The notes under the pieces: model-generated
Seen by the model: only the letters and a program-made list of their open reading frames with translations
What the model was told of the DNA's origin: nothing
Databases searched by the model: none
In this document: positions 1-64,000 of the stretch, piece after piece
How positions within the stretch are numbered: the first letter of the stretch is position 1
Layout: each line of letters opens with the position of its first letter
Origin: Antedon mediterranea
Taxonomy: Eukaryota; Echinodermata; Crinoidea; Comatulida; Antedonidae
DNA: 64,000 nt
Direction of reading: 5' to 3'
Assembly (NCBI RefSeq): GCF_964355755.1
Contig: NC_092680.1
Coordinates: 16,283,001 to 16,347,000, forward strand
Position numbers and translations under genes: made by a program

Positions 1-15
1 TTTAGGGAGTTTCAG

Positions 16-2572
16 GACTGTTGTCTATGCTGCCTAAACCCAAGAGTGCAATGAGTAGTAGAATTCTTGTACCACATACCGTGTCACGAAAAAAACCACA
101 ACCATCAATACCAAGACCTAAACCTCAAACAAAACTCGCACCTCAAAGTACCAACACCACAGTAACTAGTGTTTTTGGTACTGATTATGGTAGTGATGAT
201 GATATAGGTGAAGAAGGTAGTAGTTTCTTTGCATTAGATGATAAAATGGTTACGATATTACCAGAGGTATCATCTTCAAGTATCAAACAATCAAGTTGTC
301 CTAAGAGTAAAACATTACCATCTAGTACTGTAAATACAGATCTACTTAAAGTAGATAGTGTTAAACCTTGTGCTGTAATAAAAACAGATGTTGTGCTGCA
401 GGAAGCATCAAGTAACGTTAAAGCAATCTCCACTAGCTCTGTGTCGTCAACGTCATCCGCACTATCCAGCCAATTACCAAGCACTTCACAAATAAACACT
501 AATGAACCCTTGACCCCAAATTCTACAACAGACTTTAAATCATCAAATGACATGGCTGATGCGCCACTCAGTTTCAGCAAAGCATATACTAGTACTGCCA
601 CTGGATATGGCCAGGTTACTTCAAGTTACTATGGTAGCTATGATTATAGTAGCAATTACTATGAGGAAGGTCAAAGTTCATATGAATATAATGAACCATA
701 CCAGGTAAATCGGTCTGTAAAAGTATTTTTACAACTTTATCCACTGTTTATTCTGTACCATTAGGGAGGTTTCGCAACCTTACAAATACGATAACGACAA
801 CGGATACATCACGCACACGTATACGTTTTTGTAAGCCAAATTATGACTGCGGTAAATTTGAGCGAAGCGCAGGTACGTGTTGCTTGGTGCTTGGCTGCCT
901 AGGCCTAGCGTAACATCAAAGCGAGTGAGGACTTTAAAAACTGCTATTTATCAAAATTGACCAGGCATTTTAGTAAATTACTTTCAATAAATCTATAATT
1001 ATATTATAATCATGAATAATTCCTGATTCAAATGCAAAATGTGTAAAATAGATTAAAACTATACTCGTTTTGTAGTTACGAATATGATTGATGATATTCG
1101 TCAACACGATTACGCTTTACGAATATGAAATGGGGATCAGCTCAAAAGTTTCACAAATGTGTGACCTATCCGTTTTCGTTATCGTATTCGTAAGGTTGCG
1201 AAACCTCCCTATTATTTTCAAATTGTGAAATTCTTTTTTATTAATTATTGTAGGATGTCGACGAATATAAATCATTTCCTGATAGTACCGAAGGTCAAAG
1301 TTCACAGTTTGGTAATATTCACGAGGATGCTGATGAGGTAACTCCATTTTTATTTTTATTCTAAGCTCCTTACCAATAGTAGAATAGTATATTCCCACCT
1401 TTTGAAGGCAAACTAGTCAAACTAGTTTGACAAAAAAAGTGTGATGTGTCCAAATATGGTAGGGATATGACCAAATATAGTAGTGATATGATATCATCAT
1501 GTCCATATATTATAGGCACATCACATTTTTGTTGCCATACTGTATAAAGTTTGATAGTGTAGACATAGCTTTAGTCTTCATCAGTGTATCTATGAATAGA
1601 TGGCTGTTGTGAACAGCACTGGTAGACCAAACTCAGTACCATTTTCATTTCAGTTGACCAAAAGAAAATGGATTACAGTAAAAATGTTAAGAGGCATTTT
1701 ATCTATTCCAGTATTAATTAGTTTAGTAAAATAAAGATTGGATTTGTGAAATCAGTTTTTGTTGTAACAGTTTAGAAAATTCTTTGGCAAGAAACAAAGT
1801 AAAGAAGATATAAATATGATTAGTATAAATGCTGATGATCAGACTGCTGGAAGCAATACAAGGGAAGCTCTACTAAAGACCATCTCAGAAGAAAAACAAC
1901 CAATGTCCTATTCTGTAAGTTACTAAGAATATTTAAATCTTGATCCTACTGGATTTATTTCCGAGAAGGCAATGTAATGATATGGTTAAGTCTTATATAA
2001 TTGTTCTGACATTACTTTTTCTTTGTTTTAGAAAAAGAAGAATTCTGATTTGCCATCGTCACAACAACGGCGGAAACATCAGATAACTTACCTAGCCTTT
2101 CAGGTAATCTATGTACAGTACATGAAACGATGATGATAAACGAAAAACATCATATGTGTTTGATGATAGCTCTAAAGCTATTTAAAACAAAATGTTCTTC
2201 ATTAATTATTCCACTGGTTAATCAATTCAATTTCTTTTATTTCGGAAATATTTCATCCATATAAAAAAGAAAAAGAAAAACAAATTTGTGTCATGTAAAA
2301 ATTCTTACTCTAACTACACAATACATTGTTGCCAAGGAGCAAATATTTTCCAACACATGCAACAAGAATATTACAACTATTTAACATACATTTCATACAG
2401 TAAAACTATATTTTTGCATATACTCATTTAAAAGAAGGGACGCCATGTTCAATAAACATGTTATGTTTTAATTACTTTTTCATAGGCAAAAGAAAGAGAA
2501 TTGGCTCTAAAAAATCAGTGGTCGCAAAATAGGATGACGCGGAAGCAAACTCAAGCTAAGTATGGTTTCTGA
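16..2572 (+). CDS. PRCC: PRCC homologue (proline-rich protein PRCC), last five exons; 5' end outside the window
   Basis: Exons read as 16-704, 1254-1337, 1771-1914, 2032-2103 and 2486-2572 (TGA), all with GT-AG borders and phase 0 joins; the first visible exon opens after TTTCAG with two bases of a split codon. About 357 residues are visible. The first exon encodes a Pro/Lys/Ser-rich low-complexity region opening with LLSMLPKPK, then FGTDYGSDDD and SFFALDD, then a Tyr/Ser/Gly-rich stretch. The last two exons give the diagnostic PRCC C-terminus: QQRRKHQITYL, AKERELALKNQWS and RKQTQAKYGF at the stop. In mammals PRCC is a nuclear protein linked to pre-mRNA splicing and to MAD2B nuclear localisation, and is the partner in PRCC-TFE3 fusions. 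The upstream start and N-terminus are missing only because the window begins inside the gene. Intron 705-1253 carries a MITE. Confidence 0.93.
761..1213. mobile_element. MITE-like terminal-inverted-repeat element, copy 1, in a PRCC intron
   Basis: The ends are inverted copies of GGGAGGTTTCGCAACCTTAC followed by a shared AATACGATAACG stretch; the repeat continues for roughly 50 bp per side. It is about 450 bp, AT-rich inside, and has no coding capacity. TA-rich bases flank both ends, so the target duplication is unclear. A reverse-oriented second copy (48081-50511) has the same interior with a LINE fragment inserted, so this is the intact short form. Confidence 0.85.
1407..1573. mobile_element. 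Short MITE with ACTATCAAAC / GTTTGATAGT ends
   Basis: It begins near CAAACTAGTTTGAC and ends GTTTGATAGTGTAGACATAG. Inside are paired words CCAAATATGGTAG and GTGTGATGTG with inverted partners. Fragments of the same family lie at 2778-2818 and 25949-26030, so it is a dispersed family. Confidence 0.65.
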
Positions 2573-3225
2573 ACTGGATGTGGCACAGAAGACACAGACT
2601 ATATTCTGCCCAGTTGTCTAGGTTCTCTACGGAGTTTAAATATACAGTTATACTGTACTTCAGATTTTTTTTATTTCATACGCATCCAACAGCAAGTAAC
2701 TCGTCAATTACAGGATGGAGAAACTATTTTATAATTTATCGTGTTTATAAACTAAGTTAGGGAGTGGAGTCGAGCACATCACACTTTTTTTGTCAAACTA
2801 GTTTGATAGTGTAGATATAAATAGTATGTAACTCTTAAATTAATGGTAGGCTTTATTATTAATGGTATAGAATACATATGTGCTTGTAGGCTGATAATCT
2901 GTGCTATTTTGAGCAGATAATCAGCAGTTTTATCTCCTCAAACTGTTTATATAGGAGTAAATCACTGGAGTTTTTGAATGACCAGTCGAATACGCCTATT
3001 GATTATCACGGTAGTAGACACACCAATATTTAGGGAGTTATTAAAACTGGCCCACAAATTTTAGATTTTGAAGATTTATACCCTATTAAAATTATTTATA
3101 AAAGTATTTTCCTTTTGTTTTTTGATTCATGCGTTACATATAAAACTAACATTTAATGTTTATCCTAAAATGTATGCAATCAAATCAATATTGGGACTCT
3201 GGATTCGGACAACCCATTCTGGTTG
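2573..3225. other. PRCC 3' flank; repeat scraps, no gene seen
   Basis: The stretch after the PRCC stop holds a partial copy of the repeat also seen at 36190-36760 (shared CTCGTCAATTA and TTTATCGTG words, 2690-2765) and a MITE terminus at 2778-2818. No clean AATAAA is seen close to the PRCC stop. Nothing else recognisable. Confidence 0.5.
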
Positions 3226-3685
3226 TAGTTGAGCACAGTGATAATAAATAGGATTTAGTTTAGCACTGTGCGCTACTATCCCATTTTGGTGGTACAGTAC
3301 TTGAGCACAGTGATAATAATAGGATTTAGTTTAGCACTGTGCGCACAGTGCTAAACTAGATCCTATTTATTATCACTGTGCGTAAGTACAATCAAAATGG
3401 GTATGGTAGCGCACAGTGTTAAACTAGATCCTATTCATTATCACTGTGCGCAAGTACAACCCAATTGATTATAGTGGCGCACAGTGCTAAACGAAATCCA
3501 ATTTATTATCACTGTGCTCAAGTACAAAAAAAATAGGTATAGTAGCGCACAGTGCTAAAACTAGATCCTTTTTTATTATCACTGCTCAAGTACCACCAAA
3601 ATGGGTATAGTATCGTAAAGTGCTAAACTAAATCCTATTTATTATCACTGTGCTCAATGATTAAGTTTACCACTGTGCGCTACAA
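3226..3685. repeat. Array of about seven palindromes bounded by GCACAGTG / CACTGTGC
   Basis: Each unit is about 40 bp: GCACAGTG, an AT-rich core containing AATAGGATTTAG or its complement, then CACTGTGC. Units are separated by short spacers such as AAGTACAAnCAAAATGGG. The first two face one way and the following ones the other; the switch is at about 3349, where two units abut, so the whole array is itself roughly an inverted repeat. Confidence 0.85.
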
Positions 3686-3984
3686 TACAAAATCTACAAA
3701 TAATTAGCCCTATTAACATGCTTATGATTGATTAATGATCATATTAATTTAATTTTTTTTTTACATGTTCCAAATTATTTGCAATTTGTTAGCTACCTAA
3801 AATAGTGGATTTAAATTAGTTGATATTGTATTTTCAAATATCGTTATAAGTTTATGTTTTTATTTAAAGCATAACGTTTATGACTTGATCTTGCATGAAG
3901 TTGATGATTGGATTTTAAAGCATAAAGTTGATAACTGAACTTCAGAGCTTCCATATGCCTGGTTCCAACTCCAGACGAAACACA

Positions 3985-5062
3985 AGGACCGTTGGGTCCA
4001 CTTGAGCACAGTGTATTAACATACGAAAAGATATTAAAATTCAGTGAGAATTGTTTCTATTTTATATCACTGTGCTCCACACTGGCGCCAAATTGTGTCC
4101 ACTTGAGCACAGTGTATTAACATACGAAAAGATATTAAAATTAGTGACTTATTTCTATTTTATATCACTGTGCTCGTATTAACATACGAAAAGATATTAA
4201 AATTCAGTAACTTATTTCTATTCACTGTGCTCCCCTGGCTCCAAATTGGGTCCACTTGAACACAGTGTATTAATACACGAAAATATATTAACATTCAGTG
4301 ACTTATTTCTATTTTATATCACTGCTCCCCTGGCGCTAAATTGGGTCCACTTGAGCACAGTGTATTAACATACGAAAATATATTAACATTCAGTGACTTA
4401 TTTCAATTTTAATTCACTGTGCTCCCCTGGCTCCAAATTGGGTCCACTTGAGCACAGTGTTTTAAATACAAAAATATATTAACATTCAGTGACTTATTTC
4501 TATTTTATATCACTGTGCTCCCTCCCCTGGCTCCAAATTGGGTCCACTTGAGCACAGTGTTTTAAATATGAAAAGATATTAAAATTCAGTAACTTATTTC
4601 TATTTTATATCACTGTGCTCCCCTGGCTCCAAATTGGGTCCACTTGAGCACAGTGTTTTAAATATGAAAAGATATTAAAATTCAGTAACTTATTTCTATT
4701 TTATATCACTGTGCTCCCCTGGCTCCAAATTGGGTCCACTTGAGCACAGTGTACCTGCAGTGTATTAACACACGAAAATATATTAACATTCAGTGACTTA
4801 TTTCTATTTTATATCACTGTGCTCCCCTGGTGCAAAATTGGGTCCACTTGAGCACAGTGTAGGCCTATTTATTAACATACGAAAAAAGATATTAAAATTC
4901 AGTGACAGTTGTTTCTATTTTATATCACTGTGCTCCACACTGGCGCCAAATTGGGTCCACTTGAACACAGTGTATTAACATACGAAAAGATATTAAAATT
5001 AGTGACTTATTTCTATTTTATATCACTGTGCACCATCAGTGCTAAATTTGGTCCACTGAACC
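3985..5062. repeat. Tandem array of about eleven 96-110 bp units ending in GAGCACAGTG / CACTGTGCTC
   Basis: Each unit reads TTGGGTCCACTT, GAGCACAGTG, a 60-70 bp AT-rich core (ACGAAAAGATATTAAAATT, then CAGTGACTTATTTC), CACTGTGCTC, then CCCTGGCTCCAAA into the next unit. Unit starts lie near 4004, 4105, 4258, 4353, 4450, 4550, 4646, 4742, 4850 and 4963, with one short unit near 4174. It shares its terminal 8-10 bp with the array at 3226-3685 but has a different core. Confidence 0.9.
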
Positions 5063-6368
5063 AGTTACCGTAGTACTATTTCTATTTCGGAAGTAAATAA
5101 AGGCATAAATGGCGCTCCGTAGAAGTAGAGAATGCTCCAGCAGTCAGAATGACGCTCTCTGAAATATCCTCTAAACATCTGATTTTTTCTATGTTATACT
5201 GTATTTAATTTGATTGTTTTCGGTATGTATAATGCATAGGTGTAAATAATTCGACCACAGCTAGTCTAGCTATATCTAGACTACTAGGCCTAGGCTAGTA
5301 GTAGTAGGACGTAGGCCTAGACTCAGCTAGAAAAGGCCTAGGCCTAGGCTAGGCTAGATAGGCCGGTGAACAGACGGGGATCCGAACAGACGATCGGGGC
5401 CACGGACGACCGGGATCATTATTGAGCCGATCGGTCCCATTTTTGTATGTGCCCGATCGTCTTATACTTTTGGCCCGATCGTCCCGGGCGTTGAACCCGA
5501 ACGTCCACAAAGTTGGGCCTGAACGTCCGCACGCGTTTGTACCCGATCGTCTTAAAATACTAATCGGTCAACTCGGCCCCATCCATTAATTAAAGTATGT
5601 TACATGTAATGCAAAAAGTGCTATAGTATTAGCATAGAGATATTATAGTGAATCTCTATGGTATTAGTAATACTAGTTAATATTATAATAGCAGGATTAG
5701 TAAGGTTAGGCCTAGCGCCATTTTTTATTAAAAGTGTTCATATCTCCGTGAAGTTGATTAGTGTTTATTGCCGTAGGTCTACACATAGGCTTAGACAATA
5801 AAACGGATAATTCAATAGACAATACAATTTTTTTTGTTTAGTTGATGTAGGCCTATAATTATTAGTTAGTTGTGATGTTAGTCTCAGTATGTGTTTGTTA
5901 AATTAGGCCTATATTTTGACGCAAACAAGGATGTTTCCAGAATGAATCAAATATTCTTAGATATACCTATATTCGATAGATATTATTAGATTACAGTTAA
6001 AAAAAAATGTATTTATAAAAAATAATATATTTATAACAATATCAATTCGCTTCGCTTTTTGCATTCCAGAGCCGAGTTGGATCGAATGCACTTATAATAT
6101 TATAACCTAGAGTGTATATGTTTTTTTAGTGCACTACCTGACTGACGGACAATCGCTCATCATTAGAGACGACCAGAAGACATTTTTGTTAATAATTACG
6201 GTAATTAAATTTCTTTTTATTTTTTCAAATCTTCTACATCACAGACTAACACAAACTTTAAAACTAACTTAACAAAGAACTCTACTTGTTCTTCTATTCA
6301 TTCATTTTATTTAACCAATAAAAAACATTCTAATGGTGTTTCTTATAAATACAGGTTAATTAAAGAAA
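5063..6368 (+). promoter_or_regulatory. 5' flank of the repeat-protein gene; local CpG-rich patch
   Basis: Around 5340-5620 the sequence becomes unusually CpG-rich for this window and repeats CCCGATCGTC at about 5452, 5473 and 5542, with relatives near 5386 and 5430. A promoter or CpG-rich upstream region for the gene starting at 6369 is possible but not shown. An acceptor-like TACAG at 6354 suggests a noncoding leader exon upstream. No ORF of note. Confidence 0.3.
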
Positions 6369-8144
6369 ATGGACAACACAAGAATTTCCAAATGTAGGAG
6401 TTCTGAGAGGTTAAAAAAGAAACAAAGTTATGTCTTTCAAATGCCAACTACAAGAGAATACCTTGCCACAATTGATAAATATACACCAAGAAAGTCAATT
6501 TCAAGTTTAAGGCCACGGAAGCTTATCAACAGCTTTATTCCTGAGTAAGTTTACTTACGCATAATAGTTTGTTGCATGCCTTCTGCCAAAGAATAAGTCT
6601 GGTCAACCGGTAAGGAAATTCTGGTAGATTCGTCTACTTTCATTATTTTATCACTAGGATAAATACATTTTAACACTTTTAAGTACAGTAATCTAATAAT
6701 ACAGAAAGCATTATTCAAAGTTAATTGTTTTAGATTGCTTGTTATCAATCAAAGTTGTTGCTTTCTCTTTTGCAGAAGAAACCGGTACAACAACAGTGAT
6801 GGTCTAGTATTAAGTGAAGATGATGACGAATTGCTGGAGTTTGTCAAATACTCAAGTGAATCAGATGACTGGGAAATATTGTATGAAGAAACCAATAAAT
6901 CTGTAACAAAACGGAAATGTAAACAAATAAGTGGGAAAAGAAAATCACTTTGTTTGGGAAAAATTTATGAAAAATCTGGTAATTCGATTAAGCAAACAAA
7001 TTACAAACTCAGGAAAACATCTAGAAAAAGCAAGCCATCAGTTGTTTGTCGTAAAGGAAGAAGATTAAATTCACATGCACAGTCAAGTTCTTCAGATGAA
7101 AACATCCGGGTAGAAAATATTACTATAAATACGAGACGAAGAAGAATAAAATTGTTAAAACAATTAAGTTTGTCAGATGAAGAAGACCATGTATTGGAAA
7201 ATATTAGTGCAAGAACAAGACAAAGAAGATTAAAATTACAAACACAGTCATCAAGCTCATCACAGGAAGAGGACCTTGTAGAGGAATTTACATCACCAAA
7301 AAGCCGTAAAAGATTAAAATTGCAGACACAGTCAAGTTCATCTGATGAAGAGGACCATGTAGTGGAGAATATTAGTGCAAGAACAAGACACAGAAGATTA
7401 AAATTACAAACACAGTCATCAAGCTCATCAGAGGAAGAGGACCTTGTAGAGGAATTTACATCACCAAAACGCCGTAGAAGATTAAATTTGCAGACACAGT
7501 CAAGTTCATCTGATGAAGAGGACCTTGTAGAAAATATTGGTGCAACAAAAAGACAAAGAAGATTAAAATTGCAGACACAGTCAAGTTCATCTGATGAAGA
7601 GTACCTTGTAGAAAATATTGGTGCAACTAAAAGACAGAAAAGATTACAATTACAAACACAGTCAAGTTCATCTGACGCAGATGACCTTATGGAGACTATT
7701 AGGGAAAAAAGAAGACATAATAGGCCTAGAATAAAATTACAGACACAGTCAAGTTCATCTGATGAAGATGACCTTATGGAAGCTATTAAGAAAAAAAGAC
7801 ACAGAAGATTAAAATTACAAACGCTGTCAAGTTCTTCTGACGAAGATGACCTCATGGAGACCATTAGGAAAAAAGGAAGACATAGTAGGCCTCGTACGAA
7901 ATTGCGGACACATTTAAGTTCCTCTGATGAAGATGACCTTATGGAAGCTAATAAGAAAGAAAGACAGAGTAGAATTAAATTACAAACACAGTCAAGTTCA
8001 TCAGAAAAAGAAGATATTGTAGAAGCTATTAGTAAGGAAAGAAGATCTACCAGAATAAAGGCAAAAGAAGATACGTCTGATATTGTGGAAAATATCAGTA
8101 AGAAAAGAAGATCTAGCAGAATAAAATTGCAGACACAATTTTAG
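6369..8144 (+). CDS. Unrecognised Ser/acidic-Arg/Lys tandem-repeat protein, two coding exons, about 514 aa
   Basis: Exon 1 is 6369-6544 (ATG in good context, GAAAATGG; donor GTAAGT), exon 2 is 6776-8144 after TTTTGCAG; the split codon GA|A joins in frame. Residues 1-59 are basic and unlike the rest (REYLATIDKYTPRKS). Residues about 60-85 are acidic (SEDDDELLEF). From about residue 140 to the end come roughly 13 units of 26-29 residues: SSSSDEED, a short LVENI/LMETI segment, an Arg/Lys-rich run, then KLQTQ. The Ser-acidic blocks fit casein kinase 2 sites and the basic blocks fit nuclear localisation or nucleic-acid contact; both are inference. The stop comes from a small indel inside one more repeat, so the ancestral protein was probably longer. 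I do not recognise a family. Confidence 0.7.
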
Positions 8145-8860
8145 TTCATCTGAGGAAGATGACCTTATGGATTAAGAAAAAGAAGCAGAGCAGAATTAAA
8201 TTACATCAGAAGAAAATGACCTTATGAAGATTAGTAAAAAAAAGTAGTAGTAGGCCTAAAATAACAGTTCATTTGATGAAGATGACCTTTCAAAGAATTT
8301 TACATCACCAAAAAGACAAACACGGTCAAGTTCAACTGACGAAGATAACCATATGGAAACTATTATGAAAAAAGGAAGACATAATAAGCCTAGAATAAAA
8401 TTGCAGACACACAAGTTCATCAGAAAAAGAAGATATTTTGGAAAATATTAGTAAGAATCTGATGACCTTATGGATTAAAAAAAAGGGCGAGGTAGAATAA
8501 AATTACGAACATAAGAAAAAGAAGTCATTGTGGACAATATTGTTAAGAAAAGAAGATCTATAGTTAGAATAAAATTGCAGACACAAGGCCTAAAGTTACT
8601 AATAAAGAAACGATTAGTGTGAAAGAAAGGCCGAACACAATAAAACACAGTCGAGATCATTTGAGAAAGAAGATATTGTGGAAACTATTTGTATGAAAAG
8701 AAAGTCTAGCAGAATAAAACTGCAGACAAAAGGCCTAAAGAGTTACTCATGAGGAAACGATTAGTGAGAAAGAAAAGCCGAAAATAATAAAATTGCAATC
8801 ATTGTTGAGGTCGTCAGAAAAAGAAGATATTGAGGAAGAGATTACCATTACATAAATAAA
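8145..8860 (+). pseudogene. Decayed continuation of the acidic/basic repeats
   Basis: Directly after the stop the same repeat DNA continues (TTCATCTGAGGAAGATGACC, AGAATAAAATTGCAGACAC and relatives) but in shifting frames with many stops. This is a degenerate tail of the repeat tract of the gene before it, or its 3' UTR. No open frame longer than about 60 codons follows the repeat phase. Confidence 0.65.
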
Positions 8861-9040
8861 AAGAAAAGTACATATAGCATCTGGTGAAATGTGTTTACCA
8901 GTAACACAGCTGGATGTGAATCGCCTTCACGTCGCAAAAAGCAGACGTTGGGACAATTTAAACGTTTGTCATACACTAAATACACTAAGGAAAAACACAA
9001 ACGCTCTATCGCTTCAAAATGTATTTTGCCATACTTTTTA

Positions 9041-9105
9041 GTCGCGTGCAACGCGACTCTACAGCTAACTATGTCGGTCGGCCGGTTGGTCGGTAAACAC
9101 TAACT
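9041..9105 (-). mobile_element. Terminal scrap of the GACAGACC-rich 0.8-kb repeat
   Basis: GTCGCGTG, CGACTCTA and CTATGTCGGTCGG in order match the reverse complement of the right end of the elements at 36813-37617 and 38201-38994. Only about 60 bp remain. Confidence 0.65.
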
Positions 9106-9792
9106 TGAGCACGCGACTGCAGCCATGTATATGGCCTTGTTTTTAAACATGTACAAATTTTAAAAAAACCCAGCAAAACAAAAATTGATTCAGGCCTGAT
9201 CTCTAAATATGCTGTACGTTCCATTGCTTATGTCCATTATCACAACATACAATCATCATCATAACCTCGATTCCGCCTTTACTTGTCACATCACACTCTG
9301 TAGCTTAAAGTCTTGGCACAGCCTTTTGAATATAATGCGCAATACACAAGGCCCAACCTCACCCAAGTCATGTGACTCCACATGTGAACAAGTTTTCTGT
9401 TCCATTTTATAATAATTAAAGACACTTTCCCTACAAGTGGTTTGTAATCGTTTTGTAAAATGATGCATACAGTCTAACTTTAAACATTAACATTAAACCA
9501 GTTCATTCATTGTGTTATATGTAAAAACCTTTTTTTTTAATAAAATGTAGTTTGTTCCCTTAAATTAAACATGAAACCATGTTTTTAATATAATATTGTG
9601 AATATATGATATATATGAAGATACATTATAGGCTTAATGTATACATTATTAAATTTAAAACAGTTATTATAAGTAAATCATAAGAAGCAAGAACTATCAA
9701 AGTCGAATAAATTGTCAGAAGAAATTATAATTATGCACTGTAAAAATATTAAGAAAATAATAAAACATTAATTTATATGCTACAATATTTTT
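9106..9792. other. Intergenic, no gene seen
   Basis: AT-rich sequence between the repeat-protein tail and the duplicated ncRNA block. Short ORFs here show no family signal and no repeat structure that I can read. Confidence 0.5.
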
Positions 9793-10383
9793 TTATCTTT
9801 GACAAACAAGAATTGCATGTTTATAGTTTTTTTTATAAAGAAACAAGTTCAACGTAGGATCGAAATCTAGAAAATACCTTTTTTTTTCACGCTTTCAGTG
9901 AATTTTTATCTAATTAGATGTCTATTTTTATGGCTGAATAAAATATATCTTTGCAACAAATGATTAAAAAATTAAGAATTATAATACAGTGTAGTATGGA
10001 TATAAAGGAAAGTCATGCTTTTATATTATTAAAAAGACGTTACAGGTAAACCGCGCATTATAATATTATTTGTAACGTCATCACTCTATGACGATTTCTG
10101 CACATGCGTATTTTGGATCAATCGGCGAACTTGGAAATTACAAATATTGCATTGAATTCCATCATTGTTGTTAAATTGTACTCAATAGCGACACAAATTG
10201 TATATGAATATTTATATGTTTGTTTATTTGGTTACTGAATTAAAAATAATTTGCTTTTTAGACGCCTTGTCTCTGCCTAGGCTTAAAAACAAAATTAATT
10301 ATGCTGTACATTTAGTAACATCCAAATTATTATTAAGTAATGGTATTGTTATAGTCCCACAAATAAAAATAATACTGATAATT

Positions 10384-10425
10384 TGCGAATTGAATAATCA
10401 CTGTAGACAAATACAATCATTAAAC
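10384..10425 (+). promoter_or_regulatory. Proximal promoter element of ncRNA unit A (PSE/TATA-like)
   Basis: TGCGAATTGAATAATCACTG then an AT-rich ACAAATACAATCATTAAA. The TGCG begins 53 nt before the unit's 5' pairing segment, the same distance as in units B, C and D. This layout resembles external promoters of snRNA-type polymerase III genes (proximal element near -50, AT box near -25). Confidence 0.6.
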
Positions 10426-10433
10426 TAAGCAAG

Positions 10434-10612
10434 GGTGCCGACACTTTGTTGCGGTACTTCTGCTTGTTAAAATGTTGCCATGTCACGTGTCGCCAAGGAA
10501 TTTCACACTTCCTCGGAGTAGCGTGATGGGCTTCAATCAAAAGCTTTACAAACTAAATTTATCCAAGGTCTATGATACTTGCAGGAGGCTCCAGTGAAGT
10601 GTTGGTTTTTTT
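10434..10612 (+). ncRNA. Structured ncRNA unit A, probable polymerase III transcript, class unknown
   Basis: About 175 nt. The 5' segment GCCGACACTT (10437-10446) pairs with AAGUGUUGGU near 10597-10606, directly followed by a run of seven T that would end polymerase III transcription. A second helix pairs CUUCUGC (about 10458-10464) with GCAGGAG (10581-10587). Between them a hairpin forms from UCACG with CGUGA and an inner AGGAA with UUCCU. The words ACACTTTGTTGCGGTACTTC and AGGAGGCTCCAGTGAAGTG are almost identical in unit C. There is no usable ORF and no internal A/B box, which argues against a tRNA, SINE or vault RNA. Not recognised as U6, 7SK, RNase P, MRP or Y RNA, but a database covariance search was not possible. 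Confidence 0.6.
10606..10612 (+). terminator. T-run after unit A
   Basis: Seven T residues at the end of the 3' pairing strand; a typical polymerase III stop. Confidence 0.5.
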
Positions 10613-12224
10613 ATTTTTATGTTCAGTGCTTTCAAAATGTAATTAAGTATGCCATATACAAACTATTTTTTGTGGCGTGAAACACCACTTTTATTCTTTC
10701 AGTATTAATGATCAATTATACACTTTAATCATACATATCTGTTCATTCTACATCTGTTTGTTATGCAATTTTTTCTTTGTTAATTTAATAACAAGATCAA
10801 TTCAATTTATTAGTAATATATTTGTAAATTTTAAAATGTTAACATTTCTTTTCCAGTTATCCTCTTTACATAAAATACTATGAGCCTGTATAGGTCATTA
10901 TTAAACTTTTTTTTTTTGTATGCAATGTTGATAATTCGTAGGTCTGTTATTGGTTATTGTAACAATTTTCCAATTTGTTTTCTTAAGATTTTATCTGTAC
11001 AGCAGTATTAAAACATGGCCTAAATACGAGGCAAACCACATAAATAAATAATGTTTTACAAATGATACATGTAAAAACCTACTTCGTTCGTATTGGCCAA
11101 GAAAGGTTAACAAATGCAATTATTCGTCATTTTTTCGCGACTAATCGTTACCCAAAAACTATTGGACATCTGAACTAAAATCAAATTGTTGCTTTCTTTT
11201 GACCAAAAGGTATACACAAATAAAAATCGCCTTTCTTCCTTCATTTTCGCCATATTCATTGAAAAGTTCACAGTGAAGTGAATCGTGTATAGTAGATCAG
11301 CTGTGACAGAGAAAATTAGAAATCGGATCGAAAATGTAAGCAAAAACTGGCTTTATAGATTCAATGCAAATAACCTTTTATTTTGTTTAGGTATTTTAAT
11401 GTTATTACTGATATAATTTATTATTTGTTTTACCCTAGGATCGCTTGTTATTTAAAAAATTGATACATAATAGGCCTAATATATTAGGCATCATTATGTC
11501 CATTTATTAGTAACTTAAAAGTTTATTATTAAGAAACTGACGCACAATATATTATACATTCATATGCAGGAGTCCAGTTAATAGTAACATATAAGTTGAT
11601 TATTATAATAATACAAGTACGATGTAATATTTCGATGAGAAGTTGATCCTAAAAAAAGCGGGATTACTCTGCAAACAGTGTGAATACATTGATCAGTCAA
11701 TCTATCTCAACTGTTCCGCACTGTTCAGAGTGCCCTGTCGATCCACTGTGCGTTGTATATTCATAGCGCTGACCGGGATTCGATATTTATTTTAGTACAT
11801 AAGTTGGGACCCCTCATGAAACGTCAAATTGGCGTATCTCAATCTCATTGACCGGATGCCGGAGAGTCATGTCGAATATTCCCTTGACGTGAATCGATGA
11901 TATTTGTTGCACATGCGTAGTTCAGAACCACTTGCTGTATTTGGAATTTCCAGATTATTAATTTTGGATCATTATTTTCGACATAATAGCCTACGCACAA
12001 TAGGCCTACGTCGTGTCCGTAAAATGTTATGAATATGTATGTGAGCTTTTCTTTTCCTTCCTAACTTTTCACAATATTGAATTATTGTTTTACAAGTGAA
12101 ATAGGTAATATAGGCCGCTCACAGAATAGGTATATGACGTCATTGTATCATTTGAGTCCCCTATTATATGCTACAAATTAAGCTTCAATGAAATGATTTG
12201 AAATATGAAATGACACTGAATACG

Positions 12225-12266
12225 TGCGAATTGAACATTTAAGATACATAAATACGATTTTTAAAT
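12225..12266 (+). promoter_or_regulatory. Proximal promoter element of ncRNA unit B
   Basis: TGCGAATTGAACATTTAAG then ATAAATACGATTTTTAAAT, with TGCG 53 nt before the 5' pairing segment. Same arrangement as units A, C and D. Confidence 0.6.
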
Positions 12267-12274
12267 CAATTGAT

Positions 12275-12526
12275 GGTATCCTGACACTTTGTTGCGGCGA
12301 CTGTGATTATTGTAATCCCGTGCAGCGTAGTATCGATGAGTTTTGTTCTGTGGGTGTAACTGAATTCATTGGTGTTTACGCGACGTTTGAGCAATACTTG
12401 CAAACATTAGCTACTGACTTATATCAAATATCAAGCTTTACTTATACTTATTCTATACACGTTAAATACCATAAAGAAACAGCTATGTGAATGACAAGTC
12501 CCAGTGGAGTGTCGGGTGTCTTTTTT
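12275..12526 (+). ncRNA. Structured ncRNA unit B, probable polymerase III transcript, class unknown
   Basis: About 250 nt. CCUGACACUU (12280-12289) pairs with GAGUGUCGGG (12507-12516), then GTGTC and six T. Relative to unit D, a G-U pair has become G-C and a U-A pair has become U-G, so pairing is kept while sequence changes. An inner GCGU/ACGC helix replaces GCGU/ACGU of unit D. It starts ACACTTTGTTGCGGCGA as in D; the middle has diverged. A frame of 88 codons across it (12224-12490) is not conserved in D and is not believed to be protein. Confidence 0.55.
12521..12526 (+). terminator. T-run after unit B
   Basis: Six T directly downstream of the closing helix. Confidence 0.45.
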
Positions 12527-12639
12527 GTAGGCCTATAGTAATTGGTATTTGTATGATTGTGCTTTATTTGACTGAAACATCCATTTTATTCCTCGTCGCA
12601 GTACTATTAATTTTGAAGACCTTGTCTTTAAAATATTAG

Positions 12640-12706
12640 AGAATAATAGTACAAGAACAAGACAGAAGATTAAAATTACAAACACAGTCATCAAGTTCAT
12701 CGGATG
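12640..12706 (+). pseudogene. Single scrap of the acidic/basic repeat
   Basis: AGATTAAAATTACAAACACA then GTCATCAAGTTCATCGGATG matches the repeat unit of the gene at 6369-8144 almost base for base. It sits just left of the second duplicated block, which suggests the duplication event took a piece of that gene with it. Confidence 0.75.
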
Positions 12707-13043
12707 TTTTTACCTTTGACATTCCTTGAAATTTTCTCTAACGTAAAAGAAAGCTAAACAAGAATTACATGTTTATATTGATTTATGAAGAAATGAAGTT
12801 CAGATGTAGGAACGATATTCTAGAAAATACAAATTTTTTGCCGTTTTTATGGTTTAGTGAACTTTTATCTGAAGAAATGATGTAGGCCTACTGTTTTGTC
12901 TATTTTTTCTGGCTGAATAAAAATATACCTTTGTAACAAATGATGTAAAAATAAAGAATTATAATAGTATGGAAAGATATGCTTTTATATTAGAAAGATG
13001 TTACAGATAACCGTGCATTTTAATCTTATTTGTAACGTTAGAT

Positions 13044-13061
13044 CAGGGAGTTGACTCCCTG
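13044..13061. mobile_element. 18-bp inverted-repeat insertion CAGGGAGTTGACTCCCTG with 7-bp target duplication
   Basis: The palindrome is flanked on both sides by GTTAGAT (13037-13043 and 13062-13068). The paralogous position in the left duplicate (about 10075-10085) has no palindrome and only one copy of the flank. A larger relative with the same ends is at 39833-39877. Confidence 0.75.
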
Positions 13062-13361
13062 GTTAGATCACTCTATTATGACGATTGCTGCACATGCGTA
13101 TGGATTAATCGGCGAACTTGGAAATTCCAAATTTTGAATTGCATCAATGTTGTCAATGTAATCGATAACGATAAAAATTGAATTTGAATATTTATATGTT
13201 TGATTTATATTGATTGTGGAATTTAAAACCATTGCGTTTTAAAAGACGCCTGATTTACGTCTTAAAGAAACATTTAATTATGCTGTATTTTAGTAACATC
13301 CAAATACACATTAAGTATTTTTTAATTATTATAGTCACACAAATTAATAACACTGATGATT

Positions 13362-13403
13362 TGCGAATTGAATAATTACTGTCGACAAATACAATCATTA
13401 AAC
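13362..13403 (+). promoter_or_regulatory. Proximal promoter element of ncRNA unit C
   Basis: TGCGAATTGAATAATTACTG then ACAAATACAATCATTAAA, nearly identical to unit A, with TGCG 53 nt before the 5' pairing segment. Confidence 0.6.
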
Positions 13404-13410
13404 TAGATAA

Positions 13411-13584
13411 GGGTACCTGACACTTTGTTGCGGTACTTCTGCTTGTTAATGTAGCCATGTCACGTGTCTTACAGGAATTTACCGTTCCTGGGAGTAACGT
13501 GATAGGCTTCAAATAAATAAAAAACGTATGGGGGACACGTCTATGATACTTGCAGGAGGCTCCAGTGAAGTGTTGGGTTTTTTT
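13411..13584 (+). ncRNA. Structured ncRNA unit C, probable polymerase III transcript, class unknown
   Basis: About 172 nt. ACCUGACACUU (13415-13425) pairs over 11 positions with AAGUGUUGGGU (13568-13578), followed by T7. CUUCUGC pairs with GCAGGAG just inside. The central hairpin is CACGU with ACGUG and, inside it, CAGGAA with UUCCUG; both helices are kept in unit A despite base changes in loops. Unit C is the paralogue of A in the right duplicate. Confidence 0.65.
13578..13584 (+). terminator. T-run after unit C
   Basis: Seven T at the end of the closing helix. Confidence 0.5.
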
Positions 13585-15084
13585 CCTTTTTCTCTGTATG
13601 TTCATCATCATCATCCTACTGTTCAGAACCTCATTTGAGTATAGTCGTTCAGAGCTTAATTTGCAATGTAATTATATTAATAATATGCCACATACAAATA
13701 CTTTGTTTTCTATTTTGTAACATAAAGCACCACTTACTTTGTTACGGTACTTGCTTGTTTCCGGAGCTCAGCATCTGTTGGATCCGGGATCGAGGCTATG
13801 CCAGCCCCTTTGAAAATGACATCATATCCTCGAATACGGCGCAAATCCTAAAGGGTCGTTGGGAGAGACCCGACTTGAATTGTGTTTTGATCTTGAAGAT
13901 ACCACATCCTCCGATAATAGTTCCATAGTATGCTTGATTTTTTACGCTGCTGCTCTAGCCAGCTACGTCCCATGAGGACTACTCATAACTAATTCCGAAG
14001 AAGTACCATTTATAGTATCTGAGGCCGACAGTTTAATTGACCGTTTTGAAATGGGCATGTGATTCATAATTAAAGAACTAGTATCTTTGATTTGTATGTA
14101 TTTTTGCGATTAAAGGACATCTTCTATATATAAATTTACGTAAGGGCAAAAATCGGTAAATCGTGCGTTATTTCTAGAATGTTTACTCGATGGTATATAA
14201 AGTTGGTTCGTACTTTCGGTACTGATTTTAACCGCCTGATGTAACCCTGTTTACTAATTAAATTGAGTTCGATAATTAGTTATTGACGATTAAAACGAAT
14301 TTAGGTTCAACGATTTTCCCCAAATAGGGGTGTTTTCCGATCGTGGTATACACTGTCTAATGGATGTCAATTTGAAAAATACCCGCACACAATAATACGA
14401 GGACACTTCGCATTTTCCTATCTCCTCCTACGATAATTGTTTTTAATAGCTGAAAACCGGTTGAACAGTTCGAGTACAGCATCATAATGTTGAAGACAGG
14501 CCGATTTTCTTTAAAAAATGCTATTTTGATACACGTAATATACGTTTTTACAAATGTATTGATTTGTGATGAATGGAACATTCCAAATTATTTGGTTTAA
14601 CCATACAGGTATAGATTTAGATTTATGGGCCCCCTTGGAGAATAAACATAAATAGTATTGCAATGCTGTACAATACTGTTAAGGTATTAACCACTTTTGA
14701 TCCCAATTTGAATCGCAAATTTCTTACTGTGTGAGTGTTGGTACTGTTAGATATAATATAAACAAATATACAAATAAACTATATTACTGTGAGTATAATA
14801 TACAAATAAATAAACGTTATTACTGACAGTTGCTTCTCAACGTTTGTATTAATTAATAATTTAAAAATATATAAACGTCGTAGGGTGTATCGTTACATGT
14901 ACTTTACTATTTCAATCGACTATGACAGTGAGAGTTTTAACAAAGTATTAAATCGTAAATGTTTTACTGTATTTAGTGGTATATTATTTATAGGCCTATA
15001 AAACATTAAAAACAATATTTCGTTACTGAGTGGATAAGAATATTTTTTAAAATGTTTCCTCTTTGTACCGATCTTCTTCCCCCA

Positions 15085-15245
15085 TCCCTCAACCCTTAGG
15101 CCTAATGTTACATACAAAACACAAATTGGGTTTGTTTAAATGAGTCCAAATAAAAAAATTTGACTCATTTTGTTTCGCTCTCTCTCTCTCTCTCTCTCGG
15201 AAGTAATTCCCAGGGTGCTAATTTTGGTTGACTACATAAATCATT
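15085..15245. repeat. Dispersed repeat, inverted relative at 57660-57812
   Basis: ACAAATTGGGTTTGTTTAAA and CCCAGGGTGCTAATTTT recur in reverse orientation near 57690-57810, in the same order. Confidence 0.7.
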
Positions 15246-15367
15246 GTGTATATTTATTCGTTTCTGTAAACGACAATGTATTATAGTCCTGCAGTACGTA
15301 CATTTGAAATCTCCATTTTTTTCTCGCTGGAAGTACTGTGTATTCGAGAACCATCTGTGGGCACGAC

Positions 15368-15404
15368 CTAGATGGTACGCGAGCGAAGCGAGCGTGCCAT
15401 CTAG
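15368..15404. repeat. 37-bp palindrome with GCGAGCGAAGCGAGCG core
   Basis: CTAGATGGTACGC pairs with GCGTGCCATCTAG around the core. A relative with the same GAGC/GCTC core is at 17675-17709 (TAGAGGGTGAGC...). Strong hairpin, function unknown. Confidence 0.6.
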
Positions 15405-16780
15405 TTTTAATAATTAATCATAAATATATCTGAAGAAAGAACAATGATTAATTTTAAAATGTCGAGCAGCGTTTTTTTGTAAGAAATATTTCTTATATGA
15501 TCAATATAATTTTAATCATAGTGTCTGTTGATTGTTGATTCTACATCTTTTTTTTATATGCAATTTATCCTCATTGCTGGTTATTTATTTTGTTTCATTG
15601 TCCTGACATTAATTTAATAACAAGATCAATTCAATTTAGTAGTAATATTATTGTGTAAATTTTAAAGTTTTAATATTTCTTTCTAGTTACCACACCCTGT
15701 TTTCATCATTCTCTTGTATTTTCCCATTTTCTCTATACTCGTAGGAACATTCCCCGAATACATAAATATAAATATTAACAATAAAATAAACCAATGTGTG
15801 CGTTAAATAAAGTGCCTTATATAAACAATGTAAATGAACTTAGCAAGGTTAAAATATATATTTTCTGTTTTACTTGACATTAATAAAAATATACAGAAGA
15901 GAATTTGAAGTAAAAGGATGGAAGTAGGCCTAATTATATAAAGGACGTTGTAATAAAATATGAAACTCGTTTTCAATTTAATTGTTGTTACCAACTGTAC
16001 AACTTCTTTCCTCTTTTGGTGTTCTTGTCCGCCGTTCTTTTTCATTTTCGAGGTCAAGAAGAACACCAATCTAAACTTATTTATAATTGTTTTTATACAT
16101 TTTGTTTTATTAATCGTTTAGGCCTACCCTCGGATATGATCGCTTGTTATTTAAAAAATGTATAACCATGCATGTCCATTTAATACTGTAGAAGTAAGAG
16201 TATAGTAACCAATAGGTTTATTATTATTGTAATAATAAGATACATGGAATAATAGTGGGCCTAATATTTCGATGAGAATATGACTCGCTGTTGACCCTAA
16301 ACTTTGAAAAGCGGGACTTATTCTGCAAACTGTGTGACGTGACTAAATTGATCATTCAATCTATTTCAAACTTGTTCAGCGTAGGCCTACTTCCTTGTCC
16401 ACTGAGTGCGTTGCATATTCCCATAGCGCTGACTGATCAAATTGGCGTATTAATATCTGACTTTACCGGATGGACAGTCATATTAAATAATTTTCCCTTG
16501 ACGTGAATCTTAATATTTTGTTGCACATGCGTATGTCAGAACCACCAGCAAATTTGGAAATTCCAGCGTAAAATGAATGTTATGAAAAATGTATGGCAGC
16601 TTTTCTTTTCCTTTATAACTTTGAAATTATTGTTTTACAAGTGTAATAGGTAATGGGCCGCTTTTAGTAGGCCTATACATAATTATGACGTCATGTATCA
16701 TTTGAGTCACTACTAGTATTATATGCTACACATTAAGCTTCAATGACATTATTTGAAGTCATGAAATGACACTGATGTCG

Positions 16781-16822
16781 TGCGAATTGAACATTTACTG
16801 TAGACAAATAAGATTTTTAGAT
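16781..16822 (+). promoter_or_regulatory. Proximal promoter element of ncRNA unit D
   Basis: TGCGAATTGAACATTTACTG then ACAAATAAGATTTTTAGAT, with TGCG 53 nt before the 5' pairing segment. The upstream CATTTGAGTC and TTAAGCTTCAATGA words are shared with unit B. Confidence 0.6.
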
Positions 16823-16830
16823 CCATTGGA

Positions 16831-17070
16831 AGTACCTGACACTTTGTTGCGGCGATCGAATTGTTAATTGTTGTCATGTAGCGTAGCATCGGCGGATTTT
16901 GTTCTATATTTGGTGTAACTGGGTTCATTGGTGTTACGTGATGGGCAACACTTATCAAAAATATATAGCTATCGACTTATATCAAATCTTATTCTATATT
17001 ACAAAACACTTTATAATGAAATGGCTAACGGTTAAAAAGTCCCAGTGAAGTGTTGGGTGTCTTTTTTTTT
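16831..17070 (+). ncRNA. Structured ncRNA unit D, probable polymerase III transcript, class unknown
   Basis: About 237 nt. ACCUGACACUU (16834-16844) pairs fully with AAGUGUUGGGU (17048-17058), then GUC and T9. GUUGUC (about 16868) pairs with GGGCAAC (about 16949) and GCGU with ACGU inside, giving a long central stem like the one in A and C. D is the paralogue of B in the right duplicate. Confidence 0.6.
17062..17070 (+). terminator. T-run after unit D
   Basis: Nine T, three bases after the closing helix. Confidence 0.5.
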
Positions 17071-17174
17071 ATATGGAGAGTGTGGGTATTCGTTTGTGCT
17101 TCTTTGAGAGAGATAGACATAATATGTTGCATTCTATTTCTTCTCTACTTTTAAAGAGTAGGTCTAATAAATGT

Positions 17175-17418
17175 TCTGTTATCAGTATTCGTTGCATAGT
17201 TTTTTTTTAAATGTATAAACGTAAAATCTAACGCAATGCAAACAAATTAAATATTATAATTATCCGTCCCAAATACTACACTATAAAACGACGTATCTGT
17301 TATCAGTATTCGTTGCATAGTTTTTTTTTTAAATGTATAAACGTAAAATCTAACGCAATGCAAACAAATTAAATATTATAATTATCCGTCCCAAATACTA
17401 CACTATAAAACGACGTAT
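17175..17418. repeat. Direct tandem repeat, two copies of 121 bp
   Basis: TCTGTTATCAGTATTCGTTG starts at 17175 and again at 17296; the units are nearly identical, so the duplication is recent. Confidence 0.9.
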
Positions 17419-17709
17419 ATAGTATAGTGTGGGGGTGGGTGGGGGGGGGAATAAAATAACGAAACGGTCGCTATGTAATTAGGCCTCTACAGAATACTCC
17501 ACTCTAAAATAAAAATGAAAATCGGCCAATTACTTTTTGAGTAACTACTGCTAGAATTATAGAAAGTAAAAAATTCCTGCTAAAAATATAGAAAGATTAC
17601 AGATACACAAAACTACATTATAACCTCTCGACAGTCTGGCGATTATTGTAAAGATTGTGCAAATTAGACATAAATAGAGGGTGAGCTCGCTTCGCTCGCT
17701 CCCCCTCTA

Positions 17710-18435
17710 GGAAGTGTAGACGATGGTTCTCGGAATGATAATGTTCTCCTTATACGTTTTCTGTCGGTTACCATTATTGAAAATGCTTGACATTCGTAAA
17801 ACTAAACTACTTTGTATCACAGTGTTTTAGATGATTAATAACATTTTAAAGTATAGTTTTTATTGTTTGGTAGGGCCCTTTGGGGAGGCGGAGGTCATTT
17901 GAGGGAGGTGCTTATTCGAGGGATATGTGTTAAATTTTTTAGTTTTAATAATATGGTAACATTTAGGCCTATAATCAAATGAAATCCTCTAATAGATATG
18001 AAAAGTGCTAAAAAAGAATAACAAATGCTTGGTAAATTGTAGATAACAGTGCGGTGAATTCTACTACAAATAGTATAATTATGTTATTATAAATATGTGG
18101 ATGGACGTTTATTAGATAGTTGGGTTGGGGAGGGGGGGGGGGAGGGTTTATTATTCAAAGTGATGTTTTATTTGAGAGGCGTTTATTCAAATGAATACCA
18201 TCCTAATAATTATTAATACATTATTTAATTTAATCATCTTTTGAAACTAACTGCCGTGACAGAGTGGGCCCAAGAAAGAAGACATTACGGCTTGCAACAT
18301 GGGCAGACATCTTGGTCCTAATGGGACACAGGAAGATAGCCTACAGTTATTCCTGCAAGCTTACTCAATAAAACTCAGCTATCGGGGCAGTATAATTCCT
18401 ATTATTTAACTACTGTACCTTCAAACACGCGCGGT
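17710..18435. other. Intergenic, no gene seen
   Basis: AT-rich with a G-run at 18125-18145. Nothing recognisable. Confidence 0.5.
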
Positions 18436-18901
18436 ATCTATATATAAATTATGGTTAATTCTGACATAATTATGTTTCGTCTTCCAAAGGGACACTGTAT
18501 TGATTGATGGAAAGTGCCTGTTTCCAGTCACCTTTAGGGTCAAATCTATTATTTTAACTGCTCCCTTGTGTTTAAAAGAGAGAAAATATTTGAAACTAAG
18601 GTTGTTGCAAGGTGAACTTATCTTAAACCCGGAAATTACTTTGACCGGGAAGAATTGAAATTGAGAGGAAAATCTAATGTTGAAATCATAAATGTTGTTA
18701 AAAAACTCTTTATAATATCTTCCTAAGATATAAATATGGAACAATAGCGTCGGCGTGAACACGTGTACACTAATGTTATCAAATCTACGTTTCGCGGTAC
18801 ATCTCATGATAGATAAGGTAGGTATCCAAGGCGGAGATTTGTACCGAAGTTTTTGCATTGTGCTCGCCTATGTCAGAATTAACCATAATTTATATATAGA
18901 T
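18436..18901. mobile_element. 466-bp element with perfect 33-bp inverted ends
   Basis: ATCTATATATAAATTATGGT (18436) continuing to GACATA is exactly inverted at 18869-18901. Inside, 18481-18577 recurs at 37916-38016 (TGGACACTGTATTGATTGAT, TTAACTGCTCCCTTGTGT). A 145-codon frame on the - strand overlaps it but shows no family signal. Confidence 0.6.
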
Positions 18902-18961
18902 GTGTGTTTTGTGCATTTGATTGCATGTTTTTACAAACATGTGTTGGTAGTAAAATATATT

Positions 18962-19551
18962 ATATGAAGACTTACGAACATTATTTCAATTCAATTTATT
19001 ATCAACTTTATTAATACATCAAAATAAATTTGATCAAATTATAACACCAAAAAGGTAATTAGCAACATAACAAACAAAATACACAATCAGAACTTTAAAA
19101 AACAATTAATTGTGTCTCCTAATAAAGGCGAAGTTAACATAATTTGATATCAGGCAAAGTAGGCCTAATATCAAAATTATGCGCGCTCATAAGAAAAAAT
19201 GAATCATTGTCATTCATTTTTAAATAGCTCTCCTCTTTCTTTGCTATTCAATCATAACGAAAATCTTAATAAAATGATCATTATTTTTTTAATTAAAAAA
19301 TGAAATTCACACATATAATTGATGTCCATCCATACTTGTATGGAAATAGAAATGTTGTAAATAGTATTGTATGATGTTATTATTCAAACGGATGAAATAT
19401 CACTAATAAACATTTTTTTTAAAGTATAAATTAATTAGGTCTACTACCAGAGCCATATATATGGCTGTCTACTACCATGCGAGGGCGCCATTAAAACCGT
19501 CTGTGGGCAGCCATCCGGAACTGCAATAATACAGTAACTTTTTTGTCGACG
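18962..19551. other. Intergenic, possible LINE 3' tail
   Basis: TTCAATTTATTATCAACTTTA near 18990 resembles the 3' tail end of the LINE scrap at 44495-44944 in reverse orientation, but no coding trace is left. No other feature. Confidence 0.3.
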
Positions 19552-21221
19552 TGGTCATACATAGTTGCCATTTCTGGCATTATTATGCTTTTTGGCATTA
19601 TTTGGAGGCCCACGGCATCTGGCATAATGCCGCGGCATTATTTAGCCGTTTTTAGCATAATCTGGCATAATTTTGTGTTTTTTGAACAACCAAAAAAATA
19701 ATATACCACAGAACAAAAATAAAATATTTTGTTAATACATATCACCTTACACAATATCATATCGTAAAAAAACAGATCTGTTCGGGTTTTCCGTACAATA
19801 GTTCTTCCATCCTTTCGTTTCGGACTTCATCGACTCTTCGGATAGGAAGGCTGCTCGAAAACTACCGTGTGTGCGATATAGGCAGCACAACAAATCCGAA
19901 GAGGCTAGCTATTGGCCAATTATGTTGCTCTATTTCAGAGACCATGCGGGTTATTGGATCCCCAGATATAGAGACAATTGAACGAAAACATTATGAAAGG
20001 GGTTTTGTTTTTTCAGTTCATAATTATAAGCGGCCACACCCCTACCCCAACCCTTAAAATGGCAATTTCCGGTAACTAGAAGCTCTAATTTTAAAAAGAA
20101 TTTCTTCTAGAGAATTTGTTTTCCATATTTCAAATTATGTTCCATTTGCATCGTCGTAGCAACCCTATATTTCAAAATGTTCTTCACCTCTCAGTGACCA
20201 TGATGGGGCGAGGTCCTAGGGACTCTTATACATTTTTATTTAAAATTAAGTGCAATTTCCGGCCATCTAGCAGCTCTATTTTTCCAATTTGTTTTACCTC
20301 AGCCCCAACCATGGTGGGGCTGAGGTCCTCGAAACACTTAATATATATTTTTATTTCCTATTTTAAATTATAATTGGCACTTTCAAAACTATCATGGGCT
20401 AAGATCCTAGAGGTACTGATAAATATATTTTTATTTCACATTTGAAATTAAGTGCCATTTCCGGCCATTGAGTGAGCAGCTCTATTTTTTTCATATTTTC
20501 TTACCTCAGCCCCAACCATGGTGGGGTTGAGGTCCTGGAGACACAATTAATATATATTTTGATTTCCTATTTTAAATTATAATTGCCATTTTCGAACTAT
20601 GGTGGGCTAAGATCATGGAGACACTAATAAATATATTTTGATTTCATATTTTAAATTAAGTGCCATTTCCGGCCATCGAGTAGGTATTTTTTTCCAAATT
20701 TTCTTATCAACCATGATGGGGCTGAGGTCCTGGAGACACTCAAAATAATTTTTTTTATTTCCTATTTTAAATTATAATTGCTATTTTCTAATTATGGTGG
20801 GCTAAGATCCTTTCATATTTGAAATTAAGTGCAAAGATCCCGGCCATCGAGCAGCTCTCATATTTCAGTTCAAAAATTATAAATTTCCATGGCTGTGTAA
20901 CAGGTTTTTTTTTTTGGGGTGGGGGAGGGGGGTGGGGGTTGGTGTTGGTGTCATTTGCAATTACCATTTTCGCACCCCAGATATTTAGAATTATTAGTTA
21001 TTACTCACAAAACTAAAAATATAAATTTTGTACGACATGGGGATACAATTTTAGGCCCTATTTTGTGTCAGTTGGGGTTTTACAAACGTTTATTTAAAAC
21101 CGTTGGTGGCGCTGTTTAGGGCCACATTTTGGGGATCTGGCATTATTTTTCCCAATCTGGCATTATTTGAGACAGGATACGGCATAATTTAAATTTTATC
21201 GCTGGCAACGCTGTGGTCATA
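19552..21221. mobile_element. Non-autonomous hAT-like transposon with 8-bp target duplication
   Basis: TGGTCATA flanks both ends (19552-19559 and 21214-21221). The ends read CATAGTTGCCA and, inverted, CAGCGTTGCCA, matching the CAG-GTTGCCA style of hAT termini. Subterminal GGCATTATT / GGCATAAT words repeat at both ends (19575-19680 and 21128-21190), as expected for transposase binding clusters. The interior (20050-20860) holds three to four diverged units of about 200 bp, each with CGGCCATCnAG, a CCTCAGCCCCAACC / GGTGGGGCTGAGG palindrome and an AT-rich stretch. No transposase frame. Confidence 0.8.
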
Positions 21222-21313
21222 TCATGTCTAGGGCCTAGTGTCCGTGTCTTATCCTTTGTGGGCTGGTTTAGGCTAAAGGGGATCTAGGTAGGCCTAGGCC
21301 TAACAAAATTACG

Positions 21314-24300
21314 ATGGCAGATACAATGGACTCTTACTTGAATCTACTGGCAAATGTCACGATCTTGTGTACAGTAGCCATGTTTGCTGCAGGAATGTAA
21401 GGACATTTATATAAATGATCAATAATAATAATATATTAATAGCCTCAGCTAGGCCTAAACTACTACTAGAGGCCAGGCCTACGTCTTACTCTAGCCTAGT
21501 CTTAGTTTTAGGGGCTAGGGCCTAGTACTACTAGCCTCTAGGGCTAGGCCCTAGTAGTAGGAAGGAGGCCTGGGTCTAGTAGTAGTAGCCTAGCTAGAGA
21601 TTAGGCCTACCTAGACTAGAAGAGTGTTGACAAAGTGCGAGGCAGCGAGGCATGCCAAATATTTGTGCGAGGCATCATTTTATCATTTCCAAAAGTGCGA
21701 GGCATATAGTTTACAATTTCAAAAAGGTGCGAGGCATATCTTAACGTGCTATTATGCTATATTATAGGCCTAATAATCAATCGATACAAGCGTATCTAAA
21801 TAGATTCGTGTATACACTCATCATGTTGTTTATTTTATTTTACTCACATGTCTCTCGAACATAGCAGAGTGAAAATAATATTTTGTCACACCCCTGCGCC
21901 TAGATCCGGTAGACCCGAGAGATGGAAAATCCCTCTTTACTATTTAGCAGGTAGCGGAATGATTCAGCCCTCAGCTCAGAGGATTGTGGTGCATTCCCCT
22001 CCTATAGCACGTGGTTTCAGCAGCAACGCACAGACTTCTCTCTGAGCGGCGTGCCAAAGACATTTTTGACATTCCATTCTCTAGGAACAACACGTGTACC
22101 TCTCTCGCAAATAAGGTGAACAGCGATTGCCAGGACAAGTTCAATAACTGGCGGTGAATAAAAGGTAACTGATATGCCGATCCAATAACATGCCGCAAAG
22201 AAAAAAATTGCGACAGAATTCTGGAGCGCGTGTGAAAAAAGACTTGTAATACTAGGCCTAAAATTAAACTTTAGCTAATATGCTTAGCCCTAACCTAGAT
22301 AAGAGGCCTATGTAGAAAATAATTTAATCAATTTTGATAAAATAATAATTGGTGTAATATTTAATAATGATACACTATTCCTGTTTTAGTAAGCTAGGTA
22401 TATTACGAACGATTTTTATTTATTGTTGTCCATGTACGTACTAATAAACCTGGCGCTAGTTTCCTTCGCTTGTATTTTTACTCCAAATTTGATAATCATT
22501 ACTAACTTTATCGTGTGAATACCACACCTTAGAAGTATACCTCATGAGTACTTTAATGAAAGAATCACATAAAAAGTAACAAATAAATCCTTAAATTAAT
22601 GATTTTACAGGCGTGTTTCTCGCACACTGTTCGCGAATTTCACTTGTTCAATGTTCAATATTTTTGTTTCTATGGAGCGCCAAAGAGCAACGATAATAGA
22701 GGACTAAAACTCAGTGGAATGCGTCAATTTCTCATGCATTTATTGGTGAAAAACACGTTTTATTTCAATATATTTGTTAATTTGTCAATAAAAATGTTGT
22801 AATATGTTACTGCTGATACTGTTCTGTTTTCAAAGAATAATAATCGATCCTAAATCAACATCACTACCTAGTCTAGACTTAGGACATCCTACTAAGGATA
22901 TTATGATGAATTTTTCTATTTTATTCTTTAAAAGGTTAACGAAACCGTGTACATTATCAACAGTAACATTTTTCCTTACTGACAGTGACAAAATCTATTG
23001 AAATTGTACTTGATTTTCACCAAATAATGCGTTAAATATAAATGGATTCCACAGAGTTTTTAGCCCTCTAATTAATTTTGCTCTTTTGGCGTTCCATAGA
23101 AACCAAAATATTGAACATTGAGTGTGCAAAATGCGAGAAAAACAACGTCTGTAAAATCACCAATTTAATGGATTTATTGTTACTTTTATGTGATTTTTCT
23201 TCATTAAAATAGGCCTACTAATTCTAAGCTGTGGTATTCAGGATAAAGTTGGTTAAAATACAAGGCAGGTGCAAAAGGAAACTAGCCTAGCGGGCCTAGG
23301 CCTAGGCTACTTCAATTTCGGTGATTTCCTGCCTTGCAATTTTGAGAAATGATAAAATGATGCCTCGCATTTTTTGATGATGGTAAAACGATGCCTCGCA
23401 TAAATTTCTGACTTGCCTCGCATGCCTTCCCTGCCTCGCGTGCCTCGCTGCCTCGCACTTTGTTACTACCCATCAAATAACATGCCGCAAAGAAAAAAAT
23501 TGCGACAGAATTCTGGAGCGCGTGTGAAAAAAGACTTACGTCCGACAATTGTAATACTAGGCCTAAAATTAAACTTTAGCTAATATGCTTAGCCCTAACC
23601 TAGATAAGAGGCCTATGTAGAAAATAATTTAATCAATTTTGATAAAATAATAATTGGTGTAATATTTAATAATGATACACTATTCCTGTTTTAGTAAGCT
23701 AGGTATATTACGAACGATTTTTATTTATTGTTGTCCATGTACGTACTAATAAACCTGGCGCTAGTTTCCTTCGCTTGTATTTTTACTCCAAATTTGATAA
23801 CTAACTTTATCGTGTGAATACCACACCTTAGAAGTATACCTCATACTTTAATGAAAGAATCACATAAAAAGTAACAAATAAATTCTTAAATTAATGATTT
23901 TACATGCGTGTTTCTCGCACACTGTTCGCGAATTTCACTTATTCAATGTTCAATATTTTGTTTCTATGGAGCGCCAAAAGAGCAACGATAATAGAGGACT
24001 AAAACTCAGTGGAATGCGTCAATTTCTCATGCATTTATTGGTGAAAAACACGTTTTATTTCAATATATTTGTTAATTTGTCAATAAAAATGTTGTAATAT
24101 GTTACTGCTGATACTGTTCTGTTTTCAAAGAATAATAATCGATCCTAAATCAACATCACTACCTAGTCTAGACCTAGGACATCCTACTAAGGATATTATG
24201 ATGAATTTTTCTATTTTATTCTTTAAAAGGTTAACGAAACCGTGTACATTATCAACAGTAACATTTTTCCTTATTTTCACCAAATAATGCGTTAAATATA

Positions 24301-27300
24301 AATGGATTCCACAGAGTTTTTAGCCCTCTAATTAATTTTGCTCTTTTGGCGTTCCATAGAAACCAAATTATTGAACATTGAGTGTGCGAAATGCGAGAAA
24401 AACAACGTCTGTAAAATCACCAATTTAATGGATTTATTGTTACTTTTATGTGATTTTTCTTCATTAAAGTAGGCCTACTAATTCTAAGCTGTGGTATTCA
24501 GGATAAAGTTGGTTAAAATACAAGGCAGGTGCAAAAGGAAACTAGCCTAGCGGGCCTAGGCTAAGGCCTAGGCTACTTCAATTTCGGTGATTTCCTGCCT
24601 TGCAATTTTGAGAAATGATAAAAAGATGCCTCGCATAAATTTCTGACTTGCCTCGCATGCCTTCCCTGCCTCGCGTGCCTCGCTGCCTCGCACTTTGTTA
24701 CTACCCGCTAGACCCCATGGTCTATAGGCCTACTGTAGCTCTTCTAGTCTAGGCATATTATTATATTATATGGCTATGCGATACTATATTATAGTATAAT
24801 CTACCTTATCTAGGCTCTAGATAGATTATAGTATCGCATACTAGATTACTAGTAGAGCCGAGCTAGGTCCTCGCTAGGCTCTACTAAGACTAAGAGCCTA
24901 GGCTAGGTAGATTATTATAGGCTAGCCTAGGCCTACCCTAGTACTCCTAGTTAGGATATTTATTTTCCGTCACATTCAACACTAACAGGGTTCTAAATGA
25001 GAATGGATAGATAATGTATTTCTTTAAAAAAAATGTATTTTATTTTATTTATTTATAAGTTGAACAGGGCTGTCGAGGTAAAGCAAAAGTTTAAAAAACT
25101 GGCATTAAAAGATGTGCTAACCAAACCTTTAAAATTATGACAACTGCACAAGCCAAGTGATACTATATAACAGTGCTCCCTTTCCTAAAGCCTACTTCTA
25201 AAATCCTATATTTACCACTCACTGGTAACCTTAAATCTGTACTGTACAATACAATATAATTACCAGTTATATTTTTTTTTCAGCCCATCATGTTTAGCCA
25301 TTTTCAAAACTGGAAGTACACAGAATGTTCCTTACCTCCCATTTTTGATGACTTTAGTAAAGTAAGTATCTTCATTCATTCATTGTTTTGGTTTTATTTT
25401 TATATGAATTTTAAATTCATCCAAATCAACATTTTTACAAAATAAGAATATTATGATATATATTGGTAATTTAATTTTGTTTTCAGCAATATTTTGTGGT
25501 TCTACTATGGTATATTAAAGAACGATTCAACACTCCTAGTAGTAAATGGCATTGGTGGATGTTTACAAATTATTTACATTGCAGTGTACCTGTATTTTGC
25601 TCTGAGCAGAGTAAGTAAACTTCTCTAAACTAAAAAGTGCAGAACTTCATGTATTGTGCCATAACTTTTGCATTATATAATTTGCAGATCTGCTAATTAT
25701 GACTTATTATAATTGAAGTAGATTGTCTTTCAGCTTAAGTCTATGAACAAAGGAAACAATCGAGACAATCCTGGTTTCAAGAATCAAATTTGGTTTGCAA
25801 AAAATATCTTAAATGTCAATGATTTTGTCAGTTTCCAAAATAACCTACGGAAATATGTTTTGTCATAAATCTTTGATGACAAATCTTTTTTTTTGTTGAT
25901 AGATAAGTCTTTCATCTAAGCACTTTTTGATATCAAATTATTTAAAGCTCTGTCTACACTATCAAACTAGTTTTATGTGCCAAAATATGGTAGTGAAATG
26001 CCCAAATATGGTATGAATTTGAGAACACTGACTGACACTCCAGTTTACTTTACCTTTTTGCTATAATTGATGTTGTTGCTTAACCTTGTCTTACAGGTAA
26101 AAGAGATGCGCCAGTCACTATTTGCAATGTGTTTTATGTCGGCTCTGTGGTTTCTGCTACAAAACTATGTCGTTGAACCAAAGATAATTGAGGATCGTCT
26201 TGGGTTGACAGCCAGTACTATAACTGTACTCATGTATGCCTCACCGCTTGCAGAAATTGTAAGATTTGTTATCAATTCCTCTAGATAATTGCTATTGTAT
26301 TATTCTACAGTATTCCACTGCTGTTTACAGTCGGTACCTGCATCCCAGGTGTTATGTGTCCTTTGGTGCTTTTCCAGAGTTTGAAGAACGGATTGAATTT
26401 GACTGTTCAACACCAGAGTTAATTGTTTAAAACTTCAGTGTCCAATGATTTATTATATATATGTCGATATCTTTATTTCAATTTCAAAAAACATCAAAAC
26501 GATTCAAAGGGAAAAGATGGAGGATTTGTAAAAGGCCTTCAATTTATTAAAACCATCAATTACAAACAATTTAAAAAAATCTACCAAAAAAAAAACATCA
26601 AAAGAAGCAGCTAATTTGAAAAATTTTCGCAATGAGTGACGGTGGAAGTAAATAGTGAAAAGCCAAGAGAATCAAAAGATGGGATGAAACGATTAAGAAT
26701 TGAACACTACTTTATGGTTCTTGTAGAAATACTGAGAGAAAACATCTCAATATCTAATGTATAATTACATAATTTAAGGAGATTTTATTTTACATTTTTA
26801 CTTACTTAGGCTGAGGTTATTAGAAGGAAAAATAGCGCTAGTATATCTCTAGCATTAACAATCACATCATTAGCTACATCAACTCTATGGTTTCTTTACG
26901 GGTTATTGATAAGTGACCTTTATATTCAGGTGAGTATCAAATATTACAAATCTAACCATAAAATATCCTTATGGCACTAGCCTATAGCCAACACTTCAAA
27001 GTTTGATATACACTCCATGTTCTATGTTAATTAAATCTCACACACTGGATATGAATTTGTGTTTAATTCAATTCCTTCCGTTATTCAAGTTTCACAAATT
27101 AAACATCATGGTTTATCCTCATTTCATTCAATCAATTTTTGCTTTATTAATTCAACAAAATTACATTATGGTTATTTTTTTTAATTTTCTTTTTGCATTT
27201 TTTTTGGGAACAGAATAATTTTCGAATAAAATGAATGGTCATTGTATGCATTACATTTTACATGCATTCTTTTAACATACTGTAGCATGGTGATCTTTTA

Positions 27301-27441
27301 GAGTTCTTTGTTCTATATTTTGTATTCATTTTCTTCTGACAGGTTCCAAATTTTCTAGGCATCCCAAGCTGCTTAATAAGACTGGTTTTGATTTACAAGT
27401 ACACAGGTTCTACTAACCAGTATGTGGCTAACTTGTCTTAA
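21314..27441 (+). CDS. SLC50A1: SWEET sugar transporter (SLC50A1), 221 aa, six coding exons
   Basis: Exons 21314-21396, 25284-25361, 25487-25610, 26097-26258, 26810-26929 and 27343-27441 (TAA), all GT-AG and in phase. The product is 221 aa, like human SWEET1. SWEETs are seven-helix facilitators that move mono- or disaccharides across plasma and Golgi membranes. The first MtN3/saliva triple-helix repeat is residues 1-95: AAGI PSCLAIFKTGST, then VPYLPFLMTLVNNILWFYYG with the conserved Pro and Asn-Trp-like region, and GGCLQIIYIAVYLYF. The linker helix and second repeat follow, with TVLMYASPLAEI, SISLALTITSLATSTLWFLYG and VPNFLGIPSCLIRL. The start ATG has good context (ACGATGG). Two other terminal exons could replace the last exon (29212-29301 and 33171-33260). 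Intron 1 holds a 3-kb foldback composite. Confidence 0.95.
21630..24701. mobile_element. Composite foldback element in SLC50A1 intron 1, with internal direct duplication
   Basis: The outer ends are inverted CAAAGTGCGAGGCAGCGAGG (21631) and CCTCGCTGCCTCGCACTTTG (to 24699), extended by further GCGAGGCAT words. A 1.2-1.3 kb block is present twice in direct order (about 22183-23470 and 23475-24701). Each block contains a long inverted repeat of about 200 bp per arm, from GCTAGTTTCCTTCGC to GGAAACTAGC, with the shared words TGGAGCGCCA and TGGCGTTCCA. No open frame with family signal. Confidence 0.8.
25949..26030. mobile_element. MITE fragment in SLC50A1 intron 3
   Basis: CTGTCTACACTATCAAACTA then GCCAAAATATGGTAGTGA, matching the family at 1407-1573. 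Confidence 0.6.
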
Positions 27442-27549
27442 TATTATTTCTTTTTACCATTAATATTGAATTTTGACAAAATTTAGAAAGAAAACTTAAT
27501 GTCATATCAACATGATTACTTACTGCTAAAGAATTGTTACCCTAGTAGC

Positions 27550-27957
27550 ACCCTAGTTATATAACCAGTACAGTACCAATGTCACTACCCACACAGTTAC
27601 AATTCCAATACTGCCATCTACAGTGTTAACACTGCCACCACCCAAACTATACTGCATTACACCAGCTACAGACCATGCCATTACCAAGCTAAAACATTCT
27701 AGTACAGTGTCACTACCTACAAATCTACAGTGTAATCTATAGTGTCAACACTCCACCACCCTAAGTACACTGCTATTACCCCAGCAGCTACAGCACCAGT
27801 ACACCAGCTAAAGAATTGTTACCCTAGTTACAATGCCAGTACAGTGTCACTACCCACAAATCTACAGTTCTACTACTGCCAAGTGTCAACACTGCCACCA
27901 CCCAAACTACTGTACAGCGACATTGCTGAAACTACAGTGAGTACACTCCCCCAGCTA
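27550..27957. repeat. Low-complexity ACAGTGTCACTACC-like tract
   Basis: Loose repeats of CACTACC, ACAGTGT and CCAGCTA without a fixed period, leading into the minisatellite that follows. Confidence 0.6.
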
Positions 27958-28310
27958 AAGTATCACCATTGGCGTACCCCAGCTATTGTATCACCATTGG
28001 CGTACCCCAGCTATTGTATCACCATTAGCGTACCCCAGCTATTGTATCACCATTACCGTACCCCAGCTATTGTATCACCATTACCGTACCCCAGCTATTG
28101 TATCACCATTACCGTACCCCAGCTATTGTATCACCATTACCGTACCCCAGCTATTGTATCACCATTACCGTACCCCAGCTATTTTATCACCATTGGCGTA
28201 CCCCAGCTATTGTATCACCATTACCATACCCCAGCTATTGTATCACCATTACCGTACCCCAGCTATTGTATCACCATTGGCGTACCCCAGCTACGGTGTC
28301 ACCATTGTCC
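27958..28310. repeat. 28-bp minisatellite, about 12 copies
   Basis: Unit GTACCCCAGCTATTGTATCA plus CCATTACC (or CCATTGGC). Because 28 is not a multiple of three, all three + frames stay open and give overlapping spurious ORFs. Confidence 0.95.
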
Positions 28311-29211
28311 AAAGTTCAGTGCTGTATAAACACCCACAATGCCACCACAGTACCACCACAGTACCACTATAGTACCATCTGCACTGTCAACAGTACCGCC
28401 ACACCCAAGTCATCTCATTTATTTAGTCAGAACCATACAATAAAATACAAAAGTACATAACAACTTAAATTTCAAAGTTGGCCAAGGAAGACAAACTAAA
28501 TTACTGTAGCCTGCTGGCCAGGCAGTTCAAACTAAGAAATTCAAACAATAAAACAGTACCCAAGTTACTCAGTAAGGTGTATCAGAAGTTGATATTTCAA
28601 TTTGCTTTACTCTTGTGCATTCAAAAATTAATATATTACAGTACTATTTATTTCATAATACCCTTCTTACAATACCTGACATAACATTTTCTTCACAAAT
28701 CATCCTATACATTTTTATTTACTGTCATGATAATATGATCATCATTTTAGCTAGATATTATCAAATTCTGGATTATGAATGATGATTGATTTCTTGGAAT
28801 TAATGCATGTCTTTCGTATATAATTATAAAAAAGTTGAGGAAGAGTCATTGCACATGATACATGTATTAGAATTAATTTTTTAAGATTATCAAATCTTTA
28901 CTCTTTACAGTATTTAATGTTTTTCAAAATCAAAATTCCAACTTTTAAGGATACTTCCGAGTTTCAATTTTCTATTGTTTATTATAATGTATAAAACTCT
29001 ACAACATTTATTGTAACCCCAACATATTTTACAATAACTTTGAAGCAGAAGGAGCATCATGAAAAAAGTTGGTGATGCTCTACTTTTTTCTAGTGTTAAA
29101 AGATAAGAAATTTACCAAAATAAATATAAATATATAAATAAGTGGGCATTCTTACATTTTTGTTCAAGTATTTCTGTTTATTAAACAACATTTTTTCATT
29201 CATTTTTATAG

Positions 29212-29301
29212 ATACCAAACTTACCAGGCATAGTTTCATCAAGTATTCGCTTGGTCATTTTACATTTGTATCCAAATGATCTGAAAGAGAAGATTTCTTA
29301 G
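29212..29301 (+). CDS. SLC50A1: Alternative terminal exon 6' of SLC50A1 (29 codons plus stop)
   Basis: After TTTTTATAG the frame (phase 0, as needed after exon 5 ending 26929) reads IPNLPGIVSSSIRLVI and ends KEKIS then TAG. It aligns with the same part of SWEET helix 7 as exon 6 (VPNFLGIPSCLIRLVL) and with the NFPGIV...IRF region of human SWEET1, more closely than exon 6 does in the Gly-Ile-Val part. It would give a 218-aa isoform with a different tail. AATAAA follows at 29382. Confidence 0.8.
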   Translation: MPNLPGIVSSSIRLVILHLYPNDLKEKIS

Positions 29302-29381
29302 GCACAAAACAGTGCTATTTCTATTTAGGAATTGTGCTCAAGAGTGATTGTATTTTTATTTTTTATGAGGCAATCTCTTGA

Positions 29382-29387
29382 AATAAA
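29382..29387 (+). promoter_or_regulatory. Poly(A) signal AATAAA for terminal exon 6'
   Basis: Canonical hexamer 80 bp after the exon 6' stop; preserved in the duplicated copy at 33341. Confidence 0.6.
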
Positions 29388-31079
29388 GTTCCTATTTTCG
29401 TATTTTTAAAACTATTTATTGAACTTAAAGTAAATACAAGTTATACAATTTAGTTAGTTTACACACAATTGAGACTGATAGAAAGATATTCCCCATCAGC
29501 CTAAGATGTTTTTTCTTAATGAATTTTCAGGCTTGAAACTAATGGAATAGAAAATATATTTTAAATTACAAAAGATGTACTGTATTGTACACCAAAAACA
29601 TACAAATGAAGATTATTAAAATCAGACTTTGAATAGGCCATTTTGCAGTTTAAATAAAGTTATTCACTTCCGTAGTTAAAAATCAACAAATATAATGATT
29701 TCACTTATAAACCAAAATATATGGTTCATTGTCTTTTCGGATCCAATTTCTGGTCAATGTGAATAATTTTTAATTTTGTTCAACAAAGAAAAATAAGATA
29801 AAGTAATTTTCAAGGGATAGGGGAGGCAATTATCTAATAACTTCTGATGCTACAAACTTTTATTTTATTTACTCTCTATTTTTAAAACATATAAGAGTAA
29901 ATACTGATATAATTACTATACTACTGATGAACCTTTTACTATGAGAATAAATATAATTGTTAATTGAAAACCCATTGACATTTTTTCTTTCTCCAACCCG
30001 GAGGTTGAGCTAATTTATATTTATTTTAATATCTTTGAAATGTCTAACCAGTTTGGATTGACGTATTATTATGCATTTATTTTCGACTACGCGGCCAATC
30101 TCTTACCAATTTATATGATGCAATATTGTGTCTACATCTATCCTAGATTATAAATTGTGAGTGAGTAAATTCTTGTCATTTTATTGGAGCAGTGGTTCTT
30201 GAAATAGAGGTGGGGTGTGGGGAGAAAATTGAAATTAGTGTCCTTTCTTTTGCAATACATTTAGCAAAATTTAGGGGGAATAACTTCCATTGAACTCAGA
30301 TGCGGACCAGGGGTGTTGCCCACATATAGAAGGATCGGCCCTTGGGTTAATTGGGGAAAATCCATTAAAGATCATCTATTAAACTGAATACAAATGTATA
30401 TCTTAGAACAATTTGCTCCTAGTTTGAATTCTCTCCGACCTTCTTCCGTTACTAGCGAAAGAGGTCAAAGGTCAAAATTGCTAAAAATAGGGTTCACGGT
30501 CAATTTTACAAAACAATTTCTCTTAGAGATAATATAAATATATACATTGTGAACAATTTGACACCAAAATTATCTCACTACGTCCAGTATTTCCAGAGAT
30601 ATATAATGTTTTATGACAATAGTGGCAATTTTGTTTATGCTAATTATGCAAATTGCTCAATAGGAGATGTATCTCTCTCCTGATGAGAGTAATTGATTGA
30701 AATCTATATTTATTGGTACTTAAAATAACTATTTTACCATTGATAATTTATCGTATATTATGAAGTTTGCGGTATCAAGGAACAAAATATAGAAAACAAA
30801 GAACTAAAACATATTCTAATAATAATAATCAAGTTAAACAACAAAGAATAAGCAAAAAACAACGGACAATTTGGGAAATCAAAGATAACACGTACGTACG
30901 TACTATTATTATAAAGTTATTACGAACATGACTCTACATAGGAATATTTGGACACAATGGCTTCTAATCCTTTCAAAGTCATAACTCTTTCAATATTAAT
31001 TATAATAATGGCTCTGCTCGCGTGTCATCATGAGTACTGCCCTCAAACGGCGAAAATTAGTTAGTATTTTTTTGCAAAT

Positions 31080-32125
31080 GTCCTTTTCATTATTGAGAAT
31101 TACTTGTTAGATAATACGGACTTTGAGGGGGTAAATCTTATGTTTAAATTACGATCAAATACTGTCCCGCTTGAAGGTAGAATATTTAATTGGACACCAG
31201 AATAAATGGTTTGTGTAAACTTTGTAGTGATAATTGTAAAGAAAATATCAGACACTTTTTATTTGAATGTCCTGCGTTCAATGAGATAAGGACCGATGAA
31301 AATACAAAGTTAAAGTTACAACTGCAATCATTTGATTATAATGAAAGTTGAGAGTTATTCATTAATGGGAACTCTGATGTTAAATTACATCTTACTCTGG
31401 GAAGTGATAATTATCTCTTCAGCAAGGAAGTTATGAATATTCTTGATAGGTTTTGTAAAGCATATGTTAAAGATTATGGAAAAAGCGCTCACAATTAATT
31501 AATCCAAAAAATACATAAATCAAGAGGCGCCTGGTTCTGTATTGCAGTGTCAATTTGTAATAGTAAAATTAGGTTTAGTTTTTTAGATAACTAATTATTT
31601 AAAAGTGTCTGTTAATTGTTTTCGTCATAATAATTCTTTTACTTTTGCCTAGTTATATTTGTATAAACAGTTACTGTAAATACAATAGTATGCATATTAA
31701 CAGTTATGGTATAAGTGGTTGCATAAACAATTATACTGGTTCTAATCTAATTTTCTGTTTGTTAACACTGGTTATTATATTTTTCCTATTGTAATTATGA
31801 AGAAAAAAATGTTGTTGTATTTATATTTCCGTCATGTTGTACGTAAGGAGTGGGGTGATTAGTGATTGGTTTTGTAGATTAAGAGTAATCAGGTACTGTA
31901 TTTAAATTATATGTTGTACTTGTTATTTTTGGAGAAGAGGAGGGAGGGGAATGAATTGGTTTTATTACATGTTACCGTATGTAGTTTAAGTAAGATTACC
32001 TATGTTTTTTGTCTATTTTTGTGCTTTCTTATATATATTTTTTGTTAGACGCACCTTCAAAATGTGAAGTATGCCACTGTTACAAAAGTGAAGTTCCGAA
32101 ATAATATATTATTATTATTATTGAG
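31080..32125 (+). pseudogene. Non-LTR retrotransposon 3' fragment (LINE) with ATT tail
   Basis: Translation with one frameshift and stops gives NGLCKLCS, then ENIRHFLFECPAFNEIR: the CxxC...H...C zinc-knuckle end typical of several LINE clades. A noncoding 3' region follows and ends in (ATT)n at about 32105-32125. Upstream RT is missing. Confidence 0.75.
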
Positions 32126-32670
32126 CTTGTCCTTTGATTGTTGAGTTTGTCCGTTGATTGTTCGACTTGTCCTTTGATTGTGCGACTTTTCCTTTGATTG
32201 TTCGACTTGTCCTTTGATTGTTCGACTTGTCCTTTGATTGTGCGACTTGTCCTTTGAATGATGAGCTTGTCTTTTGATTGTTCGACTTGTCCCTTGATTG
32301 TTCGACTTGTCCTTTGATTATTCGACTTGTCCTTTGATTGTTCGACTTGTCCTTTGATTGTTCGACTTGTCCTTTGATTGTGCGACTTTTCCTTTGATTG
32401 TTCGACTTGTCTTTTGATTGTTCGACTTGTCCCTTGATTGTTCGACTTGTCCTTTGATTATTCGACTTGTCCTTTGATTGTTCGACTTGTCCTTTGATTG
32501 TTCGACGACTTGTCCTTTGATTGTTCGACTTTTCCTTTGATTGTTCGACGACTTGTCCCTTGATTGTTCGACTTGTCCTTCGATTGTTCGACTTGTTCTT
32601 TGATTGTTCGACTTGTCATTTGATTGTTCGACTTGTTCTTTGATTGTTCGACTTGTCATTTGATTTCCCA
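32121..32670. repeat. 20-bp minisatellite, about 27 copies
   Basis: Unit TTGTTCGACTTGTCCTTTGA with variants. Three units make 60 bp, so a - strand frame translates as a 20-residue repeat; I regard that as an artefact. Confidence 0.95.
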
Positions 32671-32689
32671 AATTGTCCATTGTTTTTTC

Positions 32690-33110
32690 CTTATTCTTTG
32701 TTTTTTAACTTAACTATTATTAGAATATGTTTTAGTTCTTTGTTTTCTATATTTGTTTTCGTTGATTTTTATTTTCCTTTGTAGTTCTTTAGTATGTTCG
32801 TTGATTTTTGAAAATGATCGTTGTTTTTTAGTTTGTTCGTTGATTTTTTTAAAACGTTAGTTGTTTTTTACATAATTCTTTGTTTTACTATTATGGCCCT
32901 AATGGCCGTCCATAGATATGTCAAAAAACTAAGGAACGTTTTCAAAAATCAACGAACAAACTAAAAAAACAATGAAACGTTTTAAAGAATCAACGAACAT
33001 AAACTCAAAAAACTACAAAGGAAAATAAAAATCCAGGAACAAAATATAGAAAACGAAGAACTAAAACATATTCTAATAATAGTCAAGTTAAACAACAAAG
33101 AATAAGCAAA
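32690..33110. repeat. Inverted repeat around 32880-32920
   Basis: Words such as TTAGTTCTTTGTTTTCTATA (32730) reappear inverted at 33040-33100, together with GTTCGTTGATTTT / AAAATCAACGAAC. The arms lie either side of about 32900. The 33040-33110 arm also occurs at 30780-30860. Confidence 0.7.
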
Positions 33111-33170
33111 AAACATTTTTGTTCAAGTATTTCTGTTTATTAAACAACATTTTTTCATTCATTTTTATAG

Positions 33171-33260
33171 ATACTAAACTTACCAGGCATAGTTTCATCA
33201 AGTATTCGCTTGGTCATTTTAGATTTGTATCCAAATGATCTGAAAGAGAAGATTTCTTAG
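33171..33260 (+). CDS. SLC50A1: Duplicated alternative terminal exon 6'' of SLC50A1
   Basis: Same acceptor, length and stop as 29212-29301. It keeps the frame but changes Pro to Leu (ILNLPGIV) and His to Asp (LVILDLYP). Splicing from exon 5 across 6.2 kb would be needed. It may be functional or simply a recent copy on its way to decay. Confidence 0.55.
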   Translation: MLNLPGIVSSSIRLVILDLYPNDLKEKIS

Positions 33261-33340
33261 GCACAAAACAGTGCTATTTCTATTTAGGAATTGTGCTCAA
33301 GAGTGATTGTATTTTTATTTTTTATGAGGCAATCTATTGA

Positions 33341-33346
33341 AATAAA
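33341..33346 (+). promoter_or_regulatory. Poly(A) signal AATAAA for terminal exon 6''
   Basis: Preserved copy of the signal at 29382. Confidence 0.5.
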
Positions 33347-33649
33347 GTTCCTATTTTTGTATTTTTAAAACTATTTATTGAACTTTGTAAACACAAGTTA
33401 TACAATTTAGTTAGTTTACAAACAATTGAGACTGATAGAAAGATATTCCCCATCAGCCTAAGATGTTTTGTCTTAATGAATTTCCAGGCTTGAAACTAAT
33501 GGAATAGAAAATATATTTTAAATTACAAAAGATGTACTGTATTGTACACCAAAAACATACAAATGAAGATTATTAAAATCAGACTTTGAATAGGCCATTT
33601 TGCAGTTTAAATAAAGTTATTCAATTCCGTAGTTAAAAATCCACAAATA

Positions 33650-34243
33650 CTAGAGGGTACTCCGAGAGTACAAACCTCCGCCTACTGTAAAATTCCCCAA
33701 CATAAAATGCCCCCTGAATATTTTTTTTTTTACATTTTTTTTTATTAGTTCTAAGTGTAAATATGTTAACTGCACACTACAAAGTTGTGGATGACAGTGT
33801 GTAATGGTTATGTGTCCAGCCTCTCACAGTTGAGATCGCTGGTTCAAGTCACACTGAGGGTTTTTTTTTTAATTATTTTTTTATTTATTTATTTTTTTTT
33901 TGTGGACATTGATCTTCCTTTAAAATTTAACCACAATTATATGATGTGTCATTGATTATTGTGGCTAAGTTTGGTGAGAATCGGATCAAAACTGTGGTCT
34001 CTAGGCAGTAAAATAGTTTTTTGTTAGTTGTGACCTTGACCTATGACCTTTCCCCCTCAAAGTCGAACTCGTCCGAGCTTTTTGGGCATAGATCATTGTG
34101 TCCAAATTTGGTTAGAATCGGATAAAAACTGTGGCCTCCAGGCTGTTCACAGACACACACACAGACATCCACACACACCCCCACACACACAAACACACAC
34201 ACAAATATACAGGGGTGAAAACATAACCTCCTTGGCGGAGGTA
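33650..34243 (+). mobile_element. 594-bp SINE-like insertion with tRNA-like segment
   Basis: Borders are fixed by the duplicate, which has an uninterrupted CAAATATAATGATT (29689) at this point. The insert starts CTAGAGGGTACTCCGAG and ends in a CCTCC-TTGGC-GGAGG hairpin. At about 33793-33860 it has a tRNA-like part: GTGTAATGGTTA as A box and GGTTCAAGTC as B box, followed by a T-run. Two copies of GAATCGGATnAAAACTGTGG lie downstream (33977 and 34115), then an (AC)n tract at 34148-34205. Confidence 0.75.
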
Positions 34244-35474
34244 ATAATGATTTCACGTATAACCCAAAATAAATGGTTCATTGTCTTTTCGGATCCAATT
34301 TCTGGAAAGAAATAAGATAAAGTAATTTTCAAGGGATAGGATAGGCAATTATCTAATAACTTCAGATTCTACAAACTTTTATTTTATTTACTCTCTATTT
34401 TTAAAACATATAATAGTAAATAGTGATATAATTAATATACAACTGATGAACAATGGACTATTTTAAGAACTTTACTAAGATATAAAATAGATAACTATTA
34501 TTAAGTAATGAATCACCTTTTACTATGAGAATAAATATAATTGTTAATTGAAAACCCATTGACATTTTTTCTTTCTCCAAAACCGGACGTTGAGCTAATT
34601 TATATTTATTTTAATATCTTTGAAATGTCTAGCCAGTTTGGATTGACGTATTATTATGCATTTATGTTCGACTACGCGGCCAATTTCCTACCAATTTATA
34701 GATGACGCAATATTGTGTCTCTACATCTATCCTAGATTATAAATTGTGAGTGGGTAAATTCTTGTCATTTTATTGGAGCAGTGGTTCTTGAAATAGAGGT
34801 GGGGTGTGGGGAGGAAATTGAAATTAGTGTCCTTTCTTTTGCAATACATTTAGCAAAATTTAGAGGAATAATTACCATTGAACTCAGGTGCGGACCTAGG
34901 GGTGTTGTCCACATATAGAAGGATCGGCCCTTGGGTTAATTGGGGAAAATCCATTACCGATCATCTATTAAACTGAATACAAATGTATATCTTAGAACAA
35001 TTTGCTCCTAGTTTGAATTCTTTCCGACCTTCTTCCGTTACTAGCGGAAGAGGTCAAAGGTCAAAATTGCTAAAAATAGGGTTTACGGTCAATTTTACAA
35101 AACAATTTCTCTTAGAGCTAATATAAATATATACATTGTGAACAATTTGACACCAAAATTATCTCACTACGTCCAGTATTTCCAGAAATATATCATGTTT
35201 TATGACAATAGTGGCAATTTTGTTTATGCTAATTATGCAAATTGCTCAATGCTGACAGCCGTCCAGTAAAAACATTATTCTTTCTGATGATATCAAGAAT
35301 CAAAATACATAAAAAAACTATAGAAAACATTGCAAGGTTAAACCTCTTGGCTGCCTGACTAGGAGATGTATCTCTCCCCTAATGAGAGTAATTGATTGAA
35401 ATCTATATTTATTGGTACTTAAAATAACTATTTTACCATTGATAATCCATCGTATATTATGAAGTTTGCAGTAT

Positions 35475-36010
35475 TTATACAATAGAAAGGAGGCCAACAC
35501 ACATTGTGTTCAGAAAAAACCCGTCATATGTGTCGTCGATTTGTTCATAATTATTGATTTTTTTTCCGTAATTTTTTCACAAACCATAATTTTACGTATA
35601 GTTTTATATTTCCGTGTAGTACCCTATTTATCTTCATTTCCGTATACGTCCATAATATAGTAGCAGAGCAAATTTTGCTTCTTTCTGCAAATTTGCTATC
35701 ATTATTTTCTTTGTTTTATATTTATTATTTATTGTAGTTTAGGATAAACAAAAATGAATTTTTGGAAATTGTGGTTTTTTAATTAACTGCTGACTTATTT
35801 AGCATTTATTTCAAAATAATACAATTTAACGTTTTACCCCCTCAATATTTATAGCAGCAGCTTCATATTTTGTTTTCTAACTTTTTTATAACATTATTTG
35901 ATAATAATAATTAATTTACATTAATTAATAGTTATTAGAATTTTTTACCGTACCAGAAGTACCTTCATCATTCGCATTGAACGCAAAAAATGTTATCGTA
36001 TTTTTATTCG
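35475..36010 (+). repeat. Dispersed repeat R1, inverted copy at 41680-42250
   Basis: Shared words in reverse order: TAGGGTACTACACG / CGTGTAGTACCCTA, AATTTTTGGAAATTGTGGTT, CTTCATATTTTGT and GAAGGTACTTTTGGTACGG. No coding signal. Confidence 0.75.
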
Positions 36011-36189
36011 CGTGTTTAAACATTATACTACAAGTTACAATAATAATTATTATTAGTAAGAAAACGTGTAATAACATGGTAGTATTTCAAACAAGCTACC
36101 CTCTCGGATTAATAATGGAACGATCCATTTGAAATATATCTGAGATCTGAGTTTTCTAGACACCCAAAACGATTATCCAGATACAATTC

Positions 36190-36760
36190 TATCTACAGAA
36201 TATTTATGACCCCTATCTGAATGTTTGGATGACGAAAGAGCCATTCCGGATGGTTTAATTTACAAGAAACAAAATTACCCATTTTGCTAAATTGTATTAT
36301 AATTAAATTGCATAATTTCTATAATTCGACTCGTCAATTAAAGGATTAAGTATTTAATAGTTTATCGTGCTTATAAATAAAGTCTTATTTGAGGCTTAAG
36401 GAGTGATCAAGTTGAAAGAGTCGGTCGATTTACTTTTTAACCAGCAGATTTAAACAGGCTGCGATTGTATTTGCATGGGTCGTATGTTGCATAATTTCTG
36501 ACTGTAGGCCTATTTCCTAAATTCAAATGAACCAACCCCTAAACTCTAAATCATTTTTACGCTGCAGCATAAAGAACAAACTATATTGAAATGCTTTTTA
36601 CTCAATATACAAAATAAAAATATTGTCAGAACTAAATCATAAACCAATCTGTAAAAGCAAATGGGTCATATTTAATTTAATTTAAACAGAAGCATTACTA
36701 CCGATGGTTTGTTCAAATTCAACACTGTAACTAATTCCTTACTATTCAATTAAAACGATA
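36190..36760 (+). repeat. Dispersed repeat R2, inverted longer copy at 45545-46560
   Basis: GGAGTGATCAAG, GAAAGAGTCGGT, CAATTAAAGGATTAAG and a TTCAAATTCAACACTG end recur inverted at 46560-45545. A partial third copy is at 2640-2760. Confidence 0.7.
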
Positions 36761-36812
36761 TTATAAAATAATCGTTATTTTACTATTACTATTACGGTTG
36801 AGATATAATTAA

Positions 36813-37545
36813 ACAAGGCCAACAGCCATTAAGTCGAGTTCTACAATGCATAGTGATACCGGACCGACAGACAAACAGACCGACAGACAGACAGACCGAC
36901 AGACAGACCGACCGACCGACATAGTGAACTATACTGACCGAAATTACTGAACATGTTTAAAAATGTTGAAATGTTTAAAAACATTTATATTTTTTTAATT
37001 TACACGTGCGTAGCCTGTCACTTTTGACGTGCTCGTATAACGTAATTTCGAGTTGAAAAGTAAGTCAAGAAAACAGAAATCGGGCAAGAAGAATGCGCAA
37101 TAACATTTAACGCGCAGTGCGCGCGCAAAAATCTGCGCACTCATGGCAATTTTGTAAACGCTTAAAATTGCCTGAAACGTACTCTTATTTCATCGAAAAT
37201 AAATTTTGAAAATTTTAAGCGCGCTTACGCATGCGTTACATGCGCTATGCACGTAATTGTATTGCCATTTGATGATTTATGCCCTGAAATTTATGAGTAC
37301 CAAATTTTATTTAATTGTGATTCATGGTTGTTAAGATATGATTACAAACGTGATTTCGTTAAATCGTGCGTAGACCGCGTAATTTTTTATTGCGCACCGT
37401 GAAAACATAACCACATCGATTCCTGGCCATAAGGAATATTCTGTGAAAAATTAACTTAGCTAGATTAAACTGATATCAAGATAAGGTCATAAAGCGATAA
37501 AACGCATAGTGATACCGGACCGACAGACAGACCGACAGACAGACC

Positions 37546-37576
<31 letters not shown>

Positions 37577-37617
37577 CGACCGACATAGTGAACTATAGAG
37601 TCGCTTCCACGCGACTA
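36813..37617 (+). mobile_element. 0.8-kb repeat with GACAGACC tracts at both ends, copy 1
   Basis: Starts ACAAGGCCAACAGCC, then AGTCG, ATAGTGATACCGGACC and a (GACAGACC)n tract ending CATAGTGAACTATA. About 500 bp of AT-rich and GCGC-rich unique sequence follow, then the same block (ATAGTGATACCGGACC, tract, CATAGTGAACTATA) again, ending GAGTCGCTTCCACGCGACTA. The ends carry short inverted AGTCGCGTG. No coding frame. Confidence 0.85.
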
Positions 37618-37915
37618 ATGTATTTTATATTATTATACTATTATATTGTTGAAAAATGGAATGTATTAACAAAGATACGTTCTAGTCTGATTATTAGGTA
37701 CCATGCACTAATGAAGCGGAGAATTTTTCTGTAGCGTTCCATTTAAAATTAATTTGTTTACAAAGTAATATTTTGCTGTGAAGGTCGTTAAATTCATTGG
37801 CGCCAGCAGTATTTCTTTTACTAATTTTCACAAAAAATCTAGCAACAAAACATTTTAACAATGATAACATGCCCTGCAACTCTGTAACCTGCTTTCCCAC
37901 TGTCGGTTTTTTTCT

Positions 37916-38016
37916 TCAGTCTTCCAAATGGACACTGTATTGATTGATGGAAAGTGCCTGTTTTCAGTTTCCTTTGGGGTTAAACCTATTATTTTAACTG
38001 CTCCCTTGTGTATAAA
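37916..38016 (+). repeat. Fragment shared with 18481-18577
   Basis: GGACACTGTATTGATTGATG and TTTTAACTGCTCCCTTGTGT occur in both places in the same order. Confidence 0.75.
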
Positions 38017-38200
38017 AAAAAAAAATAATCACTGAAAAGTTCTATTGGATGTCTTATTACTGAAACGGACACCGTTTTTTACACCACTAGCCAATCTGAT
38101 GGGCAGAATTTTGGGTTCGTAGGGATCAACATCTGAATATTAGCAGAGAGATATATTGAATGGAATACAAAGATTGTAAAGTAAATTAAAATAATAATAA

Positions 38201-38994
38201 ACAAGGCCAACAGCCATTAAGTCGCGTGCTACAATGCATAGTGATACCGGACCGACAGACAGACCGACAGACAGACCGACAGACAGACAGACCGACCGAC
38301 CGACATAGTGAACTATACTGACCGAAATTACTGAACATGTTTAAAAATGTTGAAATGTTTAAAAACATTTATATTTTTTTTAATTTACACGTGCGTAGCC
38401 TGTCACTTTTGACGTGCTCGTATAACGTAATTTCGAGTTGAAAAGTAAGTCAAGAAAACAGAAATCGGGCAAAAAGAGTGCGCAATAACATTTAACGCGC
38501 AGTGCGCGCGCAAAAATATGCGCACTCATGGCAATTTTGTAAACGCTTAAAATTGCCTGAAACGTACTCTTATTTCATCGAAAATACATTTTGAAAATTT
38601 TAAGCGCGCGTACGCATGCGTTACATGCGCTACGCATGTAATTGTATTGCCATATGATGATTTATGCCCTGAAATTTATGAGTACCAAATTTTATTTAAT
38701 TGTGATTCATGGTTGTGAAGATATGATTACAAACGTGATTTTGTTAAATCGTGCGTAGACCGCGTAATTTTTTATTGCGCACCGTGAAAACATAACCACA
38801 TTGATTCCTGGCCATAAGGAATATACCGTGAAAAATTGACCTAGCTAGATTAAACTGATATCAAGATAAGGTCAGAAAGCGATAAAACGCATAGTGATAC
38901 CGGACCGACAGACCGACAGACAGACAGACCGACAGACAGACAGACCGACCAACCGACCGACATAGTGAACTATAGAGTCGCTTCCACGCGACTA
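38201..38994 (+). mobile_element. 0.8-kb GACAGACC repeat, copy 2
   Basis: Near-identical to 36813-37617 across its full length; the tracts differ in repeat number. Confidence 0.88.
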
Positions 38995-39042
38995 AAAATA
39001 AAATTGGTCCACTGTAAACCAATATTAATTATAAATCCAGAA

Positions 39043-39356
39043 CTTATAGCAAAGAACTTATAACACAAGAATCTCCTGTTCTTCAATTTGCATTCAAAAC
39101 ACAGTATCGGAAGTACAGGGTTAAAAGGTCAAACTGGGCGACGCCATTTCACAGCATGGAGCAGCGCCCCCTCCAAACTAGAAAGTCAATTACTCTACCC
39201 CCTAGAGTATTAGCAGATCCCCTCTATGATTTTGACTTTCTAATTTGATGCGGGCGCCATACTCCATGGCTCACAATGGCGCCACCCATTAGCTCTATTC
39301 TATCCCACAATGCCTTTCGAAATGAGATTCTTGTGTTATAAGTTCTTTGCTTATAG
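39043..39356. mobile_element. MITE with about 33-bp inverted ends
   Basis: The ends are GCAAAGAACTTATAACACAA followed by GAATCTC, exactly inverted at 39326-39352. The interior also folds (AGAAAGTCAATT / TTTGACTTTCTA; CCATGGAGTATGGCGCC-like arms). About 314 bp, no coding. Confidence 0.82.
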
Positions 39357-39832
39357 ATAGTAAACAGGTTTTTTGTTTGTTACTGTTAATCATTGGGCTG
39401 TTAGTGACCTACATGGGGTACTGTACAGTACAACCACAGTGAAAGTTAACAATGTTGGTTTGTAGATCAGTGAATACTTGCTTTTAGCACAGTTAAGTTA
39501 AAATTAAAAGTCTAGATATACAGGTCAGAATGACAAAACTAAAATTGTCTACAGAATTGATTGATTATCATCGAAAAGAAGTGTTATGGAATAATACGTA
39601 GCCACACCTTGTTTCTTTTACAGTCGTTTTTCTTCTGCTTGCTTTTATTTAGTTCTCTTACCAACCATTATACAAAATAATCAAAACTTTCAAAAGTAAC
39701 GCTACATCCATTTTAATTTTAATTAACAATACACGTACAATATCACACTTGAATTCTGAATGATAAATGAACAGCAGAGCAGAGAAAGTATTTCAACACA
39801 AGGGTTGATATACAATTGAATATTGCTTTGAT

Positions 39833-39877
39833 CAGGGAGTTGTAAAAAAAGATAAATAATTATTTTACAACTCCCTG
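39833..39877. mobile_element. 45-bp CAGGGAGTTG insertion with 7-bp target duplication
   Basis: CAGGGAGTTGTAAAA at one end and TTTTACAACTCCCTG at the other, flanked by CTTTGAT on both sides (39826-39832, 39878-39884). Same ends as the 18-bp palindrome at 13044. Confidence 0.8.
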
Positions 39878-40725
39878 CTTTGATCAACACTAATGTACAG
39901 TTTTTGGCAAATCCTTGAATACCTATTAGACTAGTCCAGATAGTCATATTTCCACTCTAATAAGATGCTGGAGGCATTTCGTGTTAAAAGCGAAAAAATA
40001 TGTGTTTTAGGGTAATTTTGGGGTGCTAAATTCAAATCTGCTGTTTACCCGGCTCAATTTTTAGATCTTCACCCTTAAAATGTGAAAACAAAATGGCCGC
40101 CATTTCAGACTTATTTTGGCTTATAACTTGACTTTTAAGTGACGTAGCAAGTTAAAAATGGTATCTATACCCATATTTGTGATACTGAGGATTCCAAATA
40201 TATTGTTATTAAAGTTGTAAATATTCTATTTCAGCCGCCATGTTGAAATCCGATATGGCCGCCATTTTAAACGTATTTTGGCTTATAACTTGACTTCTAA
40301 GTGACGTAGCAAGTTAAAAATGGTGTCTATACCTATGTTTGTGATTATGAAGATTCCAAATATATTGTTATTAAAGTTGTAAATATTCTATTTCAGCCGC
40401 CATGTTGAAATCCGATATGGCCGCCATTTTAAACGTATTTTGGCTTATAACTTGACTTCTAAGTGACGTAGCAAGTTAAAAATGGTGTCTATACCTATGT
40501 TTGTGATTATGAAGATTCCAAATATACTGTTATTAAAGTTGTAAATATTCTATTTCAGCCGCCATGTTTGAAATCCAAGATGGCCGCCATTTTAAACATA
40601 TTTTGCCTTATTAACTAATTGACTTTTAAGTAACATAGTAGGTTAAAAATGATGTCTTTACCTATGTTTGTGATACTGAGGATTCTAAACAATAAAAATG
40701 ACGAAACCTGTGAGAATGAGAGAAA

Positions 40726-40798
40726 GCCCCTAACTGAGATTCGAACCCGGAACCTTCTGCTTGATATGCAGATGTTCTAACCATTAGACCACCGGGGC
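40726..40798 (-). tRNA. Decayed tRNA-like sequence (anticodon AUC), copy 1
   Basis: Read on the - strand: GCCCCGGTGGTCTAATGG, anticodon stem TCTGC/GCAGA with loop ATATCAA, and TTCGAAT T-loop. The acceptor has one mismatch and the T-stem is broken. Flanking words (GAATGAG, GGTATTGTTC-like) match copies 2 and 3. Confidence 0.55.
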
Positions 40799-41679
40799 TT
40801 TCATTGTATTGTTCCAATTCGATTGGACAGACTCTCGGTGGGGTATGGCTGAATGTATCTGTACATAGCTGTGCCTACTGTATACTGGTGGATGTATATA
40901 TTGCTGCTACTAAATTTGTCGAGTAATTTTACGTATCTCCTCCGAAACCGCTGAATGGTACGTGCTCACATTTGGTACACTTATGTTTCTTTTTATCAAT
41001 AAAATATTCTATTTCATCCACCATGTTGAAATCCAAGATGGCCGCCATCATTTTAAACGTATTTTGGCTTATAACTTGACTTTTAATTAACATAGCAAGT
41101 TAAAAATGGTTTTTATACCATAGTCCAGTAAAAGTATGGTTGCACCTAGAACAATTAATTGCAACAGAATTTCTTTTGTTTTGTCTGGTTGATATGGTCC
41201 AAATTAACATCATATCCAAAGTTTACCAAAATCGGACATCGGGAAGTGGGTTCATTAACATAAATTAAAAAGGCCGCCATTTACCATTTTGAAGTCTTGT
41301 ATATTATCTCCTTAACGGTTTAACTTATAGACCGCCTACTGTAAGTGCATTACAAGTAGTTATAAATGTATAGTTTACATTAGGCCTATAGCATTCGATT
41401 ATTTTTTTCTAGACCACCAGCCGATACGTAGGCCTACTCAACTGTATTAATACCACCTATTTACATTGATATATTTAGTTTCCTCAACAAATTGCTGTAA
41501 ATAAATATAGATAGAGCTATCAGGAGCGGTCGCAAGACTATTTTAAGAGGGTTTCCCAAAGACTCCAGGGCTGTAAACACTGAGTATTTGAGCAAGCAAA
41601 TTGTTAAATGACACCCCTTATAGATGGCCGCAAATGGTACTCTCGCACGTAAAATTCATGATAAATTTGTTTTCGTTCA

Positions 41680-42250
41680 ATGCGATGTCACGGGGAAGTC
41701 CCCGATGAAGGTACTTTTGGTACGGTAATACATTCTAATAACTGTACTCAATTAATGTAAATTAATTATCAATTAATAATTTTAAAAAGTTATACAAAAA
41801 ATATGAAGCTGTTGCTATAAATATATTGAGCGAAAGGTTAAATTGTATAATTTGGAATTTTAATTCATTTAAAAATGCTAAATAAAGTCAGATGTTAAAA
41901 CCACAATTTCCAAAAATTCATTTTTATTTATCCACTATAAACTTGACAAAAGTTTTGTTTTAAACCACACTCCAAATAAAACAAAGCAAATAATGATAGG
42001 ACATTTGCAGAAAGAAGCAACCTTTGCTCTGCTACCGGTATAACACGGTTCAAATTTCGGAACGTCTATAAATTACTACGGAAATTCGGCCTAATATTTA
42101 CGAACGTACGAAAATTAAGATAAATAGGGTACTACACGCATCGGAAATACAAAACTATACGCACAATTATGATTTGGCCTAAAAATTGGCCTTAGATTAT
42201 GGAAAACCCCAGGCAAAACGCAATAATTATGGACAAATCGATTATTAGCC
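41680..42250 (-). repeat. Dispersed repeat R1, inverted copy
   Basis: Reverse-oriented relative of 35475-36010; lies inside the 5.2-kb foldback. Confidence 0.75.
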
Positions 42251-42359
42251 TTGGCAATATGCCTAATATTTAAAAGGAATGAATATAAGCTATATTTCGT
42301 TTGTCGATGAATTTTTGAATTCATGTGTGAATGATTGATCCATTAGAGGTAATCTGTGA

Positions 42360-43676
42360 TGGCTCTAGTAACACTGCTATGCGTGGGTACTTTGTGACTA
42401 ACTTAGTATGCTACATACACGAGCCTAGATAGGGAAGATCTGTACTGTCGTTCATTGCGAGAGGAGGGGGAAGTCTGGTAATGTGTCATGAAAATTGTAA
42501 CAAGCCAGAGATGAAATAAAATCACTAACATTTAGCTGATTGTCGTTGTTTTAGTCGTCGTCAGAAGTTTATCGACCGACATCTATTTCTCATGTGTAGT
42601 AGAGCGTTTCTTTGATTGAATACTGTTGTTTGTATTATAACACAAGTTCATTTTGGATTTTCAGTAAATTACCAATGGTTTATTCAAATTCGTGTTTAAT
42701 TTCCCGATTGATCGTAATCAAAACGGTACTGGGTATGGTCTACTAGTTTTTCTGCTCCCAACCAGTACATCCATTCATAGAAGCTTTGATGAAGTAAGCC
42801 TACCTGGTGGTAACCATAGAACGGTTCCGAGATAACGACTATACCTCGGCTTTAGTCGACAGAAGTTTGAAAAAATTGTTAGAGATAGAGTATACGATGT
42901 TTGATTATGTACGTGTAGATGTGTGATTTGTTCTTTTATTCAAATGATGTTATTTATTTAATTAATAAACTTTTTTATACCAATTAATTGAATTATCGTA
43001 GATTGTATATTATGCGATAAATATTATTTAATAATTTTTTGATATATTATTGTTATTATTATTATATTAAGATATTTGTTAGTATAAATTAAAAAATATA
43101 GATATAAGGAAGAAAAGCAAAGAGATTATGGAGCGGCTGCACCAGAATATACAACACTAAGTATTGTAAAGTTATAATACTAAAAAAATTAGGCGATCTT
43201 GTCAAAGGTCAAGCGCCTTCAGCCTGCCACGTTTCGATATTCAATATTGAACTTGACCTGACGTGGTTCCACAATATCTTATTATGAAAATGGTAGAGTG
43301 TAGATAATTAATATTGATAACTATTAAATAAAAATATTTTGTTATTAAATATTATAATATGCAAAAAGTCTCGGTCTTACCTTCTTAAAAATAAATTTTG
43401 CTTGAGGATTAAAATAGTATTCGTTTCAGTATTGGTTTCAGTATTGATATGTTTCTGCGTTTATGGAAAAAATGTTTTTATATAGGTCTATGTTGAGAAT
43501 ATTATATATAGTAATTTTATAAATTCGTTTAATTTAATATGTCATATGTAATAATTAATTTGATAAATTCGTTTTATTCTATATGCTAAACAAATAATAA
43601 AGTAAAACAGCCAGAAAAGTTAGCAGAGCTTTCGGGCAACACTAGCCCTTCATCTTCATATATATATATATATATA
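42360..43676. other. AT-rich interior of the foldback, no gene seen
   Basis: No frame or repeat with a recognisable signal; a CTTTCGGGCAACACTAG patch near 43630 is followed by (TA)n at 43660-43677. Confidence 0.45.
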
Positions 43677-43788
43677 AAACACAAGAGGCAAAGAACATTA
43701 ATTCTAAACCGCCCGGTGATATACTGAAATTTAATTAATTAATTTGAAACGATAAAGATGAGGAAATCTGTGAGAATGAGAAAAAGTC

Positions 43789-43859
43789 ACCCCAACCGAG
43801 ACTCGAACTCGGACCGCCTGCTTGATATGCAGATGTCCTAGCCATTAGACCACTGGGGC
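43789..43859 (-). tRNA. tRNA-like gene with Glu-type body and AUC anticodon, copy 2
   Basis: 71 nt with full cloverleaf on the - strand: 7-bp acceptor with two G-U pairs, D stem GTCT/GGAC, anticodon stem TCTGC/GCAGG, loop ATATCAA (anticodon AUC, formally Asp), T stem CCGAG/CTCGG with loop TTCGAGT. The D arm TGGTCTAATGGCTAGGA resembles eukaryotic tRNA-Glu. T5 follows three bases after the 3' end. Embedded in a repeated unit, so it may be SINE-like rather than a working tRNA. Confidence 0.6.
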
Positions 43860-44152
43860 TTTCATGGTATTGTTCGAACTCGATTGTATAACGACTCTTT
43901 AACATTCTTGGCGTGGTACGGCGGAACAGCACTAGTCCTCAGTTGTACGCACGCGCAACAGAGATCAAATTGATACGCCCTCATCTTTCAGTATTTTTAT
44001 TCACGAGGCGGGATCTCCGAAGAGATACTTTTATATATATAAACACAAGAGGCAAAGAACATTAATTCTAAACCACCCGGTGATATACTGAAATTTAATT
44101 AATTAATTTGAAACGATAAAGATGAGGAAATCTGTGAGAATGAGAAAAAGTC

Positions 44153-44223
44153 GCCCCAACCGAGACTCGAACTCGGACCGCCTGCTTGATATGCAGATGT
44201 CCTAACCATTAGACCACTGGGGC
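44153..44223 (-). tRNA. tRNA-like gene with Glu-type body and AUC anticodon, copy 3
   Basis: As copy 2, but with a better acceptor stem (GCCCCAG with TTGGGGC, a single G-U pair) and D loop AATGGTTA. Anticodon loop ATATCAA is unchanged. TTTTT at 44145-44149 follows at once. This is the best preserved of the three copies. Confidence 0.65.
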
Positions 44224-44494
44224 TTTCATGGTATTGTTCGAACTCGATTGGATAACGACTCTTTAACATTCTCGGCGTGGTACGGCGGAACAGCACTAGT
44301 CCTCAGTTGTACGCACGCGCAATACATATATGGCGGCTGAAATAGAATATTTACAACTTTAATAACAGTATATTTGGAATCTTCATAATCACAAACATAG
44401 GTATAGACACCATTTTTAACTTGCTACGTCACTTAGAAGTCAAGTTATAAGCCAAAATAAGTCTGAATTGGCGGCCATTTTGTTTTTCACATTT

Positions 44495-44944
44495 TCAATT
44501 CAATTCATCGACATTTTTATTCCATAATCAAAATAAAAACATATACAAATACAATACAAATAATAAGATAATGGAATGGGATACAAAATAAGCACAAGTG
44601 CTTTAAGCATGTAACCCTAACAAAAAGATCAAACAATTAGTACACACAAAAAGAACAAACCAAAATAACATAATGTGATTTACTTAACTTAAATATTTCT
44701 ATTGTTATAATATTGCTTTAATCTCTGTTTAAACAAACTTAAAGTGGGGGATTGTTTTATAGAGTCTGTTAAATTGTTCCAAATATGTGGTGCTTGGTAG
44801 GAAATACATTGTTGTCCGACTTTGGTGCGTTTTAGTTGTGGACAGTAGTTTGACCTGTTTCTAGTTGAGTAATTATGGAATGAGGCAGATGTACTAAATA
44901 AGTTATTAAATGATTCAGATAATAGATTATGTTTATTATTATTT
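44495..44944 (-). pseudogene. LINE 3' fragment (C-terminal RT-protein end) nested in the foldback right arm
   Basis: The - strand reads STSASFHNYSTRNRSN, then RTKVGQQCISYQAPHIWNNL and SLFKQRLKQYY: the conserved C-terminal end of CR1/L2/RTE-like LINE ORF2 proteins. It interrupts arm sequence that is continuous at 40070-40090; ATTTT on both sides is a possible target duplication. Confidence 0.8.
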
Positions 44945-45544
44945 TAAGGGTGAAGATCTAAAAATTGAGCCGGGTAAACAGCAGATTTGAATTCAGCACC
45001 CCGAAATTACCCTAAAACACATGTTTTTTTTGCTTTTAACACGAAATGCCTACAGCATTTCATTTTTCTCAAATCTGGACTAGTCTATATGTTAAAATGT
45101 GCTCTCATTGTACAATAAATGTTCATTCACCTATATAGATGATAAGTGAAAGTTCCTGTTAGTAAAGAAAAAGATGATATACCGGAACTGTCCCCAGACC
45201 ACAAAGCAATCCATCATTGCTTTGCTCACTCCTTAAGATAGATAACTTAACATTCTTCTATGTGAATCACTCTTCCATATTTATTCTTATTACAATAAAG
45301 TTATTATAGTTCTAGATAGAACATTTGTATATGCGTCAAATACTGTTATCGATATGGCTCACAATCCTACAACCTTAACAACCTATACAAAAATTGTCCC
45401 TAAATTGCAAGCATATTGACATTCTATTCGAAAAGTAGGTCATTAGTAACCAAGTAAAGAAATAACTGTGGGATCCGGACCATCTTCTCTTGACATCCTA
45501 TCAATCAATACAAGTCCCTTTCGAAGATTGAATGAAAAAAAACG

Positions 45545-46560
45545 GTAGTGGGACTGGAGCTATACAGTGTTGAATTTGAATAAATCATTGGTAGTATGCT
45601 CCTGTACAATAAATTAAATATTACCCATTTAGTTGGGGAGCCAGAAAGGGTTCACCTGCACCTCAAGTAAACTATGTTAACAATGTTTTTTTGCTTCCTT
45701 ATATCAATACAAATCAATTTTTTGCTGTTGGCCGAAAAAGAATTGGTATGCTTGGTCAGTGCAGGGGCCAAACGGTCAATATGGTCAAAGTAAGGACTGT
45801 GCGTAACTCAGAAGGCCCATATTTCTATTCACTCTAATGGGAAACTTTTGCCAAAAGTGGACAGAAACCCCTTTCTGACCACTGGTCAAGAAATTGGCCA
45901 TATGAATATCTCATCAACTACTGGTCTCAATTTACTCGCAAAGTATATGTTTGTATTTGTTCTAATGGAATAAAAATCATAAACTGTCAATAAACCCCTA
46001 ATTTTGACCTTTGACATATAGCCGGCACAAATATTTTTGGCTTGGAGCACACTTTTCATAAATCAGAAATTGTTGGGCGGATATGGTCGTAGTGGGTGTC
46101 AAAATACTCAGAAGATACATATTTCTATTCTATTTGACCATTGGTCAAGACAGTAGCCATATCAATATCTAAGCAACAACTAGTCATAATGTTATAATTT
46201 TAGTCTCAAATTACTCGCAATATATATATTTATATTTTCTCTAATACAACAGAAATACACAAAATGTTAAAAAATACCTTATTTTGACATATAACCTATA
46301 GCTGGTATGTACCTATATATAGGAGACTAGTTTTAGTTATGTAATTGAAAAGTAAATCAACCGACTCTTTCATCTTGATCACTCCCTAAGCCTCAAATGA
46401 GACATTATTTATAAGTACGATAAATTATTAAATAGGCCCACTTAATCCTTTAATTGGCGAGTTACTCGCTGTTGAATGCGTTTGAAATAAAAAGAATTAT
46501 AGAAAATATGCAATTCAATTGTAATAGAATTTAGCATTCAGATAGTGAGACATTCTGAAC
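45545..46560 (-). repeat. Dispersed repeat R2, inverted long copy with internal duplication
   Basis: Ends match 36190-36760 inverted. Between them, 45725-46015 and 46020-46315 are diverged tandem copies (GGTCAAGAAATTGGCCATAT / GGTCAAGACAGTAGCCATAT, CCTTATTTTGACATATA-like ends). Confidence 0.65.
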
Positions 46561-46599
46561 TGAACCATTACATAGATATTTATATAACGTATCAATTAA

Positions 46600-47033
46600 T
46601 GCTACTACTTCATTTGCTTCAATGCACATGCATAGAGTAAGTTTGAATCAAGAATTGTGTTGTGTCGTAAGGTTTGTAATACAGTATTATCCTTATTATT
46701 ATACGGTGTTTTTTTAACATAGATTTAGACGGGAACATATTTTAACACAGGACTCTAGATTTTGAAATATTTTCTTTAGTGAATTTTGCAACCAAAACAA
46801 ACTTAAATGCATAGGTATCGTGAGCTGTTTAATTATTATAATGCTTATAGATTTGGATAGGCTAGAGTATAGGAATAGAAATTTCTTATATAGGAAATGT
46901 AGGAAAAATATTAGATAAGTTTAAAACCGTAATTTATATAAATTATAGTCTATAAATGTTAACCTAGTTTGCGTCGGTTAGTATTGAAAATCGCATTTTT
47001 CGGTATTTTTACCATTTAGATTTAAAAGTCGAG
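46600..47033 (+). other. 5' flank of the SLC17 gene
   Basis: AT-rich upstream sequence; no clear TATA or initiator that I would single out. Confidence 0.4.
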
Positions 47034-50000
47034 ATGCCCGACCAAAATCTGATCGAGAAGCAGCCGTTTTTGCGAGATAATGGTAAGATACGTTGAAAGT
47101 TTATGATGCAACTGCCTACTCAGTTCCTATTTGTGTACATCCATATGTGTTTGAAAACTTAAATTAATAAATACTCTTTAATTTATAACTATTTCGAACA
47201 GTTAAAAAAAACCTTTAAATCACTTTTGAAAAGTTCACCTTACTTGTCAATTCATTCATTCATATCATTCATGTCGTTATATTTCGTATTATACAAAATA
47301 AATTAAGTTGATCAAAACGTTGAGATTAAAATGAAATATTATATGCAAACTAAAAACAAGTTTGTTTCCAGAGCAAACTTATTACACCCAGTGTTATTTG
47401 CTCTTTGTTTTTCTACATTTTTTAGATAATTCACGAACGTTGAAAATTCGCTATGTAATAACATTTCTATGTTTTGTTGGAAGTACTTTAATTTATGCTG
47501 CCAGAGTAAACTGGAGTATAGCTATACTGTATATGGCACGTCAAGAAAGTGACAATACGAATTCCACAGATTCTGAAGTAAATGAAGGCAGCAGCCAAAT
47601 AGTAAGTTTCATTTTTGACACTACTATTGGACTAGGCCTATATATTTCTATTCATGTTATATTAAGTTCTTTAACGTGCACTATATGTACACACGGGACA
47701 AAGCTTATCAAACACTAAAAGTACGATTTATTGGTTCTCATTGAACAGTAAATGATATTTCAATAGCCTTCACTCTTGTTAAGATTGTAAATAATCACGG
47801 GATAAACAGCTTTCATGTTTATGAAGATTGTATAGGCTTATAATAGAAAATACTCACGGTAGACAGTTCTTTTCTTTTTCCACAAAGGGCCTACTCTAAT
47901 TCTATGCTAACCCATTACATCAGACCTATACTGTATTTCCAGTAAAAAAATTCTTTACATACGATAATAACATTTTGTTGCATTGCGGGAGCTGCTGCTG
48001 CCCACCTTATTAATTTACATTCTTCAATGATATAATTACTATAGTTTCAATTTTTAATTTGTAGAATTACGGTAACGATATTAGGTAGGTTTCGCAACCT
48101 TACGAATACGATAACGAAAACGGATAGGTCACACATTTGTGAAACTTTTGAGCTGATCCCCATTTCATATTCGTAAAGCGTATTCGTGTTGACGAATCGT
48201 CGTCGTGGTCCTGTGAGTCATGACTGACCCTTTGTGCTCCTGCCTATGATGACATTCCACCCATATCTATCCTGAGCATAGAGAGAAGCTGTGCACACAT
48301 CCAATCCTGTGATCTCTCTAATACCATCAGTCCATCTTATCTTCTGTCTACCACGTTTTCGCTTGCCTTCTACATGACCTTGTGCAATTACCTTTTCCAA
48401 GTTGTCACCTTCTCTCCTGGCAATATGACCAAAGTACTGAAGTTTGATCTTATCAACCTTCTGGCATAGGTTGACTCTGCTTCCAATGTGGTTGTTAACA
48501 AATTCATTTGACTTATGCTCCTTCCACGATATCCTCGACAATCTCCTCCAACACCACATTTCAAAAGCTTTGATCTTCTTTCTATCTGCAGCTCCAAGAG
48601 CCCATGTATCAGATCCATAAGTGGCAATCGGAAATACCAATGCATTCATGATATGAATCTTTGTGTTTCTTGAGATCCCTCTATCCTTCCAAATGTTGGT
48701 ACGACCTATTGTGGATGTTCTAGCCATAGCGAGACGACGTTTTATTTCCTCTGAGCTTCCTCCAGTGTCAACAATCAGGGAGCCAAGAAAGTTGAAGGTG
48801 TTGACTACTTCTATGTCCTCTCCATCTGCTTGAATGCGATTTTCATTCTTCCTTCCACTTATCATTACTTTCGTCTTCTTGACATTGAGGTAAAGACCAT
48901 ATTCCTCACTGGATTGCTTTACTTTTTCAATCAGATCTTGGAGTTCTGCCGCAGTTCTTGCAATTAAGGTTGTGTCATCTGCATATCTCAGATTATTTAA
49001 TTGCCGGCCACCGATAGATATCTGCCCCTCGTAGCCATCTATGGCAATCCGCATGATGTATTCTGCGTAGACATTAAAGAGATACGGTGACAGGATACAT
49101 CCTTGGCGTACTCCTTGACCTATCGTAAACCAGTCGCTATCTCCACAATCTGTTCTGACCGTGGCTTCCTGACCATCATATAAGGATTTTATTAAGACAA
49201 TCAGATATGTTGAGAAGCCCATTTTGCGCATTACTCTCCACAATTTCTGGTGTTGAACACAGTCAAAAGCCTTTGTGTAATCTATGAAGCAGAGGAAAGT
49301 GGCTGCTGAAATTCCATGGTCTTCTCCATCAAATTCCTCAAGTTTCCAATCTGATTTCTCGTTCCTCTTCCTCTCCTAAATCCAGCTTGCTCTGGTGGTA
49401 ATTCACTTTCTAACTTATTCCTGATTCTATCTGCTATAGGCCTAATGTGGAGCAGGACTTTACTAGCATGAGAGATAAGTGAAATGGTACGGTTGTTAGC
49501 ACATTCCCTTACATCCCCTTTCTTCGGTAATGGGAGAAACACTGCCTTTTTCCAGTCTTCGGGCCATTCTTTACTCTTCCAGATCTTGTTGCACAATCTA
49601 TGGATGATAACAACACCTTCCTCTCCACTTTCCTTCAGCAATTCTGCCTGGATGTTATCTACTCCTGGTGCTTTACCATTTCTTAACTTCTTCATTGCAT
49701 TATCAACTTCACAGAGAAGAATATCTGGGTCATCTTCAAAATCTTGCTGTTCTCTCTCCTCCTGTGTATCATCATCTTTGGATGCATACAACTGTTCACA
49801 GTATTCCTTCCACCTTGTTTTGATTTCATCTTCTTCCGTCAAGATGTTACCATCTTTGTCCTTCAGAACATTGATCCTGGTGCTAGGTTTTGAAGTCAGT
49901 AGCTTGATGTTTTTATACATGTCTTTGGTGTTGTTTGTAGCGCTGTCTTTCTCCACCTCGGCACATCTCTGTCTGATGAACTCTGTTTTGTCATTTCTGA

Positions 50001-53000
50001 TTCGTTTCTGGATTTCTCTTGATAAATCCCGGTATTCTCTTTTCCTCTCTGCACTTTCCAGTCCTTTTTCTTTGACCTCTCTCCTCTGATCAGCCAGGGC
50101 AAATACCTTGTCACCAGTCATATTCGTAACTACAAAACGAGTATAGTTTTTGATCTATTTTGCACATTTTGCATTTGAAACAGGAATGATTCATGATTAT
50201 AATATAATTATAGATTTATTGAAAGTAATTTACTAAAGTAATTTACTAAAATGCCAGGTCAATTTTGATAAATAGCAGTTTTTAAAGTCCTCACTCGCTT
50301 TGATGTTACGCTAGGCCTAGGCAGCCAAGCACCAGGCAACACGTACCTGCACTTCGCTCAAATTTACCGCAGTCATATTTTGGACGGCGCCCTCAATATT
50401 TCGTTACCATGTGAAACAGATTTTTACTGGCTTACGAAAACGAATACGTGTGACGTGCGTGACGTATCCGTTTTCGTTATCGTATTCGTAAGATTGCGAA
50501 ACCTCTCTAATATTTACTAACTTTTGAACCCAAAGCTGCTAATAACTATAGGAACGATTTATTATAAAATTGCGGGTATAAAAACAAAAAGTACTATTAC
50601 ACGTTCGTATAATTTAGTAGGCCTATACGTATACTAAAATTGCACACCATGTGACTAAAAATCGTTCAGTCAAATGACAGAAATGTATTTATATGTTATA
50701 TAAAACAAATCGGTGTTTAAGGATGACCAATGTTAATGTGACGACCTTCAGAACGTGTTCAGCACAAAATCAGTTTGTAATGTTGTCTATGTTTCAAAAT
50801 GGTGTTATTAAGCTAATTTTGTATTCTAAACTGTAGATTTAAGAAAAAACAATCAGAAAAGATAATTATATCTATCGCAGGAGCGCAAGCAATATTATTT
50901 TTAAATTAAATGTCTTTCGTTGATTAAACAGCATGCTTAACCGAGTTAGTATTGTTACAGGTATATACGTTTGACTGGAACATGAAAACGCAACAAATCA
51001 TTTTAGGTTCTTTCTACTGTGGCTATTCAGTTGGACCTATTCTTGGAGGTTGGTTAGTTGGAAGATTTGGTGGGTTTTCTATGCTCATGACTGGAATATT
51101 GTTTACAACTTTTCCCATGCTAGTAACCCAGTTTGCTGCACATTTTGGCGTTGGTTTTGTAATATTGACCAGAATTATTGATGGCTTTGGACAGGTATAT
51201 TATCCAACTTTATGTTTTTGAAACTTGATTTAATTGAGACATTAATGTTATTATTATTATATATTATTATAATTGTATGAAGTTCAATATAGAATGTATT
51301 GCAAAAAGTCACAAATGTCAACGTTCTGTTATTACCCGAATGCTATTTTTTCTAGGGTATTGCATATCCAGCAAATTTAGTCTTGATTAGAAATTGGTCA
51401 AAAGCAGATGAACGTAATACGCTATTAGCTATTGCTTTTTCAGGTATATTTTATATTTACTGTAGCCTACGTTTCATTTGCATGTAGGCCCTATCTGTTT
51501 AATGTATTATCGTGTTTTTTAATCTTGGAATACAAATTTCAATTACTGTGTATTTGACAATAAATTTGAACTTGAAGCCACTTTTGAAATGGATTGTACT
51601 CACTGTTGTAGCCCTAGTGTTACAAAAATATGTTAATTGTATTTTAGGTTGTAGTGTAGGACCAATACTAACCAGTTATATCTCCACCTGGCTGTGTTCA
51701 TCTGAGTTTATGGGCGGTTGGCCCTCCACATTTTATTTATATGGTAAGTTTGAATCTTAATCTTCTTGAATTTAAAAGAAGATGCAAGTGCTATGAACAA
51801 TTTAGTAAATTAATAACAAAAAATAAAACGATCGAAATGTCATTGACTAACAATATCATGTGGAAATAACTGTACGTTTACGTCTTCAAAATCTTTAAGT
51901 TTGTACCATCCATACATTTCGAGATTAAACACAAGAATTGAAATAGCGAAGGTAACACCAAGAGACTTGATTCCTGGTAATGTGGTAGACCTAGGATGTA
52001 TATGTATGTTTTTTCTACGCTGCAATATCTTACAAATGTGTTCTGTTTACAGGGACGATTGGTGTTGTCTGGTGTGTTGTGTGGTGTATTGTGGGATCAA
52101 AAACCAATATGCAGTCAAATTTACAAGTAAGACATTAATATAAACTTAACAATGAAATAGGCCTACACAACTCATATTGTGATACAATAGGATGTCTGAT
52201 CTAAAAATAGAAAATTTTGGATGTTGAAAGTTTCATTATTGCTTTATAATTTAAGTAATTACTCTTTTTTCGTAATTTAGATGTATTCAGAAGCTGTAAG
52301 GTTTTTTTTTACAGTGTATACTGGTTATTGATTCATCATTTAAAAAAAGTATATTAATTATTTCCTTTAATTGATTATTAACATCATTTTGAATCATTGC
52401 ATCTTCTAAATCTGTAAGCAACTTCTAATTTAGTTATAATTTATTATAAGTCTTTATACTTTAAGATTATATAATATTTATACTATGATACTACAGCATA
52501 TGCCGTTCATAACTTTCACGTAGGCCTACAGGTAACCACACAAGTTAACTTCATTCGATTGGATTCTAATGTTTGGAACAGAAACCGGAGAATAATGTAC
52601 AGAGTGTCGAGAAAGTGCCTTACCCCATGTCACATTATCATTTAGACAGAATTTATAATCCCCAAATTGAATGTAAATTTCTAAACTCGCCAATATGTAA
52701 TGGATTTACATTATGTTATATTAACATTATAGCCTACTCCCAAAATCAAAGGACTGTTACAAGAAATTACCATGACATGCGAGCTGAGCATCCCGTTGTT
52801 AGATTTTCTTGATCATACTCTGATCCCAGCTGCATCATAATATTATGTTACAAATGTATATTTTTATTTTTATTAAACCATAGGACAATTACAATTACGA
52901 AGTTCCATGGAAATTGATGACGTCACCGCCTGTTATTACTTTGTATTTCGTACATTTTGTCTTTGATGCTGGATACATATTACTTATTACAGACATTCCG

Positions 53001-55280
53001 ACGTTTTTTAACTCAATTTTAAATTTTGATTTAGAATTGGTAAGTTTCTAAAACAGTGAAAATTCAATAATACTAAGCCAAATAAACTTGTTTTTCTTTC
53101 GTTGTATAAAAATGTGTACATTAACACGTGAAAACATAAAACTGTTGGTTTAAAGAATTCTGAATATGGCTCTGTATAGGTCTGTTTATTGAATAATATA
53201 CTGCTAAATAGAATATGTTAACGTTGATATAAAGTAATGTTAGTAAGAGTATACACATTTATAATTGTCTGCAATATTTGACCACTGTCAATACACAACA
53301 CTTATTACCTGACTGGGGTATAATAATATAAAAACATTTTTAAAGTTACAATCTAACATAAAAACAATCAAGTTTAAACGCAAGAAAAAGTGTTTTTTCA
53401 GCTTGTTAATCGTTTTTGCGATATGAATGTTAAGACATTTATGTTCCTTTAATAAGTGTTGAGAAAGTCATATTGCAACTCAAAATGAGTAAGGCATGAC
53501 TGAGCCAACATCATCAAATGTAAGCATTTTATGATAGAAAACTATATTTAAATCATTGTTCAAAATCACGTGATGCTACGTCTAGTTGTCCGACCAACAA
53601 ACCCCATAATGAAAGGAACGAAGTATACTGCTTCATACATTATGCAAAGTTTTGTTTAAACTATTGTCCCCATGCAGAATGATAAATCAATACAAATTGT
53701 TTAATATTTGACTGTTCATAACAATAATGCATTAGTAAGTCAGGAAGAACTTAAATTATCAATACATTCTTTTTATTTCTTTTTTTTACAGGCAGGATTA
53801 CTAAACATGGCGCCTCATCTGTGTGTGCTGTGCATGACAGTCATAGGTGGATTGCTTGGAGACTATTTGATTTCACACGACAAATTGAGCATACTAGGAA
53901 CCCGAAGATTACTCAATACATTTTGTACGCACAAAACATGCTAGCAACTTTAGCTCCTATACTGTCTCGACTAGCATATAAATATCGAACACTGTATGAG
54001 TGACATAGCTATGCAGATTATCTGCAGTAATTAGTGAATACATTGCATTATTTGATGTTGGAATAACATCATCAAATACTCAATCATTAGGGCCTAACCA
54101 CCTGGTGAATGAAGTATAGGCCTACTCCTCGTGAAACAGAACCGACGTAGGCCAACGTTACCGTCGTTTACCAAAGCAAAGTTATCTTCACTTGACATTG
54201 GTCAGCTTGCATGCGATGAACTGCGCTCGCGTCCTTACGTTCGTCCTAGTGTGATCGGAACACGTTTAAAGATTGGTTCCTACTTGATAGAACGCAAGTA
54301 CTGGTTAATTAATTGATCAATCACAATAGATTAACAGTTTATCTTATTCAATGAAAACCAACAGCGATAATCACCGGCACTTACATCTGAACTGTCGCAA
54401 TTGATTGGTCAAATCACTTACGTTGGGCCACGTTACGTTGATATTTCCAAGAGAGAAACAATCATTACATTAAACTACCTTTTTATTATTATAATTCTAT
54501 ACGGTAGGTTACATCTTTGCACAATGTCAAAAATCCTCTTTCTCTCTCTCCCTACCTTACAAAAAAAAACCCACCTCAATCCCACAAACCACACAATATC
54601 TTGAGTACATTGCCATTTTCGAGAAAGAAAATGTACTTGAGTTGCAGTCTTTTTTTTTTTTTCTCAAAGGCTTTGGTCTGACTGCGGTCTTTATCATCAT
54701 ACTGGGCTACGTTTACAACAGCGATCTCTCATTGACCATAATGGTATTTGCTTTTGGAATATATGGATTCAAATTTGCTGGAGTAAATGCTAATGTACTA
54801 GACATTGCACCTTTTCACTCAGGCATAATCATTGGAATGATGATTTCGATAGGAAGTATTGGAGGACTGGTTGCAACGACTTTACTGGGAGTATTGACAG
54901 AAACAAACGTAAGAACTCATTTTTTCATTTATTTTTGTTTTACTTTTTATTTTTCAATAAATCCACACAAAAATGTCGGATATGCCACAAAGTGTTGTGT
55001 AGAGAAGTTAAAAGATCTATTCATTTTAGCTGTTAAGCCTCAGATAAATTAGTCCCAAAGTAGGCTGTAAATAGACTCATACACCATTTTCCTGTAGAAA
55101 ATATTTACTATAATCTTACTTTACTTTCAGAATACTCTGCGCCAATGGAGAGTTGAATTTTGGACTCAAGCTGCATTACAAATATGTGCGTTACTCGCAT
55201 TTTTTATTTTTGGCAGTGATAAACCGCAAGAATGGGCAAAACCACCAGAGGAATCTGCAGATATAGAACGCCAACATTAA
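47034..55280 (+). CDS. SLC17-family anion transporter (sialin/NPT-like), 475 aa, 11 exons
   Basis: Exons 47034-47082, 47426-47601, 50961-51194, 51356-51443, 51648-51743, 52053-52126, 52582-52614, 52884-53039, 53792-53924, 54670-54908 and 55131-55280 (TAA). All have GT-AG borders, and all phases agree. This is a 12-helix major facilitator: TM1 near residues 20-45 (YAARVNWSIAI, like the R-x-N-x-S of sialin), LGSFYCGYSVGPILGG near 90-105, RIIDGFGQGIAYP near 146-158, GCSVGPILTSY, GGWPSTFYLYG, VPWKLMTSPPV before TM7, DYLISHDKLS, TRRLLNTFCFG, then FKFAGVNANVLDIAP and GSIGGLVATTLLG. The family moves phosphate, sialate, glutamate or nucleotides in the plasma or vesicle membrane. Gln replaces the TM4 Glu of sialin, as in NPT1-type members, so the substrate is open. 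The short exon 7 (11 codons) is the least certain. A large insertion fills intron 2. Confidence 0.9.
48081..50511. mobile_element. MITE copy 2 in SLC17 intron 2, split by a LINE
   Basis: Inverted ends TAGGTAGGTTTCGCAACC (48082) and GATTGCGAAACCTCTCTA (to 50509). The sequence is that of 761-1213 in reverse orientation, but the centre (GACGAAT ... ATTCGTAAC) is opened by about 1.9 kb of LINE. The right part (50122-50400) also has some sequence absent from copy 1, around GGACGGCGCCCTC. Confidence 0.85.
48197..50121 (-). pseudogene. 5'-truncated non-LTR retrotransposon reverse transcriptase, one frameshift
   Basis: Two - strand frames, 50121-49282 then 49243-48218, belong to one ORF. Upstream linker, then LRNGKAPGVDNIQAELLK and FLPLPKKGD, ELPPEQAGFRRGRGT, then LRYADDTTLIA with the catalytic YADD, LNVKKTKVM, MWCWRRLSRI-like thumb region, and RQKIRWTDGI with DRYGWNVI at the end. 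One base is missing near 49294-49301 (the frame runs into SSAS-stop, while FIDYTKAFDCV continues in the next frame). No endonuclease domain is present. The 3' end is a short ACGACGACG tail at 48197-48205, inside the MITE. Confidence 0.88.
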
Positions 55281-57659
55281 TTTTCTATTTCATTCAGTAG
55301 AAGAGTCGATTAACGGGTGGATTATGTCTATTTGTTGGTCAGTGTATTCCCTCGGCTGGGTATTTTTTTCCTTCCCAAAACATCTTAGAAATGACCAGAG
55401 CTAATATTTGATTAATATGGAATTCCACAGTCAGTCCATTTTTTTAAAAGTTTATTGAATAACATTTTTTATTCTATTTTTCTGATCTTTAAGTATTATT
55501 TTATTTTATTTCATAAAAACAGTCACAAATATATTTTTTTTTGTCTTACGTGGGTTCATCCCACTTTTATTCCATAAATACATAATATAATAATTTTACA
55601 GTACAGTTCTTTTTGAGTTCATCTTTTTCATTGTTATCTTTGAACACTTAACTTTTTTTGTTTATTTACTATTAAACATATTATGTTTAGAGTATTTACC
55701 TTCTTTTTTTTTTAATCCATAATTTATTTTCCAACTAAATACATAGTTTATTTTTCAACTACATTTCTACTAATGTTATTCCATTTACATATATTTTATA
55801 GCATAAACATAATTTGATATTAAAAAATTATCTTTGTATCATCATACATATATTTTCTGCTTGAATTAAAAAAAAATGTTTATGTTAACTCAATTTATCA
55901 ACATGTTTTATTTTTAAAAACTTTCTGTATTATCTATTCAGATAATCTGTGCTTGTATTCTTCTCCTATTACATATTTTTTTTTTCTAGTTATCCATTAA
56001 CATACATATTTTGTATTCGTTAACATACATTTTTTTTTTGCATTTACATATATTTTCACTTACATTACATATTTTTATATTTTTAAAATATATTTTGAAA
56101 AATCATCATAAACATATTTTCTGCTTGTATTGTTTTCTCTTTTATGTTAACTCATAATATAATTTATCAACATTTCTTATTTTGTATTTGTTAACATATA
56201 TACTAAAGTTTTGTTTTCTGCTCTTTTTATTTTTTTTCTTCTTTAACACATGTTAATCTATTATATATATGTTCCTTATAATTTAACACATTTCTACTCG
56301 TATTTACTTCTTTAAATATATTTTCATAAACACTTTAACCTTGTTTAATACTCCTTTATTTATTATACAATTCATTTTTTATGCATTTAGTTTACATAGC
56401 CTATAAATATATTTTGTAGTAGTAGTATAATTCCCCGTACAGTCCAATGAATGAATAATTAATGAGTTAGTTTGAATAATAATAGGCCTATTTGTATTTA
56501 TTAGGGTATTTTTTATATTTAAATTATTCTGTACAAAATGTTTCAGTGGGCATCATAATATAACGCAAACAAGGTTCACACCTGTATACGTGTAAACTCT
56601 GTAAATGTAATGATTGCTCACCTGCGATGAATGCAATAGAAGTTAAAAGTACGCGTTGTTTTGATTCATGAAAATGGTATAACGTCAACGTGTAAACAAA
56701 TTAACACAGAAATGCAGAGTTTGCAACCTTTCTGTATCATCACCATAACTGTGTCAAGAAGGTACCCGTAGGCATACAGTCAGTGAACGTTTACGTATTA
56801 CAAATGTTCCTTCAGTAATGATTTAAAACTGCATCCTAATCTCAAACGGATCTCAAAACCATTATATCTTGTGAAGTTGGTTTAAATGTCTTACTGAGAA
56901 ACTAAACTGTGATTTAGCACACAAAACAATTAAAAGTTTGTCCAGAAGCTAGCCTCATGTCATCTAACACTAATGAAATTCCCGCCTCAATGGACCAGTC
57001 TACATGGCAGTCCTATCAAGCTCACTCATGTACAGTCAGGATATGCTTTCACTCATTGAAGATAAAACCAAAACAGTTAAATTGACCATTGATGGCTGAA
57101 CTTATTGGTAAGCTAATTAATTTATTAATTAATAAGCTAGTTTCTCAAATAAAACATGTATTAGGCCTAACTTAATTAACAAAACCTTTGAGACGACTAT
57201 AGACAAACTCGACCTTGCTGAAGGCTCACTATTTGTTTGTGAAAGCAGAATAGCAGATTTAACAAATGGTTTCGCTAATAATTGTAAACGTTACTTCATA
57301 TAGAAGTACGCATGAAATTGCACTGTCGTATGGCTATTTCGGTATAAAAAAATTTACAATCGAAGCAACAAACAATCTATTTCACCACTTTCTTCCGTAC
57401 CGGTCGAACGGGAAATTGTTATTTCCGTTATGTAAAACATGCGCCGATACACACACCAGGAAGTTGTAATTAGCCTGGTTACAACTCTTTGTAGGCCTAC
57501 ACACACAAGTGATGACAAAAATCACAGATACCCAAAGAAGGATCGAAAGTTGTGGACATTCTAACGTTTTTTGAATGCACAGTAATGTCAGCGTACAAAA
57601 ACTGGCGATTTAAAATATACGTACCACACGACTAAATAATATATTTTCCTTTACAGAAA
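55281..57659. other. SLC17 3' flank, T-rich, no gene seen
   Basis: 55440-56400 is strongly T/A-rich with repeated TAACATA-like words, consistent with 3' UTR or low-complexity DNA. Short ORFs after 56500 show nothing recognisable. Confidence 0.5.
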
Positions 57660-57812
57660 TGAATAAATAGACACGATGATTTATGTAGTAACTAAAATTA
57701 GCACCCTGGGAATTACTTCAGAAAGAGAAACTTGTCATAAAATGATTCACAATCAAAAATCTGGACTCATTTAAACAAACCCAATTTGTGTTTTGTATGT
57801 AACAGTAAGGTT
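57660..57812. repeat. Dispersed repeat, inverted copy of 15085-15245
   Basis: AAATTAGCACCCTGGGAATT and ACCCAATTTGTGTTTTG pair with the earlier copy. Confidence 0.7.
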
Positions 57813-57839
57813 GAGGGATGGGGGGGGGGGGCGATGGGG

Positions 57840-57960
57840 TGTCACGAAACCTAAGACCACGAAAGCTAAGAACCCCCTAAGACCTAAGAAGATCACGAAA
57901 GCTAAGACCAAGACCTAAGATTACAACATTCTAAGATATACTACAGCTTAAAAACAATAC
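57840..57960. repeat. Degenerate CTAAGACCACGAAAG repeat
   Basis: CTAAGACC, CACGAAAGCTAAGA and CCTAAGA recur irregularly; no coding. Confidence 0.6.
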
Positions 57961-58164
57961 TTGTTTATCCATACATAATTTTAAACATATATAGGTTTCA
58001 TTTATTACCATAAATATAATTAAATACTACCGCAAAAATAGATAGACTCACATTATTTTTGCCCGTTGAGTAATGTATATTTGTTCTTTACAACAAACAA
58101 ACTTCACGGGTTGTTTGTTGGTATATATTTACTCCATTATGTTGGTTCAGAGGATGTTTTTCTT

Positions 58165-59620
58165 TCGCGCCTGCCTTTCTTGTATTTTGACTCCAAATTT
58201 GTTAACTAATTTTATCCTGAATACCACACTTTAAAATTAGAACTTATAAGTACTTTAAAAAAGGAGAAACACATAAAAACAAATTAATAAATCCTTTAAA
58301 TTGATGATTTTACAGACATGTTTCTAGCTTTGTATACTGTAACTCCTCGAGCTCCCCCCATGCTCAATGTTTTTGTTTCTATGGAGCGCCAAAAGAGCAA
58401 CAATAATAGTACAAGTATAAAAACAGAAAGAAAACGAAACAAATCATGATTTTTAAATTAAAATTTATTTGCCAGTATTTATTTCTTCCTACTTGCATGA
58501 TTATACTATTATCATTACAATTTTAATTTTACATTGTTCCATCCACACTGTAGATGGTAGTCTGAGTTCCAGACGGAGTTTTGTCTTAATATTAGTAAAA
58601 AGATAAATATTTTGGCACATATGGCGTTTCATACGTATACTACTTGATTTTGGATACTCCGTCTGGGGAAACACGCACAAGTCACGTGGTTTGACACCAA
58701 GAATTCTTGGTGCATACGATTATCCGGTTGACTAGTTTCAGCTGCATGCGATTGGCTACTCACTCGTACACTGTTTTAATATTCATATTTCAGAATTTCA
58801 AAGACTCAACAACTAAGATGATGCGCATGCGCTATGTTACGTTTAGACAATGTGTACTTGGGTACATTTATGAAAGTTTCTGAAGGCTAGAAATTATTTT
58901 ATATGCCTAGTAGTCTGGTAAACATTTGATGGGATTTTTTCCCAAGAACATGAAAACTCGTCTTGATATGATAGGCTAGCTTCTCCGCAAATCAAACATT
59001 GAATGGATCATTTATTACGAGGAGATAATTTTGATTTAATTCCCACCCAGACCCTGTCCTGTTGTGTGTGGTGGTGTAGCCCTGTTGTGTGCCGGTGGTG
59101 GTATGTACTAGTAGGGCTACTTTATTGGCGTTTTATTTGGCAGGTCATGCGTGCGAGTTGAGTGGGACCTACGAAAGAGGCCTAGGCCAAGGACTAAACA
59201 ATTAATAAACAAAACAGCTTGGCATTACGATTTTATATTTCAACAGTCTCGATCATACATTCAGCACTGAACGTACGTCTTGATATTTTTCATTTTGAAA
59301 CAAAATGATCATTGGTTGATTCGAAATCCATATTAACATACCGCCCGCCCCATATAGCCAAATACGGTATGATAACCTACGTCATTCTTATCGGATGTTT
59401 GCGGTCTGCAAATCGATTTCTATACGTGTTTCACAAGTCTGTATTTTCAGACAAAAATCGCGGTCGAAATAAAAACAAATAAATTAAAAAAAAAGATAAT
59501 ACAGACTTGGGGCAAGTCTATGTAGATGGACTCCACAGAGTTTTCAGCCCTCTATATAATTTTTGCTCTTTTGACGTTCCATAGAAACAAAAACATTGAA
59601 CATGGTAGGCCTACTGCTAA
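58165..59620. mobile_element. Degenerate third copy of the inner foldback of SLC50A1 intron 1
   Basis: Left arm 58165-58405 (TTGACTCCAAATTTG, TTGATGATTTTACAG, TCTATGGAGCGCCAAAAGAG) and right arm about 59525-59615 (GACTCCACAGAGTTTTCAGC, TTTTGACGTTCCATAGAAAC) match the arms at 22480-23290. The middle is different and has no gene signal. Confidence 0.65.
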
Positions 59621-60093
59621 CTGTACTGTAGGCTAGTCATGCGAAATTCGCAAACAGTAACTGGTTTTTACGAACGTTATAACACTTGACCTACTTAAAA
59701 TTTTCAAAATATTTTGGTATGAATCGATCACCCTTTATCGTAACTATTAATAGTGTGCGCTTTTTAATTGTTAATATTAACGGTAACAGTATTAATGAAT
59801 ATGTTAATTTTGCTGTTATAAGGTGGTGTAAACTGTTTTTAAGTAACAGTTGCTGTAATGAAATTTGAAAAAAAAAACATTAGTTCAGCTTTGGTTTTTT
59901 TTTGTGCGCTTATACAGGCGCGGATTTAGAAAAAAAAATTATCAGCCATGTCTTTTTAAAATAAAATAATGACTATTTTTATTTGTCTGCAACACGTCGG
60001 ATCGTTTATCATTTAGACCCGGGCCTAGTTTAATTATTATTAAGTTATCTTAATAAACGGTGGCTGAATAACGAACGTTGTGTGTGATCTATT

Positions 60094-60211
60094 TGACGCA
60101 CACGCACCCTCTGATAAGAAATTTCACACGACGTCTCTCGTACGTACGACGACGAAGGATCGTTGAAAAAACAATTCCTTTTGACGTACACGCACCCTCT
60201 GATAAGAAAAT
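60094..60211. repeat. Two direct copies of CACGCACCCTCTGATAAGAAA
   Basis: At about 60099 and 60188, 89 bp apart, in partly similar context (GACG upstream in both). Confidence 0.6.
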
Positions 60212-60429
60212 ACCATGCGCGTTCCAGCATGGTGTAGTCCATTATACGTGTGAAATTAGGGGTGTCCACTTTTTGGTATTAAATTTTAATACCAAAGTTA
60301 AACACGCACACCTCAACCGAAGATCGTTGGAAGTATATTATATTTATATGTTATCGCACCCACCTCAATAATCCAGCCGACAGATCATCGAAAAATCTTG
60401 TTTAACAACGTCATATTTGTTTGTTGTTG

Positions 60430-60545
60430 CTAACGTTTTCCGTCTTCCGACATTACGCTTTCCACAATTTGTTTCCATTTTTTCCTGTTTATGGCAGGAT
60501 GGTTTGTTATTGTGTTAGTGTCTACTAGTCCTTGTAAGTCTTTCT
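60430..60545 (-). pseudogene. LINE C-terminal scrap
   Basis: The - strand reads KDLQGLVDTNTITNHPAINR, then KKWKQIVESVMSEDGKR and a stop; this resembles the end of endonuclease-reverse transcriptases (ITGL...DR..W...). Nothing upstream remains. Confidence 0.5.
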
Positions 60546-60549
60546 TTAT

Positions 60550-62383
60550 GTTTTAACAACGTCATAGGCCTACACTAAATTAACGAACGCGTTTTTACCG
60601 AACTCAAGGAAATATGGATTATACTAACAAAAAAGCTTCAGAAATCGAAACTCGGAAAATAACTATAATTTATATTCTACTACATAATGTCATTGGCTTA
60701 ATTTTTATCGTGGTTAAAACTCTGTGTATGAATAGTTGTAGTTAAGGCCTACAAGCAAATTTTTTTTGTATCATGTTTTCTCCGTTCGTTGCTACTAGCA
60801 GCTATTAATTAGGCTAAGTAGCTTGCTGTTAGGGTCTTGGTTGGCTTCACATGCCTTTTTTGATCGCATTGTTTGAAACTAAACGAAACATTCAACACAG
60901 GACGGTAGACGCTAAACATCGTATCTTATTTATTATTATTATATGGATCGTAAGATGTAGACAGTCCTCTCCTACTATTACGTACGCTATCTGATGAATA
61001 GGGGAAATCCCCCAAAAAATGTTTGCGGGTAGAATTTTTTTTTAATTCCACCCGGGCGCTCAACCGGAAACAAGCTATATTTTATTTTGGCCTAGTTATT
61101 AAAATATTTTTTAATGTTGTCCTTGGTGCCCCTTCGATTTAAAACAAATGGCCTTGGTGCCCCTCAAATCAACGAAAACCAGAGGCCAAATGGCCTTGCC
61201 CATAAAATCCCCAAATTCGAGGCCTGTTTAAATAATTATGTGACATTTAATTGGCAAATTCAACAAAAGACCCTCCCTACAATTTGTGACGTTTCAAAAA
61301 CATTAAGCCATGTCATTCCTTGTCTTAAATGTACGTTTATGGTAAATATGATAAAAAGAGAGAAACATGCACTAGGCCGACCCAAGTAGCTCGCGGTGAA
61401 TCCTCTCGTGGACGGTCTTTAGGCCTAGCCTTTTTGTAGGCCTAATTATTTGTCGGGCCGGGGAAATTTCTTTATGATGTTTCTTTGGCCATGGTGTTGA
61501 GGAGATAATTTCATAGCAATAAACAATATCTACAAATGTCATTGTACTCTTATTTATTCAGTGCGAGTTTTGTGATCCTCTTGACAAAAAATACATGCGG
61601 TTTAATTTATGCCGCCTTACAGTATGTTCGTTTACATATTTTGTATAGCTGCATTCACTGAAGCTGTTGTTTTTGTGTGTGATATTCTGATGGTCATCGA
61701 TAAAATAACAATCCATAAATTAGTCTTGAAAGCGTCAGATACCGAAATTTTTCCCGGGCCTTCGGCCCTTGGACTCCGACCGGGGACACTTTGGCGGCCC
61801 CCTGGCCCCCAGCTACTTACAGTTCAACATTACATTCGTTACATTACAATTATTGTATTGTTTTTAAAACAACTTTCATCACCCAGGGAAGAATGTGCGC
61901 TTTGTAATTGTTAATTAATAAAGGATTATTAATGAATATGTTTCACATTAAAGGTTAAAGGCCTATTTCACAATATGTTAATTTTGTTGTTATAAAGTCT
62001 ATAAGCCTAAACCGTTTTTCAAACAATATTCCACCCAATTTAGTTTGTGAGGTATAGAAGGGTACTGTGCAAATATAGTTTTAAAAATATTACTGTATAT
62101 TGTGTTTAAACGACTATTATCAATCAATGAATAATATTGTCCGCTTTTTAATATTCATAACAGTATTAATGAATAATATGTTAAGTTTGATGTTAGGTAG
62201 TGTAAACTGTTTTTAAGTAACAGTTGCTGTAATGACATGACAGATTTGTTTTGTTTGTGCGCTTTTATAGAATGGATACTGTAAGCACGTTTAAAAAGAT
62301 ATTACATTTGATCGATTGCAACTGTTGTAATTAACGAGCAAAAATAGCCCGGCTTAACATTTAATGAAGTGGGGCGGTATTGA
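60550..62383. other. Intergenic, no gene seen
   Basis: GC-rich patch CCCGGGCCTTCGGCCCTTGG at 61753-61772 with hairpin potential. Repeated tail words (CAGTTGCTGTAATGA) near 59850 and 62220 indicate a dispersed repeat. ORFs up to 101 codons show no family signal. Confidence 0.45.
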
Positions 62384-62976
62384 ACAAGGCCAACAGCCAT
62401 TAAGTCGCGTGCTACAATGCATAGTGATACCGGACCGACAGACAAACAGACCGACAGACAGACAGACCGACAGACAGACGGACCGACCGACATAGTGAAC
62501 TATACTGACCGAAATTACTGAACATGTTTAAAAATGTTGAAATGTTTAAAAACATTTATATTTATTTTAATTTACACGTGCGTAGCCTGTCACTTTTGAC
62601 GTGCTCGTATAACGTAATTTCGAGTTGAAAAGTAAGTCAAGAAAACAGAAATCGGGCAAAAAGAGTGCGCAATAACATTTAACGCGCAGTGCGCGCGCAA
62701 AAATCTGCGCACTCATGGCAAATTTGTAAACGCTTAAAATTGCCTGAAACGTACTCTTATTTCATCGAAAATAAATTTTGAAAATGTTAGGCGCGCGTAC
62801 GCATGCGTTACATGCGCTACGCACGTAATTGTATTGCCATATGATGATTTATGCCCTGAAATGTATGAGTACCAAATTTTATTTAATTGTGATTCATGGT
62901 TGTTAAGATATGATTACAAACGTGATTTCGTTAAATCGTGCGTAGACCGCGTAATTTTTTATTGCGCACCGTGAAA
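62384..62976 (+). mobile_element. 0.8-kb GACAGACC repeat, copy 3, 3' truncated
   Basis: Same start and body as 36813-37617, but it stops at GCGCACCGTGAAA and runs directly into the minisatellite; the second tract and right end are missing. Confidence 0.88.
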
Positions 62977-62979
62977 CGT

Positions 62980-63265
62980 ATCCGGATATTCACCCCCTGG
63001 ACATTTACCCCCCGGACAACTACCCCCCGGACAACCACCACCTGGACCACTACCCCCTTAGGACAACTACCCCTTTAGGACAACTACCCCCCGGACAAAT
63101 ACCCCCCGGACAACTACCCCCTTAGGACAACAACCCCCTTAGGACAACTACCCCCTGGACAACTACCCCCCGGACAATTACCCCCTAGGAACAATTACCC
63201 CCCGGACAATTACCACCCGGACAATTACCCCCCGGACAATTACCACCCAGAAAACTATCCCTTTA
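62980..63265. repeat. 15-16 bp minisatellite CCCCCCGGACAACTA, about 17 copies
   Basis: Units vary between GGACAACTACCCCCC, GGACAATTACCCCCC and CTTAGGACAACTACC. Starts exactly where element copy 3 breaks off. Confidence 0.92.
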
Positions 63266-64000
63266 GAACACCCTAACCACCCAGACCATTCAACAACCTG
63301 ACTCTGCAACAGTGTATAATAGGAATTAATAACTATATTTTAATTCGTTACTTTGACGAATTACTATTCATTATTGTAAACAAAAGTAAAAGATTGAACA
63401 TAAATATAGCCTGGTATAAACTGAAGATCGTCACACATGATCATAGGATAGTCGAACGTATTATATAGTACTCCCTGTATTTACTGTAAAGACTGGGTTC
63501 GCTAATAATAATAATAATTTTTGCGTCAGGACAATGCTTCGATAACCACTGGTCTTAAAAGAATTAATATTTGTCTCAAATTTGTCATATATGTATTTTT
63601 GTACACTTGAAGAATAATATCACTTTTGATATTTGACCTCAATGTTCACTCACCGAATAAACGTCGATCTTTAAATAAATTCCCCTCAAATAAACGGTGA
63701 CCATGTCACTCCCATGAAACATCATATGGAATAATCGGCGTCTATTTCCATTAGATTATACCCCCTCCCATTGAATAAACAACTTTCTTCCAATAAATGT
63801 CCACCTAAAAACCACCTAAACAATAAACAGCCCAGGCCGTTTTTTCAATAAATACGGTACTTTAAATCTAGCACATCTAGGGTCTAGCGTGCTGTTAAAC
63901 AGAATAATCGGTTAAAAACGGGTGTTTCGAAACTAGAGACCCGAGACCAGAGACCAGAGACCCGAGACCCAATACGAAAAGGGAGACCTAAATATACGAA
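63266..64000. other. Window end, no gene seen; short GAGACC repeats
   Basis: 63936-63975 repeats GAGACCCGAGACCAGAGACC-like words. The rest is AT-rich without recognisable features. Confidence 0.5.

Follow-up and report, generated by a model that had tools for sequence, protein, structure and literature searches.

The four units (A–D) lying between positions 10372 and 17070 of the window, the whole 64,000-nucleotide stretch of Antedon mediterranea DNA that was analysed, belong to what is, with a probability of about 0.8, a lineage-specific family of RNAs that would be transcribed by RNA polymerase III (Pol III) from type-3 (snRNA-type) promoters and, by analogy with Y and stem-bulge RNAs (sbRNAs), would serve as protein-binding scaffolds. 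Units A–D are members of one local cluster of 13 promoter-bearing units spread over 83 kb, 11 of them complete and two (Ub and Uc/Ud) broken, so that the family of four members proposed in the preliminary description was too small. The features of the four units are listed below.

10372..10394, + strand: unit A, PSE-like upstream element ending in TGCGAATTGAA (ACTGA at -63, TGCGAAT at -53, counted from 10437)
10407..10413, + strand: unit A, TATA-like stretch ACAAATA, A/T-rich and degenerate, at -30
10437..10612, + strand: unit A, predicted ncRNA gene with its T-run (T7, 10606-10612), from alignment and fold; no internal TTTT
12213..12235, + strand: unit B, PSE-like upstream element (ACTGA at -65)
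12247..12254, + strand: unit B, TATA-like CATAAATA, at -33
12280..12526, + strand: unit B, predicted ncRNA gene with its T-run; one internal TTTT, at RNA nt 62
13350..13372, + strand: unit C, PSE-like upstream element (ACTGA at -64)
13385..13391, + strand: unit C, TATA-like ACAAATA, at -31
13416..13584, + strand: unit C, predicted ncRNA gene with its T-run; no internal TTTT
16769..16791, + strand: unit D, PSE-like upstream element (ACTGA at -64)
16804..16810, + strand: unit D, TATA-like ACAAATA, at -31
16835..17070, + strand: unit D, predicted ncRNA gene with its T-run; one internal TTTT, at RNA nt 63
16835-17014, + strand: segment of unit D (RNA nt 1-180) that recurs on contig C1, attached there to a LINE, from alignment to L001

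Within the window TGCGAATTGAA occurs without mismatch at exactly four sites (10384, 12225, 13362 and 16781), all on the + strand, and each is followed by ACACTTTGTTGCGG, then, ~140–220 nt further on, by CCAGTG(A/G)AGTGT(T/C)GG and a T-run; the segments described as common to A–D are present where they had been placed. The 14-mer ACACTTTGTTGCGG has 12 exact sites in the genome (none for the reversed-pattern control), corresponding to nine cluster units, the LINE-joined copy of D and two sites that, as judged by eye, are apparently unrelated. Four further promoter-bearing relatives with an altered 14-mer are found inside the same cluster. A search of the genomic DNA seeded with unit L006 resulted in at least 14 matches, 13 of these 14 inside the cluster; the counts are lower bounds because this query misses unit B and the LINE-joined copy (L001). 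The cluster units sit in duplicated DNA that contains transposon pieces.

A block upstream of the predicted RNA can be aligned in all 13 units. TGCGAATTGAA, described earlier as the upstream element, is indeed common to A–D but constitutes the 3' part of this block, the true element extending further 5'. In every one of the 13 units the core of the block falls between -64 and -67. Cores of reference genes from the same genome, anchored by eye and with one U6 5' end shifted 5 nt by hand, lie at -65 or -66 in all seven placed U6-type genes, at -66 in both the U6atac and the RNase MRP gene, and at -70 and -73 in the RNase P genes (n=2), whereas the U2 core is found at -58 to -60 in four of four U2 promoter types. 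Among the 14 U6 matches listed, eight full-length promoters were read, and of these all but L017 (nearly identical to L016) were placed; the promoter of a fragment on C10 was read as a ninth without being placed. A second U6atac match (33.7 bits) was left out of the core comparison, and the U2 promoters of L034, L035 and L056 repeat the tandem U2 promoter of L033.

The letters of the core match the PSE of snRNA genes weakly: the ACA of the reference genes is present in three of the 13 units (B, C and D), nine carry TCA and unit A carries ATA. With a 7-position matrix built from 11 sites anchored by eye, the score of the family sites is reached by a random window with a frequency of 0.020–0.060 in 12 units and 0.148 in Ua, the units not being independent of each other; when position was unrestricted, the best match to the same matrix fell at -64 to -67 in nine of 13 units. 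With another PSE matrix, into which U2 and one misplaced site had gone, the count was 11 of 13, and the best scores were reached by 98–871 of 2000 shuffles. An A/T-rich, TATA-like stretch is found near -30, in the form of TATAAA or TATAAG in three of the 13 units (L006, L008 and Uc), TTTAAATA in two, CATAAATA in one and ACAA(A/G)TA in seven. It is degenerate in A–D, and the TATAAA of L006 and L008 occupies the place aligned with the ACAAATA of unit A. Among the reference U6, U6atac and MRP genes the TATA-like element lies at -27 to -34 in eight of the nine placed and at -20 in one U6. These genes thus share with the family a core near -66 and a TATA-like element, but their RNAs are unrelated to it according to Rfam, the core letters are only partly alike, and the TATA-like stretch is weaker in A–D.

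The CC of CC(T)GACAC follows TGCGAATTGAA at a distance of 54 nt in A, C and D and of 55 nt in B (in A this CC is at 10438 and the T after it is missing). The spacing, previously given as exactly 53 nt, is therefore near-constant but not exact, and that figure hinges on which RNA 5' end is chosen. The described contrast with indel-rich surroundings was confirmed: the 50-bp promoter block has no gap openings in either the A/C or the B/D comparison, compared to 13 (364 aligned bases) and 12 (325), respectively, in the stretch upstream of it. Over six unit pairs the block is free of gap openings in five and has two in Ua/Ue; for each pair this is no more than mildly unlikely to occur by chance. 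Identity between B and D hardly differs between promoter (82%) and upstream flank (78%). Overall, conservation within the units is highest in the upstream block and in those strands of the RNA that pair.

The predicted RNAs are ~160–315 nt long, and their own ends pair into a closing stem, P1, formed by CCUGACACUUUGUUGCGG and CC(U/A)GUGAAGUGUYGG, with CAC in its 5' strand, GUG in its 3' strand and a bulged U in most units (none in Ua and Ue); L004 is without the upper 3' half of this stem. A short second stem, P2, is present in about half of the units (71% paired), an inner hairpin, P3, shows covariation, and the A/U-rich loop is very variable in length. In the structure alignment of 11 units, from which the broken Ub and Uc/Ud (retained in the promoter count) were left out, 88.4% of 389 cells are paired, compared to 36.8–50.4% when the pairs are slid, in agreement with the description of the RNAs as structured. 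Eight pairs are changed on both sides (shuffled mean 4.1; eight reached in 9 of 500 shuffles), and the covariation score is 0.198 versus 0.064–0.090 for slid pairs. As had been noted for A–D, the 3' segment is followed by a T-run: in all 11 complete units a run of at least four T begins no more than 6 nt from P1. Internal TTTT is absent from seven of these units, although present in 46–70% of shuffles of those seven, and occurs in B, D, Ua and Ue. Pol III is probably the transcribing enzyme, as the preliminary description had it, because the core is found at the distance of U6, U6atac and MRP rather than that of U2 and because the T-run follows the closing stem; the core letters match those genes only weakly.

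Two stray copies located outside the cluster are devoid of the promoter and both start at the predicted RNA 5' end. L001 corresponds to nt 1–180 of unit D, with 180 of 180 D bases identical and a single 7-nt insertion, and the alignment ends exactly at RNA nt 1 despite the inclusion of 60 nt of flank. Here a LINE is attached by its 5' end to the D segment, and the three other copies of this LINE that were read start within ~6 nt of each other; ~25 nt of intervening sequence separate the RNA and LINE parts, and a search around the chimera for a target duplication gave nothing clear, only A/T-rich 9–10-mers. The C6 copy is older and L006-like, covers RNA nt 1–176, shows an additional T ahead of CCTGACAC as well as a 10-nt gap within P1, and is bordered on both sides by AATT (a 4-nt target duplication); four copies of its host LINE have an empty site, two of them inspected as sequence. 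Both retrocopies are shortened at the 3' end and are therefore uninformative on termination. Their shared 5' boundary suggests that the family RNAs are really made and were probably present in the germline. Small-RNA/LINE chimeras (U6-L1, and WEIRD-MGL in Magnaporthe), for which template switching or RNA ligation has been proposed (PMC2104539, PMC13174262), likewise combine a small RNA whose copy extends to its 5' end with a LINE attached by its own 5' side; relative to these chimeras as outlined there, L001 differs in its 3'-shortened RNA, the ~25 nt between its two parts and the lack of a clear target duplication.

The RNAs had been described as unassigned, and Rfam yielded no credible match for the units: none at E≤5 in positions 10000-17300 of the window (7.3 kb, containing A–D), and in L020–L022 two chance-level matches near E=1, both outside the units. 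RNase P and MRP were rejected, as both genes are found elsewhere in the genome, and so was a C/D snoRNA (C box pattern in 0 of 11 units). A keyword search of the open-access literature on Pol III, Y and stem-bulge RNAs, including those of echinoderms and invertebrates, retrieved no fitting RNA.

GGUCCGA is a Y RNA motif, and GGTCCGA is present in none of the 11 units; the Y_RNA model had no match in window positions 10000-17300 or in L020–L022. Yet the family resembles vertebrate Y RNAs and nematode sbRNAs in several respects: ends that pair into a bulged stem, a U-tail, an upstream PSE/TATA-type promoter, and several paralogues, here in a small cluster, with variable loops (for sbRNAs, PMC4450293, PMC2527325). 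Y-like RNAs have also been reported outside vertebrates (PMC4726728), and a genome search for other Y RNAs gave none at E≤1 among the 51 of 59,086 first-look candidates that were scored, which does not demonstrate absence. The units could thus be this lineage's own, strongly diverged Y/stem-bulge RNA, a true homologue and predicted Ro60 target. We consider this unlikely, since sbRNAs, as described in the cited text, show a cytosine as the bulged base and an upper stem of the type A/GUG-CAC/U (PMC4450293), whereas the single bulge in the lower stem of the family is a U where present and P1 has the opposite order, with no Y-type GUG-CAC in the upper stem (folds judged by eye); the RNAs are also longer and possess the extra hairpin P3. 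On the bulge, the motif order and GGTCCGA, identity with Y RNA was dropped.

It is very unlikely that the units are snRNA-like genes of Pol II with a coincidental T-run. PSE elements serve both polymerases (PMC9841428) and the tandem U2 promoter carries a very similar CACACTGATT, but the family core does not lie at the U2 distance, the T-run directly follows P1 in all 11 complete units, and no Sm-type site was found in the units by the single pattern tried.

Vault RNAs are Pol III transcripts with several copies and paired ends, as the family would be, and carry internal boxes A and B; 7SK carries conserved GAUC motifs. Box A and box B patterns are absent from all 11 units, GATC is present in two of 11, telomerase template patterns (CCCTAA, CTAACC, TAACCC; assuming TTAGGG telomeres) in 0 of 11, and neither RF00006 nor RF00100 matches the units. 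Vault RNAs are 86–141 nt long in human and rat (PMC550661), shorter than the family RNAs. In Hymenoptera, the telomerase RNA gene has been reported to be snRNA-like and of type 3 (PMC9841428), and a genome search for 7SK found none, absence not being shown thereby; with these feature tests failed and many copies present, 7SK, vault and telomerase RNA were dropped, and a diverged housekeeping RNA of this kind is highly improbable. Least probable of all is a decayed transposon or SINE family, or a productless neutral segmental repeat: the duplicated setting and the two broken units would fit it, but neither the 14-mer nor L006, searched genome-wide, revealed a clear match to a decayed transposon end, L006 matches are not dispersed, conservation peaks in the upstream block and paired strands, and the stray copies are promoterless and start at the RNA 5' end.

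Returning to a lineage-specific Pol III family, its fold, its promoter layout and the common 5' boundary of its retrocopies are directly readable, and from these and from analogy we infer the enzyme, the protein partners and the function. The PSE-like core 64–67 bp upstream, together with the TATA-like stretch near -30, would position Pol III for initiation at CC(T)GACAC or roughly one base ahead of it, and termination would occur in the T-run just past the closing stem's 3' strand. The transcript would fold into the long P1, in about half of the units a short P2, the covarying P3 and the A/U-rich variable loop. If Y and stem-bulge RNAs are taken as a guide, the near-invariant P1 and the U-tail may form a protein-binding platform, with a La-type protein on the U-tail and a specific protein on P1, while the paralogues would vary in the loop. 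We put at slightly better than even the chance that this is a class of small Pol III RNA/RNP not described before, one not descended from Y, vault, 7SK or stem-bulge RNAs, which would have originated within this lineage and grown into a cluster of diverging copies, retaining the closing stem and promoter block while the loop was free to change.

Lineage-specific Pol III RNAs are easily overlooked because they are without poly(A) tails and curated models. The eleven complete paralogues, whose fold, promoter block and 5' end are defined, are directly testable in RNA-seq of this species and its relatives, and the set constitutes a natural mutant series for the requirements of P1 and P3. Type-3 Pol III RNAs of animals are few so far, and the family would add to their number.

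Each of units A–D, the four candidate Pol III ncRNA genes on the forward strand of the window (10384–17070), was recovered where the preliminary description had placed it, with the 14-mer TGCGAATTGAA followed by the 5′ segment, the 3′ segment and the T-run. The 14-mer has four perfect matches in the window (zero mismatches); in all four units it is followed by ACACTTTGTTGCGG, with CCAGTG(A/G)AGTGT(T/C)GG and a T-run ∼140–220 nt further on. From TGCGAATTGAA to the CC of CC(T)GACAC there are 54, 55, 54 and 54 nt in A, B, C and D, respectively. The family is nevertheless larger than the four members originally proposed. When the genome (354 Mb, 18 contigs; window at C11:16283001–16347000) was searched, the exact 14-mer was found at 12 places and its reversed control at none. 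Nine of these places are units on C11 (16.217–16.300 Mb) and a copy of unit D, L001, lies on C1; L002 and L003 were judged by eye to share nothing beyond the 14-mer. Reading of the 80 kb upstream of the window revealed a second subtype, with four more promoter-bearing units (Ua, Ub, Uc and Ue). Most of the RNA is gone from Ub, and Uc is interrupted by an insert, its 3′ half (Ud) lying ∼3.6 kb further on. In total, there are 13 promoter-bearing units, 11 of them with a complete RNA. A DNA query with unit L006 retrieved at least 14 places, 13 in the cluster (including L006 itself and Ud) and one on C6; this search missed unit B and L001 and is therefore not exhaustive.

The insert in Uc (C11:16227938–16231530, in L021) has roughly 50-bp inverted ends (CGTACATAAGTTGGGGACCCCC...), and a similar end fragment is present at about 11796–11831 of the window, between A and B. 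The sizes of C1 (41.4 Mb), C3 (39.0), C4 (36.2), C6 (31.7), C8 (28.6), C9 (26.0), C10 (25.0) and C11 (22.3) suggest that the bulk of the 354 Mb sits in 11 large contigs. Other features of the window are as follows.

6663–8144, + strand: 493-aa open frame in which repeats of the QTQSSSSDE type are numerous; without a Pfam match at E≤0.001
17200–17425: repeats of a 104-bp stretch with a spacing of 122 bp (97% alike)
40725–40798, 43788–43859 and 44152–44223, − strand: three tRNA-Asp-like genes whose anticodon, ATC, is unusual; they may be SINE heads
48218–50154, − strand: reverse-transcriptase frame (Pfam RVT_1, E 2.7e-26 for 48218–49375)

The RNA had been described as structured, and the alignment of the 11 complete units bears this out: standard pairs occupy 88.4% of 389 cells, compared with 36.8–50.4% in slid controls, although the structure is favoured over its slid versions because it was drawn from the same sequences. 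The RNA ends pair in a closing stem, P1 (CCUGACACUUUGUUGCGG with CC(U/A)GUGAAGUGUYGG), in which U3 is usually bulged. A second stem, P2 (CUUCUGC/GCAGAAG type; 71.4% paired), is clear in A, C and L005–L008 and weak or doubtful in the remaining five units, whereas the inner hairpin P3 (GUCACGUGUC..AAGGAA/UUCCUUGGUGUAACGUGGC in L006) is recognisable in all 11. The remainder forms an A/U-rich loop, the length of which varies greatly between units. Both-side changes affect eight pairs (shuffled mean 4.1; reached by 9 of 500 shuffles), with a covariation score of 0.198 (0.064–0.090 in slid versions; reached by 2 of 500 shuffles); six of the 16 P1 pairs are invariant and give no covariation evidence. 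At the level of sequence comparison, the fold is shown. An internal TTTT is absent from seven of the 11 complete units; it occurs once in each of the other four, at about the same place in B and D and within the loop in Ua and Ue.

Identity by segment in the pairs A/C and B/D
P1 5′ strand (18 nt): 94%, 100%
P1 3′ strand: 100%, 83%
RNA middle: 79%, 62%
Promoter block: 90%, 82%
Upstream flank: 80%, 78%
Downstream flank: 46%, 51%

The paired strands therefore stand out. In B/D the promoter block stands out little from the upstream flank (82 versus 78%); it does so more in L005/L006 (96 versus 76%) and in Ua/Ue (98 versus 54%), though with two gap openings in the promoter of the latter pair.

The upstream element TGCGAATTGAA is the 3′ part of a larger promoter block, common to the 13 units at about −66 to −25 and reading TCACTGATTT(A/T)(T/A)TGCGAAT(G/A)AATTATTTACTG in most of the upstream cluster. 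A TATA-like sequence comes next, at −30 to −33 (TATAAA in L006 and L008). The block was compared with snRNA-type genes of the same genome (U6, MRP, RNase P, U2 and U6atac), which have an ACA-type core, picked by eye. Six U6 genes (L013–L016, L018 and C8:6367296; anchors by eye) have this core at −65 or −66, as do a U6-like gene on C11, after moving its 5′ end five bases, and the U6atac and MRP genes. In the RNase P genes, with 5′ ends set by the Rfam model, it lies at −70 and −73, and in four promoter types of U2 at −58 to −60. (U2 genes form a tandem array at C3:13.660–13.714 Mb, often with 780-bp spacing, which holds at least 43 of the 46 U2 matches listed.) The aligned core of the family lies at −64 to −67 and reads ACACTGA in B, C and D, ATACTGA in A and TCACTGA in nine units. 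Its letters match the reference weakly: for a 7-position window, the random frequency is 0.020–0.060 in 12 units and, in Ua, 0.148, and the units share descent. The top-scoring site within 120 nt falls at −64 to −67 in 9/13 units; with an earlier matrix, which included U2 and one misplaced site, it did so in 11/13, the best score being reached by 98–871 of 2000 shuffles. Core position is stronger promoter evidence than core letters, and the promoter layout is shown at the level of sequence.

Two stray copies are probably traces of transcription. L001 matches nt 1–180 of D with zero mismatches and one 7-nt insertion, and none of it aligned to the 60 nt upstream of D; ∼25 nt of unmatched DNA follow, and then a LINE. 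The starts of three other copies of this LINE (L037–L039) fall within about 6 nt and their flanks are unrelated, so that these starts seem to mark the 5′ end of the LINE itself. Across L001 and L036–L039, too, the copies start within about 6 nt; later frames are reverse transcriptase-like, and one frame contains GDSI...GGTND, which we take to be esterase-like. The build of L001 is that of the chimeras of LINEs with U6 or the non-coding RNA WEIRD, for which template switching or RNA ligation is the proposed route (PMC13174262, PMC2104539). The C6 copy comprises nt 1–176 of an L006-like RNA (84% identical, several gaps, including one of 10 nt inside P1) and sits, by eye, in the reverse-transcriptase frame of another LINE. 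In LINE copies that lack the insert, the site reads CCAATTGTTTC; AATT is thus found on either side of it. The two stray copies start at the same base of CCTGACAC, the segment at the predicted RNA 5′ end, which in the C6 copy is preceded by one extra T; the 5′ boundary is, on this evidence, shown. A purine lies one base before this point in 12 of the 13 units (B is the exception), and the true start may therefore be one base further 5′. Since both copies end within the RNA, they have no bearing on termination.

The family is real and has no Rfam entry, in agreement with the preliminary view that it matches no known class: units A–D gave zero matches at E≤5, and the other cluster just two near E=1, both outside units. 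Among the best candidates scored, the genome yielded no Y RNA match at E≤1 and no 7SK match. Patterns for the Ro60 site, box A, box B, C box, Sm site and telomere template occur in none of the 11 complete units; GATC occurs in two. The nearest RNAs in build are Y and stem-bulge RNAs (PMC4450293, PMC2527325, PMC4726728), from which its bulge, its upper stem, its size and its hairpin P3 set the family apart.

As for polymerase, partners and role, we infer that Pol III most likely reads the units from a PSE/TATA promoter and that the transcript would be released at the T-run and fold by P1. A La-type protein may then bind the U-tail and a specific protein P1, with P3 and the loop acting as variable arms. 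The family most likely belongs to a known kind, the type-3 Pol III small RNAs; there is about an even chance that it represents an undescribed class of RNA.
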